Part shown: piece after piece, positions 1-64,000 of the stretch | Numbering within the stretch: the stretch's first letter is position 1 | How the letters are laid out: every line of letters begins with the position of its first letter | Source: Fodinibius salicampi | GTDB lineage: Bacteria > Bacteroidota > Rhodothermia > Balneolales > Balneolaceae | Assembly (NCBI RefSeq): GCF_039545095.1 | Contig: NZ_BAABRS010000001.1 | Span: forward strand, 372,001 to 436,000 | DNA length: 64,000 nt | Reading direction: 5' to 3' | Program-made: the position numbers and the translations under genes | The notes under the pieces: model-generated | Databases searched by the model: none | Seen by the model: the letters and a program-made list of their open reading frames with translations, nothing else | Told to the model about the DNA's origin: nothing

Positions 1-550
1 GTTCATGAATCATTACCTCTTCGCTTATTTCTTTATTTTCGTACTGCTCTTTATTTACAAATATGGTTTTCCAAAATGTGTGGGGGACTACTTCCTTATC
101 TACCAAAACCACTTTGTGACCTTTAAAAGAGGTAGCTGGATTCTTCATTGACTTAAGTTGCATGCAATAAAAATGTCGAATCATTCGAATAGACAGGATC
201 AGTGTCACAATACCGTAAACCCAAAAAATGAATGGAGTAATCCATTCAACGTATGAGGTGTGGCTTGCAGAATTTTCTTCTGTCGGATTATCCGTAACCT
301 GATGAACAGACTTAGCATTGGTGTTCTCAATTCCACCTGGAAGTATTTGTGATATTTCAGTATTGCTGCCTAAGGTTAATAAAGAGTCAGCTATTCCAAA
401 GGGCATAAATGGGACGGTCAATGAAAATAGAAGGCCGACAAGCAGATACCCGCGATTGATCTGATATATTTTTTCCCTTGCAAGAACAGCATGATAAAAC
501 AGGAGGACTAATCCCAGGCATATTGTTGAGTATATCAGGTAAGAAATCAT
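1..550 (-). CDS. BlaR1/MecR1-like M56 sensor metallopeptidase, partial
   Basis: This is an open frame that leaves the window at base 1, so only the N-terminal ~183 residues are visible. Membrane segments are seen near residues 3-20, 35-55 and 105-125. The last visible residues are VMIHE, the first half of an expected HExxH zinc motif. M56 proteins sense a signal, often cell-wall damage or a beta-lactam, and cause cleavage of a BlaI-type repressor. The start codon overlaps the stop of the blaI-like gene by 4 bases (ATGA), so the two are translationally coupled. In Bacteroidota such proteins are often fused to TonB or other domains, which cannot be judged here. The family call is good; the ligand is unknown. 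Confidence 0.85.
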   Translation of the reverse strand, partial: MISYLIYSTICLGLVLLFYHAVLAREKIYQINRGYLLVGLLFSLTVPFMPFGIADSLLTLGSNTEISQILPGGIENTNAKSVHQVTDNPTEENSASHTSYVEWITPFIFWVYGIVTLILSIRMIRHFYCMQLKSMKNPATSFKGHKVVLVDKEVVPHTFWKTIFVNKEQYENKEISEEVMIHE

Positions 551-918
551 TGATCTCTCTTTTTAAGTTCTTTGTTGATAATGTCCTGAAGCTCCTCCAG
601 TTCTTCCTCTGATAAGTTAGTTTCTTTCGTGAAAAAAGAAGCAAAGGTCGAGGGAGAATCATTAAAATATTTCTTAATCAGACTATTTATGTGCTTCGAG
701 AAGTAGTCTGACTTTTTTACCAGCGGATAGTATCTTCGTGAACGTCCCATCTGCTCATAATCGATATAGCCTTTGTCCTGCATTCTTTTCAGTAAGGTTG
801 CGACCGTACTGCTGGCTGGTTTGGGTTCGGGATATTTTTCGAGCAGGTCACTTAAGAATGCCTTCTCAAGTTCCCAGAGATACTGCATCAACTGTTCTTC
901 TGATTGCGATAGCTTCAT
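547..918 (-). CDS. BlaI/MecI/CopY family transcriptional repressor
   Basis: The protein has 123 residues, the usual length for Penicillinase_R (PF03965) repressors. The N-terminal ~75 residues form a winged helix, including the stretch SSTVATLLKRMQDKGYI that matches the recognition-helix and wing region. The acidic, helical C-terminal part is the dimerisation region. Such repressors sit on TACA-N2-TGTA operators and are inactivated when the partner M56 protease is activated. Here the partner is the gene directly downstream, overlapping by 4 bases. A matching operator lies 24 bases upstream of the start, so the pair probably represses itself. The target genes beyond the pair are not in view. 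Confidence 0.9.
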   Translation of the reverse strand: MKLSQSEEQLMQYLWELEKAFLSDLLEKYPEPKPASSTVATLLKRMQDKGYIDYEQMGRSRRYYPLVKKSDYFSKHINSLIKKYFNDSPSTFASFFTKETNLSEEELEELQDIINKELKKRDQ

Positions 919-941
919 ATTATTCTACATTATTAGAACTG

Positions 942-959
942 TTTCTACAAATGTAGAAA
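942..959. promoter_or_regulatory. BlaI-type operator palindrome
   Basis: TTTCTACA-AA-TGTAGAAA is an inverted repeat that is perfect outside its two central bases and contains the TACA-N2-TGTA core known for BlaI/MecI operators. It lies just upstream of the blaI-like start (918). An additional half site, TTCTACA, lies at 923-929. Autorepression of the blaI/blaR pair is inferred from position. Confidence 0.7.
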
Positions 960-1101
960 TAAAATCGTAAAAAATCCAAATTTTAGTTCTCAGTAATGTT
1001 TTTGTGGTACTAAAGTGATGAAGGTAGGAGGGCGAAAGACTACATATAACGACATGGTGCCCAGTATTGAACCGTCTTGTTTTTTTCGGAGACCGATTAT
1101 G

Positions 1102-2010
1102 TTACTCCCCGTGTTGATGTAAGAAGCGGGAGATGGTCGGGCCGATCTGTTTTGATTGCTTCAGCCATGGCGCATGGCCTCCTTCGACTGTATGCAGCTC
1201 GGCCGCGGGCATAATCTCTGACATCCTTTTTCCTACCTTCGGTGACCCAAAGGGGTCATTCTTTCCCCAAAAGAGCAGGGTTGGTTTATCAATCCGGGCA
1301 AGCTGTCCGGCCGTCAGCATCATTTCGGGTCGACCGCCCCGCAAACGAAGCAAGGTATTAAGCATGGAGAGAAACGTTTGGCGAAATTCCGGCAGCTGTT
1401 CGGTTTTAAGGAGAAGATCTGCTAACTCAGGTACAAGGGGATATTCTTTAACCATTTTACTCAGCTGTTCCACCTGTTTTTCTGATGGGGACTGCAGTCT
1501 AGTCAGCAATGATCCGAGGCCTTTAACCGCAAGGAGGCGCATCGGTAGGGGAGCGGAAGTATCAAGTACCAGGGCGGGGCATCCAATGTATACCAGGGCC
1601 GAGACCCTATTGGGTTGGTCCAAAATCAGCCAGCTTGTCCATAACGCACCCAAAGAATTGGCTATAAAAAAAGGAGATTCCAGCTCAAGTTCATCCAGAA
1701 CTTCGCTGAGGAAGCGAATAGCATTATCCTTAAGGTTTTCAGAGAATGTATCGGTGGTATCGGTAAGACCGAAGCCGGGCAAATCAACGGCATACAAAGA
1801 AAATTCATTGAGTTCTGCCATCAGGGGAGCCCACATAGCACCGGGCGTTCCTATACCATTAACCATAACCACAGCCGGCCCTACACCTGCAATCAGAACG
1901 TGGGCACGTCCGCCAACAGAAGGGATATCGATGAATTGTGACTCCGCTTCAATGTCATAGCGACCGAGCATCCGCTGTTGCGCATTCATGAATTTTTTCC
2001 GGCTATTCAT
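1102..2010 (-). CDS. alpha/beta hydrolase with complete catalytic triad
   Basis: The protein has 302 residues and no signal peptide. It has the alpha/beta hydrolase (Abhydrolase_1/6) layout. The nucleophile elbow is ANSLG with Ser119, the acid is Asp252 in WGKNDPFG, and the catalytic His279 is in EGGHAPW. The region around NGIGTPGAMW (residues 51-60) takes the place of the usual HG oxyanion motif. The substrate cannot be told from sequence; esterase, lipase-like and haloalkane-type enzymes share this fold. It is the last gene of a minus-strand group: TPR-LuxR regulator, second hydrolase, methyltransferase, then this gene. Gaps of 170-250 bases mean they may not form one transcript. It is the intact paralogue in the group; the hydrolase at 3045-3962 is degenerate. 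Confidence 0.85.
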   Translation of the reverse strand: MNSRKKFMNAQQRMLGRYDIEAESQFIDIPSVGGRAHVLIAGVGPAVVMVNGIGTPGAMWAPLMAELNEFSLYAVDLPGFGLTDTTDTFSENLKDNAIRFLSEVLDELELESPFFIANSLGALWTSWLILDQPNRVSALVYIGCPALVLDTSAPLPMRLLAVKGLGSLLTRLQSPSEKQVEQLSKMVKEYPLVPELADLLLKTEQLPEFRQTFLSMLNTLLRLRGGRPEMMLTAGQLARIDKPTLLFWGKNDPFGSPKVGKRMSEIMPAAELHTVEGGHAPWLKQSKQIGPTISRFLHQHGE

Positions 2011-2185
2011 AGTTGATGGTGAGTTGATGTTACATAAGCATAAGTTATAACGGTCTTAGTAATCACCTTTGAACGGTAGTTCCTTTAATTTTACTATTTC
2101 ACGGAAAGAAAAACAAAGCTGGGCAGCGATCCATTTTATCTTATATGAGGTATTAACTACTGGGAACTGATTCCTGAATAAACCA

Positions 2186-3007
2186 TCACTTCTGGGCACT
2201 TACCGTAACAATGCGCTGCTCATAGATAAAAGCATTGTCATCCTCATCTACGAACTCCTGCCACTTATTGACCACATCCTCCTCCAGTGAAGTTTTTGCC
2301 TTTTCATTCGCTTCCGCTAAAACGCCAGCCAGAGGTGTACTATAAATATATTGCCAGAGGAAATCTTTCGGGGCGGGGAGAGATAACGCCTTGTTCTTTG
2401 CTTGTATATCCACATTGCGAAATCCAGCGTTATGGATGAGCTGCCGGATATCTTCGGTATCATTGAGCGCAAATACCTGGTCTACAAAGTGTTTGGCTTC
2501 GGGACTAATGTTTCGCTCCATTGCCTCGGCCATAATGGCAAAGGGTTCCCCTGCAGGACCTGGGACGTTCAGGAGAAGACGTCCGCCGGGAACTAGAACG
2601 CGATGCATCTGCTGCAGCGCAGCCGTTCTGTTTTCCATAAACTGTAGACTTAACTGGCAAATAACCACATCAAAGGATTGATCCTCAAACGGTATTTTTT
2701 CGGCATTGGCCTCATGCCACTTTATGGGCAAATCCTTCGTAATTGATCGGGCTACCGCCAGCATTCCGGGATTAATATCCAGTCCTGTTACCGCTCCTTT
2801 ACTGCCAACTTTCTTTAAAGCCAGCCGGGCTATAATTCCGGTGCCGCAGGCGACATCCAGTACCCGTTCGCCCGCCTTGAGTTCTGCCTTTCGGATCAGA
2901 TCTTTTGCCACCGGTTCGCCGATGGTTGGGACAAAGAAACGCTCATAGTTTTGGGGTGGTTTTGAGCCAAGGTTTTCATTGTAGTGTTGTTTTATTTCTG
3001 TCTTCAT
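2186..3007 (-). CDS. class I SAM-dependent methyltransferase
   Basis: The protein has 273 residues with a clear Rossmann-type methyltransferase core. Motif I is VLDVACGTG at about residues 49-57, followed by the acidic ribose-binding residue in GLDINP (76-80) and a motif near DVVICQLSLQF. It resembles Methyltransf_11/25 proteins related to UbiE but lacks anything that fixes the acceptor. It is cytosolic, with no signal peptide. It lies between two alpha/beta hydrolases on the same strand and 37 bases from the end of the degenerate one, so those two are likely co-transcribed. A small-molecule or lipid acceptor is a guess from context only. Confidence 0.85.
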   Translation of the reverse strand: MKTEIKQHYNENLGSKPPQNYERFFVPTIGEPVAKDLIRKAELKAGERVLDVACGTGIIARLALKKVGSKGAVTGLDINPGMLAVARSITKDLPIKWHEANAEKIPFEDQSFDVVICQLSLQFMENRTAALQQMHRVLVPGGRLLLNVPGPAGEPFAIMAEAMERNISPEAKHFVDQVFALNDTEDIRQLIHNAGFRNVDIQAKNKALSLPAPKDFLWQYIYSTPLAGVLAEANEKAKTSLEEDVVNKWQEFVDEDDNAFIYEQRIVTVSAQK

Positions 3008-3044
3008 TGGTGTACTCCATTTTATAGTTAGTCCTCAACGGTTA

Positions 3045-3962
3045 TCAGGATGAGGAAGAATTGTTTATAAGATTGTGAAGTGCATTCGTAAATGCGTTAG
3101 GACGCTCCAGCTTAGGATCATCCCGGGTTTCTTCAATAACCTGCAGTGGCCATCCGAATTTTTTGCTGGCAGCTTGGGCAATTTTAAGCTTGTTCGCTTT
3201 GTCATGTCGTCCCCAAATCAGGGCCGTAGGTACATTAATTCTTTGGAGTTCTTTATCAGGAATCTTTGGGATGCCGAGGTTTTTCATCATGAATTGTAAA
3301 GCATCGCTGCGTTCTTTGTCACGAGCGCATTCAAGATTATATGCCACAAAGGGATCCCAGTATTTACCCATGCCTTGGCGCAGATTATCTACATCATACA
3401 TGCAGTGCGGGAAGAAACGGCTAAAGTTTTTCTCGGTTGGCCAGAGCATGAAGCGCATTAATCTAAAAGCAAAGCTGGGTTTTGGCCTGAACTTTCCAAG
3501 TCCAAGTGAATTGACGAGCACCAATCGACTGATCTGATTTCCATGGTTGACTGCAAAGCGGACTCCAATGGATCCGCCAAGAATGTTACCCACCAGGATA
3601 GGAGGAGAGGGGCAGGTTTGTTTGATCAGATCGCTGAGCCAGTCGAATACGAGGCCGGTATCCAGGAATCCTTTATTGACTTTGGATTCTCCGTGTCCGG
3701 GCAGGTCGGGTACGATTACCCGGTTATCCTTTATCAGTTTTGGAATGACGCGCATCCACCAGACGGACGACTCACCCGGACCATGCAGCAATATCATTGG
3801 AGATCCTTCGCCACCTATAAGTACAGCTGTTGAAACTCCGGATAAATTAAGCTGATGCTCTGTTACGGGGAGAGCTGCCGTAAGCTGTGTGCGGTTTCTA
3901 TTTGCAGAGGTCTGTTTCTCTTTTTCATGTGTGGAACGTACTGGATTCATCATAATCCCCAC
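3045..3962 (-). CDS. alpha/beta hydrolase-fold protein lacking catalytic Ser and His
   Basis: The protein has 305 residues and a convincing alpha/beta hydrolase fold: oxyanion region LLHGPGESSVWW (59-69), PDLPGHGES (85-93) and the C-terminal PKLERPNAF signature. At the nucleophile elbow the expected GNSLGG reads GNILGG, with Ile127 in place of Ser. At the expected AGH catalytic histidine the sequence reads TRD, with Asp281 where His belongs. The acid Asp254 (WGRHD) remains. The frame is otherwise intact with no stop, so it is either a pseudo-enzyme with a binding or regulatory role or a very recent loss of function. It lies between the TPR-LuxR regulator and the methyltransferase. The N-terminal 25 residues are low-complexity and may not all be translated. 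Confidence 0.8.
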   Translation of the reverse strand: MGIMMNPVRSTHEKEKQTSANRNRTQLTAALPVTEHQLNLSGVSTAVLIGGEGSPMILLHGPGESSVWWMRVIPKLIKDNRVIVPDLPGHGESKVNKGFLDTGLVFDWLSDLIKQTCPSPPILVGNILGGSIGVRFAVNHGNQISRLVLVNSLGLGKFRPKPSFAFRLMRFMLWPTEKNFSRFFPHCMYDVDNLRQGMGKYWDPFVAYNLECARDKERSDALQFMMKNLGIPKIPDKELQRINVPTALIWGRHDKANKLKIAQAASKKFGWPLQVIEETRDDPKLERPNAFTNALHNLINNSSSS

Positions 3963-4216
3963 CTTTAACTTGTGAGTAAGTAGAAGTTTTATTTACCAGA
4001 AATATAACCGGTAATAGAGGAGAGCGAATCGGAGAGAGTACCCAATTTCTCAAAAAAATAGATTTAGGTAATATTACCCATTTCCTGACACTGAACTAAA
4101 TACGCTGGCCGGGTCGTGGTTTTGGCTTTGCATATAGAAAGCTAGTGGGAAGATGAGTTATCCAGAAGGCAGGGTATCGAATACGGATACACTACACCGT
4201 TATTAAGAATCAAGCT

Positions 4217-5851
4217 TCACATCAGATCATGTTCATAGGCATAAGCAGTGGCGGCAGCGCGGGTTTCCACATTAAGCTTGCCCAGGATGTTGCTAACATG
4301 GCGGTCTACCGTCCGTTCGCTGATGTACAGCTCTTTGGCGATATCCTTATTGGTTTTGCCGGTAACAAGAATACGGAGTACTTCCAGTTCACGTGGCGTC
4401 AGTCCGTGAGTGTTTTTAGGTAACTCTTTTTTGATGAGCGAATTGACCTTGAAAAGGTCAGGCTCGGCCCCAAGTTGTTCAAATATCTCCCGGGCAGCTC
4501 TAAACTCCATAACGGCAGTGTCTTCATCTCCAATCCTGCGACAGGCAAGTCCGATAAGTACCTGTGTCCGGGCAGATTCATAAGAGGCCTCAAACTGTTT
4601 CAGCAGGGACCAGGATTGACGTAATTTTTTAAGTGCGGTCCCGGGTTTTGAGTTTTCAAGAAGAACGCTTCCCTGGGCTCGTGCAGCTATGGCCTTCAGA
4701 TAAGGAGCTCCGATCTTAGTGGTAATGTCTGAAAGCTCACTGGCTTTTTCTTTAGCGGTCTGCAATTCCTGTGAGGCAAGCATAATTTCCACATATGCAG
4801 GTAGTATTCTTGAGCGAGCCATCCGTTCCTTGGTTTCCTCTTCCACATGGTGGATTGCTGTTTGGGCAGCGTCGATATCGCCTTGAGCCAGCCTTAAAAG
4901 AGCCAGGCCGGGTTGTGGACTTCGGCCCCACTTGCTGGTATCCTGGTATGCTTTTTCCGCTTTGGGATAATGGCCCTGCAGCCGGTGGAGCTCGGCTTGC
5001 CTGTAAAAAGCTTCCCCGGTAGCGGGCGGACTTGAAATTTGTTTGAGCTGGCAAGCCCGTTGGACTTCATTCATGGCATCCGACCATCTGCCATGTAATT
5101 GCAGGATTTCAGCACGGCGCACCAGGCACTGTCCGCGATAGGGAACCAGGTCCGGCTGAGCATCACACCATCGGCTCAGGGCATCTGTCCATTCCTGGGC
5201 GCGCTGCAAATCATAAATTTTTTGGCATGTTTCGATGACGGCACAGTAAACAATTCCGGCAACGATGGGCGAGAGTTCATTGGAAATAACGTTCACCATC
5301 GCCTCGTCAAGCAGTGTTGTCCCTTCTTCTATTTTATTTTGCTGGATTAACGCTTGTCCACTGCCTAACCTGCCCAGTGTTTGAAGGTCCGGATTATTGA
5401 AACGAGTTCCGATCTTCGCAGCCTGTCTGAAAACTTTATGAGCAGCCTCACCGTTCCCTTGACGAAGTTGTTGAAGTCCACGGGGTATCAGCAGAAGCCC
5501 CTGCTCAGCGCATTCCTTTTTATGCTCTTTGATCAATCGCTCTGCCCGGGCCATCCAGCCGTTGCCCTGAGCACGTTCCCCCCGATTAAAGAGCACCATC
5601 CCCAGCCAGAACGCACTGCAGGCTGCCCGCTCAGTATCATTCTGATCCAAAAACTTTTGATGGGCCCGTGCCCATATTTCGGTACATTTTGATTCTTTTC
5701 CGATCAGGTATGCAGCTTTTGCCAAAAGCTCGAGATCTTCAGCACTAAGAACGGTTTCTTCATCCGCAGCAGACAGAGATATATATGCATCAGCCCACGC
5801 CTGCTGACGAAATGCCTGACGCCCCTGTTTAAGTGTATTGTCTTTGGCCAT
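4217..5851 (-). CDS. TPR-containing LuxR-family transcriptional regulator
   Basis: The protein has 544 residues. The first ~470 are a string of helical tetratricopeptide-like repeats. The C-terminal ~60 form a GerE/LuxR helix-turn-helix, starting at LTPRELEVLRIL and including the recognition-helix region YISERTVDRHVSNILGKL. There is no receiver, PAS or NB-ARC domain, so the TPR array is presumably the sensing or partner-binding part. It is the first gene of the minus-strand block that continues with the degenerate hydrolase (254 bases downstream), the methyltransferase and the intact hydrolase, and is the natural candidate to control them. The signal it senses is unknown. Confidence 0.85.
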   Translation of the reverse strand: MAKDNTLKQGRQAFRQQAWADAYISLSAADEETVLSAEDLELLAKAAYLIGKESKCTEIWARAHQKFLDQNDTERAACSAFWLGMVLFNRGERAQGNGWMARAERLIKEHKKECAEQGLLLIPRGLQQLRQGNGEAAHKVFRQAAKIGTRFNNPDLQTLGRLGSGQALIQQNKIEEGTTLLDEAMVNVISNELSPIVAGIVYCAVIETCQKIYDLQRAQEWTDALSRWCDAQPDLVPYRGQCLVRRAEILQLHGRWSDAMNEVQRACQLKQISSPPATGEAFYRQAELHRLQGHYPKAEKAYQDTSKWGRSPQPGLALLRLAQGDIDAAQTAIHHVEEETKERMARSRILPAYVEIMLASQELQTAKEKASELSDITTKIGAPYLKAIAARAQGSVLLENSKPGTALKKLRQSWSLLKQFEASYESARTQVLIGLACRRIGDEDTAVMEFRAAREIFEQLGAEPDLFKVNSLIKKELPKNTHGLTPRELEVLRILVTGKTNKDIAKELYISERTVDRHVSNILGKLNVETRAAATAYAYEHDLM

Positions 5852-6171
5852 GTGGAATTCCTTTTAAAATAAAAGATCCTCCATCGCTATTAGAATACGG
5901 GAAAAAGTTTAAATATTGAAAAGGAAATCACTTTTGTGTTGGTGAGCCAGGGGGGATAGGCTTTAAACACCTGCGGAACGCCACTGTGTGGTTCTGCTCT
6001 GCGGAATCCACAAGGGCAGGTGCCAATGTGTTGAAATTGTTTACAAAGGAAAGGTTGACTAATAAAAAAGCGGGCAAAAATTGGAATGGTTTTGCTGCCT
6101 ATTGGTGGAGAATTAGCCAGCCGGGGATTGATATTTTCCTTTTTGAAGGGGGTAGGTGGCTGAATTAAATA
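5852..6171. other. 320-base intergenic stretch, possible stem-loop
   Basis: There is no convincing gene. A 60-codon plus-strand frame (5986-6168) has no recognisable content. CACCTGC (5968-5974) and GCAGGTG (6016-6022) can pair around an inner GCCAC/GTGGT hairpin, and CTGCGGAA occurs twice (5971-5978 and 5999-6006). This may be a small structured RNA or a repeat remnant, but nothing decides it. Confidence 0.3.
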
Positions 6172-6705
6172 TTAGTTTCTTACTACTAACACGTTTGTAA
6201 ATTGGTCATAGAGTGTTTGTTTTTTTGAACTTAACAAAAGAGTCAGCAGATAGATACCAACCAATATCCAAACAAGAATAAAACCGATTAGGATTATTGG
6301 ACTGGGCTCTTGGTTGCTATCACTCATTTGCCAAATGCAAGTATGTGCCAGTTCCCATGGAATGAATTTTAACGCTGTTCGGCCCAAAGCTCGTATCCGA
6401 CTCAACCTTTCCCCGTTATTGTGAACCACTTTTATTGCTTGCCAGCGCTTTCCCCATGTCGCCTGATGAGATGAGGATTCTGAGATTGTGAAATAAAGAG
6501 TGACAGGTAACGTAATCAAAACAAATCCAGATAACTGACCTGATAAAGGATTACCGAATAAAGGCTGCAATATTCTGTGATTAACCGATTGGATGAGAAT
6601 ACTTATGGCAACCAAAAAAGCAATATAAAGAGAGATTACAAGGTAATCAGCAGAAAATGCCTTTACTCGAATCCATAAACCTGCATATGACTGTGACAAT
6701 TTCAA
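6172..6705 (-). CDS. RDD family membrane protein
   Basis: The protein has 177 residues. It shows the RDD-domain pattern: an arginine and aspartate in the first membrane segment (YAGLWIRVKAFSADYLV), a second segment near residues 57-75, the conserved loop TWGKRWQAIKVV, and a final segment followed by KKQTLYDQFTNVLVV. The role of RDD proteins is mostly unknown; some act in ion or solute transport. The assigned start is TTG at 6705. A TATCTTTG promoter-like -7 box overlaps it (6703-6710), so initiation may instead be at the TTG two codons further in. It stands alone, with long gaps on both sides. Confidence 0.8.
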   Translation of the reverse strand: MKLSQSYAGLWIRVKAFSADYLVISLYIAFLVAISILIQSVNHRILQPLFGNPLSGQLSGFVLITLPVTLYFTISESSSHQATWGKRWQAIKVVHNNGERLSRIRALGRTALKFIPWELAHTCIWQMSDSNQEPSPIILIGFILVWILVGIYLLTLLLSSKKQTLYDQFTNVLVVRN

Positions 6706-7074
6706 AGATATTTTTTAATGTTTAAGCCATCTATCTACTTGGTGAATAAGGTGCGCAAGAATGAATGTTGAGTTGATAAATAATAAATGAAAAGCTTAAA
6801 AGCTAGATATTTGCAAGATCTGGTGCCTGTCCACCATAGTCTTCTTGATCTACAAAGATTTAGCGTATTAGATGGCGCAGGAGGAGGTGTGTCCCCTTAA
6901 ATGCTATTTAGATTTTGGTAATACCATAGGGGGGAGGGACTGATTCAAGCGTTGGCTTTCCTTTCTTTTATTTAAATAATGCAAAAGGGCTACAAGCATA
7001 GCATTATTTTTTTACCTTTAGAAAAATTGATCACAGCCAATAGAATCTAAATTAAATTACGGGTAGATATAGAT
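6706..7074. other. 369-base intergenic region upstream of the amidohydrolase
   Basis: This is the space between the start of the minus-strand RDD gene and the plus-strand amidohydrolase, and must hold promoters for both. I see no gene or RNA. The notable elements are the hairpin with T-run at 6974-7012 and the promoter-like TACCTTTA at 7013-7020, listed separately. Confidence 0.5.
6974..7012 (+). terminator. terminator-like hairpin just before the amidohydrolase promoter box
   Basis: AAATAATGC (6974-6982) and GCATTATTT (7001-7009) form a 9-base stem with an 18-base loop, followed by more T residues to 7013. It ends directly at a TACCTTTA box (7013-7020). No plus-strand gene lies upstream, so it could end a short unannotated transcript or keep read-through away from the promoter. 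Confidence 0.4.
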
Positions 7075-10000
7075 ATGAAGAAGCTTTTAGTACTGTTGCT
7101 GGTCCTGTTCTGGGGTGCCGGAGTACAGGCTCAGAACGGGGAGGATGCGGAATGGGATGTCAATAATCCCGGGGAACCCCATGAGGAGATCGAGTTTTCT
7201 ACAACCGAGGGTACCTGGATGAATTTGGATGTAAGTCCGGATGGAGATCAGGTGGTCTTCGATCTGCTGGGCGACATCTATATTATGCCTATGGAGGGAG
7301 GCGAAGCGACCGTATTGCGTGATAACCTGGCCTATGAGATACAGCCGCGCTTTAGTCCCGACGGAGAAAAGGTATCTTTTACCAGTGATGCCGGGGGCGG
7401 GGATAATATTTGGGTAATGGACACAGATGGATCCAATGCCCGACAGGTAACGGACGAGGATTTTCGCTTGCTGAACAATGCCGTTTGGACGCCCGACGGG
7501 GAATACCTTATCGCCCGAAAGCATTATACGTCCACCCGCTCGTTGGGAGCCGGGGAGATCTGGATGTATCATCATTCCGGCGGATCCGGAATACAGCTGG
7601 TAGAAAAGGCCAATGAACAGCAGGATATCGGTCAGCCGTTTCTTTCACCCGACGGACGCTATGTCTATTACAGTCAGAGCGTGTATCCCGGGGGATATTT
7701 CCAGTACAACAAAGACCCGAACAGCCAGATTTATGTCATTAACCGCTATGATCGGGAAACCGGGGAGACGAAGCGTATTACCGGCGGGGCTGGAGGAGCG
7801 ATCAGCCCGACGTTATCTCCGGATGGAGAGAAAATGGCCTTTATCAAGCGGGTGCGGACGAAAAGTGTACTGTATGTCCGCGATCTGGAGTCCGGTATTG
7901 AGCGGCCCGTCTATGATCAGTTGAGCAAAGACCATCAGGAGGCATGGGCAATTTTTGGTCCCTATTCCAATATCGACTGGACGCCCGACAGTGAGCAGTT
8001 GGTGTTCTGGGCAGAGGGAAAAATCCGAAAGTTGAATGTGGAAAATCAGGAAGCAGAAATTATTCCTTTTGAGGCTGATGTACGTCAGCAAATAGCGGAA
8101 GCCCTGGAATTTGAACAGAATCCCGCTCCCGAAACCTTTACGGCCAAAGCCATACGACATGCTGTAACGGCTCCCGATGGCGATTATATGGTCTTTAATG
8201 CCGCGGGTTATCTATGGACAAAAGAGCTTCCCAATGGCACGCCGGAACGGCTAACGGACGGGAATGCCTTTGAATTTGAGCCTTCATTCTCTCCCGATGG
8301 GAATTCACTGGTCTATGTAACGTGGAGCGATACGGCATTGGGGAAAATAAAGGTGCTGGATATGAACAATTCCAATGCGGAGCCCCAAACGCTCACCGAA
8401 CGCAAAGGCATTTACCGGCAGCCTTCTTTTTCACCTGACGGAGAAACCATCGTATACCGGCGCGAAGATGGTAATAATCAGCAGGGGCATGCCTATACGA
8501 ACGAGCCGGGAATTTATACCATGCCGGCTTCGGGTGGGGAAGGGACTCTGGTAACGGAAGACGGCTCGAATCCCCGGTTTAGTGCCAACGGAGAGCGCAT
8601 CTTTTATCTGGGAGGAAGCTATTTGGATAACTCATACGAAAGTGTCGACCTGTCCGGGAATGACAAGCGCGTGCACTTTACTTCCAAATATGGAAACAAT
8701 TTCGTTCCCAGTCCCGATAACCAGTGGGTGGCATTCAACCACCTTTTTAAGGTCTATATTGCCCCTATGCCCCGGGCCGGGAAAGAGATTGAGCTAAGCG
8801 CCGATACCAAAGCCATTCCGGTAACCCACGTTGCGGAAGATGCCGGAATTAATCTCCACTGGAGTAATGACGGTCAGCAGCTGCACTGGACACTGGGAGA
8901 AGAATATTTTTCGGTAGGGGTGCAGGAAGCTTTTGACTTCCTGGAAGGGGGAGCAACGGATAAGGAACTCCCCCTGGATACGAATGAGGGACTTGATATC
9001 GGACTGGAGATGGAAGCAGACCGTCCCGATGGAATCATGGCGCTGACCAATGCCCGTATCATCACCATGGATGGCGACAAGGTGATAGAGCAGGGAACCG
9101 TGGTTATTCGTAACAGTCGCATTGAAGAAGTGGGCGCTTCCGGTGAGGTGGACCTCCCTTCAAATGCTGAAGTTATGGATGTGGATGGCAAAACAATAAT
9201 GCCGGGTATTGTGGATGTTCATGCCCACATCGGCAACTTCCGGGAGGGATTGAGTCCCCAGCAGCAGTGGGAGTATTTTGCAAACCTCGCTTATGGCGTT
9301 ACTACAGCACACGATCCTTCCTCCAATACCGAAATGATTTTCTCTCATTCCGAAGCAGTAAAGGCCGGTCATATGGTGGGTCCGCGTATCTTTTCTACGG
9401 GACGTATTTTATACGGAGCCGAAGCAGAATTTAAGGCGGAGATTGATAATTACGAGGATGCCAAGTCTGCGCTGGAGCGGACCAAAGCGTTTGGGGCTTT
9501 TTCCGTGAAAAGCTACAACCAGCCCCGGCGCGATCAGCGACAGCAGGTAATTAAGGCGGCCCGGGAACTGGAATTATTGGTATTGCCGGAAGGGGGATCG
9601 ACCTTTACGCACAATATGAGCATGATTATGGATGGTCATACGGGAATAGAGCATAATATCCCGGTCTACCCAGTGTATAAGGATGTTCATGAGCTATGGA
9701 GCGCCAGTGGTACGGATTACACTCCCACGCTGGTTGTCAATTATGGCAGTGTAAGCGGGGAATACTATTGGTATCAGAACACCAAGGTCTGGGAGAAAGA
9801 GCGGCTGCTTAACTTTACGCCCCGCAGTATTGTCGATTCCCGATCGCGTCACCGTAAGATGATTCCGCAGGAAGAGTACGAAAACGGACACATATTGAGT
9901 GCCGCAACCGCCAAAAACCTGCAGCGTAACGGCGTAAATGTGAATCTCGGTTCACACGGACAACTTCAGGGACTTGGAGCCCACTGGGAACTCTGGATGA

Positions 10001-10365
10001 TGCACCAGGGAGGAATGACCGAGCTGGAAGCCCTACAGGTTGCCACTATTAACGGAGCTCGTTACCTGGGGATGGATCATGAGCTGGGATCTATTGAAGA
10101 AGGAAAGCTCGCAGATCTTATTATCATTGATGGAAATCCGCTGGAGAATATTCGCGATACGGAAAAGGTAACCCACACGATGGTTAATGGAAGGCTGTAT
10201 GATGCCGCTACTATGAATGAAACAGGAACGCGAGAAAAAGAGCGGCTGCCGTTTTGGTGGGAGCAGGAAGGGTATCCCGCTAATTTTGATTGGCATGCCC
10301 AAACGGATGCTCACGGTCATATACAGTGCAGCTGTGGATATCAGCCGGCTTATCTAATGGAATAG
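7075..10365 (+). CDS. exported PD40/TolB-propeller amidohydrolase
   Basis: The protein has 1096 residues with a signal peptide ending near VQAQ (residue 20). Residues ~40-640 hold repeated PD40/TolB beta-propeller units, recognisable by recurring SPDG(E/N) turns. Residues ~650-1070 are a metal-dependent amidohydrolase domain with the metal-binding pair HAH (His716, His718) after IMPGIVDV, a further histidine in GIEHNIPVY, and a GSHGQ loop. The C-terminal ADLIIIDGNPL is typical of the amidohydrolase small beta-sandwich. The fusion is common among secreted proteins of Bacteroidota and probably acts on peptides or cyclic amides in the periplasm; the substrate is unknown. The propeller may gate the active site, as in S9 peptidases. 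Confidence 0.9.
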   Translation: MKKLLVLLLVLFWGAGVQAQNGEDAEWDVNNPGEPHEEIEFSTTEGTWMNLDVSPDGDQVVFDLLGDIYIMPMEGGEATVLRDNLAYEIQPRFSPDGEKVSFTSDAGGGDNIWVMDTDGSNARQVTDEDFRLLNNAVWTPDGEYLIARKHYTSTRSLGAGEIWMYHHSGGSGIQLVEKANEQQDIGQPFLSPDGRYVYYSQSVYPGGYFQYNKDPNSQIYVINRYDRETGETKRITGGAGGAISPTLSPDGEKMAFIKRVRTKSVLYVRDLESGIERPVYDQLSKDHQEAWAIFGPYSNIDWTPDSEQLVFWAEGKIRKLNVENQEAEIIPFEADVRQQIAEALEFEQNPAPETFTAKAIRHAVTAPDGDYMVFNAAGYLWTKELPNGTPERLTDGNAFEFEPSFSPDGNSLVYVTWSDTALGKIKVLDMNNSNAEPQTLTERKGIYRQPSFSPDGETIVYRREDGNNQQGHAYTNEPGIYTMPASGGEGTLVTEDGSNPRFSANGERIFYLGGSYLDNSYESVDLSGNDKRVHFTSKYGNNFVPSPDNQWVAFNHLFKVYIAPMPRAGKEIELSADTKAIPVTHVAEDAGINLHWSNDGQQLHWTLGEEYFSVGVQEAFDFLEGGATDKELPLDTNEGLDIGLEMEADRPDGIMALTNARIITMDGDKVIEQGTVVIRNSRIEEVGASGEVDLPSNAEVMDVDGKTIMPGIVDVHAHIGNFREGLSPQQQWEYFANLAYGVTTAHDPSSNTEMIFSHSEAVKAGHMVGPRIFSTGRILYGAEAEFKAEIDNYEDAKSALERTKAFGAFSVKSYNQPRRDQRQQVIKAARELELLVLPEGGSTFTHNMSMIMDGHTGIEHNIPVYPVYKDVHELWSASGTDYTPTLVVNYGSVSGEYYWYQNTKVWEKERLLNFTPRSIVDSRSRHRKMIPQEEYENGHILSAATAKNLQRNGVNVNLGSHGQLQGLGAHWELWMMHQGGMTELEALQVATINGARYLGMDHELGSIEEGKLADLIIIDGNPLENIRDTEKVTHTMVNGRLYDAATMNETGTREKERLPFWWEQEGYPANFDWHAQTDAHGHIQCSCGYQPAYLME

Positions 10366-10395
10366 AAAGGGAAATTAATGTGCAGTACATATAAT

Positions 10396-10572
10396 CCGTT
10401 TAGTGGTTGGCTTTTAATGGTAACTCTATGTCATCCCGGACTTGATCCGAGATCTCGCAGGGGTAGTCTACGTTGATCTTCTTTCCGTTCTTGTATCAAC
10501 GTTACTATAATTATTATGAGATCCTGAAACTAGTTCAGGATGACATAATAGCTGTTTTTAGTCACTAAACGG
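10396..10572. repeat. nested palindromic repeat (REP/BIME-like element)
   Basis: Two 28-base arms, 10429-10456 and 10518-10545, are imperfect inverted copies, both starting or ending with TGTCATCC. Each arm is itself a small palindrome (CGGA-CTTGA-TCCG and TCCTGAA-ACTAG-TTCAGGA). Inside is ACGTTGAT...ATCAACGT. The outer ends are CCGTTTAGTG (10396-10405) and CACTAAACGG (10563-10572). The arm sequence resembles the TGTCATCCTGAAC-type repeats scattered through many bacterial genomes. This is probably a dispersed non-coding element lying between the amidohydrolase and fur. Confidence 0.75.
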
Positions 10573-10590
10573 GAAACAGACTATATATAA

Positions 10591-10620
10591 ATAAAAAGGC
10601 CCTGTGCTAATCACAGGGCC
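10591..10620 (-). terminator. intrinsic terminator of the fur-like gene
   Basis: GGCCCTGTG-CTAAT-CACAGGGCC (598-606 / 612-620 of the 10 kb block) is a perfect 9-base stem. Read on the minus strand it is followed by TTTTTAT, and it lies 48 bases beyond the stop of the Fur-family gene. Confidence 0.85.
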
Positions 10621-10667
10621 ATTGACATTAAAAAAAATGTTATCAGTGGGAGGTAAGGAAAACCTAA

Positions 10668-11168
10668 TTATGCAGCGGAAGGCTCTTTCTCATCCGCTTC
10701 CTGACGCTCTTTGCAGGCTTCCTGATCTTTGCAAACTCCAAAAAAGTGCAGAGAGTGACCGGTGATATTAACTTCGTGGATTTTTTCCATCATATCCTTT
10801 ATTTCCTGGATACGCGGATCACAGAATTCCAGGACCATACCACACTCTTTGCAAATTATATGATCGTGTTGCTGGTAAGCGTATGCCCGTTCGTAATGGT
10901 ATTGGTTTTTGCCAAATTGCTGTCGCTGTACCAATCCGCATTCAACGAGTAGATCGAGCGTGTTATAGACCGTAGCGCGCGAGACTCGTGTGCCCCCTTC
11001 CTTCATATTGAAAAAGATATCATCAGCATCAAAATGACCATCGGCACGGTAAATTTCTTCCAGTACCATAAAGCGCTCGGGAGTCTGCCGCTGATTATGC
11101 TCCTTTAAATAAGAGCTGAAAATTTCTTTTACGAGGTCAATTGTTTCTTCTTTCGCCGGATGTGCCAT
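10668..11168 (-). CDS. Fur-family metal-dependent repressor
   Basis: The protein has 166 residues. It has an N-terminal winged helix with TVYNTLDLLVECGLV, the metal-binding motif HDHIICKECG, and a C-terminal CKDQEAC cysteine pair. These fit Fur/PerR/Zur proteins, which use iron or zinc as co-repressor or sense peroxide. The CxxC structural zinc site (CKEC) is present. Whether it is Fur or PerR cannot be settled. A short charged tail (residues ~150-166) extends beyond the usual end. It is divergent from the acyl-CoA synthetase across 193 bases that contain an inverted repeat which could be its own operator. It is followed by its own terminator. Confidence 0.9.
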   Translation of the reverse strand: MAHPAKEETIDLVKEIFSSYLKEHNQRQTPERFMVLEEIYRADGHFDADDIFFNMKEGGTRVSRATVYNTLDLLVECGLVQRQQFGKNQYHYERAYAYQQHDHIICKECGMVLEFCDPRIQEIKDMMEKIHEVNITGHSLHFFGVCKDQEACKERQEADEKEPSAA

Positions 11169-11233
11169 GCTATCATTTTTCTTTTAATATAAGAAATACA
11201 AGTACTGAATAAAATAGGATCCTTTCAACAATT

Positions 11234-11257
11234 CTTACTTTATTACATAATAGTAAG
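11234..11257. promoter_or_regulatory. inverted repeat between fur and acyl-CoA synthetase, possible operator
   Basis: CTTACT (11234-11239) and AGTAAG (11252-11257) flank ATTA-CA-TAAT. The AT-rich, roughly symmetric layout is like Fur/PerR boxes, and it sits in the divergent promoter region of the Fur-family gene. Its function is inferred from position only. Confidence 0.35.
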
Positions 11258-11361
11258 TGCTGAAGTTTCATTTCAAAATGTTATATTCATTTATCTATCC
11301 TAAGATCAAGCATAGCATGGGGTATTGCGGCTAATTAATTAGTAATAAAATTTATAATTAT

Positions 11362-13245
11362 ATGCCTACAGTAGTAGCGTTTGAAACACTAACTGAGCTT
11401 TTTCAGAACCTTGCTAATAAATATCGCGGGACCGATAAAACAGCCTTTGCGCGTAAACCGGCCAGCGATGCTCCCTATGAAACCATAAACTGGGACCAGG
11501 TTTCCGAAGATGTTCATCATTTGGCCGCCTTTTTAATTGAGAAGGGTGTTGAATCCGGCGACCGTGTGGCCATTTTAAGTGAAAACAGGTATGAATGGGC
11601 CTTGGTGGATTTAGCCCTGCAGCTTATTGGTGGCATTAATGTATCTCTCTATACTACGCTTCCAGCCGGACAGTGTGAGTATATTCTGCAGGATTCAGAA
11701 GCAAAACTCTTTTTTGTCTCTACCGGAATACAGCTTAAAAAAGCGCATGAGATTTTTGACAGATGCGATGATATCCAGCGGGTTATTGCATTTGATGAAC
11801 CTAATATTGAACGCTTTTTGGATGAGCCATATGTCAACTTGTTCGAGGATGCTATGATAGAAGGGGCCAAAAGATTCCCTGAAGTTGAGGAGGAGATAAA
11901 GCAACGGAGCAAATCGATCGCCCCGGAAGATTTGGCTACGCTTATTTATACATCCGGAACGACAGGAAAGCCTAAAGGGGTGATGCTAACTCATCGAAAT
12001 ATTGTAAGTAATATTAAGGCAGCTCACCAGCTTATCAATATCAATCAGGATGATCGGTGTCTTTCCTTTTTACCGCTTTGCCACTCTTTTGAGCGAACGG
12101 CAGGCTATTATGCCATGCTGGCCGGAGGCGCGGAAATCTATTATGCAGAAAGCGTGGATACGGTGGCTAAAAATATGACGGAAGCCAGTCCTACAATCGT
12201 TATGAGTGTACCCCGCCTGTTTGAAAAGATATACAATCTCGTAACAAAAAGTGTTGAGGAGGGATCTGCCGTTAAAAAGAAGATATTTGAATGGGCACAG
12301 TCCGTGGGCCAAAAATACGCTGACGGGGAACGCGGACTGATAACGATGCAGAAGAAACTGGCGGATAAGCTGGTATTTGATAAACTGAAAGAACGTACCG
12401 GTGGACGTATACGATTTTTCGTTTCAGGCGGGGCAGCTTTACCGGCGGAGATAGGTACGTTCTTTATGGGGGCTGGCCTGAATATTATTGAGGGTTATGG
12501 ACTTACAGAAACATCTCCTATTATGTGTTGTAATACCCTTGGAAATGAAATAATGGGAACCGTCGGACGGGTACTTCCGGGTGTAACGGTAGCAATTCAG
12601 CGGTTGGAAGACAGTGAGATTGTGACCGCGCTAAGTGGTGAGGATTATCCGACTTCCATAGATACGGAACAGGGAGAGATTTTATGTAAGGGGCCCAATG
12701 TAATGAAGGGATATTGGAAAAATGACGAGGCCACACATGAAATGATAGACAATGAAGGATATCTGCATACCGGAGATGTGGGTAAATTTGTAGACGGGAA
12801 GCTTCAAATTACCGATCGTATCAAGCATATGATTGTAAATGCCGGAGGGAAGAATATCTACCCGGGACCAATAGAAGATCTCTTTAAAACAAGTAAGTGG
12901 ATTGATCAACTGGTGGTGGTAGGAGAGCGCAAACCGTATATGGCTGCGCTGATTGTACCTGATTTTGAAGCTCTTGAGGATTACGCCGAAGATGAGAATA
13001 TGACTTATGGAAGTATAAGTGAGCTAATTAATGAAGAGAGAGTACAAAAGATTTACCGAAATGAGATTCACAGCTATTCTAAGGAATTGGCTTCACACGA
13101 GAAAATCCGGGATTTTAGGTTGGTTTCCAATGAGTTTACGGTGGAAAGTGGTGAATTGACGCCCACCTTAAAAGTAAAACGACGCATTGTAGAGGATAAG
13201 TACGGCCATTTGATAGAGGATATTTTTAGCAATTCCAAGGTCTGA
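11362..13245 (+). CDS. long-chain acyl-CoA synthetase (AMP-forming)
   Basis: The protein has 627 residues and belongs to the ANL adenylating superfamily. The ATP/AMP signature IYTSGTTGKPKGVMLTH lies near residues 195-211, the motif GYGLTETSP near 378, and GYLHTGDVG/TDRIKHMI in the C-terminal lid. The length and the KHMIVNAGGKNIYP segment match bacterial long-chain (FadD/FAA1-like) enzymes, which make acyl-CoA from free fatty acid, ATP and CoA for beta-oxidation or phospholipid synthesis. It is followed 33 bases later by a small membrane protein on the same strand. The short N-terminus agrees with the family start. Confidence 0.93.
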   Translation: MPTVVAFETLTELFQNLANKYRGTDKTAFARKPASDAPYETINWDQVSEDVHHLAAFLIEKGVESGDRVAILSENRYEWALVDLALQLIGGINVSLYTTLPAGQCEYILQDSEAKLFFVSTGIQLKKAHEIFDRCDDIQRVIAFDEPNIERFLDEPYVNLFEDAMIEGAKRFPEVEEEIKQRSKSIAPEDLATLIYTSGTTGKPKGVMLTHRNIVSNIKAAHQLININQDDRCLSFLPLCHSFERTAGYYAMLAGGAEIYYAESVDTVAKNMTEASPTIVMSVPRLFEKIYNLVTKSVEEGSAVKKKIFEWAQSVGQKYADGERGLITMQKKLADKLVFDKLKERTGGRIRFFVSGGAALPAEIGTFFMGAGLNIIEGYGLTETSPIMCCNTLGNEIMGTVGRVLPGVTVAIQRLEDSEIVTALSGEDYPTSIDTEQGEILCKGPNVMKGYWKNDEATHEMIDNEGYLHTGDVGKFVDGKLQITDRIKHMIVNAGGKNIYPGPIEDLFKTSKWIDQLVVVGERKPYMAALIVPDFEALEDYAEDENMTYGSISELINEERVQKIYRNEIHSYSKELASHEKIRDFRLVSNEFTVESGELTPTLKVKRRIVEDKYGHLIEDIFSNSKV

Positions 13246-13278
13246 TTATTGGTTATATTCAAGTGTTCCTGACTCTTC

Positions 13279-13755
13279 ATGTCGTACCAAACGTTTTATT
13301 CTCTCCACATCTATTCTTATGTAATATGGTTGCTGGCTTTTGCCGGGAGCCTTTTATTGGCATCCAAAGTCAGGGAAGAGACTGATGTCCACCGAAAACG
13401 GCAATATATCCGGTACGAACGATTAATCACGAATATAGGTGCCCATCTGGCGGCCCTGGGAATCTTGATATCCGGTGGAGGGATGGTTTCGCTGGAAGAG
13501 GGGCCGCGATGGGGATGGTTTGATTTTCAAGAACATACCTGGCTCGCCGTAAAACAGCTTTTCTTTGTTCTTATTTTGGTGTGTATAGGGTTTTCCATAA
13601 AACGAAGCCGAGCTCTTAAAAGAGAGATTCGGAATTTCGATCAAGTAATGAATGATCGTATTTCCCAAAAATGGTCCTCAGCCTATCGGATGTCACTTTT
13701 GGTCTATATGCTGGTATTAATGAATACCTTTTTAGGATTTGTGAAGCCTTTTTGA
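13279..13755 (+). CDS. small four-helix membrane protein, HemJ/CopD/DUF2269-like
   Basis: The protein has 158 residues and four predicted membrane segments (about 10-28, 48-68, 85-107 and 133-152). A histidine in the first segment (YSLHIYSYVIW) and another in the second (GAHLAALG) recall the haem- or copper-binding histidines of the HemJ/CopD/DUF2269 group, but no motif is decisive. It starts 33 bases after the acyl-CoA synthetase stop and probably shares its transcript. I do not assign a function. Confidence 0.7.
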   Translation: MSYQTFYSLHIYSYVIWLLAFAGSLLLASKVREETDVHRKRQYIRYERLITNIGAHLAALGILISGGGMVSLEEGPRWGWFDFQEHTWLAVKQLFFVLILVCIGFSIKRSRALKREIRNFDQVMNDRISQKWSSAYRMSLLVYMLVLMNTFLGFVKPF

Positions 13756-14098
13756 TCAATTTCCAAGGGAGATAGATTATTGAATTAAAAAGGGTAAGGC
13801 AGAGAATTTTGTATAACACCCTCACTCTCTTTGATGCTTTTCCATAACAGACTCTCCAAAATTTTCTTATCTACTAAATTATGTAAAAAGAGTTTTTATT
13901 TAGGGTTTGATTTCAAATATTATCTGCAATATAGATTGTCACAAGACAGTACAAAAATGGGAACGTGGTGGGATCAGGCTCATATCGGGAAATGGGAATT
14001 TAAAAATAATCAAGTATTATTGGGGAGACAACTCCACCAAAGAATTGCCATTATTGATCTAGCTATATTCAAACTAAAAGTATTAGGTAGAGATAGTT
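13756..14098. other. 343-base intergenic stretch upstream of the DUF5695 gene
   Basis: There is no RNA gene or convincing coding region. A 93-codon plus-strand frame at 13831-14112 overlaps the next start by 14 bases and has no recognisable domain; I regard it as chance but cannot exclude a small leader protein. The base composition is AT-rich, as expected of a promoter region. Confidence 0.4.
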
Positions 14099-16849
14099 AT
14101 GAAATCTTTTAGGAAGAAAGTTCTCCCGGCTTTGCCGGTATTTTTGTATGCACTGCTTTTAATTTTGTGTGTTAGTCTAGAAGTATCCGCCCAAAATGAT
14201 GAAACGGATAATATCACTCCCACACTGGGACTTGAACAAGGCTATCTGGATTTTGAAATTCCCAACTTTCGGTTGAAGCTCGTCAAGGCTTCACAGACAA
14301 TAGCTGCATTAGAGCCCAAAGGAGAAGGAGGGTTCGATTTTACGCCCGCCGACTGGCTGGAACGGCGCAATGGAGATGGCTATTACCATTTGGGAGATCT
14401 TACACTGCGCTTAAGAACCGGAAAATCAGGTGAATGGACTAGGTACTCAACAGCCGATAAGCGTGCCCCGGTAAAAGCATTGGAGTCATCATCTTTTTTG
14501 GCTGGAGCGCTGCTTAATCCCACCTTAGACGAGGATATACCGTTGCAGGTCCGAAGGTATTGGCAGGTAAAAGAGGGAAATCTTGTATTACGTTTTGAAT
14601 TAGAAAATACGGGTAATGAAGCTGTTGAGGTGGGCGGACTTGGTATTCCCATGGTTTTTAATAATATCCTGCATGAGCGTGATTTGGAAGAAGCCCATGC
14701 GAAGTGCTCTTTTTATGATCCGTATATTGGACAGGATGCCGGGTACTTGCAGGTGACCCGTTTGAATGGTCAGGGTCCGGCACTTATTGTAGCACCGGAT
14801 AAAAATAAATCCACTTCCTTTGAATCCTATAAGCCTCTGCTGGCAGATTCCACACAAAAGGGGATTACCTTTGAGGGATTTCATGAGTGGATGGTCCATA
14901 CGGAAGCCTATGAACAAAACGAATGGAAAGATGCCGATAATTGGAATGAGACTACCTCTGCTGTAATAGTACCGGGGGAAAGCCGCAGTTATGGCATAAA
15001 ATTTCTGCTTTCGGATACCATCCGTGATATTGAAGAAACCCTGGTAGAAAACGAGCATCCTGTTGCCAAAGGAATGCCCGGCTATGTATTACCGCAGGAT
15101 CAAGAGGGACAGCTTTTTCTGAAATATACACAGGATATAGCGTCTGTGTCTGTAGAGCCGGAAGGATTATTGCAAATAAATCGTAGCGGTACTACCCAAA
15201 ACGGTTGGAACCGAATTAAGATAAATGGTGAAGAGTGGGGACGTGCCCGGCTAACGGTTACCTACCAGGATGGGGTTAAGCAGTCGGTTCATTACAAGGT
15301 AATTAAGCCGGAATCGGAGGTCGTAGACGATATGGGCGATTTTCTTACAACAGAACAGTGGTTTGACGAGCAAAATGATCCCTTTAACCGAGCCCCATCA
15401 GTTATTAGCTACGATTATGGGAAAAAAGAGCAGGTACGCCAAGATAATCGCGCCTGGATCGCGGGATTAAGTGATGAGGGGGGAGCTGGTTCCTGGCTTG
15501 CTGCAGTTATGAAACAGCTTGTTGATCCCGATCGCGAAGAAATAAAAAAGCTGGAAGCTTTTGTCGATAATACCTTGTGGGGAGGGATTCAATACAGCGA
15601 GGGGGAGCAAAAGTACGGGGTTCGTAAAAGTATGTTTTACTATGAACCAGATGAGATGCCGGAGGGCACCTACAGCGAGGATGTTAATTTTGGGGGATGG
15701 TCGAGCTGGAGTAAAGAAGAAGCCCGGTCGGTCGGGCGATCTTATAATTATCCCCACGTGGCTGCGGCCTATTGGGTGTTGTATCGCCTGGCACGCAATC
15801 ATGAGGGACTGGTAACTAACCATCCCTGGGACTGGTACCTGGAGCGGGCTTATGAAACCTCGGAAGCCATGGTTGAGTATGCCCCGCACTACGCCCAGTA
15901 CGGACAGATGGAGGGAACTGTGTTTTTACTGATTCTAAAAGACCTCCAAAGGGAAGGTTGGGAACAGGCGGCGTCCCTTGAAGAAACAATGCGGGAGCGA
16001 GCCGAACTTTGGGAGTCTCTTCCATTTCCATTCGGCAGCGAAATGCCCTGGGATTCCACCGGACAGGAAGAGGTCTACGCCTGGTGCAAGTATTTTGGCT
16101 TTGATCAAAAAGCCAGGGTTACGTTGAATGCAATTCTTGGATATATGCCAACCGTACCCCATTGGGGATATAATGGAAGCGCTCGGCGTTATTGGGACTT
16201 TCTTTATGCCGGTAAGCTAAGCCGTATTGAACGGCAGCTGCATCATTACGGATCGGGATTAAATGCTATCCCCGTGTTGACGGAATACCGGGAAAATCCC
16301 GAAGATTACCACTTGCTCAGAGTAGGTTATGGTGGATTGATGGGATCCATAGCGAATGTCACGCAGGATGGTTTCGGTCCGGCAGCATTTCATAGCTTTC
16401 CTTCTACTTTGGCAATTGATGGTTATTCAGGAGATTACGGATCCGGTTTCTTTGGGCATGCCGTAAATACCGGGACCTATGTAATTGACCATCCCGAGTT
16501 CGGGTGGCAGACTTTCGGTGGAAATTTAGAACACAGCGAAAACTGGATTACAGTAGAACCCCTGAATTCAGCACGTTCCCGGTTTTATTTGGCCCCCATG
16601 GGACTATGGCTTACCCTGGATGCCGGTAAGTTTGATAAAATTCGGTTTAATCCCGATACAAAGGAAGTACAGTTGGTATTTGAAGAAGAAAACGAGTTTA
16701 CCAAGGAAGCTCGCCTGCGTATTAACCAACCGGCTAAAAAAGAAATAGTAGGTACTTTCAAACCACAAACCGAATGGGAAAAGGAACGCGGGGCATTTGT
16801 CATTCCACTCGGTAAAGCAAACAACAAAGTGAATCTTGATAGCAACTAA
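14099..16849 (+). CDS. exported DUF5695-like protein
   Basis: The protein has 916 residues with a signal peptide (residues ~1-32, ending VSAQ). The N-terminal half (40-330) is beta-rich, with phrases such as RYWQVKEGNLVLRFEL that resemble sugar-enzyme supersandwich domains. The C-terminal half (~430-760) is helical and resembles alpha/alpha barrels of glycoside hydrolases or lyases, rich in Trp and Tyr. It matches my memory of the DUF5695 family, whose members look like carbohydrate-active enzymes but lack a proven reaction. It precedes the DUF885 gene by 15 bases and so probably forms an operon with it. A glycan-processing role is inference. Confidence 0.65.
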   Translation: MKSFRKKVLPALPVFLYALLLILCVSLEVSAQNDETDNITPTLGLEQGYLDFEIPNFRLKLVKASQTIAALEPKGEGGFDFTPADWLERRNGDGYYHLGDLTLRLRTGKSGEWTRYSTADKRAPVKALESSSFLAGALLNPTLDEDIPLQVRRYWQVKEGNLVLRFELENTGNEAVEVGGLGIPMVFNNILHERDLEEAHAKCSFYDPYIGQDAGYLQVTRLNGQGPALIVAPDKNKSTSFESYKPLLADSTQKGITFEGFHEWMVHTEAYEQNEWKDADNWNETTSAVIVPGESRSYGIKFLLSDTIRDIEETLVENEHPVAKGMPGYVLPQDQEGQLFLKYTQDIASVSVEPEGLLQINRSGTTQNGWNRIKINGEEWGRARLTVTYQDGVKQSVHYKVIKPESEVVDDMGDFLTTEQWFDEQNDPFNRAPSVISYDYGKKEQVRQDNRAWIAGLSDEGGAGSWLAAVMKQLVDPDREEIKKLEAFVDNTLWGGIQYSEGEQKYGVRKSMFYYEPDEMPEGTYSEDVNFGGWSSWSKEEARSVGRSYNYPHVAAAYWVLYRLARNHEGLVTNHPWDWYLERAYETSEAMVEYAPHYAQYGQMEGTVFLLILKDLQREGWEQAASLEETMRERAELWESLPFPFGSEMPWDSTGQEEVYAWCKYFGFDQKARVTLNAILGYMPTVPHWGYNGSARRYWDFLYAGKLSRIERQLHHYGSGLNAIPVLTEYRENPEDYHLLRVGYGGLMGSIANVTQDGFGPAAFHSFPSTLAIDGYSGDYGSGFFGHAVNTGTYVIDHPEFGWQTFGGNLEHSENWITVEPLNSARSRFYLAPMGLWLTLDAGKFDKIRFNPDTKEVQLVFEEENEFTKEARLRINQPAKKEIVGTFKPQTEWEKERGAFVIPLGKANNKVNLDSN

Positions 16850-16864
16850 TTATACAGGGTAACT

Positions 16865-18580
16865 ATGCATTATTTAAAATATATAGCTGTTTGTTTTTTC
16901 ATTTTTTTCGCAACGGTTGTTTTACAGGCCCAGCCGGAGTCTGTCAGCCGCCTGTATATCACAGTTGAACAATACCAGGCAGATGTTCGGAGCCTTGAGC
17001 GTGCTTTTGTACTTGAGGAGAGTCCAAAATATTTTGACCGCATGGAACAACTGCATAATAACTGGCTTAACCGGCTGGATCAGATGAATTACAGTGATCT
17101 TAATACTTCTGAAGCGGTTGATTTTATTTTGTTGCGTCGAAATATCAGAAGAGATCTGCAGGAGCTACAGCAGTCGCGCTCGAGCTATAACGCCATAAAG
17201 CCAACCATCCGGTTTGCCGATATTATTCAAAATCTACAGGAAAAAAGAAGGGTGGGAGTTGATATAGAAGGCAGCCGTTTTGCCGAGCAGCTGGATACAC
17301 TTGCAGAGGCCATACGGAAAAATAAAGAGCAAATAAAAGATCAGGGACGGCTGGAACCGCATGAATCCCGTCGATCGGTTGAGGTTGTGAAAAATTTACG
17401 ACAGACACTGGATAATGTGTACACTTTTTATGATGGCTATGATCCCGATGTAACTTGGTGGGGCCCGGAATCCTATGAAGATGCGGATACCACGCTATCC
17501 AACTATGCTACATATCTTGAGGAGTGGACGGTTGATCAGTCGCACAAAGATGACGGCAGTGGCATTATCGGTGACCCCGTCGGTAGAGAAAAGCTTTTGG
17601 AACTTCTCGAATATGAAATGATCCCCTATACCCCTGAAGAGCTTATCGAGCTTGCTGAAAAAGAATACCAGTGGTGTTTGGATCAGATGCTTAAAGCTTC
17701 AGAAGATCTGGGATACGGGGATGATTGGCATGCGGCACTTGAGCATACGAAAAACACTTATGTGCCACCGGGGAAACAGCCGGAAGTTATTTATGATCTG
17801 GCTATCCGAGCTATAGATTTCCTTGAAGAACGCGATCTTTTGACAATCCCCGAACTGGCTAAAGAAACCTGGAGTATGGAAATGATGACGCCCGAACGCC
17901 AGCTTATCAATCCTTTCTTCCTGGGAGGCAGAGTAATTCGCATTTCCTATCCCACCAATACAATGGATTATGAAGCGAAGATGATGAGTATGCGGGGGAA
18001 TAACCCTAACTTTTCCAATGCTACGGTTCATCATGAACTTATTGCCGGACACCATTTGCAAGGATTCATGACGGATCGATATCATCCATACCGTGATGTC
18101 TTTCGTACTCCTTTTTGGATCGAAGGGTGGGCATTATATTGGGAGCTTCAGCTCTGGGATATGGACTTCCCGGAGACTCCGGAAGAACGGATCGGTATGC
18201 TGTACTGGCGGATGCACCGGGCCGCTCGCATTATCTTTTCACTACGCTTCCACCTGGGAGAAATGAGTCCCCAGGAAGCGATCGACTTTATTGTGGAAAA
18301 GGTGGGCCACGAATATAAGAATGCAGAAGCTGAAGTACGCCGCTCTTTTGAAGCGAATTACCCTCCACTGTACCAGGCCGCTTACATGCTGGGAGGACTG
18401 CAAATCCGTGCTTTATATAATGAACTTGTTGTAAATGGTGATATGCCCGATAAGAATTTTCATGACCGGATACTTAAAAATGGCAATATGCCCATAGAAA
18501 TGGTCCGAAAAATTTTAACGGGACAGAAACCACCTAAAGATTTTGAAACAAACTGGCGGTTTTATGAGGAATTGAATTGA
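16865..18580 (+). CDS. exported DUF885 family putative metallopeptidase
   Basis: The protein has 571 residues with a signal peptide ending near LQAQ. The C-terminal half carries HHELIAGHHLQ (His389-Gln399), the family's HExxxGHH zinc-type motif, with Ala394 where many members have Pro. It continues with an EGWALYWE segment (~419-426) that supplies the likely third ligand glutamate. DUF885 proteins are related to M32-like carboxypeptidases and are thought to cleave peptides or peptide-like antibiotics. It lies between the DUF5695 gene and a DPP-IV-type peptidase, all exported, which points to periplasmic breakdown of polymers. The substrate is unproven. Confidence 0.85.
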   Translation: MHYLKYIAVCFFIFFATVVLQAQPESVSRLYITVEQYQADVRSLERAFVLEESPKYFDRMEQLHNNWLNRLDQMNYSDLNTSEAVDFILLRRNIRRDLQELQQSRSSYNAIKPTIRFADIIQNLQEKRRVGVDIEGSRFAEQLDTLAEAIRKNKEQIKDQGRLEPHESRRSVEVVKNLRQTLDNVYTFYDGYDPDVTWWGPESYEDADTTLSNYATYLEEWTVDQSHKDDGSGIIGDPVGREKLLELLEYEMIPYTPEELIELAEKEYQWCLDQMLKASEDLGYGDDWHAALEHTKNTYVPPGKQPEVIYDLAIRAIDFLEERDLLTIPELAKETWSMEMMTPERQLINPFFLGGRVIRISYPTNTMDYEAKMMSMRGNNPNFSNATVHHELIAGHHLQGFMTDRYHPYRDVFRTPFWIEGWALYWELQLWDMDFPETPEERIGMLYWRMHRAARIIFSLRFHLGEMSPQEAIDFIVEKVGHEYKNAEAEVRRSFEANYPPLYQAAYMLGGLQIRALYNELVVNGDMPDKNFHDRILKNGNMPIEMVRKILTGQKPPKDFETNWRFYEELN

Positions 18581-18673
18581 GATGGAAGACTGCCGGGGAT
18601 TGCAGGACAGAACGAATAGGCGAATGTAAAATGTAATTGAAAAAATACTTGTTGAAACTAAGAATATATTTGT

Positions 18674-20983
18674 ATGCATAGATCTGGAAAAATAATAATA
18701 GGGCTCGTTTTCTTTGGCTTAGCTGCATTGCAGGTACAGGCACAAGATATAACCAAAGAAGATTACCAACGAGCCGAGCAGTTTTTATATCAGAACGTAA
18801 ATGAACTGGTCTTTCGGGTGGATGTAAATCCCCATTGGGCTGAAGTACAACGCAAGTTCTGGTACCGGGTGGATACTCGAAAGGGAGAGGAATATTTTTT
18901 TGTTGATGCTCGGGAAGAAAAGAAACAGTCTTTCTTTGACCAAGAGAAACTGGCGCAAAGTTTATCGGAAAGCTTTGGTGAAAAGGTTGATCCTTATGAC
19001 TTGCCGCTGAGTAGACTGGAGTGGAAACCGAAAGATGAAAGTCTTGAGTTTTTTCACAAGGATAAAAAATGGAAAGTGGATTTGGGAACACTGGATGTTT
19101 ATGAGCTCGAAGAAGAGGAAGAAGGGGCTGAGTGGTATGACCAGAGTCAGCTGTCAGAATCCCCGGATGGCAAGTGGACGGTAGCCCGGAAGGATTATAA
19201 CCTATGGGTAAAAAACAATGAAACAGGGGAAGAATACCAGCTTACGGAAGATGGAAACAAAGAAATGATTTACGGTGCTTCTCAACCATGGGCCTGGAAA
19301 AAACAGGAAGGTCCCAATGAAAAAGAGCGTGAGGATTTGTGGCTTAATGTATCCTGGTCACCGAATTCCCAAAAATTATTTGCCAATAAACTTGATCTGC
19401 GTAAGGCCAAACTGATGTACCTTCTGCGGTTTGTACCGGATGAGAGCTTCCGGGCACAATCAGTGTCTTATTACCGGGCGCTCCCCGGAGAGGATAGCGT
19501 AGCTAAGCAGATTCCTTACGTATTTGACATCGTTAATAAAAGCCGGACCCGAATTAAGGCCGGACCCTATGATGATCTTATTGCCGGAAGCTGGAACTGG
19601 CATGGAGACAGCAATGATACGCTTTATATGTTAATTCGTGAACGCGGATATGGTTCGGCTACATTGCTAAGGGCAAATGCGGAGAGCGGTGCGGTGGATA
19701 CGGTATTCAGGGAAGTGAGTGATACGTATGTGGATCCCGGTAAATCGGAATCAGAATACTTACCTGATACGGATGAGTTTATCTGGTTATCCGAACGGGA
19801 TGGGTGGAATCATATTTATTTGTACGACCTTAATACGGGGGAAGTAAAGCAACAGGTTACCCGGGGCAAATTTGTGGTTTACGACATTGAACATATCGAC
19901 AAAGAGAATCGAAAAATATTTTTTACAGCCGGGGGACGTGAAGCCGACCGCGATCCTTATCTTGAACATCTTTATTCGGTAAATTTTGATGGGTCAGATC
20001 TTCGGCTGCTAACGCCTGAAAATGCGGATCATAATATAAATTTTTCTTCCGGCTATAACTACTTTGTGGATACCTATTCACGGGTTGATAGAAAGTCCAC
20101 TTCGGTGTTACGAAGAAGTTCGGATGGGAAAGTGATTATGAAACTGGAGGAAGCGGATATTAAGGATCTCTTGGCTACCGGATGGCAGCACCCCGAACCC
20201 TTTAGTGTTAAGGCACGGGACGGAGAAACGGATATTTACGGAGTAATTTACCGTCCTTCAAATTTTGATCCTAATAAAGAATATCCTGTTATCGACGGTA
20301 CTTATTCCGGGCCCCAAGCGGTCAGAACGCCCAAAAGTTTTGCCGGGGGATACCAAAACAGTGACCAGCCATTAGCGGAACTGGGATTTATTGTGATCAC
20401 GGTAGATGGACTTGGAACAGCCGGCCGTTCCAAGGAATTTCAGGATTATTCCTGGAAAAATCTTGGCGACATCGGTTCGTCGGATCATATTAAAGCTATT
20501 AAAGAACTAGCTGAAAAATATACCTATATGGATACTAGCAGAGTGGGTATCTACGGGCATTCTGCCGGTGGATATGATGCGGCGCGGGCTGTTATGAAGC
20601 ATCCCGATTTTTATAAAGTGGCGGTATCGTCTGCGGGAAATCATGATCACCGTATAGCGAAAGCGTTCTGGCCGGAAATCTATATGGATTATCCCGAGGG
20701 ACCACACTATGAAGAGCAGTCAAATGTTAATTTAGCAGAAAATCTGGAAGGGCATTTATTATTGGCTCACGGCGATATGGACGATAATGTGCATCCCACC
20801 GGGACCATCCGGATGGCCGATGCGTTAATAAAAGCCGGCAAAAGTTTTGATCTGTTGATTATGCCAAACGAAGATCATGGGATGTCTGGCACCGATTATT
20901 TTACTAAAGCACGGTGGAATTATTTTGTAGAGCACCTGCTTGGAGCCGAGCCACTTCGACATTATCAGATTGGTCAGGATTAG
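18674..20983 (+). CDS. exported S9 family dipeptidyl-peptidase IV
   Basis: The protein has 769 residues with a signal peptide ending LQVQAQ. The N-terminal ~500 residues are a DPP-IV beta-propeller (DPPIV_N); the C-terminal ~240 are the prolyl-oligopeptidase-type hydrolase. The triad is complete: Ser630 in GHSAGG, Asp703 in HGDMDDNVH and His735 in EDHG. DPP-IV enzymes usually have GWSYGG, so the His and Ala around the serine are a variant. Such enzymes release Xaa-Pro or similar dipeptides from peptides in the periplasm. It lies 93 bases after the DUF885 gene and may be part of the same exported-peptidase group. Confidence 0.93.
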   Translation: MHRSGKIIIGLVFFGLAALQVQAQDITKEDYQRAEQFLYQNVNELVFRVDVNPHWAEVQRKFWYRVDTRKGEEYFFVDAREEKKQSFFDQEKLAQSLSESFGEKVDPYDLPLSRLEWKPKDESLEFFHKDKKWKVDLGTLDVYELEEEEEGAEWYDQSQLSESPDGKWTVARKDYNLWVKNNETGEEYQLTEDGNKEMIYGASQPWAWKKQEGPNEKEREDLWLNVSWSPNSQKLFANKLDLRKAKLMYLLRFVPDESFRAQSVSYYRALPGEDSVAKQIPYVFDIVNKSRTRIKAGPYDDLIAGSWNWHGDSNDTLYMLIRERGYGSATLLRANAESGAVDTVFREVSDTYVDPGKSESEYLPDTDEFIWLSERDGWNHIYLYDLNTGEVKQQVTRGKFVVYDIEHIDKENRKIFFTAGGREADRDPYLEHLYSVNFDGSDLRLLTPENADHNINFSSGYNYFVDTYSRVDRKSTSVLRRSSDGKVIMKLEEADIKDLLATGWQHPEPFSVKARDGETDIYGVIYRPSNFDPNKEYPVIDGTYSGPQAVRTPKSFAGGYQNSDQPLAELGFIVITVDGLGTAGRSKEFQDYSWKNLGDIGSSDHIKAIKELAEKYTYMDTSRVGIYGHSAGGYDAARAVMKHPDFYKVAVSSAGNHDHRIAKAFWPEIYMDYPEGPHYEEQSNVNLAENLEGHLLLAHGDMDDNVHPTGTIRMADALIKAGKSFDLLIMPNEDHGMSGTDYFTKARWNYFVEHLLGAEPLRHYQIGQD

Positions 20984-21027
20984 CGGGTTGATGTGGGAAG
21001 TTGGATAGAAGGGAAAGAGATTATCAG

Positions 21028-21582
21028 CTAATTATTAAAGGGAAGATGATCAAGACATTCTTCGATACTGTTAGCTGTTTTTAGAAGGGTTCGGTTTTGT
21101 GGACTTATAAAACCACTCTCCACGGCGTGATCTATAAAAGCAATAAGCTGATCGTAATAGTGATCAATATTGAAAAGAATGACCGGTTTCTGATGAATAC
21201 CCAACTGAAGCCAGGTAATGGCTTCCATGAGTTCTTCAAATGTTCCGAATCCACCAGGAAGGGCGATGAAAGCGTCGGATAACTCAGCCATCATCGCTTT
21301 ACGCTCATGCATGGTATTTGTGATATGGACTTTTGTTATATCCGGATGGGCATGTTCACGATCATTAAGATGTTTTGGAATAACACCGTGGACTTTTCCA
21401 TTATTATTAAGCGCTCCGTTGGCAACTTCATTCATAATGCCGACCGAACCACCTCCATAAACAACTTCAATATTGTTGATCGCCAGTTGCTGTCCCAATA
21501 CTTTTCCCTTTTCGGCAAAAGCAGGGTTATTTCCTTTTTTAGAACCACAAAAAACACAAATACGCCTGGAAGTACTCATCAA
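21028..21582 (-). CDS. LOG family nucleotide phosphoribohydrolase
   Basis: The protein has 184 residues. The diagnostic PGGFGTFEE (residues 109-117) and the preceding MHERKAMM (91-98) identify the LOG/TIGR00730 family, which hydrolyses the N-glycosidic bond of nucleoside monophosphates, including cytokinin-type ones. The N-terminal VFCGS is also typical. Its start overlaps the stop of the cysteine desulfurase gene by 4 bases, so the two are translationally coupled. The physiological substrate in bacteria is uncertain; nucleotide salvage or tRNA breakdown products are plausible. Confidence 0.9.
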   Translation of the reverse strand: MMSTSRRICVFCGSKKGNNPAFAEKGKVLGQQLAINNIEVVYGGGSVGIMNEVANGALNNNGKVHGVIPKHLNDREHAHPDITKVHITNTMHERKAMMAELSDAFIALPGGFGTFEELMEAITWLQLGIHQKPVILFNIDHYYDQLIAFIDHAVESGFISPQNRTLLKTANSIEECLDHLPFNN

Positions 21583-22742
21583 GAAGTGGGGGCTTTTGAG
21601 GCCATGCGATTTATAACAATTTCCAGCTTTTCTAAGAGGTAATCGATGTCATCTTCAGTATTATCTTTCCCCATACTGATGCGAATACTTGAGTTGGCTA
21701 CCTTATTATCCAAGCCAATATTATCGAGCACATGCGAAGGTTCTATCGTTCCGGAAGTACAGGCGGAACCATTAGATACGCATATCCCTTCAACATCCAG
21801 GTTTAGCAACAGCATCTCTCCGTCAAATTGTTCTCCGGTATCGGTAAAGGAGAGGTTAACAATATGCGGGGCACATTTTTCTTTGTTGCAATTTATCTGG
21901 TAACGGTCGCCGAACTTTTTATCCAGTCCGGAAACCAAGCGGCTGCGTAGTTTTTTGAAGTGCCGGGCATGTTGATCCATCTCTTCTACCGCCAGCTCCA
22001 GCGCTTTGGCCAATCCAACAATTCCAGGTACATTCAGAGTCCCTCCACGCCGGCGGCGTTCTTGAGATCCACCGTGCATCCAGGGCAGCCATGGAGTCGC
22101 GTGACGCATATAAAGCACCCCGATACCTTTTGGCCCATATATCTTATGTGCACTCATACTTAGGAAATCAAGTCCCAGCTCATCCACATTCACCGGTATC
22201 TTTCCAATGCTTTGAACTGTATCTGAATGAAATGGAATATTGTGCTCCCTGCATACTTCCGAAATTTCTTTTAGCGGATTGATGGAACCAATCTCATTAT
22301 TCACGTGCATCAGGGATACAAGAGCCGTATTCTCCGTAATTGCATCAGCTACTTTTTGTGGATTTACCGTACCGTCTGGGTTTGGCTCTACATAAACAGG
22401 TCGGCCACCGTCTTGCTTAAGGGCCTCAGCTGTATGAAGAACCGCATGATGCTCAAGTGGAGAGGTAACAACCTCGCTTTTACCCGTTGCTTTGACCACA
22501 CCTTTTATGGCAGAGTTATCACTTTCAGTCCCGCCGCTGGTAAAAATAATTTCAGCGGGTTCCGCCCCAATGATATCGGCAATAGTTTCTCGTGCATCTT
22601 CGACTGCTACCTTTGCCTGGTTACCCATTTGATGGGCTGAGTTGGCATTTCCGAAATGTTCGGTTAAATAAGGCTTCATAGCCTCAAGAACGCGCTCATC
22701 AAGAGGCGTAGTGGCAGCGTGATCGAAATAAACGGTCTTCAT
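21579..22742 (-). CDS. cysteine desulfurase, IscS/NifS type
   Basis: The protein has 387 residues and is a fold-type I PLP enzyme. The N-terminal YFDHAATTPLD, the PLP lysine Lys200 in SAHKIYGPKG, the phosphate-binding GGTLNVPG and the catalytic Cys328 in SNGSACTSG are all present. The enzyme moves sulfur from cysteine to its own thiol for iron-sulfur cluster assembly or tRNA thiolation. The neighbouring genes are not isc or suf scaffold genes, so the sulfur acceptor is unclear. It is translationally coupled to the LOG gene downstream and divergent from pgk. The length and active-site loop fit the IscS/NifS group (class I). Confidence 0.92.
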   Translation of the reverse strand: MKTVYFDHAATTPLDERVLEAMKPYLTEHFGNANSAHQMGNQAKVAVEDARETIADIIGAEPAEIIFTSGGTESDNSAIKGVVKATGKSEVVTSPLEHHAVLHTAEALKQDGGRPVYVEPNPDGTVNPQKVADAITENTALVSLMHVNNEIGSINPLKEISEVCREHNIPFHSDTVQSIGKIPVNVDELGLDFLSMSAHKIYGPKGIGVLYMRHATPWLPWMHGGSQERRRRGGTLNVPGIVGLAKALELAVEEMDQHARHFKKLRSRLVSGLDKKFGDRYQINCNKEKCAPHIVNLSFTDTGEQFDGEMLLLNLDVEGICVSNGSACTSGTIEPSHVLDNIGLDNKVANSSIRISMGKDNTEDDIDYLLEKLEIVINRMASKAPTS

Positions 22743-22925
22743 AATTCCTGCTTCAATATTCGAATTAACCTATCAAAGATATTTAAATTTGATTAGAAAA
22801 ACAGTTCCTAAAATAGAAAACCTCCCAAAATAGGAGGGTAATAAAATTAGCTATTTGGATTGATCAATGTGTGTTGCCGTTGTATCTTGAGGCGACTTTT
22901 AATTTAAGTACGAAAAGATATTACT

Positions 22926-24119
22926 ATGGATAAGATGACGTTGAAAGATGCTGATGTTGAAGGAAAGAAGGTGCTCATGCGGGTTGACTTCAATGTGCCG
23001 ATTGAAAATGGCCAGATAGGAGATGACAACCGCATTGTTCAGGCATTGCCTTCCATAAAATTTGTAACCGATAGGGGAGGAAAACTTATCCTAATGAGTC
23101 ACTTAGGGCGCCCCGGTGGCGAGGTTGATAAATCACTGAGCCTGAGACCCGTGGCAGAGCATTTGGAGACATTAGTAGATACAACCGTTCATTTTGCGGA
23201 AGATTGTGTAGGAGAAAAAGCCTCAAATGTAATTGAGCAGGCAGCAGATGGGGAAATTGTATTGCTTGAAAATGTTCGCTTTCATGCGGGAGAAAAGGCA
23301 AATGATGAGGAGTTTTGCAAGCAATTGGCTGCACATGGGGATCTCTTTTGTAATGATGCTTTTGGCAGCAGTCATCGTGCCCATTCTTCGGTGGCAGGTG
23401 TTACACGCTTTTTGCAGCCGGCCGTATCGGGCTTTTTGCTGGAAAAAGAAATTAAGTATTTAAGCGGATCTATCAATGATCCTGAACGACCATTTGTTGC
23501 CATTTTGGGAGGAGCAAAGGTCTCAGATAAAATTGGCGTTATAGAAAATCTACTGGACAAGGTGGATACTATTATTATAGGTGGCGGCATGACCTATACT
23601 TTTTATAAAGCCAAAGGATTACCCATTGGTGATTCCCTCTTGGAAGAAGACAAGGTAGAGTTGGCTGCAGAGCTCATGGAAAAAGCAGATGAAAAAGATA
23701 TTAAGTTTGTACTGCCTATGGATTCAGTTGTTGCCAGGGAATTCAAAAATGATGCGGAGCATAAGGTAGTAGATGAAGATGGAATTGAAGATGGCTGGAT
23801 TGCTGTTGATATAGGTCCCCAATCGGCGATTTCATTCGGAAATGTAATTAAAAATGCTCAGACGGTTGTATGGAATGGTCCGATGGGAGTTTTTGAAATG
23901 GAAAACTTTGCAGATGGAACGAATGCCGTTGCAGAAGCACTGGCGCAAGCCACTAAATTGGGAGCTACCACCATTATAGGGGGTGGTGATTCAGCTTCTG
24001 CTATTAAACAGGCAGGTCTCGAAGAAGAGGTCTCACACGTATCCACTGGTGGTGGAGCCAGCCTGATGTTCCTCGAAGGGAAAGAGCTCCCGGGCGTTGT
24101 GGCGTTGACAGATAAGTGA
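22926..24119 (+). CDS. pgk: phosphoglycerate kinase
   Basis: The protein has 397 residues, the usual length. It has the N-terminal signature [14 protein letters not shown], the substrate-binding SHLGRP, the hinge [12 protein letters not shown], and the C-terminal nucleotide-binding [13 protein letters not shown] and STGGGASL. It transfers phosphate from 1,3-bisphosphoglycerate to ADP in glycolysis and acts in reverse in gluconeogenesis. It stands alone, divergent from the cysteine desulfurase, and is followed by a hairpin with a T-run. In many bacteria gap lies next to pgk; it does not here. Confidence 0.97.
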
Positions 24120-24153
24120 GATAGAACTTTACTAATACTTTATCCCGATATAG

Positions 24154-24181
24154 CCCGGCCCTGTTAAGTCAGCGGGTTTTT
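24154..24181 (+). terminator. probable pgk terminator
   Basis: CCCG...CTG-TTAAGT-CAG-CGGG forms a 7-base stem with a 3-base bulge on the left side, followed by TTTTT, 35 bases after the pgk stop. Confidence 0.5.
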
Positions 24182-24200
24182 AATACGATATTTCAAAATT

Positions 24201-24279
24201 TCTGGGGAAACCCAGATAATTTGAAGAACTTTTTTTGGAAAGAAATATTTCTCAAAATTGCTCTCTATGCAATATAGAG
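24201..24279. other. two small perfect hairpins between pgk and ssb
   Basis: TCTGGG-GAAA-CCCAGA (24201-24216) is a perfect 6-base stem with a GNRA-type tetraloop. CTCTAT-GCAAT-ATAGAG (24263-24279) follows. Both lie upstream of the ssb promoter, so they are not part of its leader. They may belong to a small RNA or to the pgk 3' region. Confidence 0.35.
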
Positions 24280-24339
24280 GCGTAAAAAGTGAGATAATCA
24301 AAGAATAAAATAAAAAAAGTAAAAAAAATTCTGTAAGGA

Positions 24340-24370
24340 TTTGCTCCGAAATATATCTTACTTACCTTTA
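24340..24370 (+). promoter_or_regulatory. ssb promoter, Bacteroidota type
   Basis: TTTG (24340-24343), 19 bases, then TACCTTTA (24363-24370) matches the Bacteroidota -33/-7 consensus TTTG-N19-TAnnTTTG except for the last base. It predicts a transcript start near 24377 and a ~25-base leader before the ssb ATG at 24402. Confidence 0.65.
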
Positions 24371-24401
24371 GAGAGAAATACTAAACAAAACGGAGACAAT
24401 T

Positions 24402-24860
24402 ATGAGTTCATTAAATAAAGCTATGATCATCGGCCGACTTGGGCGTGATCCTGAAGTACGCTATACACAGTCTAATACAGCAGTGGCAACATTATCAGTT
24501 GCAACTTCTGAACGATACAAAGATAAGCAAGGCGAATGGAAGGAAAATACCGAATGGCACCGGGTCGTTGCCTGGGGACGTTTGGCGGAAATTTGCCAGG
24601 AATATCTCAAAAAAGGATCTCAGGTATATATCGAAGGTCCTATTCAGACACGCCAGTGGGAAGATAAAGAAGGTCAGACGCGCTATACTACAGAGATAAA
24701 GGCGCTTACCATGACCATGCTGGATAGCAAAGGAAGCAGCGAAGGTGGTGAGAATGTACCGTCACAACCCGATAGCTCCCAACCTGTGTCCAGTAACGTT
24801 GATCTAAGTGAAGATTTTGATGATATGGATGATGATTTGGATGATGATTTGCCATTCTAA
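24402..24860 (+). CDS. ssb: single-stranded DNA-binding protein
   Basis: The protein has 152 residues. The N-terminal ~105 residues are an OB fold beginning [18 protein letters not shown], with the typical [14 protein letters not shown] strand. They are followed by a flexible serine- and glutamine-rich linker and an acidic tail ending DDDLPF, the conserved peptide that docks repair and replication partners. It binds and protects single-stranded DNA as a tetramer. It has its own promoter (24340-24370) and terminator (24887-24921). Confidence 0.96.
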
Positions 24861-24886
24861 TAAAGCTCACTTATTTAAAGGAAACG

Positions 24887-24921
24887 AAAAGCGACAGGAT
24901 GATTTAGTTCTGTCGCTTTTT
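24887..24921 (+). terminator. ssb terminator
   Basis: AAAAGCGACAG (24887-24897) pairs with CTGTCGCTTTT (24910-24920), a perfect 11-base stem including the flanking A and T tracts, 26 bases after the ssb stop. Confidence 0.85.
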
Positions 24922-24949
24922 CATTCTTGCACCAGAAGCTTGAAGTATA

Positions 24950-24957
24950 TAGCTTTA
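24950..24957 (+). promoter_or_regulatory. possible promoter of the CorC-like gene
   Basis: TAGCTTTA resembles the -7 box TAnnTTTG, with CTTG 20 bases upstream (24926-24929). It predicts a start near 24964, which leaves only ~18 bases before the TTG start of the next gene. Confidence 0.35.
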
Positions 24958-24981
24958 GAAAAAATGAAGTCTCATAACTAA

Positions 24982-26370
24982 TTGGACGAACCGAATAGTT
25001 TATTTTTGATTACCTTTCTGCAGTCGACTGATATTGTTGAACTATCTTCGACAATAGATCCGGTTGGACTGATTATTGAAATTTCCATCATTATTATTGG
25101 ATTCATATTTTCAGCTCTTTTCTCAGGATCTGAAGTTGCTTTTTTCTCGCTTTCTTCCCAACATAGCTCCATTATAGAGAGTGATGGACATCCAGAAGAC
25201 AAGTTGATCAGGCGGATGCTGAAACGTCCACGCCGATTGCTGGCGACTATACTGATTGGAAATACTTTTGCCAATATTGTGACTTCAATCCTTGCGGCGG
25301 TGGTTACCGGTAATATTATAGCTTATTATGGGTTTTCAGAGTTTTGGATTTACTTGTCGGAAGTTATCGTACTTACCTTTTCAATTTTGGTTCTGAGTGA
25401 AATAACTCCAAAGGTCATTGCTATAAATGATCCACTGAAAAATGCCAGGCTTATTAGCCGTCCTATCTATTTCTTTTATATTATTCTTAAACCACTTGCA
25501 GTTCTTATAGCAAACAGTACGCTCAGCCTTGAGGAACGGCTTCCCAAACCAAATAGCAAAATGACTTCCGAAGATATCATGACGATGGCTGAAGTCAGTG
25601 AAGAGGAAGGATCGATTAGAAGAGATGAACGGGAGATTATTGAAAATGTAATAGAATTTGGGAATATCAGTGTGCGGGAAATTATGACCTCTCGGATTAA
25701 TATTGTAGCTATATCTACTACGAATTCCCTCGATGAAGTATTAACACTTATACGTGAGAAAGGACTCTCACGTATGCCTATATATGAGAATGATCTGGAT
25801 AATATCCTGGGGATTATTCATTCAAAAGATGTGCTCCCCTACATTAATTCTGATATAGAGCGGACAACCATAAATTGGCGGACTATTGCCCGAAAAGCAC
25901 TTTTTATACCTTCTACTAAAAAACTTGATGACCTTCTTCGTGATTTTCAGCAGGAAAAAACACATATCGCAATTGTAGTTGATGAATATGGTGGCACAGA
26001 AGGATTAATTACACTAGATGATATCCTTGAAGAAATTGTAGGTGATATATCTGACGAATACGATGGGGCAGAAGAACAGCTGTTTACCCGTTTTCGAAGC
26101 GGGGTCTATGTATTTGACGCCAAAATTGACCTGGATGATATGGAGGAAATACTCGAATGCACGCTAACTTCTGGGGAGGATGATTTTGAGACGCTCGGAG
26201 GACTTATGTATAATCTGACCGAGCGCATCCCGAATGTAGGGGAACGAGTCTATTACAAAAATGTCGAATTTACCATACATTCAGTTCAAAATAATCGGGT
26301 GCGGAAAGTACGAGTAAAAGTACAGGAACCAAGATCCAAAAATGCCCGAAATTCTTCAGAGAATAAGTAA
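24982..26370 (+). CDS. CNNM/CorC-type CBS-domain membrane protein (hemolysin C family)
   Basis: The protein has 462 residues if started at TTG (24982). The only upstream ATG (24964) meets a stop after five codons, and the next Met lies inside the membrane domain. The CNNM transmembrane domain spans ~25-200, with the characteristic LFSGSEVAFFSL. Paired CBS domains (~215-340) include VDEYGGTEGLITLDDILEEIVG. A C-terminal CorC_HlyC domain spans ~360-445. Members transport or sense Mg2+ or Co2+; some are annotated as GldE, a gliding and type IX related protein in Bacteroidota. It is followed by murB and the DUF2779 gene with almost no gaps, a likely operon. Confidence 0.88.
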   Translation: MDEPNSLFLITFLQSTDIVELSSTIDPVGLIIEISIIIIGFIFSALFSGSEVAFFSLSSQHSSIIESDGHPEDKLIRRMLKRPRRLLATILIGNTFANIVTSILAAVVTGNIIAYYGFSEFWIYLSEVIVLTFSILVLSEITPKVIAINDPLKNARLISRPIYFFYIILKPLAVLIANSTLSLEERLPKPNSKMTSEDIMTMAEVSEEEGSIRRDEREIIENVIEFGNISVREIMTSRINIVAISTTNSLDEVLTLIREKGLSRMPIYENDLDNILGIIHSKDVLPYINSDIERTTINWRTIARKALFIPSTKKLDDLLRDFQQEKTHIAIVVDEYGGTEGLITLDDILEEIVGDISDEYDGAEEQLFTRFRSGVYVFDAKIDLDDMEEILECTLTSGEDDFETLGGLMYNLTERIPNVGERVYYKNVEFTIHSVQNNRVRKVRVKVQEPRSKNARNSSENK

Positions 26371-26377
26371 TTACTGT

Positions 26378-27415
26378 ATGCCAGAATCGCTTAACAAAAT
26401 TGTAAATCAGGATGTCCAGTTACGTCCGTATAATACCCTCGATATTCCAGCCAGGGCCCGTCTTTTTGCATCCATAACATCTGTAGAAGAACTCCAGCAG
26501 CTACTTCAGGAATCGCCGGTGGATACAGATGATATGTTAGTATTGGGGGGAGGAAGTAACATCCTTTTTGCTGGTGATTTCCCGGGAATGGTTTTGCAAA
26601 TAGCGATTAAAGGAAAGAAAATAGTTGAAGAAGATGATTCCTTTGTCTGGTTAGAAATAGGTGGAGGAGAAAACTGGCATCAAACCGTACGCTACGCTAT
26701 AGACAAAGGATGGGGAGGCATCGAAAATCTCTCGCTTATTCCCGGAACCGTGGGTGCTGCCCCTATCCAGAATATAGGTGCTTACGGCGCAGAATTGGCG
26801 GATGTTTTTGAAAGACTGGAGGCGGTAAATATAGCATCTGCAGAAGTACGGACATTCAGCAAGGAGGAATGTGAGTTCGGATATCGCGACAGTATATTTA
26901 AGAGGGCTCTTAAAGGGAAATTTGCAATTACCAAAATAGTTCTTAAGCTATCGAAAAGACCTGAGATTAACAGTTCTTACGGGGCAATACAGTCGGAACT
27001 TGAAAGAAGAAATATCAATGAGCCCACCATCCGCGATATCAGTGACATTGTTATTTCTATTCGCAATGATAAACTTCCAAATCCTGAAGCGCTGGGTAAT
27101 GCTGGTAGCTTTTTTAAAAATCCGATAGTTGAAGCAGAAAAGTTTGAAAAATTAAAACAATCTTATCCACAGATACCCGGTTATGAAATAAGTGAAAATG
27201 AGATCAAGGTTCCCGCCGGATGGCTTATTGAAGAAGCGGGGTGGAAAGGAAAAAAGATTGGTAATACCGGTACCTACCGACAACAAGCGCTGGTAATTGT
27301 AAATCACGGGGGGGCAACCGCCGAAGAGATATTGAATCTCGCTGCTAAAATTCAAGAATCTGTCAGAGAAAAATTTGAAATTGATTTGGTCCCAGAAGTA
27401 AATATTATTTCGTAG
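26378..27415 (+). CDS. murB: UDP-N-acetylenolpyruvoylglucosamine reductase
   Basis: I prefer the ATG at 26378, which gives 345 residues. An earlier in-frame ATG (26342) would overlap the preceding gene by 29 bases and add 12 residues with no counterpart in MurB. The FAD-binding region has VLGGGSNILF and SLIPGTVGAAPIQNIGAYG; YRDSIFK supplies the active-site Tyr and Arg. NAGSFFKNP carries the catalytic serine, and the C-terminal VPEVNII completes a type I MurB (E. coli-like). The enzyme makes UDP-MurNAc for peptidoglycan. It lies 7 bases after the CorC-like gene and 1 base before the DUF2779 gene. Confidence 0.95.
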   Translation: MPESLNKIVNQDVQLRPYNTLDIPARARLFASITSVEELQQLLQESPVDTDDMLVLGGGSNILFAGDFPGMVLQIAIKGKKIVEEDDSFVWLEIGGGENWHQTVRYAIDKGWGGIENLSLIPGTVGAAPIQNIGAYGAELADVFERLEAVNIASAEVRTFSKEECEFGYRDSIFKRALKGKFAITKIVLKLSKRPEINSSYGAIQSELERRNINEPTIRDISDIVISIRNDKLPNPEALGNAGSFFKNPIVEAEKFEKLKQSYPQIPGYEISENEIKVPAGWLIEEAGWKGKKIGNTGTYRQQALVIVNHGGATAEEILNLAAKIQESVREKFEIDLVPEVNIIS

Positions 27416-27416
27416 G

Positions 27417-29318
27417 ATGAAGGAGGAAACTGATCGTGCTGTTTATTTTACAAAACACCTTTTTCGGACGGGTTTAGGATGTCCTACAAAGCTTTATTAC
27501 AAAGCTAAAGATTATCCTGAAAGCCAGGCAGGACGACCCTTTATTGAACATGCCATTCTCAACAAAAGGCTTTTGAAATCATTAGTACATTCAATTTATC
27601 CCAGTGGTGAATTTATAAACGGGCGAAATACTAGGGAGTCTGCAGAACAAACAAAGGGTCTTTTTGATAGTAAAGAGAGTATTATCTTTGATGCTACCTT
27701 CATTCATAAACGAATGATGGCCAGGTTGCCGGTCATATTGAAAAGTGCAGACCGTCTTACGGTCATGCATATACAGACTAAAGCTTTCAACGCTAGAAAG
27801 CATAGCCTATTAGACAGAAATGGAAATATCCATTCTAAATGGAGAAAGTATTTATTTGATTTTGCGTATCAACTATATATTCTTCAGGAAGAATATTCGG
27901 ATTTTTCTATACTTCCTTTATTAGTTTTACCCGACAAATCTTCTTATGCCCAAAGCAGTGAATTGCCGGGCGCACTAAAGCCTTTTGAACCGGATTCTAT
28001 AGCCTCGGATATACCTACTTCAAATCAACAGCTATTGGTAAAGCTGGATGTGAGCGATCCGTTAAAAAAAATATGGCAGGATTCGGATTTTGCGGAAGAG
28101 CACTTTCAAAAAGAATCTTTTGAGGAAACGCTATTTTACCTGAGAGATATTTATCTGGAACAGGAAAAGGTTGATCCGCAAGTGGGTACGAAATGCAAGG
28201 AGTGTGAATTTAGAATTGTCTCATCTCGGGTTGAAAAAGGCGAGAAAAGCGGTTTTAATGAGTGTTGGGATCCATTGAGACCGGAGGAATCAAAATCAGG
28301 ACACATATTTGACCTGATTGGTGCCGGCACCCAAAAGTGGTTGGATGAAGGAAAATATTTTCAGCAGGATATTGATGAAGATAGTATTTTACCGATTAAT
28401 TTTATTACAGAGAGTACGAATAAAATTACGGCCCAAATGCGCCAGTCTCTTCAGGTCCATAAAGCAAAAGGGCGGTCCGTTCCGGAAGAAATTTTACGTC
28501 CTCCTCTCATAAAAGAATTGCGAAGATGGAAGTATCCCGTTCATTTTTTGGATTTTGAGGCTGGAAATTATGCCGTGCCGGTGCGTAGAAACCGCCCTCC
28601 ATATCATCTGGTGGTGTTTCAGTTTTCCTGTCATACGCTCCAGAAAAATGGAGACTGGGAACATCATCAGTGGCTCGATGACCTCGGCAGTGTTTACCCT
28701 AACTATGAGCTGGTTCGTCGATTAATGAACGTGCCTAACATTAATAAAGGTACAATTGTACAGTACTCTAATTTTGAGCGTAATGCCCTGAAGATAATTC
28801 GCCGGGAATTAAGAGATGAATCCGAAATTATCCCCGATAGTAAATGGCTTATTCAATGGATTAAAACCATCATTAAACGTAATGATTCCAAGCATGCTCA
28901 TCCACCATATGTGGCTGATTTAAGCCGTCAGGTAAAGGATTATTATTACAATAGAGAAATGGAAGATTCATTGAGTATCAAGGATGTGCTGCAATCTGTT
29001 ATGACACAGAGCGACCTTTTGAGGCAGAAGTATTCCAAACCATATAGCAGCCATAATTTTGATAAAGTAACCTGGTGGCAACCGGATAAGAATAATAAGG
29101 CCCGAAATCCATATAACATTTTGGCAGAGAGATCGGAAGCGTTAGTTCGTCGTGGCACAGAAGCGATGGTGTGTTATGGGAAACTTTTAGCCCGTGACTT
29201 GAGTAAGAGTCAAAGAGAAGCGTACCGAAACTCTTTACTTCGGTATTGTGAACTTGATACACTGGCAATGATGATGATATATGAGCATTGGAAGGAGAAA
29301 TTGAATCAGTTATATTAA
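27417..29318 (+). CDS. DUF2779 protein: Cas4/RecB-like region plus DEDD exonuclease region
   Basis: The protein has 633 residues. The N-terminal half has the cysteine layout of Cas4-like Fe-S nucleases: Cys22 in GLGCPTKLYY and a distal set Cys260, Cys263 and Cys283. The expected PD-(D/E)xK residues between them are weak, with MHIQTKAF in place of a clear ExK. The C-terminal half has LDFEAG (Asp379, Glu381), YSNFERNAL and CELDTLAMM, which match the acidic motifs of an RNase H-fold 3'-5' exonuclease. DUF2779 members are found near mobile elements or alone, and none is well characterised. Here it follows murB by one base, so it is probably part of a housekeeping transcript. A DNA-repair or nucleic-acid trimming role is inference. 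Confidence 0.8.
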   Translation: MKEETDRAVYFTKHLFRTGLGCPTKLYYKAKDYPESQAGRPFIEHAILNKRLLKSLVHSIYPSGEFINGRNTRESAEQTKGLFDSKESIIFDATFIHKRMMARLPVILKSADRLTVMHIQTKAFNARKHSLLDRNGNIHSKWRKYLFDFAYQLYILQEEYSDFSILPLLVLPDKSSYAQSSELPGALKPFEPDSIASDIPTSNQQLLVKLDVSDPLKKIWQDSDFAEEHFQKESFEETLFYLRDIYLEQEKVDPQVGTKCKECEFRIVSSRVEKGEKSGFNECWDPLRPEESKSGHIFDLIGAGTQKWLDEGKYFQQDIDEDSILPINFITESTNKITAQMRQSLQVHKAKGRSVPEEILRPPLIKELRRWKYPVHFLDFEAGNYAVPVRRNRPPYHLVVFQFSCHTLQKNGDWEHHQWLDDLGSVYPNYELVRRLMNVPNINKGTIVQYSNFERNALKIIRRELRDESEIIPDSKWLIQWIKTIIKRNDSKHAHPPYVADLSRQVKDYYYNREMEDSLSIKDVLQSVMTQSDLLRQKYSKPYSSHNFDKVTWWQPDKNNKARNPYNILAERSEALVRRGTEAMVCYGKLLARDLSKSQREAYRNSLLRYCELDTLAMMMIYEHWKEKLNQLY

Positions 29319-29370
29319 TTTTAATAGAATGATTCAACTGAGATAAAACAAATTTAACGGGCATACTATT

Positions 29371-30864
29371 ATGAAGCTATTACATTTTCGGAATATTGTT
29401 TTATTAGCCTTATCTGCATTGCTGATAACTTTTTGTGTGGTACAGCGGAGTCCAATTACGGACCAAAAGCGAGCCTATGGCTATAGCTGGGAAAAAGAAG
29501 TTCAAATAGGACAACAGGCTGATAAGCAAATACAACAACAGTATGGTATATACGATGATGAGCAATTATCGAATTATGTTGAAAATATCGGGCAGGAAGT
29601 GCTTTCGGTAAGCCACATGCGCCGTGAAGATACTGATCCCAAGTATAAAGAAACTGAATTTTATTTCCGGGTATTGAATAGCGGCACACCCAATGCTTTT
29701 GCTCTTCCGGGAGGGTATATTTATGTAACCCGGGGTTTATTGGGGCACTTGGAGAATGAAGCCCAGCTGGCAGTAGTCCTTGGACACGAAATCGGTCATG
29801 TTGCTGCTCGTCATGCTTCGCAGCGAGCATTTGAACAACAGATGGGGCAGCTCGCTCTCATTGGTGGAGCAGTAGCAGGACAGGAGCTACTAGGTGTTCC
29901 GGGACAGTCGATTCTCAATATGGGAGGTCAGGCAGCACAATTTCTGTTTTTAAGTTACAGCCGCGATGATGAAAGAGAGTCCGACCGTTTGGGAGTCGAA
30001 TACTCTGCAATGCAGAATTATGCAGCGGCCGAAGGAGCAGGTTTCTTTTCAGCTTTGAAACGCATATCCGAACAATCAGGACAAAGTATTCCGGCTTGGG
30101 CTTCCACGCACCCCGATCCGGCTGCACGGGAACAGACTATCCCACAACTGGCCCAGGAGTGGGAGGAAAAAGGATATGAGCAGACGATTCGGGATACTGA
30201 CCAGTTTATGCAGGCTATTGACGGAATGGTATATGGGGAAAACCCTCGTGAAGGATTTACTCGCGACGGGATGTTTTATCACCCGGAACTGGCCTTCCAG
30301 TTTCCTTATCCAAAAGGATGGCAATTGGCTAATCAACCTTCCGCAGTGCAGATGGTGAATGAAGACCAGAATGCGATAATTGTTTTCCAGATTGACAGTA
30401 AAAATAATTCTCCAAAAGCTTCGGTTAACGAATTTTTGAATCAGGATGGAGTAGAGCCGGCTACAAGTAGCGCTATATCTCACAATGGCTTAGAAGGTTT
30501 TGAGGCCACCGCAAGTGCCCAAACTCAAGATGGAGCCGATGTACGATTCTATCTCTATTCTGTAGCCTATGACGGGAATATCTATCGTTTTGTATCCTAT
30601 ACACTGGCGGATCAGTTTGACGAGTACAGGTCACAGTTTGAGCAAACAGCGAACTCTTTCCGCTCTCTTGAAGATCGGTCAATTCTTAATATCCAGCCCG
30701 CACGGGTTCAAGCGTTCCGAACAGATCGTTCGGGGACTTTCCAGTCATTTTTACCCGATAACCTGCCGCTTGAATTAACACCGGAAGATGTAGCCATAGC
30801 AAATCAGGTACAGCTGGATGAAACAATTGAAGCAGGAACTTGGATTAAGATTCCTAGACAATAA
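29371..30864 (+). CDS. exported M48 family zinc metalloprotease (BepA/LoiP-like)
   Basis: The protein has 497 residues. The N-terminal hydrophobic segment contains ITFC, a poor but possible lipobox, so it is exported and perhaps a lipoprotein. The zinc site is HEIGH (His139, Glu140, His143), with the third ligand glutamate in the ERESDRLG stretch. A long C-terminal part (~310-497) ends with a LysM-like tail (DVAIANQVQLDETIEAG). M48 periplasmic proteases help assemble or degrade misfolded outer-membrane proteins. It starts 52 bases after the DUF2779 gene on the same strand. Confidence 0.88.
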   Translation: MKLLHFRNIVLLALSALLITFCVVQRSPITDQKRAYGYSWEKEVQIGQQADKQIQQQYGIYDDEQLSNYVENIGQEVLSVSHMRREDTDPKYKETEFYFRVLNSGTPNAFALPGGYIYVTRGLLGHLENEAQLAVVLGHEIGHVAARHASQRAFEQQMGQLALIGGAVAGQELLGVPGQSILNMGGQAAQFLFLSYSRDDERESDRLGVEYSAMQNYAAAEGAGFFSALKRISEQSGQSIPAWASTHPDPAAREQTIPQLAQEWEEKGYEQTIRDTDQFMQAIDGMVYGENPREGFTRDGMFYHPELAFQFPYPKGWQLANQPSAVQMVNEDQNAIIVFQIDSKNNSPKASVNEFLNQDGVEPATSSAISHNGLEGFEATASAQTQDGADVRFYLYSVAYDGNIYRFVSYTLADQFDEYRSQFEQTANSFRSLEDRSILNIQPARVQAFRTDRSGTFQSFLPDNLPLELTPEDVAIANQVQLDETIEAGTWIKIPRQ

Positions 30865-30873
30865 AAGTTAGCT

Positions 30874-30904
30874 TTTTCTCCTACAAATAAATCCAATATC
30901 TTTG
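30874..30904 (+). promoter_or_regulatory. purB promoter, Bacteroidota type
   Basis: TTTT (30874-30877), 19 bases, then TATCTTTG (30897-30904), a perfect match to the -7 consensus TAnnTTTG. It predicts a start near 30911, ~32 bases before the purB ATG at 30943. Confidence 0.6.
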
Positions 30905-30942
30905 GGGCATAACAGAACCCGAACTTTTTGGATATTTATTTC

Positions 30943-32238
30943 ATGATTGAGCGATATTCCCGTAAAGAAATGGCCGATATCTGGTCACTGGAAAACCAAT
31001 TTCAGGCCTGGCTGGATGTGGAACTGGCTGCCTGCAACGCTTGGAGCAAACTGGGCAAAATTCCCAAAAATGATGTCAAAAACCTCTATGAAAATGCTTC
31101 TTTTGATGTCGATCGTATCAAGGAAATAGAAAAGAAGACTCGTCATGATGTGGTGGCCTTTACGCGGTCGGTTTCGGAGTCGCTCGGAAAGGAAAAGAAG
31201 TGGGTCCACTATGGGTTAACCTCCACCGATGTGGTCGATACCGCCAATGGGTATCGGCTCAAGCAGGCCAATGAGATCCTGCGAAAAGATATTCATGATA
31301 TTATTGATGTACTCGCGGAGAAGGCGAAAAAGCACAAATATACCGTCATGATGGGGCGCACCCACGGCGTGCACGCTGAACCCACAACCTTCGGCCTGAA
31401 ATGCGCACTCTGGTATGCCGAAATGAAGCGTAATCAGGAACGCTTTGAAAAAGCAGCCAAGGCTGTTGAGTTTGGAAAGATGAGCGGTTCGGTAGGGACT
31501 TTCGCAAATATTCCGCCTGAAGTTGAAGAATCGGTCTGTGAGGAATTAGGTCTTTCTCCCGCGCCTATCTCTACCCAAACCCTGCAGCGCGATCGTCACG
31601 CTGATTACATATCCACACTGGCGCTTATTGGTTCGACTATGGAGAAAATGGCGGTTGAAATTCGTCACCTTCAGCGCAGTGAAGTCCGGGAGGCTGAAGA
31701 GTTTTTCCGGAAAGGACAAAAAGGTTCTTCCTCAATGCCGCACAAGCGTAATCCGGTCAGTTCAGAAAATATATCGGGATGCTCACGCGTGTTGCGTGGT
31801 TATATGATGTCGGCTTATGAAAATATTCCCCTCTGGCACGAGCGCGATATTTCACACTCATCGGTAGAGCGTATTATTTTGCCCGATGCTACTATTTTAC
31901 TGGACTATATGCTTAATCGTTTCTCGGGCGTTGTTGAAAAGTTGACGATATTCGAGGACAATATGCACGACAATATCTATAAAACCTACGGATTAACGTT
32001 CTCTCAGCGTGTCTTGCATAAGCTTATTGATACGGGAATGTCACGTGAAAAAGCCTATGATACCGTCCAGCCACTGGCGATGCAGGCGTGGGAGGAAAAG
32101 ACAATGTTCCGTGATCTGGTGGAAGCGGATGAAACCGTACAGGAAAATCTAACTGAAGAGGAAATTGATGAGGCTTTTGACTTGGATCATCACACCCGAA
32201 ATGTGGAACGTATTTTTAAGCGAGTGGGATTGGAATAG
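30943..32238 (+). CDS. purB: adenylosuccinate lyase
   Basis: The start is set at ATG 30943 (431 residues, [14 protein letters not shown]). A TTG at 30928 would add only five residues, and MIERYSR is the usual N-terminus of this family. The fumarase/aspartase superfamily signature [24 protein letters not shown] and [10 protein letters not shown] are all present. The enzyme splits SAICAR and adenylosuccinate in purine and AMP synthesis. It is similar in length to Bacillus-type PurB rather than the longer E. coli form. It has its own promoter and no other purine gene nearby. Confidence 0.96.
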
Positions 32239-32328
32239 AATGCATATGAAACGGATAAAGCAGGTTACTGCAGGTAGAATTGATAAAAAATAGTCGAATC
32301 AGAATCATCCGTATTTAATTAAATTACT

Positions 32329-33300
32329 GTGCAAAGCTGGCCTAATCTCATCTTTTCGGATACTCTTTCTTTTGAGGAGAAAGTCCAACAGGTTTTCGAA
32401 TATCAGTCTGAGAACAATCCCGTATATCGGAGATATTGTGAGGCATTGGATAATATAGAAGCTATTCCATTATTACCTATCAAAGCGTTCAAAGAAGCCG
32501 CGGTAACGGCCCATCCTAAAGAGGACTACGAGCTTGTATTCAAAAGCAGCGGTACTTCGGATATGCAGCGGAGTATCCACAAAGTGCATGATCCTGAGCT
32601 TTATGATCAATCGTTGTTAAAAGGATTTCGCCATTTTTACAATCTGGAGAATGCGGTAATTTGGGGATATACGCCGGGCTATGCTGATAATCCGCATTCG
32701 TCGCTTATTTATATGATCCAAAAACTCATAAACCAAGGTGAAAGTGGATTAAGTCGCTTCTTACCACTTGATAAGCCTTTACAGGCTGATGATATTAAGG
32801 AAGTCAAACAAAGTGGAAAACAACTGATTCTATTCGGTGCTGCATTTGGACTGTTGGATCTTTTGGAACTGGATGTTCCTTCTATCCCCTCAAATAGTGT
32901 GATCATTGAAACCGGCGGGATGAAAACCCATAAGCGCGAGATAAGCAGGAAAGAGCTCCACAGAAAACTGAGCAGGGGATTTGGACTGGACCAAAGCCGG
33001 ATTCACTCCGAATACGGCATGGCGGAGCTACTGAGCCAAGCGTATGCTACCGGAGGAAAATGGTTTAAAACCGTCCCCTGGATGCAGGTTTCCATTCGAA
33101 ATCCCGATAATCCCGCAGAAGTGTTACCAGCCTATAGGGAGGGGCTTATTGCCGTCATTGATTTAGCCAATGTTCACAGCTGTTCGTTTTTACTAACCCA
33201 TGATAAGGGCGTAATGGACCCAGAAGGGCGGTTCCAGATACTGGGACGGTGGAATCCCAAAGATCTGCGTGGCTGTAACTTTTTAATCGAAGAAGATTAG
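32329..33300 (+). CDS. LuxE-like acyl-protein synthetase
   Basis: The protein has 323 residues and starts at GTG. It matches the LuxE/PF04443 family: the adenylate-forming motif KSSGTSDMQRS (72-82), a mid-region SEYGMAELLSQAY (~220-232), and the C-terminal LGRWNPKDLRGC. LuxE activates a fatty acid with ATP and passes the acyl group to LuxC. The LuxC-like gene follows 42 bases downstream. No luciferase (luxAB) is nearby, so the product is probably a fatty aldehyde or alcohol for another use, such as lipids. The shift from purB is ~90 bases without a clear terminator. Confidence 0.82.
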   Translation: MQSWPNLIFSDTLSFEEKVQQVFEYQSENNPVYRRYCEALDNIEAIPLLPIKAFKEAAVTAHPKEDYELVFKSSGTSDMQRSIHKVHDPELYDQSLLKGFRHFYNLENAVIWGYTPGYADNPHSSLIYMIQKLINQGESGLSRFLPLDKPLQADDIKEVKQSGKQLILFGAAFGLLDLLELDVPSIPSNSVIIETGGMKTHKREISRKELHRKLSRGFGLDQSRIHSEYGMAELLSQAYATGGKWFKTVPWMQVSIRNPDNPAEVLPAYREGLIAVIDLANVHSCSFLLTHDKGVMDPEGRFQILGRWNPKDLRGCNFLIEED

Positions 33301-33342
33301 TATAGTAGTTCACAGAGAAATCTTCAGGACCCAGGTAACATA

Positions 33343-34422
33343 ATGGCTGAATTGCAAAAACGTATAGATACATTACTCGAGGCCTCCGATAATTGGCTCA
33401 GCAACGATAATCATTACCTGATGGATGCCATTGACCGTACCATTCGCGAAGGATACTTTAGTTTCGAAGATGTAAAGTATGCCCTTAAAGTGATAAAGGA
33501 GAGTTTAGATAGAGATGCCGTGGAGGAGTGGGCTGAACGTGCTGAGCTTGATCACAAACAGGAAAATAATGCCTCCGGACAAAACGTAATGTGCCTGCAT
33601 GCGGGGAATCTGCCGTTAGTAGGATTCCAGGATGCTTTTGCTACGTTGTTGAGCGGAGCCCGCTATACGGGAAAAGTCTCACGGAAAGATCCGTATCTAC
33701 TGCCTACTTTTTTGAACGAAATTAAAAAGACGGGAATGTGGACCGATCGTGATGTGCAGTGGACGCACCGGCTTGATGATTTTGAAGATATGCCCCATGA
33801 CGCTATTATTTTTGCAGGTTCAGAATCATCTGTGCCTGGGGTAAAGCAAGCCATTGAAGAGTACAACCTGGCAAAAGATAATACCCGATATCTTATCCGC
33901 ACGGCGCATTTTTCTATGGCTTTTTTCGATCGCAAAGATGAGAAAACAATAAAGAATTTAGTGGATGGTGTATTACGATATGGTGGAAAGGGTTGTCGAT
34001 CAGTCGGTATTGTGGTTTCCCCTTTTTCTTTAGAGGAAATTAAAGATGAACTATCCGATTATATACGGTCATTTTGGGAAGCGAATCCACAACATGAATT
34101 TCCACCTCCTAAACTCAGGCAGCAGTTCGCCTATAACAAAGCCGTAGAGCGTTCACAGCTATGGCTGGAATATCTTCTTTTGCAGGAGGGAGGCCTAGAA
34201 TTTGACCAGGATTTTGTGTGCTATTGGGTAGAAGGTGATGAATCGAAGGTGGCAGAATTAGGCGAAAAATATGCCGCCCAGCTACAGAGCATTTATGTAG
34301 CTCACCCGGAAGTAGCAATTCCCGGCTATGGTGAGCAAACTGAATTTTTATCCAATGCACAACAGCCCTCGCTTTCCTGGAAACCGGATGGAGTGGATAC
34401 ATTGGAGTGGTTGATCGGCTAA
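33343..34422 (+). CDS. LuxC-like acyl-CoA/acyl-enzyme reductase
   Basis: The protein has 359 residues and belongs to the LuxC family (PF05893) in the aldehyde dehydrogenase superfamily. The sequence VMCLHAGNLPLVGF (82-95) matches the nucleotide-binding region, and GGKGCRSVGIVV (214-225) holds Cys218, the candidate acyl-accepting cysteine. The enzyme reduces an activated acyl group to an aldehyde with NADPH. Together with the LuxE-like gene just upstream it forms a two-part fatty acid reductase. It is shorter than Vibrio LuxC (~480 residues), lacking part of the N-terminal region, as is common in Bacteroidota homologues. Confidence 0.82.
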   Translation: MAELQKRIDTLLEASDNWLSNDNHYLMDAIDRTIREGYFSFEDVKYALKVIKESLDRDAVEEWAERAELDHKQENNASGQNVMCLHAGNLPLVGFQDAFATLLSGARYTGKVSRKDPYLLPTFLNEIKKTGMWTDRDVQWTHRLDDFEDMPHDAIIFAGSESSVPGVKQAIEEYNLAKDNTRYLIRTAHFSMAFFDRKDEKTIKNLVDGVLRYGGKGCRSVGIVVSPFSLEEIKDELSDYIRSFWEANPQHEFPPPKLRQQFAYNKAVERSQLWLEYLLLQEGGLEFDQDFVCYWVEGDESKVAELGEKYAAQLQSIYVAHPEVAIPGYGEQTEFLSNAQQPSLSWKPDGVDTLEWLIG

Positions 34423-34449
34423 CGGATTAACTATCGGTTCTATAAAAGC

Positions 34450-35121
34450 CTATTCAGCGATCATCTCCGGTTTTTCCATGACCACATAGATATCCCTGCC
34501 AGATTTATTCTCGGAATTAATTAGTTGAAAGCCAGCATGCTCTAATTCATCGACGACTGTTTCAGCGGTAACCCCATGCTGATCATTTGAGTCTCTGCCT
34601 GAAGGTTCAGCTTCGGAACCCCGCGGCTCAAAGTCAATGATTGCAATTCGTCCCCCTGGTTTCAGCGATTTCCAAAGACTTTTATTCATTGAGGCTGGGT
34701 TCCCAAAATGGTGGTAAACTCTGCGCATATACAAGGCATCACAGCATTGTTCAGGCAGGTTCGTCTGTGCTGGTTCTCCTTCAATAACGGTAACATTGTT
34801 TAATTCTGTTCCGTTAATAGCGCTTCGTAAATTTTGTATTTTTTCTGATCCAAGTTCGGTACTGTATACATGTCCGTTGGGACCAACATGTTTTGCTATT
34901 TCTATGGTCTCATCGCCATCTCCCGCACCAATGTCGGCCACCACAGAGCCCTCCTTTAATTCAAGAACCTCAATCAGCCAGTTAGTATCATCAGCATTCC
35001 CTGGAATTTGGGCACAGGCCACGGGACTCGACAGTACAATGGTTAATACAACCACTATTAAATATTTTAATTTTTTTGTGGTACTCTTCGATAGTAGGGT
35101 CTTCTTTTCTGATTGTCTCAT
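34450..35121 (-). CDS. exported or membrane-anchored SAM-dependent methyltransferase-like protein
   Basis: The protein has 223 residues. It begins with a basic stretch and a hydrophobic segment (residues ~19-38) ending SSPVACAQ, a likely signal peptide or lipoprotein signal. A class I methyltransferase core follows, with motif I VVADIGAGDGDETIEIA and the later GGRIAIIDFEPRG. Export is odd because S-adenosylmethionine is cytosolic. Either the domain faces the cytosol on a membrane anchor, or it binds something other than SAM. It is convergent with the LuxC-like gene (27-base gap) and divergent from leuS. The acceptor is unknown. Confidence 0.75.
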   Translation of the reverse strand: MRQSEKKTLLSKSTTKKLKYLIVVVLTIVLSSPVACAQIPGNADDTNWLIEVLELKEGSVVADIGAGDGDETIEIAKHVGPNGHVYSTELGSEKIQNLRSAINGTELNNVTVIEGEPAQTNLPEQCCDALYMRRVYHHFGNPASMNKSLWKSLKPGGRIAIIDFEPRGSEAEPSGRDSNDQHGVTAETVVDELEHAGFQLINSENKSGRDIYVVMEKPEMIAE

Positions 35122-35486
35122 AATGCAGCAACTGTTAGGTTAAGTATTTGTTTCCTTCATGCTCTAATTTATTGTGCGAAATTACAGAGTTAAATTCAAT
35201 AGCGGTATTGTTTTCAGTTCGGATGTTCGGAATGGAAACGAATTAACTTCTAAATCCAGAGATATGTCAACTTTTACTATATTTAGCAATTTCGGCTAAT
35301 CCCTTCTTCAAACCAGTCCATTTTTTTCTTATCTTTGGCAACTTATGCATAAGAGCGCTGATGAATTGCCAATAATTGGATCAGTAATAATATAGAGTAA
35401 TAGCGTATTATTTTATTACATACCTGTATAAGAGCGCTTTTAGCCTATTACCCAGAATTATAATTAAGCTTTAACCAAACGTTTGA
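35122..35486. other. 365-base intergenic region upstream of leuS
   Basis: No gene is seen. TATCTTTG (35330-35337) is a good promoter -7 box, giving a leader of ~140 bases before leuS; its -33 partner is weak (TTCA at 35307-35310). ATAAGAGCGCT occurs twice in direct order, at 35349-35359 and 35428-35438, both in the predicted leader. I see no T-box motif. Confidence 0.45.
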
Positions 35487-38099
35487 ATGAGCTCGTATAG
35501 TCCCGAAAAAATTGAAACTAAATGGCAGCAGTACTGGCAAGAGAACAAAACGTTCAAAACGCCGGAGGACCATGATAAGCCCAAATATTACGTGTTGGAT
35601 ATGTTTCCCTATCCCAGTGGTTCGGGCCTTCATGTAGGACATCCGGAGGGCTATACCGCAACAGATATTCTGGCCCGTTATAAGCGGATGAATGGTTTCA
35701 ATGTACTGCATCCGATCGGATGGGATGCATTTGGATTGCCCGCCGAGCAGTATGCTGTTAAGACGGGAACACACCCGCGGGATACTACGCAGAAGAATAT
35801 CGATCGATTCCGTGAGCAATTACAATCTCTGGGTTTTAGTTATGACTGGGATCGGGAAGTCAATACAACGGATCCCGACTATTATAAATGGACCCAGTGG
35901 ATCTTTTTGAAACTCTATGAGAAAGGGCTGGCCTATGAAGACGATGTGCCCGTAAACTGGTGTCCGGAGTTGGGAACCGTTTTGGCAAATGAAGAAGTAA
36001 TTGACGGAAAGAGTGAGGTGGGAGGCTATCCAGTTGTAAAGAAGCCCATGCGTCAGTGGGTGCTGAAAATTACCGAATATGCGGATCGTCTGCTTGAGGG
36101 ACTTGATGATCTCGATTGGCCGAAATCTACTAAAGAGATGCAGCGTAACTGGATTGGAAAATCCATTGGGGCCGAAATTGATTTTGAGATTGCCGATTAT
36201 GATGAATCCCTGCGCGTATTTACTACCCGTCCCGATACAATTTTCGGAGCTACTTATATGGTGTTGGCTCCGGAGCATGATCTGGTTGATACTATAACTG
36301 AAGACGATCAGAAGGAAGCGGTAGAAGCCTATCGTGAGGAAGCAGCGCGGAAATCTGATCTTGAACGTACGGAGTTGAGTGATGAAAAAACGGGTGTGTT
36401 TACCGGGGCTTACGCGGTAAATCCGGTAAATGGAGAAGAAATTCCAATTTGGGTAGCTGACTATGTATTAGCTACCTACGGGACGGGCGCTATTATGGCT
36501 GTACCGGGACAGGACGAGCGTGACTGGGAGTTTGCAGAAAAATTTGATTTGCCGATCATCCGTACGGTAGAACCACCCGAAGATTTTGACGGCAAAGCAT
36601 ATACCGGGGAAGGGAAGACGATCAATAGTGATTTTCTCAACGGACTGGATGTTCCCGAGGCTAAAAAGAAGATCATTGAATGGCTGGAAGAGCATAATGC
36701 CGGAACTAAAGCAGTAAACTATAAGCTGAGGGACTGGTTATTCTCGCGCCAACGGTATTGGGGCGAGCCTTTTCCCATTATTCACGTAGATGGGGAACCC
36801 AAACCTGTTTCGAAGGATGGGCTTCCGGTGACCCTCCCGGAAATGGATGATTTTGAACCAACCGATGATGGCAATCCACCCTTGGCCAAAGCCGAGGACT
36901 GGGTCAATACTACCGATCTTGAAACAGGAAAACCGGCCAAAAGGGAAACGAATACCATGCCCCAGTGGGCCGGTTCGTGTTGGTATTATCTGCGCTATTG
37001 CAGTCCCCATTTTGAGGAAGGCCCCGTAGATCCCGATGAGGAAAAATACTGGATGCCTGTAGATATGTATGTGGGCGGAGCCGAGCACAGTGTGTTGCAC
37101 TTGTTGTATGCCCGATTCTGGCATAAAGTATTATATGATTGCGGGGTAGTTTCTACCAAGGAACCGTTTCAGCGGCTGGTGCACCAGGGGATGATTTTAG
37201 GCGAGATGGAATTTACCGGCTTTAAGAAGGATGGAAAATGGATTGATTATGAAACTGTTGAAAATTTATCAGATGAAGAATTAGGAGGTCCTGGAGTTTA
37301 CACTGAGAAAGTGAAATTGGATAAAAGTGATGTTGAGAAAAGAGGCGACGATTTTGTTATTGAGGGTACTGATGTAACGGTCGATGCCAAGGCCCATAAA
37401 ATGTCCAAATCACGGGGTAATGTAGTTAATCCCGATGATATTGTAGAACAGTACGGGGCTGACTCCATGCGGCTCTATGAGATGTTTATGGGGCCTCTGG
37501 AACAGGTTAAGCCGTGGAGCACCAAAGATGTGGACGGGGTCTATCGTTTTTTGAGTCGTGTGTGGCGATTAATTATTGATGAGAAAAGCGGAGAGCTGAA
37601 CGAGTCGGTACAAGATACCGAGCCTTCTAAAGAACAGCTGAAAGCCTTACATAAGTGTATTAAAAAGGTGACAGAGGACGTAGAAGACCTGTCTTTTAAT
37701 ACGGCAATTTCAGCGATGATGATCTTCATTAATGAGGCGAATAAATGGGATGAACATCCGAAGGCACTGCTCGAAAGTTTCATGAAACTGCTTTCACCCT
37801 TTGCACCGCATATCTCTGAAGAGCTCTGGTCGCGTTTGGGTCATGAACAGAGCATTGCCTACGTTGATTGGCCGGAATTTAAGGAAAAATACCTTATCTC
37901 AGATACCCAGATGTATCCCATCCAGGTGAATGGCAAAGTGCGGGGAGAAATATATGTTCCCCGCGACAAAGCCAAAGATAAAGAGTATGTACTTTCGGAG
38001 GCTAAAGCGGTTGAAAACGTTGAACGATATCTGGAAGAGGGCAAGCTAGTTAAGGAAATTTTTGTTCCCGAACGTATCGTCAACCTGGTAGTGAAGTAG
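35487..38099 (+). CDS. leuS: leucine--tRNA ligase
   Basis: The protein has 870 residues and is a class I synthetase. The HIGH-type motif is GLHVGHPEG (~50-58). The CP1 editing domain (~220-420) shows [12 protein letters not shown] and [14 protein letters not shown]. The KMSKS motif is complete in [10 protein letters not shown], near residue 635. The C-terminal end, VNGKVRGEI onward, is the usual tRNA-binding tail. It charges tRNA-Leu. The overall length and zinc-less insertion layout fit bacterial LeuRS. It is preceded by a long leader with a direct repeat. Confidence 0.97.
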
Positions 38100-38130
38100 A
38101 AGCTTATATTATTTCAGGGTTATTTCTTAT

Positions 38131-39567
38131 TTATTGAAAGCCTTTGAAGTAATTAATATCCCGGTCTTTACGGAGGATAGCGGGAAGTTTTCCCTGGGCT
38201 TTCTCCTTTCCCTTTTGCTGCAGCCAGTTATTTACCTGCTGTTGTGAAATAGTATATATCTGAGGCTGGCCAAGGGTGTTATTTTCTCGGCGAATGGTAT
38301 AGTGCCTGTTCATTTGGCATATAGTATCGTCTAGACGCTTGGCAAGTTTATCCAATGTATCTGAATGAAGGGATTCATCGGTTTGTATAAACCAAAAATG
38401 ACGTGGGATATCCTGTTCACTGCCCATTTGTGCCCCTACGGTAAATTTGCCAACCGTCAGTCCCATACTGTCAGCCGTTTGCTGAAGTGCTTCTTCGGCC
38501 TCATAGGCATAGAGCGCTTCTCCATAGTCGTCGAGCATTTCGCTTACGCGTCCCATTACTTTAATACGCGGCGGATCTAGTTGCGTGAATTCAATAATAT
38601 CATTTAAAGCATATCGCCAGAGGCCCGCATTGGTTGTTACGAGCAGGGCATAGGGGGTATCCGGTTCTACTTCCCATAGTGGAACGGTTTCCTGAATAGA
38701 CATGGAATCGGGATCGGGCAGCGGATTTGGGATAAATTCAAAAAAGATACCGTTATCGGTTACCAACTTGAGGTCATCACGATCTACATGACTACTAAAA
38801 CCGATATATCCCTCGGAGGCTCCGTACGTTTCAATGAAATGGACTTCTTTATTGCCGATCAGCTTTTCTAAATGGGGACGGTAATTAGCCAGCTTTACCC
38901 CACCACAGATCAGAAGGGTCAGGTTAGGCCAAATTTCTTTGATGTGTTTCTTCCCAGTTTTTTTGAGTAATTCCTGGAAGATAGTCAGTACCCAGTTGGG
39001 AGCTGCCGTTATGACTCTTACATCATGGTTGATGCCTTCTTCCAAAACCCGATCTATTTTTTTATCGAAAGAAAGATTAGTAAGCTCATTACTGTCGAAA
39101 AGTTGCAGGGGGCTAAGCCACCATGGAGCTTTGAGAGCGGTAAAGGCACTTATTTCACCAATTTGAAAATTATTTTTTTGTTCTAATACCCCGGGAAGGC
39201 TGATGTGGGTGCCAATAATATCAAATATATTAGGATTTTGTTTAAGATATTGCAGGGCAATCATACGCATGAAACGCCGATCGGATTGCAATCGCTGATT
39301 GGACAGGGGAAGGTGTTTTCCTTTGCCTGAAGTCCCCGCAGATACGGCAAAATGGTTAATTTGACCGGGCCAAAATAGATCGGCCGATCCATTTTTTAGC
39401 TGTTCTATCTGGTTGCTAATATCTTTATAAAAAGATATGGGAACTTCCTCGCGGAAATCCGGGTAGCGTTGAATTTTTTTGAACTCATGCTCTTGGCCAA
39501 ACTTTGTGTTGGTAGCCGTACGTATTAAATCAAAAAGCTGTTTTTCCTGTCTTTGATGGATGTTCAA
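38131..39567 (-). CDS. GH3 family acyl-acid adenylating protein
   Basis: The protein has 478 residues. The adenylate-forming motif FAVSAGTSGKGKHLPL (~85-100), ETYGASEGYIGF near 248-259 and the tail YRYAL-like segment (LWRYALNDIIEFTQ) place it in the GH3 superfamily. Plant GH3 enzymes conjugate hormones to amino acids; bacterial members are common in Bacteroidota and have no established substrate. It is convergent with leuS (31-base gap). The gltA terminator lies directly upstream, so it must have its own promoter. It is one of several acyl-activating genes in this window. Confidence 0.85.
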   Translation of the reverse strand: MNIHQRQEKQLFDLIRTATNTKFGQEHEFKKIQRYPDFREEVPISFYKDISNQIEQLKNGSADLFWPGQINHFAVSAGTSGKGKHLPLSNQRLQSDRRFMRMIALQYLKQNPNIFDIIGTHISLPGVLEQKNNFQIGEISAFTALKAPWWLSPLQLFDSNELTNLSFDKKIDRVLEEGINHDVRVITAAPNWVLTIFQELLKKTGKKHIKEIWPNLTLLICGGVKLANYRPHLEKLIGNKEVHFIETYGASEGYIGFSSHVDRDDLKLVTDNGIFFEFIPNPLPDPDSMSIQETVPLWEVEPDTPYALLVTTNAGLWRYALNDIIEFTQLDPPRIKVMGRVSEMLDDYGEALYAYEAEEALQQTADSMGLTVGKFTVGAQMGSEQDIPRHFWFIQTDESLHSDTLDKLAKRLDDTICQMNRHYTIRRENNTLGQPQIYTISQQQVNNWLQQKGKEKAQGKLPAILRKDRDINYFKGFQ

Positions 39568-39610
39568 AACAAAAACTATTATTAGGATGCAAATATAATT
39601 TCAGGCCAAA

Positions 39611-39640
39611 TATAAAAAAAGCCCCGAAGTTAACGGGGCT
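39611..39640 (-). terminator. gltA terminator
   Basis: AGCCCCG-AAGTTAA-CGGGGCT (39620-39626 / 39634-39640) is a perfect 7-base stem followed on the minus strand by TTTTTTTATA, 31 bases after the citrate synthase stop. Confidence 0.85.
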
Positions 39641-39670
39641 CAAAAATAAACTAAAGATCGGTTAAGTATC

Positions 39671-40834
39671 TTACCGTTCTTCAACCGGTACCCAATCGAG
39701 ATCCTTTTCGCCGGTATAAAGGGCGCGCGGACGTACCAGACGATTGTTTTCGGCCTGTTCAATATAATGACCCGTCCATCCTGAAACGCGACTCATAGCG
39801 AAAATACAGGTATATAGATCGGGGCTTATACCCATAGAATAGTATACCGTGGCTGAGAAGAAATCAACATTGGGATCGATTCCAATTTCATCCTTCATCG
39901 TTTTAAGAATGGCTTCAGACCATTCATACAAGGTTTCATGGCCGGTTTCTCTGGAAAGCTTTTCAGACATGCCGCGCAGGATACGTGCTCGGGGATCCAT
40001 AGTTTTGTAAACTCGGTGACCAAAGCCCATAATTTTTTCTTTGCGCTTTAAACGTCCCTTCACATAATCGACGGGATCGGCATCCTGTTCATCAATATCC
40101 ATCAGCATATTCATAACCTGCTGATTTGCTCCGCCATGCAAAGGGCCTTTGAGCGCGCCAATCGCCCCGGTTACCGAAGAGTACATATCGGACTGAGTGG
40201 AGCAAATGGCCCTGTTGGTAAAGGTAGAGGCATTCATGCCATGCTCAGCGTGCAAGATCAAGCAGAGATCCATGGTCTTTTCAGCCTGGTCGCCCGGCTC
40301 TTCACCGTTAAGCATATAAAGGAAGTTAAAAGCAGTGCTATGATCTGAGAGCGGTTCTACAATTTTTTTGTTATTTCGGGCACGATCATAAGCGGCAATA
40401 ATAGTAGGAATTTTTGCCGTGATGGATATCGCTTTATTTAGGTAAAATTCTTTATCATTTTCTGTGTCAACTTCATGAAAGTCTGAGAGCATGGAGACCG
40501 CCGTACGGAGCACCGCCATCGGCTCCGCTTTTTTGGAGGTATTTTCCAAGTAATTGATCACAGCAGAGGGGATGGACCGTTCCTTCCGTAACTTCGTTTT
40601 TAATTCCGACAGTTCCGATTCGTTCGGTAGGCGATCATTCCAAAGCAGAAAACAAACTTCTTCAAAAGTAGCATTTTCCGCCAAGGTATCAATAGTGTAG
40701 CCAGCATAAATGAGTTTTCCTTCTTGTCCGTCAATAAAACTTTTAGTAGTAGAAAAGGCAACAATTCCTTCTAATCCTTTATTGATGTGCGGATATTGAC
40801 TTAAGTCAATGTCTTTTTTTAAGCTCTCAGCCAT
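39671..40834 (-). CDS. gltA: citrate synthase
   Basis: The start is set at ATG 40834 (387 residues, MAESLKKDID). An upstream in-frame ATG at 40885 overlaps the likely -7 promoter box (40883-40890), so it is probably not transcribed. All three catalytic residues are in recognisable motifs: His in GPLHGGANQ, His in GFGHRVYKTMDPR and Asp in NVDFFSATVYY. The enzyme condenses oxaloacetate and acetyl-CoA to enter the TCA cycle. The size suits the shorter, hexameric or dimeric bacterial and 2-methylcitrate-like types; the general citrate synthase role is likely but methylcitrate synthase cannot be excluded. Confidence 0.93.
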   Translation of the reverse strand: MAESLKKDIDLSQYPHINKGLEGIVAFSTTKSFIDGQEGKLIYAGYTIDTLAENATFEEVCFLLWNDRLPNESELSELKTKLRKERSIPSAVINYLENTSKKAEPMAVLRTAVSMLSDFHEVDTENDKEFYLNKAISITAKIPTIIAAYDRARNNKKIVEPLSDHSTAFNFLYMLNGEEPGDQAEKTMDLCLILHAEHGMNASTFTNRAICSTQSDMYSSVTGAIGALKGPLHGGANQQVMNMLMDIDEQDADPVDYVKGRLKRKEKIMGFGHRVYKTMDPRARILRGMSEKLSRETGHETLYEWSEAILKTMKDEIGIDPNVDFFSATVYYSMGISPDLYTCIFAMSRVSGWTGHYIEQAENNRLVRPRALYTGEKDLDWVPVEER

Positions 40835-40882
40835 TCTTGTACTCCGATTTTTGGATTGGATATAAACTTTATAATTGGGGCT

Positions 40883-40890
40883 CAAATATA
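40883..40890 (-). promoter_or_regulatory. gltA promoter -7 box
   Basis: On the minus strand this reads TATATTTG, a perfect TAnnTTTG box. A TTTG lies upstream at a spacing of only 14 bases, so the -33 element is imperfect. The predicted start near 40876 gives a leader of ~42 bases before the ATG at 40834. Confidence 0.5.
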
Positions 40891-41018
40891 ATATTTGCTA
40901 ACCACAAAATCAGATTTTGATTTAGGTACTCTGTTTATCTGATAAATCGTTAAGTCATTTAACACAGAACGACTTAACAGCGTTTACTTAAACGTAAAAT
41001 TTAACACTCTTTAATAGG

Positions 41019-41789
41019 TTAGTTTTGGGAATGATTTTTAGCTTCATTCCAATAATGATCCATATCCTCAAGCGGCGTTTCCCGGATGTCCCTATCGTCT
41101 TCCTTCAATTTTTCCTCGATATATTGAAAGCGTCGAATAAATTTGCGATTCGTTGAGCGGAGACTGTCTTCGGCATCAAGCTTATAATTCCTGGCTACAT
41201 TGACCAGTGAGAAAAGAAGGTCCCCTAATTCGTCCTGTTTTGCCTGATGATTTTCACCATCCAGCGTTTCCTTAAATTCGTCAAGTTCTTCTTCGAGCTT
41301 TTCCCAAACCTGTTCTTTTTCTGGCCAGTCGAAACCAACATTGGCTGCTTTTTCCTGCATCCGTTGAGCCCGGATTAGAGCGGGAAGCTTTTTGGGAATA
41401 CCTTCTAAAACAGATCGTTTACCTTCCGTAAGTTTTATGTTCTCCCAATTTTCAGCAACCTGTTGCTCGTTATCAGCTTTGGTATCTCCAAATACGTGTG
41501 GATGACGTCGAATTAACTTTTCCTGAATAGCTAAAATGACATTTCCGATATTAAATTGATCGGTTTCATCGGCCATAATACTGTGAAAGACCACTTGTAA
41601 CAAAACATCTCCCAATTCTTTCTTTAACTCTTCAAAGTCTTCCATGTCAATAGCCTCGATAGCCTCGTAAGATTCTTCTATTAAGTGGTCCTTGAGGCTT
41701 TCGTGGGTCTGTTTTTTATCCCAAGGACATTCTTTGCGAAGAATTTTGACGATTTTGACCAAGTCATCGAAACTTCTTGTTGCTTCCAT
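41019..41789 (-). CDS. mazG: nucleoside triphosphate pyrophosphohydrolase MazG
   Basis: The start is set at ATG 41789 (256 residues, MEATRSFDDLVKI). The ATG at 41846 would add 19 residues without a family counterpart. Two MazG folds are in tandem: the first has CPWDKKQTHESL followed by EESYEAIEAI and ELGDVLLQVVFH; the second has EELDEFKETL and DELGDLLFSLVNVARN. These EExxE...ExxD sites bind Mg2+ and hydrolyse NTPs, including damaged ones, to NMP and PPi. It is followed on the minus strand by gltA after 184 bases, and lies just downstream of the maf-like gene, giving two sanitation pyrophosphatases together. Confidence 0.93.
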   Translation of the reverse strand: MEATRSFDDLVKIVKILRKECPWDKKQTHESLKDHLIEESYEAIEAIDMEDFEELKKELGDVLLQVVFHSIMADETDQFNIGNVILAIQEKLIRRHPHVFGDTKADNEQQVAENWENIKLTEGKRSVLEGIPKKLPALIRAQRMQEKAANVGFDWPEKEQVWEKLEEELDEFKETLDGENHQAKQDELGDLLFSLVNVARNYKLDAEDSLRSTNRKFIRRFQYIEEKLKEDDRDIRETPLEDMDHYWNEAKNHSQN

Positions 41790-41876
41790 CAGAAAAATAT
41801 AAAGTTCAACGATTTTATTTCTCGGAATGTAAGCAAAAGTTGGCACTTCTGATATCCCGGATGAACGGAAGAAGTA

Positions 41877-42485
41877 CTACCCTTTATTCATATTATCGGC
41901 AAGATATTCAGGAGCAAAGTTTTTCATCTCGCGATAGAATTTATACAAGGGAAACCCCACAACGGTATTGTAATCCCCATCTATATGCTTAACAAAAAGC
42001 GCCCCGAAATCATCCTGAATGCCGTAGGCACCGGCTTTATCCATTGGAGCCCTGCTTTTAACGTAGATGGAGATGTCGTCGGCATCAATTTCACCAAAGG
42101 TAACCTTTGTCTGTTCCACAAAATGATGGTACTGGGGGTCCTTATCTTCAAAGGTTTTATAGAGGGCTACACCGGTCAATACGGTATGTGTTTGTCCACT
42201 TAATTCCATCAGCATTTTTATTGCCTGTCGTGGATTTTTCGGTTTTTCTAATATTTTGTTGTCGTAAACTACAATAGTATCAGCACCTATAACTAAATTT
42301 AAAGCGGTATTTTGGGCAATGTCCCGGGCCTTTCGATCTGCCAGAATCTGAACAATATCAGTTGGCGGACGTTTAGGATCATAGTGTTCATCCACAGTAC
42401 TGACTTGAACACGAAACGTTAAATTAATTTGTTCGAGTAGTTTCTTACGGCGGGGACTTCCGGATGCAAGGATAATGGAATTCAA
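41877..42485 (-). CDS. maf: Maf-like nucleoside triphosphate pyrophosphatase
   Basis: The protein has 202 residues and the Maf/Ham1 fold: N-terminal ASGSPRRKKLL (7-17), VIGADTIVVYDNKIL (~68-82) with the catalytic Asp, and GKPK-like EKPKNPRQA. The DKAGAYGIQDDFGALFV segment fits the dTTP/UTP (YhdE-type) branch. Such enzymes remove modified or non-canonical nucleotides and are linked to septum control in Bacillus. It is directly upstream of mazG (87 bases to the preferred mazG start), likely co-transcribed. Confidence 0.92.
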   Translation of the reverse strand: MNSIILASGSPRRKKLLEQINLTFRVQVSTVDEHYDPKRPPTDIVQILADRKARDIAQNTALNLVIGADTIVVYDNKILEKPKNPRQAIKMLMELSGQTHTVLTGVALYKTFEDKDPQYHHFVEQTKVTFGEIDADDISIYVKSRAPMDKAGAYGIQDDFGALFVKHIDGDYNTVVGFPLYKFYREMKNFAPEYLADNMNKG

Positions 42486-42601
42486 AAAAGACGTATATTT
42501 GGATGAAATTTTTTGTTAGTTTAACTTAATAAGATCAGAAAAAAGATAAACCTGTTTTTAGGTTTATAACAATCAAGATTTGCAACAAAAATATCAGTTT
42601 A

Positions 42602-42856
42602 ATGGTAGCTCAAAAAAGTAAAGGCCGCAATTCTAAAAAGCCGATGATATTTAGTCCCTGGAATTACAAAGTTCTTGCCCTGGGATTACTTTTGGTTATT
42701 GCCGGATTTACCGCAATGTATTTGGAAAATGAGGTGGAAGGTATTATATCACTGTACATTTCGCCTATTGTAATAATGGGAGGTTATATTACTGTAGTAG
42801 TGGCAATTCTAAAACATGATGGCGGCTCTTCTGCTATGTCATCCGACCAATCTTAA
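42602..42856 (+). CDS. DUF3098 small membrane protein
   Basis: The protein has 84 residues: a basic N-terminus, the family phrase FSPWNYKVLALGLLLV, and two membrane segments (about 24-41 and 50-70). DUF3098 (PF11297) is found in Bacteroidota, often near ftsX and undecaprenyl-diphosphatase genes; no function is established. Here it is followed 9 bases later by a DUF92 protein and then a symporter, so it is the first gene of a three-gene operon. Confidence 0.85.
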   Translation: MVAQKSKGRNSKKPMIFSPWNYKVLALGLLLVIAGFTAMYLENEVEGIISLYISPIVIMGGYITVVVAILKHDGGSSAMSSDQS

Positions 42857-42865
42857 TTACTACAG

Positions 42866-43669
42866 GTGGATCGTAAACTCAATGTTCTCGTTTCCTTTTT
42901 AGCGGTTGTTATATTTGTTTGGAGTGCCGATAAGGCTGCTTATAATTATACCATAGCTTTTGGTGCTGCTTTAGCTTTGTTGTTTTCCCTTGTAGCTTTT
43001 ATCGCGGGATATTTAACGCTGGATGGTCTTTTTTCGGCAACGGCAGCCGGCACCATTGTTTTTGGAATTGGAGACTGGGCTGCCGCTTCCGTATTGATAT
43101 TTTTTTTCGTTAGTAGTGCACTTATCACGGGTCGCAGGGAGGACCGTTCTTACGAAGGAGTACGTCGCACTGGCATGCAGGTGTGGGCAAATGGATGGAG
43201 TTTGGTATTCTTTTTTATAATTGCCGCATTACTTCAGGCAGAGGTTTTTATTATCGGCGGATTAGCAGCCTTGGCAGTAGCTACTGCCGATACCTGGGCT
43301 ACTGAATTGCGAAGTACAGATCCGAATTCAACCTACCTAATTACTAGTTTTGAGAAGGTGCCTCCCGGCACTGATGGGGGAATTAGTGTTAAAGGGACTC
43401 TTTGGGGGATAATGGGGGCACTGATTATTTCTATGCTTGCAAAGTATGTTTTTTTACTTTCTTTTCCCGTCTTTTTATTCATTTTTATAGGCGGATTTTT
43501 TGGATGCCTGGTCGATTCGTATTTCGGAGCGACTATTCAGCGTAATAATATGTTAGTATCGATCCCTTTGTTTAATTGGCAATTTTATATTGACAATAAT
43601 GGAGTTAATGCAATTTCAACAGGGATAGGAGCAATGCTGACGATAATTTTAAAATTACTCATCGCATGA
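42866..43669 (+). CDS. DUF92 integral membrane protein (TIGR00297)
   Basis: The protein has 267 residues, starts at GTG and has six or more membrane segments. Conserved phrases are ATADTWATELRS (near 130-145), GTDGGISVKGTLWG and GCLVDSYFGATIQ, which fit the DUF92/TIGR00297 family. Related plant proteins (VTE6) act as phytyl-phosphate kinases, so a polyprenyl-phosphate role is possible by analogy only. The stop overlaps the next start by 4 bases (ATGA), so it is coupled to the symporter. Confidence 0.85.
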   Translation: MDRKLNVLVSFLAVVIFVWSADKAAYNYTIAFGAALALLFSLVAFIAGYLTLDGLFSATAAGTIVFGIGDWAAASVLIFFFVSSALITGRREDRSYEGVRRTGMQVWANGWSLVFFFIIAALLQAEVFIIGGLAALAVATADTWATELRSTDPNSTYLITSFEKVPPGTDGGISVKGTLWGIMGALIISMLAKYVFLLSFPVFLFIFIGGFFGCLVDSYFGATIQRNNMLVSIPLFNWQFYIDNNGVNAISTGIGAMLTIILKLLIA

Positions 43670-44973
43670 AGAAATGGTATAAACAGCTTCATTGGCAAAT
43701 TATTATTGGATTAGTACTTGGTCTTATCTGGGGGCTTGCTGCAAGCGTGGGAGGATTTTCTGTGTTTACCGCTGATTATATCAAGCCTTTTGGGACCATT
43801 TTTATAAATTTGCTTAAGCTTATTGCAGTCCCATTAGTGCTTGCTTCTCTTATTGTAGGCGTGACAAGTCTAAATGATACAGCTAAACTCTCACGCATGG
43901 GTGGTAAGACGGTTGGAATATATATTGTTACAACCATGTTTGCCATTACCATCGGATTGACGGTGGTGAATGTATTGCAGCCCGGTGATTTTTTGCCTGC
44001 AGAAACACAGCAGCAAATGATGTCAAGTTACCAAGATAATATTGAGGGTTCCGCCCAGTCAGCCCGGGAAGTTATGGAGCGGTCTCCCTTAACATTTTTT
44101 GTCGATATTGTCCCGGAAAACTTTTTTGCTTCCGCATCTGATAATGGCAATATGCTTCAGGTGGTCTTTGTAGCAATTTTACTGGGGATAGGTATTATTC
44201 AGATCCCAAAAGAAAAGGGCCGTCCGCTAGTCAGCTTTTTTGATTCTCTCAACGATGTCATTATTAAAATTGTGGATTTAATAATGCTACTTGCTCCCTA
44301 TGGCGTATTTGCTCTTATGGCGGGCGTTATTGTTGATTTGGCAGGGGATGACCTTACTCAGGCACTGGATTTACTGGGAGCCTTGGGATGGTATACAGCA
44401 GCGGTATTAATTGGATTAATCCTGCATGTGCTGATTATTTATAGCAGTTTGTTTAAACTATTCAGCAACATGAAGTTGCGAGACTTTTTTAAAGCTATGC
44501 AGCCGGCTATTCTATTAGGATTTAGTACCAGTTCCAGTTCAGCAACCCTGCCTGTAACTATGGAAAGAGCCGAAAACAATTTGGGTGTGGATGAAGAAGT
44601 TTCAAGCTTTGTTTTGCCCATTGGAGCAACCATAAACATGGATGGTACCAGTTTGTATCAGGCAGTTGCAGCCGTATTTATTGCCCAGGCTTTGGGACTT
44701 GATCTTTCTGTTGCACAACAGTTAACTATTGTGCTTACCGCTACCCTCGCGTCGGTAGGGGCTGCAGGGGTTCCAGGGGCCGGGATAATTATGCTGGTGG
44801 TTGTACTGGAGGCCATACAGGTACCAGTAGAAGGGATTGCCTTAATTCTCGGGGTAGATCGTATCCTCGATATGTGTCGTACGGCCGTAAATATTACCGG
44901 CGATGCCGCAGTTAGTGTGGCCGTTGCACACACCGAAGGGTTATTGGGAGAGATGCATCTCGATGATGAATAA
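43666..44973 (+). CDS. dicarboxylate/amino acid:cation symporter (DAACS family)
   Basis: The protein has 435 residues with eight membrane segments plus two re-entrant loops. The serine-rich hairpin FSTSSSSATLPVT (~287-300), NMDGTSLYQAVAAVF (~324-338) and the C-terminal DRILDMCRTAVNITGD carry the substrate- and cation-binding residues of the GltP/DctA fold. It takes up glutamate, aspartate or C4-dicarboxylates with Na+ or H+; the exact substrate is open. It overlaps the DUF92 gene by 4 bases. Confidence 0.93.
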   Translation: MKKWYKQLHWQIIIGLVLGLIWGLAASVGGFSVFTADYIKPFGTIFINLLKLIAVPLVLASLIVGVTSLNDTAKLSRMGGKTVGIYIVTTMFAITIGLTVVNVLQPGDFLPAETQQQMMSSYQDNIEGSAQSAREVMERSPLTFFVDIVPENFFASASDNGNMLQVVFVAILLGIGIIQIPKEKGRPLVSFFDSLNDVIIKIVDLIMLLAPYGVFALMAGVIVDLAGDDLTQALDLLGALGWYTAAVLIGLILHVLIIYSSLFKLFSNMKLRDFFKAMQPAILLGFSTSSSSATLPVTMERAENNLGVDEEVSSFVLPIGATINMDGTSLYQAVAAVFIAQALGLDLSVAQQLTIVLTATLASVGAAGVPGAGIIMLVVVLEAIQVPVEGIALILGVDRILDMCRTAVNITGDAAVSVAVAHTEGLLGEMHLDDE

Positions 44974-45058
44974 TTTAATAAGTATTTAGACAGACGAAAA
45001 GTAGATTAGCTTTCGTTAAGAAATGCAACAAACAGATACTGATGACTTAATCCGCTTT

Positions 45059-45964
45059 ATGAATATAAAAGTACTCTCTCTTTTTATCTGTCTGATGGGA
45101 TGGTTCGCATTACCAAGTATTTGTTTAGGCCATTCCAGCCCGGATTCAGTTTCTTATGACCAGCAACTTAGCCATGGTATTGAGGCTTTCTATCAGTCTG
45201 ACTGGAAGGAAGCTTCTACTATATTTGAAAAGTTACAAGAAGTTAATCCTTCCGATGCCCGGGCCTATTTCTTTTATTCAATGATTCCATTTTGGCAGTA
45301 TTATTTTGGAGACCAAAGTCATGGGGCCGCTAACCTATACTTGGAACGTTCAGAAAAAGCCCTCTCAGTCAGTCATAAACAGTTAGAGGATAACTCCCGC
45401 GATACCACTATGATATTAATGCTTAGTGGACTTTATGGTTATCGTAGCCTAATCGCGGCTTCTGAAGAAAATTATAAGACGGCTGTCTCAAGTGGATTAG
45501 ATGGATTTAAATATACCCGAACACTTTTATCGCTCGATAGCAGTGATCCTAAAGCCCTGATAGGTAAGGGGATGTTCTATTATATGATGGGAACAGTACC
45601 GTCTTCGCTTAGGTGGGTTACCAATATGGCCGGTGTAAGCGGTAATATGGAAGAGGGGTTCCGGGCTCTTGAGTCGGCAGCCCGGTCGGATAGTTATGTT
45701 CGGAATGATGCAAAAATGATACTTGCCTATTTATACGAAAGGGAAAATAATTTAAGCAAATCTCTCGAACACCTGCGGGACTTATCTGAAGATTATCCTA
45801 AAAATATAATCTTTCAGTATAATCTCGGTAGAGTTCTTGAGCGGACTGGAAAGGAAGCAATGGCAGAGAAAAGATACCAGTTAGTGGTAGATATGGATAC
45901 TTATTATTTGAAGTCTTTACAGTCTAAAAGTGAAGAACGTTTGGAAGTATTGAGAAATGGATAG
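45059..45964 (+). CDS. exported TPR-repeat protein
   Basis: The start is set at ATG 45059 (301 residues), which gives a clear signal peptide MNIKVLSLFICLMGWFALP ending near CLGHS. The longer frame from 45023 places 12 residues before it. TPR-like repeats lie at ~25-60 (YQSDWKEASTIFEKLQ), ~140-190 and ~210-280, with a last unit FQYNLGRVLERTGKEAMAEK. It is periplasmic and probably a scaffold or partner protein. There is no enzymatic motif. It stands between the symporter and a type IX cargo protein; no functional link is visible. Confidence 0.8.
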   Translation: MNIKVLSLFICLMGWFALPSICLGHSSPDSVSYDQQLSHGIEAFYQSDWKEASTIFEKLQEVNPSDARAYFFYSMIPFWQYYFGDQSHGAANLYLERSEKALSVSHKQLEDNSRDTTMILMLSGLYGYRSLIAASEENYKTAVSSGLDGFKYTRTLLSLDSSDPKALIGKGMFYYMMGTVPSSLRWVTNMAGVSGNMEEGFRALESAARSDSYVRNDAKMILAYLYERENNLSKSLEHLRDLSEDYPKNIIFQYNLGRVLERTGKEAMAEKRYQLVVDMDTYYLKSLQSKSEERLEVLRNG

Positions 45965-46079
45965 ATTTCTTATGAAAGTTTTTATAAAAAGAGTAAAAAG
46001 GTTTTGCATAAGTTTGATTAATAAGTAAAAAAAGTTTAAATATAAATATAGATTCTGGGATGTAAACTGATATTATTAT

Positions 46080-47714
46080 ATGGCAAAAAGGCTACTGCGC
46101 TCCCTTACATTTTTGTGGCTCTTCAGCGTTCTCCTACTTGGAGTTAACGGCCGGGGTATGAGTCAGTCTTTAGGGGATATTGCCTTTGTTGAAGTCAGCA
46201 GCAGTACCAATTCTTTTATTATCGGTATACAGAATGATCTACCGGCTAATACTACCATTTTTTTTACGGATTCAGAATGGGATGGTGAATCATTCAGCAA
46301 TGAAGGGGGGATTATTCGTTGGCAGACAGGAGATGAAGTAATCTCATCAGGAACCATTATTTTTTTTGAAGAAATTAATTCAAATGAGGTAAAAGTTAGT
46401 ACTGGAAGTGCCTATGGATCGGGAATAGATATTCGAAAAGGGGATAGGAGTTTGCTTGCATATACAGGAACTGATTGGCAAATCCCTTCTTCCTTGCTTG
46501 CCGCAAATATTGGTGAATATTCAAATAATAGACAGGAAAAACTGAAGAATACCGATTTATGGGAGCAATTGGAGCGGGATATTGTAAATATGCCCGTTCA
46601 GGTTGCAGACACAAATCAAAATGAACGGATTGATATAAAGGAAGGTATGAAGCTTCTGAGTAATCCGTTTGCCCAGTCCATTTCCGTAGCGGCCTTAAAA
46701 GAGGTGCTTAGGAAGACGGGTTCCGAGTTAAATGGTCATGTCTACATCTGGAATCCGGAATTTGGTAAGAGTAATGGACGATTTGAACCGTTAGCATCTC
46801 AAGAGACGATTGCGCCATTTCAGGCTTTTTGGGTTTATTTTAAGGATGGGAATATTGATGGTTTGCGTTTTAATCGAGCAGAGCTTGTTGCCGGTGAAGT
46901 GGATCAACCGGAGCGGTCAAATAATATCGTGGGGAATCTAAAAATTCAACTCGGAGATGGCGAACAATTTGATCAATATGGGATAGAGTTCAGGAGTGAA
47001 GGAGAAGCTGGGGAAGACGATCTGGACGTATATAAACTGTTTTCTTTACAAAGAAGGGCAATAAATATTTTTAGCACTACGGAAACAAATGATAGGCTTG
47101 CCCGGAATGCTATTCCTCATCGATTGGAAGAACAACTTCAAATTCCATTACTGTTTTCAGCTCCCGAACGTGATAGATTAACATTTAACTGGGAGATTCC
47201 GGATAATTTGCCCCGTGATTGGGATTTTTTACTTCTGGATCGCGAAACAGATCGTGAAATTGATCTAAGAACAACCAATTCCTATTCGTTTGATTTGGAT
47301 GAGATTGATACGGAAAAAAATAATTCAGCTGAGATATCGAATCCTCAGATATTTAAAGATAAGGAGGAGAGGGATGCAAACAGTCGTTTTACTTTGCTTG
47401 TGGGCCCTTCGGGGGCAGGAGATGATGAAATTAATCAGGAGACGACCGAATCTATTCAATTAAAACCCAATTATCCGAATCCCTTTACAAATTCCACAAC
47501 AATACCCTTTGAACTAGCTGAAGAAACCGAGGTTAGCCTGACGGTTTGGAATATGATAGGGCAAAAAGTTGAAACGTTAACAGAGGGACCTCGCGGGGCA
47601 GGTTCTCATGATGATGTCATCTGGAATGCTTCAAATATGCCCAGTGGAATGTATATTATTCGGCTGGAAGCGGATGGAGAAGTTTTTACGAGAAAAGTGA
47701 CCCTGATAAAATAG
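46080..47714 (+). CDS. secreted protein with type IX (Por) sorting domain
   Basis: The protein has 544 residues with an N-terminal signal segment (LTFLWLFSVLLLGVNG). The region ~32-120 is a beta-sandwich of the lamin-tail-like kind (GDIAFVEVSSSTN, TIFFTDSEWD). The C-terminal ~80 residues hold LKPNYPNPFTNSTTIPFEL and end TRKVTLIK, the conserved type A sorting domain (TIGR04183) that directs proteins through the type IX system. The middle part (150-430) is unassigned. It shows that the organism likely has type IX secretion. The cargo's activity is not identifiable. Confidence 0.85.
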   Translation: MAKRLLRSLTFLWLFSVLLLGVNGRGMSQSLGDIAFVEVSSSTNSFIIGIQNDLPANTTIFFTDSEWDGESFSNEGGIIRWQTGDEVISSGTIIFFEEINSNEVKVSTGSAYGSGIDIRKGDRSLLAYTGTDWQIPSSLLAANIGEYSNNRQEKLKNTDLWEQLERDIVNMPVQVADTNQNERIDIKEGMKLLSNPFAQSISVAALKEVLRKTGSELNGHVYIWNPEFGKSNGRFEPLASQETIAPFQAFWVYFKDGNIDGLRFNRAELVAGEVDQPERSNNIVGNLKIQLGDGEQFDQYGIEFRSEGEAGEDDLDVYKLFSLQRRAINIFSTTETNDRLARNAIPHRLEEQLQIPLLFSAPERDRLTFNWEIPDNLPRDWDFLLLDRETDREIDLRTTNSYSFDLDEIDTEKNNSAEISNPQIFKDKEERDANSRFTLLVGPSGAGDDEINQETTESIQLKPNYPNPFTNSTTIPFELAEETEVSLTVWNMIGQKVETLTEGPRGAGSHDDVIWNASNMPSGMYIIRLEADGEVFTRKVTLIK

Positions 47715-47833
47715 CGTTCAGTTAATATAATTATAATTCTTTTTTAGAACTGCTATACATTCTATATTTTATCGAACATTATTGCCATATAAGCTGTTAT
47801 ATAACTTAATTTAAACTAAAATAAACGGAGTAT

Positions 47834-47841
47834 TACCTTTA
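47834..47841 (+). promoter_or_regulatory. -7-like box directly before the aldo/keto reductase start
   Basis: TACCTTTA resembles TAnnTTTG and lies 6 bases before the ATG at 47848. If used, the message would start at or near the ATG and be leaderless. The -33 region is not convincing (TTAA at 47811-47814). Confidence 0.3.
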
Positions 47842-47847
47842 GTACAG

Positions 47848-48666
47848 ATGCAATATAAAAATATACAGGGACTGGATGTGCCCGAAATAGGTCTCGGAAC
47901 CTATAAACTCCATGACAGAGAGTGTGAAAATGTAATTCGAACTGCGCTCGATATAGGGTATCGTCATATTGATACTGCCCAGATGTATAAAAATGAAAGA
48001 GAAATTGGAAAAGCGCTCAGTGTATCCAATGTCCCTCGCGAAGACATTTTTCTAACTACAAAAATTTGGCACACCAATCTCGAATCAGATGATGTACTGC
48101 AGTCTACGGAAGAAAGCCTTAGACAACTGGATACTCCCTATGTAGATTTGCTTCTTATTCACTGGCCTAACAACCAGTATGATTTGAGGGCAACAATTGA
48201 ATCTATGCTGGTATTGCGCGATCAGGGGAAGGCCATGAATATTGGGGTCAGTAATTTTCCTCTCCCACTGTTGAAAAAAGTTAATGAAGAGATCCGTGCC
48301 CCGATCTTTTCTAATCAGGTCGAATTTCATCCCTTTATCGATCAGCTTGATCTGTTGGATTATGCTATCGAGAATGATATTATGCTGACGGCCTATGCTC
48401 CCTTGGCGCAAGGGAAAGTAGCAGAAAATGAAGAGCTTCGGGAAATAGCTAAAAAATATGATAAGTCGGCCGCACAAGTTTCTTTGCGATGGCTTATTGA
48501 GCAGGAAAATGTGGTGGCTATTCCCAAGGCTTCAAGTAAAACGCATCTACAGGAAAATTTTGAGGTTTTTGACTTTTTCCTTGAGGATGATGATTTCGAA
48601 CGTATTGATCAAATGGAAAAATCAATGCGGTTGGTTAATCCCAGCTTTGCTCCCAATTGGGGATAG
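47848..48666 (+). CDS. aldo/keto reductase
   Basis: The protein has 272 residues with a TIM-barrel AKR fold. The catalytic tetrad is visible: Asp in GYRHIDTAQMY, Tyr in the same motif, Lys in TTKIW and His in LLIHWPNN. The NADPH-binding end IPKASSKTHLQENFEVF fits the 2,5-diketo-gluconate reductase or general AKR group. It reduces aldehydes or ketones with NADPH. It stands alone and is convergent with the thioesterase gene across a shared terminator. Confidence 0.93.
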   Translation: MQYKNIQGLDVPEIGLGTYKLHDRECENVIRTALDIGYRHIDTAQMYKNEREIGKALSVSNVPREDIFLTTKIWHTNLESDDVLQSTEESLRQLDTPYVDLLLIHWPNNQYDLRATIESMLVLRDQGKAMNIGVSNFPLPLLKKVNEEIRAPIFSNQVEFHPFIDQLDLLDYAIENDIMLTAYAPLAQGKVAENEELREIAKKYDKSAAQVSLRWLIEQENVVAIPKASSKTHLQENFEVFDFFLEDDDFERIDQMEKSMRLVNPSFAPNWG

Positions 48667-48683
48667 TGAATATTTAAGTTATT

Positions 48684-48720
48684 AAAAGCACATCTCAAAA
48701 AGAGGGATGTGCTTTTTTTA
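48684..48720. terminator. bidirectional terminator between aldo/keto reductase and thioesterase
   Basis: AAAAGCACATC (48684-48694) pairs with GATGTGCTTTT (48706-48716) around an 11-base loop, followed by TTTTA. Its 3' part meets the stop codon of the minus-strand thioesterase (48718-48720), so it mainly serves the plus-strand gene and could also act in reverse. Confidence 0.8.
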
Positions 48721-49443
48721 TTTTGTCTGGGCCAGTACCAATGTTTGTTGGTTTTCCTGGTTACGGATTTCAAAATAACAGCCGCCCTGGTTGTTATCCG
48801 TTGATAGTACAAGAACCGTATCTCCAAGTCCGGCTTCGCCGGTAAATTTAATATCTAAAACGCTTTTTACTTTTTCTTCTGGCAGGCAGGCCAAACCCCA
48901 TTCTATATATCGTACGTTATTAACGTGCTGGTTTAAATCAAGGTCAGACTTTCTAACTGCAAATAATTGAGTTCCTTGAGGATGCTCAATGTTCCTGAAA
49001 TTACCTTCATTAACGGGCAGAACGTGTTCACTTTGTTTCGGAACACTTTCTAGTATTGATTTGGGTATACGCTTTGGCCGACGGCTCTCAATATCTAGTA
49101 TGAGCCAATAACTTAGGGATTTCCCAATAATATTATTCTCGCTATCCAATATCAGGAAATCACGGTGAGCACGCAGTCCGTCACCGCCAGAAGGCCAGGT
49201 TTTAATAGTAATAGTATCTCTCCAATTCGGGAATTCATCCATCTCTATCCGGAGCCGGTGAAGAACCCACGTTAGCTTGTCTTGCTGAAGATCAGTTATA
49301 TCAAATCTTAGTTGCCGAGCATGATTTCCAGCCACCTCCTGAAGCAGTTCGCAAATAGCTGGCAACGTTGCTTTTTGATGAATGTTGACTTCAGAAGCAC
49401 GTATTTTAAAGGACTCTTGGTAGATTAACTTCTCGTTAGCCAT
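48718..49443 (-). CDS. acyl-ACP thioesterase, FatA/FatB-like
   Basis: The protein has 241 residues in two hot-dog folds (PF01643). The first half has TWVLHRLRIEMDEFPNW and the phrase TIKTWPSGGDGLRAHRDF; the second has DLDLNQHVNNVRYIEW, which holds the Asn and His of the catalytic set. It releases free fatty acid from acyl carrier protein, setting chain length. A TACCTTTA box at 49460-49467 (minus strand) lies 16 bases upstream and could be its promoter. The fatty acids could feed the LuxE/LuxC pair or the acyl-CoA synthetase in this window, but no genetic link shows it. Confidence 0.9.
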   Translation of the reverse strand: MANEKLIYQESFKIRASEVNIHQKATLPAICELLQEVAGNHARQLRFDITDLQQDKLTWVLHRLRIEMDEFPNWRDTITIKTWPSGGDGLRAHRDFLILDSENNIIGKSLSYWLILDIESRRPKRIPKSILESVPKQSEHVLPVNEGNFRNIEHPQGTQLFAVRKSDLDLNQHVNNVRYIEWGLACLPEEKVKSVLDIKFTGEAGLGDTVLVLSTDNNQGGCYFEIRNQENQQTLVLAQTK

Positions 49444-49580
49444 ATTTACTCTTTTACTTTAAAGGTAAATAGGAAAGTAAGCGTTTCTACTTTACATCGA
49501 AATAAATAAAGGATAGCAAGTGACATCCATCCTTTTAGCTGCAATTGATAGAGCCTGTGGTAGTTGAAAATCTCTTAACT

Positions 49581-52500
49581 TTATACATTCCAGCCGTTTT
49601 GCCATACACGGCTCCCCCAGCATTTGATATCATCAAGAATTAAATAGATAGCTGGGAGCACTAATAGCGTAACCACGGTTGAAAAAGAAAGTCCGCCGAC
49701 AATGGCCCGTGCCATTGGAAAGTATGGAGGGCCGTCTCCGCCAATTTGAGTGGTGCCAAAGCACAGAGGCAGAAGTCCGAGTACGGTAGTAGCTGCCGTC
49801 ATTAAAATGGGACGCATGCGATCTCTTCCTCCTTTTATGATCGCTTCGAATCGTTCCATTCCACCCATTCGGAGCTGGTGGATGTGATCAATCAGCACAA
49901 TTCCATTATTAACTACGATACCCATCAAAATAAGAATGCCAATCATAGCCATAAATGAAAAAGTAGTACCGGTAACGAAGAAAAACCAGAATACGCCAAC
50001 TACAGCAAAGAAAATGGATGTTATAATACTGGATGGGAAAAGTACCGACTCAAACAGAGAGGCCATTACCAGATAAATTAAAAACATGGCCAACAACATA
50101 TTTATAAGCATTTCATCCATTGCTTCCTGATCTTCCTGGAAGCTGCGTCCCTGGCTCCATCCATAACCAGCCGGGTAATTAATTTGATCGAGAATGGGAA
50201 AGATACGTTCCTGGGCTTCACTCATGGTAATACCATCCAGGTTGATATTGATTCCCAGTGAAGTTTGTTGATCTTCTCTCTGGATACTTCTCGGTCCGGT
50301 GCTAATTTGGTAATCAGCCAGTGAAGCCAGCTTCATGCTTTCATTATCACCCACATTTACGGGCAAATTCATCAGGTCATCAATATTTTTTCGATCGGAT
50401 TCGCGCAGTGCAAGTACGACATCTGTTTCACCCTGATCACCGCGAACGCGCCGCAAATTCATGCCCCTCATCGAGTTCGATACCAAACTTGCAATCTGTT
50501 GACTGGAGACATCCAAATTCCGCGCTCGCTCTCGATCTACAACCACTTGTACTTCTTCCGTTCCGGTTTCGGCCTCCGAACGTACATCCGCGAGACCCGA
50601 TACATCTTCAAGTCGGCGTTTGACTTCAGATGCAAGTTCTGTTAGTACATCTGAAGATTCTCCGATGACAAAAATCCGAAGCTGATCCCCGCCGGTACGA
50701 TCCCGATATTCAAATGAAAGTTCACCGATGGAGAGTTTGGGTAAGTTCTCAACAATTTCTTCTTTTATGGTTTTAACGTCCTTTTTAGCTATGTCATCAT
50801 CGGTAAGTAAAAGGGTTGAAGTAGCATGACCCGGCTCGAAATAAGAGTAGACTGCATCAATCTCAAATGCTTCTTGGTTATCGTAGAGATATTTTTCTAC
50901 CCGTCTTACCGACTGTTCAACGCGCTCGAGAGTATAGGTTTCATTTAAATTATAGTGCAAATATAATTCGCGTGATTCGGAGGAGGGAAACATATCAATA
51001 TTGGTCATATTCATCGGTATGACCACACTGAAAAGAATTCCCAGTATTAAAAATGAAGAGGCATAACGCCTTTTGAGTAAGCTGCTTAATATTCTGGAGT
51101 AAACGCGCTCTATTTTGTCAATATACTTGGTCTGTGAAGTCTGTTCAGGCGCCTTTATTTTGGACGTTAATAATGGAATAACCGTTAGGGAGATAAGCAA
51201 TGAGGCACTCAGGGCCAGAATGATAGTTATGGCCACATGGTAAAGTTGAATAGCAATCATAGAATCTTCACTGATAATATTGGGAAGGAAAACTATGATT
51301 GTAGTAAGAGTACCTGCCGTTACGGCCATCCCAACCTGTTTAACTCCATGCCTGGTAGCTTCTGCTTTATCATCCATCATATGCTGGTTGCGATGGATAT
51401 TCTCGGTTACCACTACTGCGTTATCGACCAGCATTCCAACCGCCAGCATAAGTCCCATCATCGAAAGAATGTTTAGGGAAAGATCCATAAAATAAAGAAG
51501 TCCGAGCGTAACTATCAGTGAGAAGGGGACAGCAAGCGCCACAATTAAGGTAGTGCTGATCCTGCGCAGAAACAGATACAGAATGATAATAGAGAAGAAG
51601 GCTCCCAGGAGACCGGCTTTCAAAAGCTCGGTGAGGGAGCTGATGATACCCGTTGCCTGATTGTGCATCTCGAAAATATTAATTCCCTTCATCTCGGGCA
51701 GTTGGTTGATTTCTCCGATTTCTGCAAGTACACGGTTACCCACCTCAACCGTATTTGCTCCTGACTCTTTGAATACATCCAACCCGATGGCATATTTTTG
51801 ATCCAGATGGCGGCCATACTCTCGTTCTGGACTGCCATATCCAACGGTTGCCACATCATGTAATTGTAAATTATTGGGACCGATTACCAGCTGAGCAAAT
51901 TCATCAGGTTTTGTCATTTCACCAGTGGGACGTACCATATAACGTTTACCGGCTTCGTCAACTTTTCCAGCAGTTACTGAAAAATTACTTTGCCGCAGGG
52001 TCTGTGCCAATTCATTTAAATTGACGTTATGGGCTTCAAGTCGTTCGGGAATAAGTTCAATGCGAATTTGCCGTTTTTCAACTCCATAGAGGTCCACATT
52101 TGCGACTCCCCGTATGCGTTCAATCCGTTGTTTTAAGTTCCTGTTCAACAATTCGTAGGCATTTGATAAATCGCGCTCAGAGGAGAGCCTAAGATTCATC
52201 ATCGGGTTGTCCTGTGCCGAAAACTTATTTATAAAAAAGCGCTCCATATCATCTGGCAACTGGTTACGCACACCGTCGATTTTTTCTTTTATCTCCATCG
52301 CTTTCAGGCTGATATCAGATCCCATTTCAAACTCTACAAAAATACCCGCCTGGTTTTCACTGGATGAAGAATTCATTCTCTTCAGCCCGCTGATGGTAGC
52401 CAGAGCTTCTTCAATGGGCCGTGTAATGGTTCGTTCGACTTCTTCCGGAGTGGAATTGGAGTAGGGTACCGAGACATATGCCCCGGGAAAGGAGATATCC

Positions 52501-52613
52501 GGAAAATATTCCAATGGTACCATACGGCTGGCAATAATCCCGATAACGACAAAACTGATAAATATCATTATTGTTGTTACCGGGCGGCGGAGGGAGAGGT
52601 CTGTGAAGTTCAT
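49581..52613 (-). CDS. RND efflux permease, second of two in the operon
   Basis: The start is set at ATG 52613 (1010 residues, MNFTDLSLRRPVTTIMIF); an earlier ATG overlaps the upstream gene. It is a full AcrB/HAE1-type transporter: 12 membrane segments in two halves, large porter loops, and the proton-relay region GLMLAVGMLVDNAVVVTEN with its paired Asp residues in segment 4. It exports a drug, lipid or metal using the proton gradient. It begins 1 base after the stop of the other permease, so they are co-translated and may form a mixed trimer like MdtBC. There is no TolC-like gene nearby. Confidence 0.93.
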   Translation of the reverse strand: MNFTDLSLRRPVTTIMIFISFVVIGIIASRMVPLEYFPDISFPGAYVSVPYSNSTPEEVERTITRPIEEALATISGLKRMNSSSSENQAGIFVEFEMGSDISLKAMEIKEKIDGVRNQLPDDMERFFINKFSAQDNPMMNLRLSSERDLSNAYELLNRNLKQRIERIRGVANVDLYGVEKRQIRIELIPERLEAHNVNLNELAQTLRQSNFSVTAGKVDEAGKRYMVRPTGEMTKPDEFAQLVIGPNNLQLHDVATVGYGSPEREYGRHLDQKYAIGLDVFKESGANTVEVGNRVLAEIGEINQLPEMKGINIFEMHNQATGIISSLTELLKAGLLGAFFSIIILYLFLRRISTTLIVALAVPFSLIVTLGLLYFMDLSLNILSMMGLMLAVGMLVDNAVVVTENIHRNQHMMDDKAEATRHGVKQVGMAVTAGTLTTIIVFLPNIISEDSMIAIQLYHVAITIILALSASLLISLTVIPLLTSKIKAPEQTSQTKYIDKIERVYSRILSSLLKRRYASSFLILGILFSVVIPMNMTNIDMFPSSESRELYLHYNLNETYTLERVEQSVRRVEKYLYDNQEAFEIDAVYSYFEPGHATSTLLLTDDDIAKKDVKTIKEEIVENLPKLSIGELSFEYRDRTGGDQLRIFVIGESSDVLTELASEVKRRLEDVSGLADVRSEAETGTEEVQVVVDRERARNLDVSSQQIASLVSNSMRGMNLRRVRGDQGETDVVLALRESDRKNIDDLMNLPVNVGDNESMKLASLADYQISTGPRSIQREDQQTSLGININLDGITMSEAQERIFPILDQINYPAGYGWSQGRSFQEDQEAMDEMLINMLLAMFLIYLVMASLFESVLFPSSIITSIFFAVVGVFWFFFVTGTTFSFMAMIGILILMGIVVNNGIVLIDHIHQLRMGGMERFEAIIKGGRDRMRPILMTAATTVLGLLPLCFGTTQIGGDGPPYFPMARAIVGGLSFSTVVTLLVLPAIYLILDDIKCWGSRVWQNGWNV

Positions 52614-52614
52614 T

Positions 52615-55600
52615 TTAATCCCCCTGATCTTTTTGAATAGATTCATTCCCGGCAACAGCGGGTTGTTTGTATACTTTGCGATCCATAATCGCGTACATTA
52701 CCGGAATAACTACCAGCGTTAAAAGAGTAGAAATCACTAGACCGGCAATGACCGTTATTGCCATAGGCGCACGAAGCTCAGCGCCATCTCCTATACCGAT
52801 AGCCAATGGCAACAGGCCAAGGGTAGTAGTCAGGGTAGTCATTAAAATGGGGCGAAGTCTTGATTTTCCTCCCTCGAGAATAGCCTTGATCTTTGCCATT
52901 CCGCGCTCGCGGTATTGGTTGATTAAATCAATGAGTACAATAGCATTATTTACCACTATTCCGGCCAGTAGAATAAGACCGATAAATACTACCACGCTAA
53001 TGGTTGAACCGGTTATCCAAAGCCCCAAGATGGCACCCACAAGCGCCAAAGGAATCGTAAACAGGATGATAAAAGGGTGCAAAAGTGATTCGAATTGTGA
53101 AGCCATTACCAGGTAAACCAGAAATACGGCCAGTGAGAGTGCGAATAGGAGAGATTCGAAAGAATTTGTCATCTCTTCATTTTGTCCACTTACTTGGGCC
53201 TGAATACCGGTCGGCATCACTGTTTGATTGATGATGCTACGGATATCTTCAGCAGCTGTGGAAAGATCTCCATAGTTTAAATTAGCGGAAATAACCGCTA
53301 CACGCTGTTGGGCCGTGCGCCGTATCTCGCTTGGACCTGTAGCTCTTTTGATTTCAGCAATACTTGCAAGTGGTATCGGGGAGCTGCTGTTGGGATTGAT
53401 AATCAGGTTTTGTATATCAGTAGCGGATGAGCGATCCTGCTCTTTGGCGCGTACGAGGACATCAATTTTTTGATCTCTCCATGAATAACGAGTAGCAACA
53501 TCGCCGCGTACTTTGCTTACTACGAGATCTGCCACTTCATGGACTTGTAGTCCCAATGCTGCTGCTTTGGATCGGTCAAAGGTGATCTGTATTTCAGGAT
53601 TGCCATGTTCCATAGTTGATTTGATATCGGTAAATCGAGAATTATCCGATATTCTTTGGACCATTTGATCACTGACTTTTTTAAGGTCGTCCAGATTGTA
53701 CCCGGAAATTTCCACTTCAACAGGTGTATCAAATGTAAACAGGGCAGGGCGGGAGAATTTATATTCTAGTCCCGGAATACGCTGAAGATCGGTTCGAATT
53801 TCCCCCATAGTGCTCTCTTCAAGCGTTCGTCCCGCTCCACTTGTCAGGGCAACGTTGAGTTCCCCCCAGTTTTCACCGCCCTGGTTGGGATTAGCATCCA
53901 TTTTATTGCCCGTACCGGCTACGGCAAAGGTTGTATTTATGGAAGAAACATTTCCGGCCGTTTGCTGAATTTTTTGAAGGGCACGGTCGGTTTGTTCTAT
54001 CGGAGTACCGGGCGGCAGCTGGAATTCCACGTTAAATTCCCCCTGTGATAATGAAGGGATAAGTTCCATTCCCAGCTGAGGAACCAGCATTAAACTTCCT
54101 ATCAATGACATGAAGGCAAAGGAAAGAACCATAAATCGGTGACGAAGGGACCAGCTTAAAAGGGCAGGATATCGATCTTCAATGGAGGTGAATCCTTTGT
54201 CAAAAAGGTTGAGGAGCGGATTAAGCACAAACATGATGCCCTTGCTAATGGCGTGTATCAATTTGCTGATTATTCCAACAAAGAAGGTGGGAACTGTTTC
54301 GAATATGAAGATTCGGGCTTTGCGCATCCAGCGCCCCACCTTTGTTTTGGGTTCTCGCAATTCCGGCTTTTCAATCTCCGTTTTTTCGCGTCCCGCCAGT
54401 GAGGAAAGCATTGGAATAAGGGTAATGGCAACGACCAGCGAAGCAAGCAGTGAAAAGGTGACCGTAAGGGCCTGGTCGCGGAATAATTGTCCCGCAATGC
54501 CGTGAACAAAAACGAGTGGAAAGAATACTGCTATGGTTGTAAGCGTAGAAGCAATTACAGCTGTACCAACTTCACCGGCTCCATCCCGGGCGGCCTGAAG
54601 GGGTGTTTTCCCCATATCCCGGTGACGTGATATATTTTCAAGTACCACAATAGAGTTATCGACCAGCAGGCCTATGCCTAATGCAATACCGCCAAGGGAC
54701 ATAATATTCAAGGTGATATCATTGCCATACATAAGATTGAATGTGGCGATGACTGAAACAGGAATAGACAGTGATATGATGACGGTGGCCCAGAAGTTGC
54801 GGAGGAATAGGTATAATATTATGATTGCTAAAATACCTCCGATAATCCCCGCATCCACTACTTCGTTGACAGCAGAAGAAATAAAAGTAGACTGGTCATA
54901 TACCTTGGTAACAGCCATTCCCTCGGGTAGACGTTGTGCTACGTTTTCCATCTTTAATTTAACATTTTCAGCCACATTGACCGTATTGGCATCTCCCTCC
55001 TTATAAATAGCGATTTCAACCGCTTCCTGACCATTAAGCCGGGTAATGGCCTCCCGTTCCTTATATCCCTGGCTGATTTCTGCCAGATCTTTGAGATATA
55101 CCGGGCTGCCTTCTTGAGTAGTTATGACTACATTACGAATGTCATCAACCGTTTGGAACTGGTTGAGTGTACGCACCAGGTATTGTTGGGTCCCTTCCTC
55201 CAGTCGTCCACCGGAAAGGTTTACATTTTCAGCTCCGAGGACCTGCGTGATCTGTTGCATTGGAATATTCAGATGGGCAAGCCGGTATTGATTTACAGCA
55301 ACCTGGATTTCTTCCTCCAGTCCCCCGCTTATTTTAATAGAGGCTACGCCCTGGGCTGCCTGCAGATCTTTCTTAATCTGATCGTCGGCAAAGCGTCGAA
55401 GTCTCTTGAGTTTGTTGATATTATATTCCGATTGCTGTTGATCCTGGTAAGTGGCATAGTTGACTTCAGGATTTCGTTCCGACTGTGAATCCTCAATAAA
55501 GAAAGCATATCGTATAATAGGATCGAGCGTAGGGTCAAACCGGAGGATAACCGGCCGACCCACTTCGAGCGGAAGTTGCAGGGCGTCAAGCTTTTCACGA

Positions 55601-55923
55601 ACATCGATACTGGCAAAATCCATCTCGGTTCCCCAGGCAAACTCAAGAGTTACATCCGACTGACCTGACCGCGAAATAGATCGTACCTGCTGGACATCCT
55701 TGACGACTCCCAAGGCCTCTTCAATTGGCTTGGAAACAAGGTTTTCAACTTCTGCCGGCGCAGCTCCTTCAAATTCCGTACGGACGGTAAGCGTAGGATA
55801 ACTGAGTTCAGGCAGCAGGTTGATATTAAGTCTGCTCAGTGAAACAAAGCCAAAAAGGATAATCCCAATCGTAAACATGGCGATCGTTACTTTGCGGCGA
55901 ATAGAAAAATCAATCAAATTCAT
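52615..55923 (-). CDS. RND efflux permease, first of two in the operon
   Basis: The protein has 1102 residues. N-terminal MNLIDFSIRRKVTIAMFTIG and the membrane-4 motif GIALGIGLLVDNSIVVLENI with Asp residues are typical of HAE1-type pumps. It is ~90 residues longer than its partner because of an insertion of about 50 residues between the two halves (about residues 515-585), rich in Lys, Glu and hydrophobic stretches. It resembles permeases that pair with a single periplasmic adaptor. It lies 36 bases after the adaptor gene and 1 base before the second permease. Substrate unknown. Confidence 0.93.
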   Translation of the reverse strand: MNLIDFSIRRKVTIAMFTIGIILFGFVSLSRLNINLLPELSYPTLTVRTEFEGAAPAEVENLVSKPIEEALGVVKDVQQVRSISRSGQSDVTLEFAWGTEMDFASIDVREKLDALQLPLEVGRPVILRFDPTLDPIIRYAFFIEDSQSERNPEVNYATYQDQQQSEYNINKLKRLRRFADDQIKKDLQAAQGVASIKISGGLEEEIQVAVNQYRLAHLNIPMQQITQVLGAENVNLSGGRLEEGTQQYLVRTLNQFQTVDDIRNVVITTQEGSPVYLKDLAEISQGYKEREAITRLNGQEAVEIAIYKEGDANTVNVAENVKLKMENVAQRLPEGMAVTKVYDQSTFISSAVNEVVDAGIIGGILAIIILYLFLRNFWATVIISLSIPVSVIATFNLMYGNDITLNIMSLGGIALGIGLLVDNSIVVLENISRHRDMGKTPLQAARDGAGEVGTAVIASTLTTIAVFFPLVFVHGIAGQLFRDQALTVTFSLLASLVVAITLIPMLSSLAGREKTEIEKPELREPKTKVGRWMRKARIFIFETVPTFFVGIISKLIHAISKGIMFVLNPLLNLFDKGFTSIEDRYPALLSWSLRHRFMVLSFAFMSLIGSLMLVPQLGMELIPSLSQGEFNVEFQLPPGTPIEQTDRALQKIQQTAGNVSSINTTFAVAGTGNKMDANPNQGGENWGELNVALTSGAGRTLEESTMGEIRTDLQRIPGLEYKFSRPALFTFDTPVEVEISGYNLDDLKKVSDQMVQRISDNSRFTDIKSTMEHGNPEIQITFDRSKAAALGLQVHEVADLVVSKVRGDVATRYSWRDQKIDVLVRAKEQDRSSATDIQNLIINPNSSSPIPLASIAEIKRATGPSEIRRTAQQRVAVISANLNYGDLSTAAEDIRSIINQTVMPTGIQAQVSGQNEEMTNSFESLLFALSLAVFLVYLVMASQFESLLHPFIILFTIPLALVGAILGLWITGSTISVVVFIGLILLAGIVVNNAIVLIDLINQYRERGMAKIKAILEGGKSRLRPILMTTLTTTLGLLPLAIGIGDGAELRAPMAITVIAGLVISTLLTLVVIPVMYAIMDRKVYKQPAVAGNESIQKDQGD

Positions 55924-55959
55924 AGTCGGGCTCCCCGTTAAGATATATAATGCTGGTTT

Positions 55960-57021
55960 TTAAAAGGAGACAATCTCAACTAAAGCACTGTCTTGCAGGC
56001 TGCTTTGGCCAATAGTTACTACGGTATCAGCGGGATTTAAACCTTCCAAAACCTCGATGTTATCCCCGTTTGAATAGCCGGTATTAATATTCCTTCGGTA
56101 TGCGAGTTTATTGTTAATAACAAAAACACTTTTAATACCATCTTCGCTTATCACGGCATTCTTGGGAATTAAAAGTGCATCCTGATGGGTGTCATATACA
56201 ATTCGAACACGTCCGAACATACCCGGCTTCAATTGCCGTGACTGGTCGTTTACAGATACCGTAACTTTAAATGTACCGGTTTCTGAATTTACAACCGGAC
56301 TTACGCGTAGAACCTTTCCCTCAAAGCTTGCTCCCTGTATGGCATCTACCTGAATGAGTGCTTGTTGTCCTTTGCTGAGTTTATCCATCTCGTGCTCAGG
56401 GATGTGTAAAATAGCCAGCAGGGGGTCGAAATCTGTGATTCTAAAGACTTCTTGGTCAACATTGATCATATTTCCCGCTTTAATTAGCCGTTCGGAAATG
56501 ACCCCGCTAATCGGAGCCTGGATTTTTGAATATTTCAGCTGCAACAGGGTAAGTTCATAATCCGATTTTTGTGCCTGGTATTCATAATTAGCATTTTCAA
56601 ATTCCTGGGCACTAATTAATTCTTTTTGAAAAAGTTCTTCCTTTCTATTGAGTTCATTCTTTAGGCGGTCCATCGTTGCTTTGGCACGTTGTGTTTCCAG
56701 TGCTAATTGTTCCTCATCCAATTCTGCTAAAATATCACCTGCATTTACAATGTCGCCCTCTTCAACGTTTAGCTTTTCAACTATACCCCTGACTTTAGCT
56801 ACAACCATGGCTTCTTCATCCGCTTCCAAAGTCGCCGTGCTGGAATAGTAGGCCGATATTTCACCGGAATTAGCAACAGCAATTTCGACAGGCACAGTGG
56901 CCGTGGAATCTTCATCCGTCATGTTTTTGGATTGGGTTTCGGAGCTGCAAGAAGAAAAAGTAACTGAGAAAAGTCCCAGCAAGCCAAGTATTATTAGTTG
57001 TGTAAAATATTTTATCGACAT
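55960..57021 (-). CDS. RND adaptor (membrane fusion) lipoprotein
   Basis: The protein has 353 residues. The N-terminal segment ends TFSSC (Cys25), a lipobox, so it is anchored to the inner membrane. The order is lipoyl half (GIVEKLNVEEGDIVNAGDIL), a short coiled-coil hairpin (~115-165), second lipoyl half (KIQAPISGVISERL), beta-barrel domain (LKPGMFGRVRIVYD) and membrane-proximal domain. It links the two permeases to an outer-membrane channel. It is the first gene of the operon adaptor-permease-permease on the minus strand. Confidence 0.93.
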   Translation of the reverse strand: MSIKYFTQLIILGLLGLFSVTFSSCSSETQSKNMTDEDSTATVPVEIAVANSGEISAYYSSTATLEADEEAMVVAKVRGIVEKLNVEEGDIVNAGDILAELDEEQLALETQRAKATMDRLKNELNRKEELFQKELISAQEFENANYEYQAQKSDYELTLLQLKYSKIQAPISGVISERLIKAGNMINVDQEVFRITDFDPLLAILHIPEHEMDKLSKGQQALIQVDAIQGASFEGKVLRVSPVVNSETGTFKVTVSVNDQSRQLKPGMFGRVRIVYDTHQDALLIPKNAVISEDGIKSVFVINNKLAYRRNINTGYSNGDNIEVLEGLNPADTVVTIGQSSLQDSALVEIVSF

Positions 57022-57185
57022 CGTCCCGAGCTTAAATTATTTTATTTTGATAACTACTCGGGATTACGAATAGGAATCACTAAAAGTTGCGATAAATTTT
57101 TTTAACGATTGGAAAAAATGACTGTAACTTTAAGATAGCACTGGATTAAGGCACATCAGTATTTATAAGTAAAATAAGTGTTTAG

Positions 57186-57202
57186 AGCCTATGGGATAGG
57201 CT
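57186..57202. other. small perfect hairpin after the amidase gene
   Basis: AGCCTAT-GGG-ATAGGCT has a 7-base stem and a 3-base loop, 20 bases beyond the amidase stop on the minus strand. It lacks a T-run, so an intrinsic terminator role is doubtful. Confidence 0.3.
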
Positions 57203-57221
57203 ATGCCTTGATAACAGATAA

Positions 57222-58886
57222 TTACTTTGTAAATAAAGTGGGATGGTCTCTGTGAAAGTCTGTAGCCTGCTGGTATTTATTTGCCACTTCAAGAAGCGTT
57301 TCCTCATCGAATAAATCTCCAATAAAGGTAATACTGGTAGGTTGGCCTTCATCAGTAAATCCATTGGGTAGTACAACGGATGGATGTCCCGTGAGGTTGG
57401 TTAATAAAAGATTATTTCCTCCATAAGTCGGAGAGATATAGAGATCTACTTCGTGCATCAGTGAATCCATTTTTCGGATAAGTTCCTGTCGGGCTCTGTT
57501 GGCCTGTATATATTCAACAGCCGGTATAAAGCGGGCAGATCGAAAGAGATTGGGCCATGCCGACTTGCCCTGCCGCACCATTTCATCATCTTTATCGCTC
57601 AGCGTAAGCTGGTCAAAAGCGGCGGCTCCTTCAGCCATTAGAATGAAGCTAAGGTCCCCGGTAGGATAATCTGGCAGCTCCATAGGAGTAAGTTTGGCGC
57701 CCAGATCTTTGAGCGTAGCCAGGGTGAGGCTGTCGCGCTTTTGGTTATCATAATCACTTTCAAAAGCTGATTTTAAATAACCGATAGTAAGTTCACTCAA
57801 ATTCACATCTGGAGTGTAATTAAAGGGGAGGTCAACAACCGTCTGATCTTTGCCGTCGGGACCTCGAATGGCATCAAAGACAATAGCAGCATCTTCTACT
57901 GATCGGGTGAGGGGACCTACTTTATCCATGCTCCAGCTCAGTGCCATTGCTCCGTGGCGGCTTACACGTCCGAAAGTAGGACGCAGGCCCGTAGCCCCGG
58001 TTCTGTTTGCGGGGGAGATAATTGATCCCCACGTTTCTGTCCCAATGGCAAAGGGAAAAAAGCCGGCAGAAGTACCGGCTGCAGATCCTGCGGAGGAGCC
58101 ACTGGAACCCTGATCGAGATTCCATGGGTTGCGGGTGGTGCCTCCAAACCAGACATCACCGTACGCAAGTGCGCCCAGGGTCGTTTTAGCAATAAGCACT
58201 GCTCCGGCTTCTTCCAGCTTTTTGGCAACCGTCGCTGTTTCATTACGGATCTGGTCTTTATAGGGTTCAGCACCCCATGTCGTTTTATAATCTTCAACAG
58301 CAAACAGGTCCTTCAGTCCATAGGGTATTCCGTGCAGGGGACCGTGATATTCCCCGTTTCCCAGTTCTTCATCCATCTTTTGGGCTTGTTCCAAAGCCAG
58401 TTCCTCGGTAACGGTGATTACTGCCTGGAGCGTATCATCGTACTGGACGATCCGATCCAAAAAAAATTTGGTGAGCTCTACCGACGTAATTTTATGCTGC
58501 CGGATGAGTGAGGCAAGTTGCCTGATGCTATAAAAGGCAAGATCAGCCTGGTTTTCCGGTAGATTTACATCGTGGGGAATATGCCATTCTATAGGTTTTT
58601 CTGTAGTGTCGAAGGTACGTCCTGCGGGAATGGGATTGAAATTTAAAGCGGGAGGGATGCTGTTATCCAACTTAAGTTTACGCAATGATTGGTAAGCCTC
58701 TAGGTTACTTTCGAGTTCGGTAATCATGGAATCCTGTTCAGCTTGGGTAAACTCTATACCGATTATTTTAGAGGCTTCACTAATTACATTGGAAGTAATA
58801 TCATCGTTGATGAAATGTACGGAAGTAAATGCCAGCAGGAATCCCAAAAAAAGTCCAAGTAGTAAGGTGTAAATTCGCTTGCCCAT
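57222..58886 (-). CDS. amidase signature family enzyme, membrane-anchored or exported
   Basis: The start is set at ATG 58886 (554 residues, MGKRIYTLLLGLFLGFLL); the 58937 ATG adds 17 residues before a basic-then-hydrophobic signal segment. It has the Ser-cisSer-Lys set: Lys in HGIPYGLKDLF, and the two serines in the glycine- and serine-rich GSSGSSAGSAAGTSAG stretch. The enzyme hydrolyses an amide bond; the substrate is unknown. The N-terminal hydrophobic segment means it acts outside the cytosol. It lies between the RND operon and the B12 locus, on the minus strand. Confidence 0.9.
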   Translation of the reverse strand: MGKRIYTLLLGLFLGFLLAFTSVHFINDDITSNVISEASKIIGIEFTQAEQDSMITELESNLEAYQSLRKLKLDNSIPPALNFNPIPAGRTFDTTEKPIEWHIPHDVNLPENQADLAFYSIRQLASLIRQHKITSVELTKFFLDRIVQYDDTLQAVITVTEELALEQAQKMDEELGNGEYHGPLHGIPYGLKDLFAVEDYKTTWGAEPYKDQIRNETATVAKKLEEAGAVLIAKTTLGALAYGDVWFGGTTRNPWNLDQGSSGSSAGSAAGTSAGFFPFAIGTETWGSIISPANRTGATGLRPTFGRVSRHGAMALSWSMDKVGPLTRSVEDAAIVFDAIRGPDGKDQTVVDLPFNYTPDVNLSELTIGYLKSAFESDYDNQKRDSLTLATLKDLGAKLTPMELPDYPTGDLSFILMAEGAAAFDQLTLSDKDDEMVRQGKSAWPNLFRSARFIPAVEYIQANRARQELIRKMDSLMHEVDLYISPTYGGNNLLLTNLTGHPSVVLPNGFTDEGQPTSITFIGDLFDEETLLEVANKYQQATDFHRDHPTLFTK

Positions 58887-59140
58887 GCGGGTAAATTTTA
58901 ATTGTAAAGTGAAAACAATATTAATATAACCTATCAAAACTAAAAAGAAGCGTATTCAGGTAACTTGTGGTAGTTAGAACTAATTTGGCCCGAAGGTAAC
59001 CGGATAGAAAGCAAACTATGGATAAGTGCATTTGAAAAAGGTATTAGCTTATGACAGATCAGACTATTATTTTCTTCCTCAAGTTATTTTTAACGTACTG
59101 ATTCGATATGGGTCCGTATTATTTATTTGTGAGATAATGC
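58887..59140. other. intergenic region upstream of the first riboswitch
   Basis: The divergent space between the amidase start and the B12 uptake operon. It must hold promoters for both. I see no gene and no clear -33/-7 pair. Confidence 0.4.
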
Positions 59141-59345
59141 GGTTAAAAGGGAATTCGGTGCTTCTTATAATTAAACCTGTAAGGAAAGTCCGAAGCAGTC
59201 CCCGCTGCTGTAAGCTCCTTAACGCTTTAAATCCTTCGATAACCACTGTTTCGTTTTCTAAAACGGGCGGGAAGGTTGTTTAAAGTGGAGTAAGCCAGAA
59301 GACCTGCCAGTATTGATGACGGAAAACGCTTTCGGGAGAAAAGCT
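59141..59345 (+). promoter_or_regulatory. cobalamin riboswitch controlling the B12 transport operon
   Basis: The conserved elements appear in order: GGGAATTCGGTG (59149-59160), GTCCGAAGCAGTCCCCGCTGCTGTAA (59188-59213, given here in part as GTCCGAAGCAG and CTGCTGTAA), and the B12 box AGCCAGAAGACCTGCCA (59293-59309). P5 is GCAG/CTGC with loop TCCCCG (59199-59204). P13 is GCTTT/AAAGC (59328-59344) with loop CGGGAGA; its CGGG can pair with the CCCG of L5. The loop GGGAG is also a ribosome-binding sequence 13 bases before the ATG at 59351. Binding of cobalamin would therefore hide the site (inference from the known kissing-loop design). Confidence 0.92.
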
Positions 59346-59350
59346 GATCC

Positions 59351-60541
59351 ATGATTTGCACGCGCTTGTACCAGCCCTGTACATTCATACTTTTGGTCGG
59401 ATATTTCATTTTATTGCTTCTTTCGGGAGCAGCTTGTCAGTCGGAACATCCGGATCAAACCCAGCCTGCGGTAACCGCCGATTCAGTTCATTTTTCTCAT
59501 AAGGTGCAAGCCAAGTACGCCGAAGGATTTCGCATCAGCTATCATAACAATCACAAGCTGCTCGAGATAATAAAGCCTTTTCAGGATCAGGTGGATACAC
59601 TCCGCTACGCATTGGTGCCCAGAGAGTTAAGTGATGAAGTGCAGGTTGAAGGTGCTGAAGAGATCGCAATCCCCATTAAAAGCCTGTTGGCCACATCAGC
59701 TACGCATATCGGACTTACAGATATGCTCGGAACCATCGATATAATTACCGGTATGGCTGGCGCCAATTATGTCTATCATAAAAAAGTTCGGCAGGGTATC
59801 GAAGAAGGTAACATAGTGAGCTTGCCACAAGGTGAACTAAACAAAGAAGAAGTGCTATCGCTCGATCCTGATTTAATGATGATATCGGGTGGGCAGTCGT
59901 CGCAGTTTGACAATTACAAAGTGCTTATGGATTCCGACATCAACGTGATGGTAAACTCGGAATGGCTCGAAACAACACCTCTGGGGAAGGCTGAGTGGGT
60001 AAAAGTGCTGGCCGCTCTGCTAAATAAAGAGAAACTCGCGAATGAGAAATTTGGACAGGTGGCCGAAAAATATAACCGGCTAAAGGCAAAGGTCGATACG
60101 GTGGATAAGATGCCACTGGTGATCAATAATATGCCGTATAAAGGCGCGTGGTTTGTGTCGGGCGGAGACAGCTTTACGGCCCAGTTTCTCAAAGATGCCG
60201 GCGCAGATTACCCATGGTATGATGAACATGACACAGGCGGACTCCGCAAGAGTTTTGAAGTGGTCTATGAGGTCGGACTCGAAGCCGATATTTGGATCAA
60301 TCCCGGAACAGCCGAAACCAAGGAAGATATTTTGGACAAAGATTCCCGGTTTAAAGATTTTAACCCCTATAAAACGGGTGAGATCTACAACAATAACCGA
60401 CGCACAAACGAAAGTGGGGGTAATGACTATTGGGAGTCGGGCGTGGTGCATCCCGAAATATTGCTGGCTGATTATATCAAGATCTTTCATCCCGATGTAT
60501 TGCCTGAGCACTCTCTGTATTACTACAAACAAGTTGAGTGA
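59351..60541 (+). CDS. BtuF-like cobalamin-binding ABC transporter lipoprotein
   Basis: The protein has 396 residues. The N-terminal hydrophobic segment ends SGAAC (Cys29), a lipobox. It then has the periplasmic binding protein class III (TroA/BtuF) pattern: ATSATHIGLTDMLG (~116-130), EEVLSLDPDLMMISGG, and VVHPEILLADYIKIFHPD near the end. The direct placement under a cobalamin riboswitch and the permease and ATPase that follow make cobalamin or a corrinoid the likely ligand. The stop TGA shares its A with the next ATG (60541). Confidence 0.88.
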   Translation: MICTRLYQPCTFILLVGYFILLLLSGAACQSEHPDQTQPAVTADSVHFSHKVQAKYAEGFRISYHNNHKLLEIIKPFQDQVDTLRYALVPRELSDEVQVEGAEEIAIPIKSLLATSATHIGLTDMLGTIDIITGMAGANYVYHKKVRQGIEEGNIVSLPQGELNKEEVLSLDPDLMMISGGQSSQFDNYKVLMDSDINVMVNSEWLETTPLGKAEWVKVLAALLNKEKLANEKFGQVAEKYNRLKAKVDTVDKMPLVINNMPYKGAWFVSGGDSFTAQFLKDAGADYPWYDEHDTGGLRKSFEVVYEVGLEADIWINPGTAETKEDILDKDSRFKDFNPYKTGEIYNNNRRTNESGGNDYWESGVVHPEILLADYIKIFHPDVLPEHSLYYYKQVE

Positions 60542-61605
60542 TGGCTGAGCAATCGACGCAATATCGCACGGGCATGCGTCCGCTTTACTTCTTTCTGCTT
60601 ATTGGCGGAGTGGCAGGGCTATTTCTGCTTAACCTGGCACTGGGTTCGGTGGATATACCTCTACACGAGATTGTACAAGTGCTACTGGGTGATGGATCGG
60701 TCCGCGACTCATGGCAGAAAATTGTGATCAATATTCGTATTCCCCGTGCGGTCACTGCAATTTTGGCTGGCAGTGCGCTATCCCTGGGAGGATTATTAAT
60801 GCAGACCCTCTTCCGGAATCCCCTGGCAGGTCCCTCTGTATTGGGGATAACCGCCGGGGCCAGCCTGGGAGTGGCTATCGTAATGCTGGCTGGAGGGACC
60901 ATCACCAGTATCTTTGCCATTCAGCAGCTTTCGGCAATGGGCAGCTGGCTGATTGTTATTGCGGCCAGCCTCGGTTCGGCGGGCGTACTGCTGCTTATTC
61001 TGTTGATCTCCATCAAAGTACGAGATAATGTAACGCTGCTCATCATCGGACTAATGGTTGGAAACATGACGATCGCTCTCGTGAGTATCTGGCAGTATTT
61101 TAGCCGGCCCGAACAGATACAGGATTACCTTATATGGACCTTTGGAAGCCTGGGTGGAGTGCCGCTGGAACAGCTTTGGATCCTGGGCGCTGTTACCATT
61201 GTAGGCACTTTAATAGCGTTGTTACTTGTTAAACCACTAAATGGCTTGCTATTGGGAGAAAGTTACGCCCGAAGTATGGGCTTATCCGTCACCTCTTCCC
61301 GGATATGGATTATCATAAGCACAAGTCTTTTAGCGGGGGGCATTACTGCTTTTTGTGGCCCGATTGGATTCATAGGTATTGCAGTGCCACATCTCACGCG
61401 CTCTCTATTCGGCACAAATGAACACCGGGTGCTGATACCCGGGACATTGCTGATGGGCGCGCTGCTCCTGCTTGTTTGTGATATTATTGCCCAGGTACCC
61501 GGGACTGCAACTACTTTACCTATTAGCGCCGTTACGTCCATGATTGGCGCCCCGGTTGTAATCTGGGTGATCATTCAACGCAAAAATTTACAGGCCTCAT
61601 TTTAA
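60541..61605 (+). CDS. BtuC-like FecCD permease
   Basis: The start is set at ATG 60541 (354 residues); the codon before it is an in-frame GTG. It is a FecCD-family protein with ten membrane segments. The diagnostic phrases are NIRIPRAVTAILAGSALSLGGLLMQ (given here as NIRIPRAVTAIL and GSALSLGGLLMQ), GLMVGNMT, and GPIGFIGIAVPHLTRSL near the C-terminus, which contacts the ATPase. It moves a corrinoid or iron chelate; the context points to B12. It overlaps both neighbours by one base (TGATG upstream, TAATG downstream). Confidence 0.9.
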   Translation: MAEQSTQYRTGMRPLYFFLLIGGVAGLFLLNLALGSVDIPLHEIVQVLLGDGSVRDSWQKIVINIRIPRAVTAILAGSALSLGGLLMQTLFRNPLAGPSVLGITAGASLGVAIVMLAGGTITSIFAIQQLSAMGSWLIVIAASLGSAGVLLLILLISIKVRDNVTLLIIGLMVGNMTIALVSIWQYFSRPEQIQDYLIWTFGSLGGVPLEQLWILGAVTIVGTLIALLLVKPLNGLLLGESYARSMGLSVTSSRIWIIISTSLLAGGITAFCGPIGFIGIAVPHLTRSLFGTNEHRVLIPGTLLMGALLLLVCDIIAQVPGTATTLPISAVTSMIGAPVVIWVIIQRKNLQASF

Positions 61606-62624
61606 TGGATCCCCATAAGCCTATCATATCTACAGAGAAATTAAGTATCGGATTCTCCGGTCGGGGAAGGGAAGCCCCTAAAACGGTGGCTGCTGGTATT
61701 GATGTATCGCTGAAGAGCGGGCAGGTGGTATGTTTGTTAGGGCCCAATGGATCGGGGAAATCCACCTTAATCCGAACACTTGCCGGACTTCATCCACCGT
61801 TAAATGGTGAAATAAGTTTGCTGGGAGAGTCGATGGCTCAACTTACCAATAAAGACATTTCCAAAAAGATAAGTACCGTTCTAACGGATCAGCTTACCAT
61901 AGGTAACTTGACCGTCCGGGAGCTGGTTTCTTTCGGCCGATCTCCCTATACGGGATGGTTTGGTTCTCTGGATAAGCGGGATACTCAAAAGGTGGAATGG
62001 GCCATTGAATCCACAGGTATTGCTTCTTTTGTGAACCGGGATGTACTACAGCTGAGTGATGGCGAGCGGCAAAAGGTGATGATTGCCCGTGCTTTGGCCC
62101 AGGATACCCCGGCCATGTTACTGGATGAGCCCACAGCCCATCTCGATTTGCCCAATCGGGTAAGTATTATTCGCTTGTTGAGGAAACTCTCGCATAATAC
62201 TCAGAAAGCGGTACTCTTTTCGACCCATGAGTTGGACTTAGCGTTAAAGGCTGCTGATCATTTATGGCTCATTAGTCTGCAGGGAGAAGTTATTACCGGA
62301 ACCCCGGAAGACCTCGTCTTGGATGGGACTTTTGAGTCGGTATTTGAAAAGGATAGCTTTGTCTTTGATCGGGCTACCGGTTCTTTTAAGCTGCACGAAC
62401 CATCCAAAATGCCTATTTATTTGTATGGAAATGAAGTAGGGGTGTTCTGGACACGGAGAGCTTTGGAACGTGCGGGCTATAAAGTGAAAGAATCAAATGG
62501 GGCCGGACTGGAAGTAAAGGTGCAGCAATCTGATGATGGGTTCCAGTGGATTGTAACTGAAAAAGGAAAGGGGCACCGGAAAGATTCTGTTCAGCATTTG
62601 TTATCGCTCCTCCATGATTTATAA
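61605..62624 (+). CDS. BtuD-like ABC transporter ATPase with C-terminal extension
   Basis: The protein has 339 residues. Walker A is GPNGSGKST (46-54), the signature is LSDGERQK (150-157; the usual LSGGQ has Asp and Glu substitutions), Walker B is MLLDEPTAHLD, and the switch His is in STHELDLAL. These fit a FecE/BtuD-type ATPase. Beyond the usual ~255 residues it carries an ~75-residue extension (~265-339, from PIYLYGNEVGVFWT) that is alpha/beta-like and unassigned. It ends the operon started at the first riboswitch. Confidence 0.9.
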   Translation: MDPHKPIISTEKLSIGFSGRGREAPKTVAAGIDVSLKSGQVVCLLGPNGSGKSTLIRTLAGLHPPLNGEISLLGESMAQLTNKDISKKISTVLTDQLTIGNLTVRELVSFGRSPYTGWFGSLDKRDTQKVEWAIESTGIASFVNRDVLQLSDGERQKVMIARALAQDTPAMLLDEPTAHLDLPNRVSIIRLLRKLSHNTQKAVLFSTHELDLALKAADHLWLISLQGEVITGTPEDLVLDGTFESVFEKDSFVFDRATGSFKLHEPSKMPIYLYGNEVGVFWTRRALERAGYKVKESNGAGLEVKVQQSDDGFQWIVTEKGKGHRKDSVQHLLSLLHDL

Positions 62625-62759
62625 ATCACTAGCAAGGAGTAGGTATAAGCAAAGTGATACGCATTTATTTATGGTTAAGGAAATTTTAAGATAGAAAATT
62701 AAGTTTCATTTTATCCATAAACGCCCTACTTTTCCTACGCTCTTTGAAATAGTGTGTTG

Positions 62760-62985
62760 GTTTCCGCCAGCTGGCGGATGAAAAGGGAATTCCGTGCTCC
62801 GTATCAAGTTTTTGAACGGAAATTCGGAAGCTGTACCCGCAACTGTAAATCCATGCAAGTGATGTCTCCAACCTTTTGCCACTGTCCGCCGAATAGCGGA
62901 TGGGAAGGCCGGACATCAGGATGAGCCAGAAGACCTGCCATACAATTTCTATTTCTTGAGAAACTTTCGGGAGTTAAAGTTTCTG
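62760..62985 (+). promoter_or_regulatory. cobalamin riboswitch controlling the BtuB-like receptor
   Basis: The conserved elements are GGGAATTCCGTG (62785-62796), GCTGTACCCGCAACTGTAA (62830-62848) and the B12 box AGCCAGAAGACCTGCCA (62924-62940), identical to that of the first riboswitch. P13 is AAACTTT/AAAGTTT (62961-62967 / 62976-62982) with loop CGGGAGTT, able to pair with CCCG (62836-62839) of L5. The ATG follows at 62998 with GAGG (62987-62990) as a nearer ribosome-binding site, so here masking could be less direct than in the first copy. Confidence 0.92.
62763..62778. repeat. 16-base perfect palindrome at the start of the second riboswitch
   Basis: TCCGCCAGCTGGCGGA is self-complementary. 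A related hairpin, TCCGCC...GCGGATGG, recurs at 62885-62902 inside the riboswitch. Such palindromes are dispersed in some bacterial genomes. It lies just 5' of the conserved GGGAATTCCGTG element. Confidence 0.55.
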
Positions 62986-62997
62986 CGAGGACATTTT

Positions 62998-64000
62998 ATG
63001 ACCCAATTATATAAACAAATCAGTACAGCTGTTTTATTCTGTACGTTCTTATTTCTTTATCAGGCAGCCTATGGCCAGACTATAGCTGATACACTTCAAT
63101 TGGAAGAAATTGAAGTAGTGGCTACCCGTATACACCAGCCTTTAATCTATCAGCCCACGAATGTAGAAGTGACTGATTCTTCGCGCCTCAGTCTTTTAAA
63201 GGGACAGTCTATAGGAGAAGTGATAGCCATGGAGTCTTCTCTGTTTATCAAAGAGTACGGGCCGGGCGGCATGTCTACGGCCTCTCAACGGGGACTTTCT
63301 TCCGAGCAGATACAGGTGCTTTGGGAAGGCGTTCCTATCAATAGTCCTACGCTTGGGCAAACAGATCTTTCGCTATTGCCCGCCAATATTTTTTCGGAGA
63401 TACAATTGAGCTCGGGAACGCCAAGCACAGCTTTTGGTGGGGGAAGTTTGTCCGGCGCACTCTATTTGCGATCTGATTGGAATGCCGGGAAATATTTTTC
63501 TGCTCGTCAAAGGATTGGGTCATATGGGCAATGGCAATCCTCAATGGAAGGACACTATAGTACTCAAGAACTCCAGGTTTCGGTGCACAGCATGTACGAC
63601 TACTCTGAAAATGATTTTGAGTATTATAACCGAGCCTATAACCGAACGGAAAAGAGAGAGCATAACCGCAGTAAAGGCGTTAATGTAATGGCTTCGGTAG
63701 GTAAAGAATTAAACAATGGACATTGGAAATCTGTTTTTTGGGTGGCTGACAAAGATAATCAAATTCCGGGATCTATTTTAAAAACTGACAGTAAGAGCCG
63801 TCAGGAAGATCAAGCTCTTCGCTGGTTAGGTACCTATGAACGTAAGCTTGGGAATGCAGAATTTTCGTTTAAGAACTATTTAAGTCGTGTGGAGCTGAAC
63901 TATTTTGATCCGGACACAGATACCCGAAGCTTTAGTACCAATAAGCGCTGGATGGTCAGTTCCGATCTGAAATATCCTGTTGCTGAACAGTTGTTATTGA
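62998..64000 (+). CDS. TonB-dependent receptor, BtuB-like, partial
   Basis: The frame is open to the window end (at least 334 residues visible). The signal peptide ends near AYGQ (residue 29). The plug domain follows: LEEIEVVATR (35-44), a TonB-box-like region, and the plug fold with GPGGMSTASQRGLSS (~85-99) and GVPINSP. Strands of the barrel follow. Its position under a cobalamin riboswitch, after btuF/C/D-like genes, makes it the likely outer-membrane corrinoid receptor. The full length and the C-terminal aromatic are not visible. Confidence 0.88.
   Translation, partial: MTQLYKQISTAVLFCTFLFLYQAAYGQTIADTLQLEEIEVVATRIHQPLIYQPTNVEVTDSSRLSLLKGQSIGEVIAMESSLFIKEYGPGGMSTASQRGLSSEQIQVLWEGVPINSPTLGQTDLSLLPANIFSEIQLSSGTPSTAFGGGSLSGALYLRSDWNAGKYFSARQRIGSYGQWQSSMEGHYSTQELQVSVHSMYDYSENDFEYYNRAYNRTEKREHNRSKGVNVMASVGKELNNGHWKSVFWVADKDNQIPGSILKTDSKSRQEDQALRWLGTYERKLGNAEFSFKNYLSRVELNYFDPDTDTRSFSTNKRWMVSSDLKYPVAEQLLL

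Follow-up and report, generated by a model that had tools for sequence, protein, structure and literature searches.

A conserved alpha/beta-hydrolase-fold family lacking the catalytic Ser and His in a putative regulatory cassette of bacteria and haloarchaea

The 64 000-nucleotide stretch of the Fodinibius salicampi genome analysed here (the window) carries on its minus strand a gene, referred to as PSEUDO (3045..3962), for an alpha/beta-hydrolase-fold protein without a catalytic triad. The initial annotation proposed that it might encode a binding or regulatory pseudo-enzyme, as with KAI2/D14-like receptors, or be an early pseudogene. Members of its family without the catalytic Ser and His are maintained in salt-loving bacteria, archaea and one rhizobium.

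Catalytic residues and reading frame of PSEUDO

On the minus strand, the 305 codons from 3962 to 3045 form an uninterrupted frame. Its elbow, PPILVGNILGGSIGVRFA, reads GNILGG, with Ile127 (codon ATT) at the nucleophile position, and the His position, EETRDDPKLERP, is occupied by Asp281 (codon GAT), the protein having TRDDPKLERP where AGHxPxLE is usual, while the acid is kept as Asp254 (codon GAC, in WGRHDK). When the family profile was aligned with PDB entries, HsaD was matched along most of the domain, with residue 127 at its nucleophile (GNSLGG in 5jz9, GNALGG in 2wud) and residue 281 at its catalytic His of GHW. The two replacements, the retained acid and the intact frame first reported for this gene were all borne out. 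Residue numbers follow that report, with the first codon at 3962; the true start is probably ATG 3953 rather than GTG 3962, as AAAGGTGG lies just upstream, and in that case all residue numbers would drop by 3.

PSEUDO matched the Pfam profiles Abhydrolase_1 (PF00561, E 2.3e-15, above the cut-off) and Abhydrolase_6, and the Abhydrolase profile, the HG loop, the G-x-x-x-G elbow and the acid place it in the alpha/beta-hydrolase fold superfamily. It falls outside the serine hydrolases at two positions: the nucleophile is Ile, Leu or Ala, with no Ser, Cys or Asp, and the His after strand 8 is Asp, in 9/9 intact proteins of the family. This residue content shows that PSEUDO cannot be a Ser-His-Asp hydrolase. 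Of the 14 Abhydrolase_1/_6 loci of the genome (two elbows being read by eye), all others had Ser or Cys at the elbow, indicating that the change does not reflect chance or generic divergence.

The best PDB matches were the meta-cleavage-product C-C hydrolases HsaD and BphD (E 7e-24), which share with PSEUDO the fold, the elbow VGNxLGG-AVRFA, the acid position and the cap region, but differ in the nucleophile Ser and the catalytic His, both of which are replaced in every PSEUDO member. With the NCBIfam HsaD equivalog model, PSEUDO scored 64 bits against a cut-off of 400. The existence of HsaD entries with a Ser-to-Ala elbow (GNALGG, 2wud and relatives) indicates that the hydrolase fold tolerates a Ser-less elbow. 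An AlphaFold2 model of PSEUDO, with only two sequences as input, had a pLDDT of 35 and was set aside. The intact paralogue reported two genes away is real (1102..2010, minus strand; Ser119/Asp252/His279), but it is a very distant homologue and not a sister; being a neighbour in the window only, and not found at other PSEUDO loci, it was rejected as part of a conserved module.

Orthologues, selection and broken copies

PSEUDO was searched for in all 92 available genomes of the family and 128 genomes of the order, together with a sample of 394 genomes from the wider phylum; outside Balneolota the search covered plasmid records, so that the distribution given there is a minimum. Orthologues occurred in six further Balneolota genomes, Fodinibius salsisoli among them, with one copy broken, and on plasmids of Haloterrigena turkmenica, Halorussus halophilus and Sinorhizobium meliloti LMB1. 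The eight intact orthologues, five from other Balneolota genomes, two from haloarchaeal plasmids and one from a Sinorhizobium megaplasmid, had 46-68% identity. A scan of viral contigs for full-length relatives found none.

Among the nine intact proteins, 80 of the 284 gap-free alignment columns were invariant, including HGPGE, LGG, W69, W202, Y208, R252, D254, Glu286, Cys187 and Glu64. Positions 281-283 read DDP in all nine, Asp281 thus being invariant, and position 127 read I, I, I, L, L, A, L, L, I (window included). Position 126 (N/H/Q) and His253 (H/D/E) varied, which leaves no conserved His that could stand in for the catalytic one. The family-wide absence of Ser and His refers to these nine sequences, which formed one clade (99/98) at the tip of a long branch, separated from hydrolases that have their nucleophile; the exact sister of the clade is unsure because some outgroup rows were long-branched. 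The simplest reading is that Ser and His would have been lost once, on this branch, and that the family moved between bacteria and archaea afterwards. Pairwise dN/dS was mostly 0.08-0.23 where dS was computable (0.36 in one pair), that is, mostly about 0.1-0.2, and since dS was saturated in most pairs these figures say only that selection is purifying. We looked for Ser and His in sister species, and none of the eight intact orthologues had either, which rules out a recent loss in one strain or a sequencing error.

Two loci held damaged copies beside an intact methyltransferase: in Balneolota genome G036 PSEUDO (L020:1713-2177) was broken by an internal deletion and a stop, and in Salinigranum rubrum (L041:4031-4234) only its first part was present. 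As the G036 genome is incomplete and fragmented, an assembly fault is possible there. Damaged PSEUDO beside intact methyltransferase at two loci suggests that PSEUDO and the methyltransferase are not obligate partners, and the function of PSEUDO appears dispensable in some hosts. The regulator and its predicted operator, described below, were retained in G036 despite the broken gene.

Public annotation of haloarchaeal members as 'alpha/beta hydrolase' is misleading. For the Halorussus orthologue (L034:9001-9882) it also starts well inside the gene, at 9163, the first part being overlaid by an annotated reverse gene that is probably spurious.

Neighbouring genes and a predicted operator

In the window, a class I SAM-dependent methyltransferase (Methyltransf_11/UbiE-like; 2186..3007, minus strand) lies 37 nt after PSEUDO, and such a gene adjoined PSEUDO in seven of the nine loci. 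The methyltransferase followed PSEUDO in the window, in G011, G001 and G022 and at the G036 locus with its broken copy; in Sinorhizobium the two were fused in one open frame of 587 aa, with both domains recognised by Pfam, and two Balneolota genomes (G007 and G014) had no methyltransferase beside PSEUDO. Two separate methyltransferase lineages (100/100) were obtained, one of Balneolota and one of haloarchaea and Sinorhizobium, implying that PSEUDO was linked to a methyltransferase at least twice or that the methyltransferase was exchanged. An obligate complex of the two proteins is weakened by the loci keeping only one of them. A defence role from PADLOC was not accepted, the hits being a superfamily-level methyltransferase match and regulator HTH matches only.

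A TPR-LuxR transcriptional regulator of about 545 residues was encoded directly upstream of PSEUDO at all eight bacterial loci (seven in Balneolota, the broken one included, and one in Sinorhizobium), with 43-91% identity between loci. The window copy (4217..5851, minus strand) has a GerE HTH at residues 484-538 and a MalT-like TPR region below the Pfam cut-off; a domain search for an ATPase domain in this 544-aa protein returned TPR and GerE matches only. Across the 92 family genomes, the close form of the regulator was confined to PSEUDO genomes, barring a second copy in G022, which is likewise a genome with PSEUDO. That second copy (L075:4670-6331) is followed by genes for an unclassified membrane-like protein of 226 aa and for a methyltransferase that shares 56% identity with its haloarchaeal counterpart, and we read this locus as a further cross-domain exchange of cassette parts. 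In the haloarchaea the TPR-LuxR protein was replaced by a regulator of the HVO_A0261/FilR1 type, in the order regulator, methyltransferase, PSEUDO, and neither a LuxR protein at the PSEUDO locus nor the palindrome described below was found on the haloarchaeal plasmids. In Rhodococcus opacus, a single 880-aa frame (L037:2984-5626) encodes a Ser/Thr protein kinase domain, recognised by eye, followed by a TPR-LuxR protein.

Alignment of the eight bacterial loci from the regulator stop to PSEUDO revealed a near-perfect palindrome, TGGGTAATATTACCCA. The window copy (TGGGTAATATTACCTA; 4065..4080, minus strand) has one departure, and conservation across loci marks it as the proposed TPR-LuxR operator. 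A second element, AAATTGGGTAYTCTCTCCGATTCGC, followed the palindrome by 14-16 nt and was shortened in Sinorhizobium; in the window it lies 16 nt after the palindrome (AAATTGGGTACTCTCTCCGATTCGC; 4024..4048, minus strand) and consists of a third half-site and CCGATTCGC. The pattern TGGGT-N6-ACCYA was present within 300 nt of the regulator stop in 11 of the 13 TPR-LuxR loci (the eight PSEUDO loci, the second G022 copy, Phyllobacterium and Rhodococcus), and dinucleotide shuffles matched it at most once in 2000 per locus. The composite of both elements, with the proper 16-nt spacing and core, occurred across the 92 family genomes only at PSEUDO loci, the remaining listed matches differing in core and spacing. 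Most simply, the palindrome would be the operator of a local, dedicated regulator, and the TPR-LuxR protein very probably binds it. As expected of a target gene, PSEUDO is separated from the regulator by this predicted operator at all eight bacterial loci. A function of the palindrome as terminator of the LuxR gene was rejected: a T-rich stretch lies behind it in the window but not at other loci, most of which have no T run, and the second element is conserved further on. No Rfam RNA families were found in positions 1-12000 of the window.

The exact form TGGGT-N6-ACCCA also follows TPR-LuxR genes in Phyllobacterium (L040:4701-4716), in Rhodococcus (L037:5816-5831) and at the second G022 locus (L075:6542-6557). 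Behind these sites lie, respectively, a SnoaL-like gene and an FAD-dependent enzyme (both recognised by eye), an HHE/SRPBCC-like gene, and the membrane-like protein with its methyltransferase. It is possible that TGGGT-N6-ACCCA is a general operator of this regulator family, for which the cassette would thus predict a DNA site; a described target was not found in the open-access literature. Because other TPR-LuxR sites precede other genes, PSEUDO is better regarded as a product under the regulator's control than as one of its fixed subunits.

Possible roles of PSEUDO

We give about an even chance to the reading that PSEUDO binds a ligand without hydrolysing it and is the output of a dedicated regulatory cassette, which we take to be horizontally mobile. 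With good confidence, the TPR-LuxR protein would bind TGGGT-N6-ACCCA together with the third half-site and control a transcript starting with PSEUDO and including the methyltransferase where present. PSEUDO itself, with Ser exchanged for Ile, Leu or Ala and His for an invariant Asp, cannot act as a Ser-His-Asp hydrolase. The oxyanion loop HGPGE, the elbow glycines, Asp254 and the invariant aromatic cap residues would form a pocket, whose retention as a ligand site we consider somewhat probable, and this pocket would hold, uncleaved, a small molecule from the same pathway as the SAM methyltransferase. That PSEUDO sequesters this compound or presents it for methylation falls slightly short of an even chance. 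The model is weakened by the two Balneolota loci without a methyltransferase, by the intact methyltransferases beside a damaged PSEUDO in G036 and Salinigranum, and by the haloarchaeal plasmids, which have neither the LuxR protein at the locus nor the palindrome. As a class, the originally proposed binding or regulatory pseudo-enzyme is supported by the conserved, non-catalytic residues and by the ties to a regulator, a predicted operator and a methyltransferase.

Alpha/beta-hydrolase pseudoenzymes are already known as a kind, of which PSEUDO is a variant. NDRG proteins and other members of that kind have the same fold without a working triad; they are eukaryotic, belong to another subfamily and have no operator or methyltransferase cassette. 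The known conserved pseudoenzymes of the hydrolase fold come mainly from plants and animals. Open-access full texts held no description of the PSEUDO family or cassette, subscription journals being outside the scope of that search. In its way of working, PSEUDO may be nearest to the gibberellin receptor GID1, a hydrolase-fold protein that lost its catalytic His and became ligand-binding (PMC3531792), but GID1 keeps its Ser, is eukaryotic and belongs to the HSL family. KAI2, DAD2 and RsbQ have an intact Ser-His-Asp triad (PMC3548789). RsbQ, KAI2 and D14 are signalling proteins of the same fold that keep the triad, whereas PSEUDO lacks it and has different neighbours; a strict KAI2/D14-type identity is thereby ruled out, and the original comparison was inexact, GID1 being the nearer analogue. 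We tentatively raise, as an unlikely possibility, that PSEUDO is a prokaryotic, GID1-like non-catalytic receptor in a cassette mobile between bacteria and archaea, recognising a small molecule made or modified by the paired methyltransferase and either reporting to the dedicated regulator or being produced under it. Here an entire clade, passed between bacteria and archaea, would on the simplest reading have lost both catalytic residues a single time; it has maintained the substitutions, within a small cassette that includes a regulator and a predicted operator. Such a cassette would allow a direct test of the conversion of a hydrolase pocket into a binding site.

An alternative is that PSEUDO is a ligand-sensing regulatory partner: once a signal occupies its inactive pocket, the protein would engage the TPR region of the LuxR regulator and close a feedback loop, working like RsbQ, KAI2 or GID1, or like Aes on MalT. 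The regulator is adjacent at every bacterial PSEUDO locus, also where the methyltransferase is missing, GID1 is a precedent for a receptor with a lost catalytic His, and Aes, a hydrolase-fold protein, binds and inhibits the LuxR-type MalT (PMC10427625). The MalT-Aes pair resembles the PSEUDO locus in combining a LuxR-type regulator with TPR-like repeats and a linked hydrolase-fold protein, but Aes is an active esterase that acts on the MalT ATPase module (residue T38; PMC10427625), and the 544-aa regulator gave no match to a STAND ATPase module. Moreover, the haloarchaea use another regulator family, so a specific TPR contact would not be universal; PSEUDO resembles a target gene of the regulator, the same palindrome elsewhere preceding unrelated genes (SnoaL-like, membrane protein); and G036 keeps the regulator and predicted operator although its PSEUDO is broken. 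We consider such a sensor unlikely.

Slightly less likely still is an enzyme with other chemistry, in which Asp254, Asp281, Glu64 and the oxyanion loop would support a non-hydrolytic reaction (isomerisation, cyclisation, a lyase reaction or cofactor-free oxygenation) on the product or substrate of the methyltransferase. Asp281-Asp282, Glu64, Arg252, Cys187 and Tyr208 are the same in all bacterial and archaeal members, and the neighbours are small-molecule enzymes, with SnoaL-like and FAD-dependent enzymes at other TPR-LuxR loci; against this, no nucleophile or general-base His is conserved, given the variation at position 126 and His253. The broken G036 and truncated Salinigranum copies show that the gene can be lost, but an early pseudogene, a recent single-strain loss or a sequencing error is already refuted for the family and has next to no probability left, because all eight intact orthologues, spanning two domains, share the replacements, with open frames, low dN/dS and a conserved predicted operator.

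Just beyond the cassette, positions 7075-10365 of the window encode a 1096-residue protein in which an amidohydrolase domain was recognised by eye after a series of TolB-like propeller repeats.
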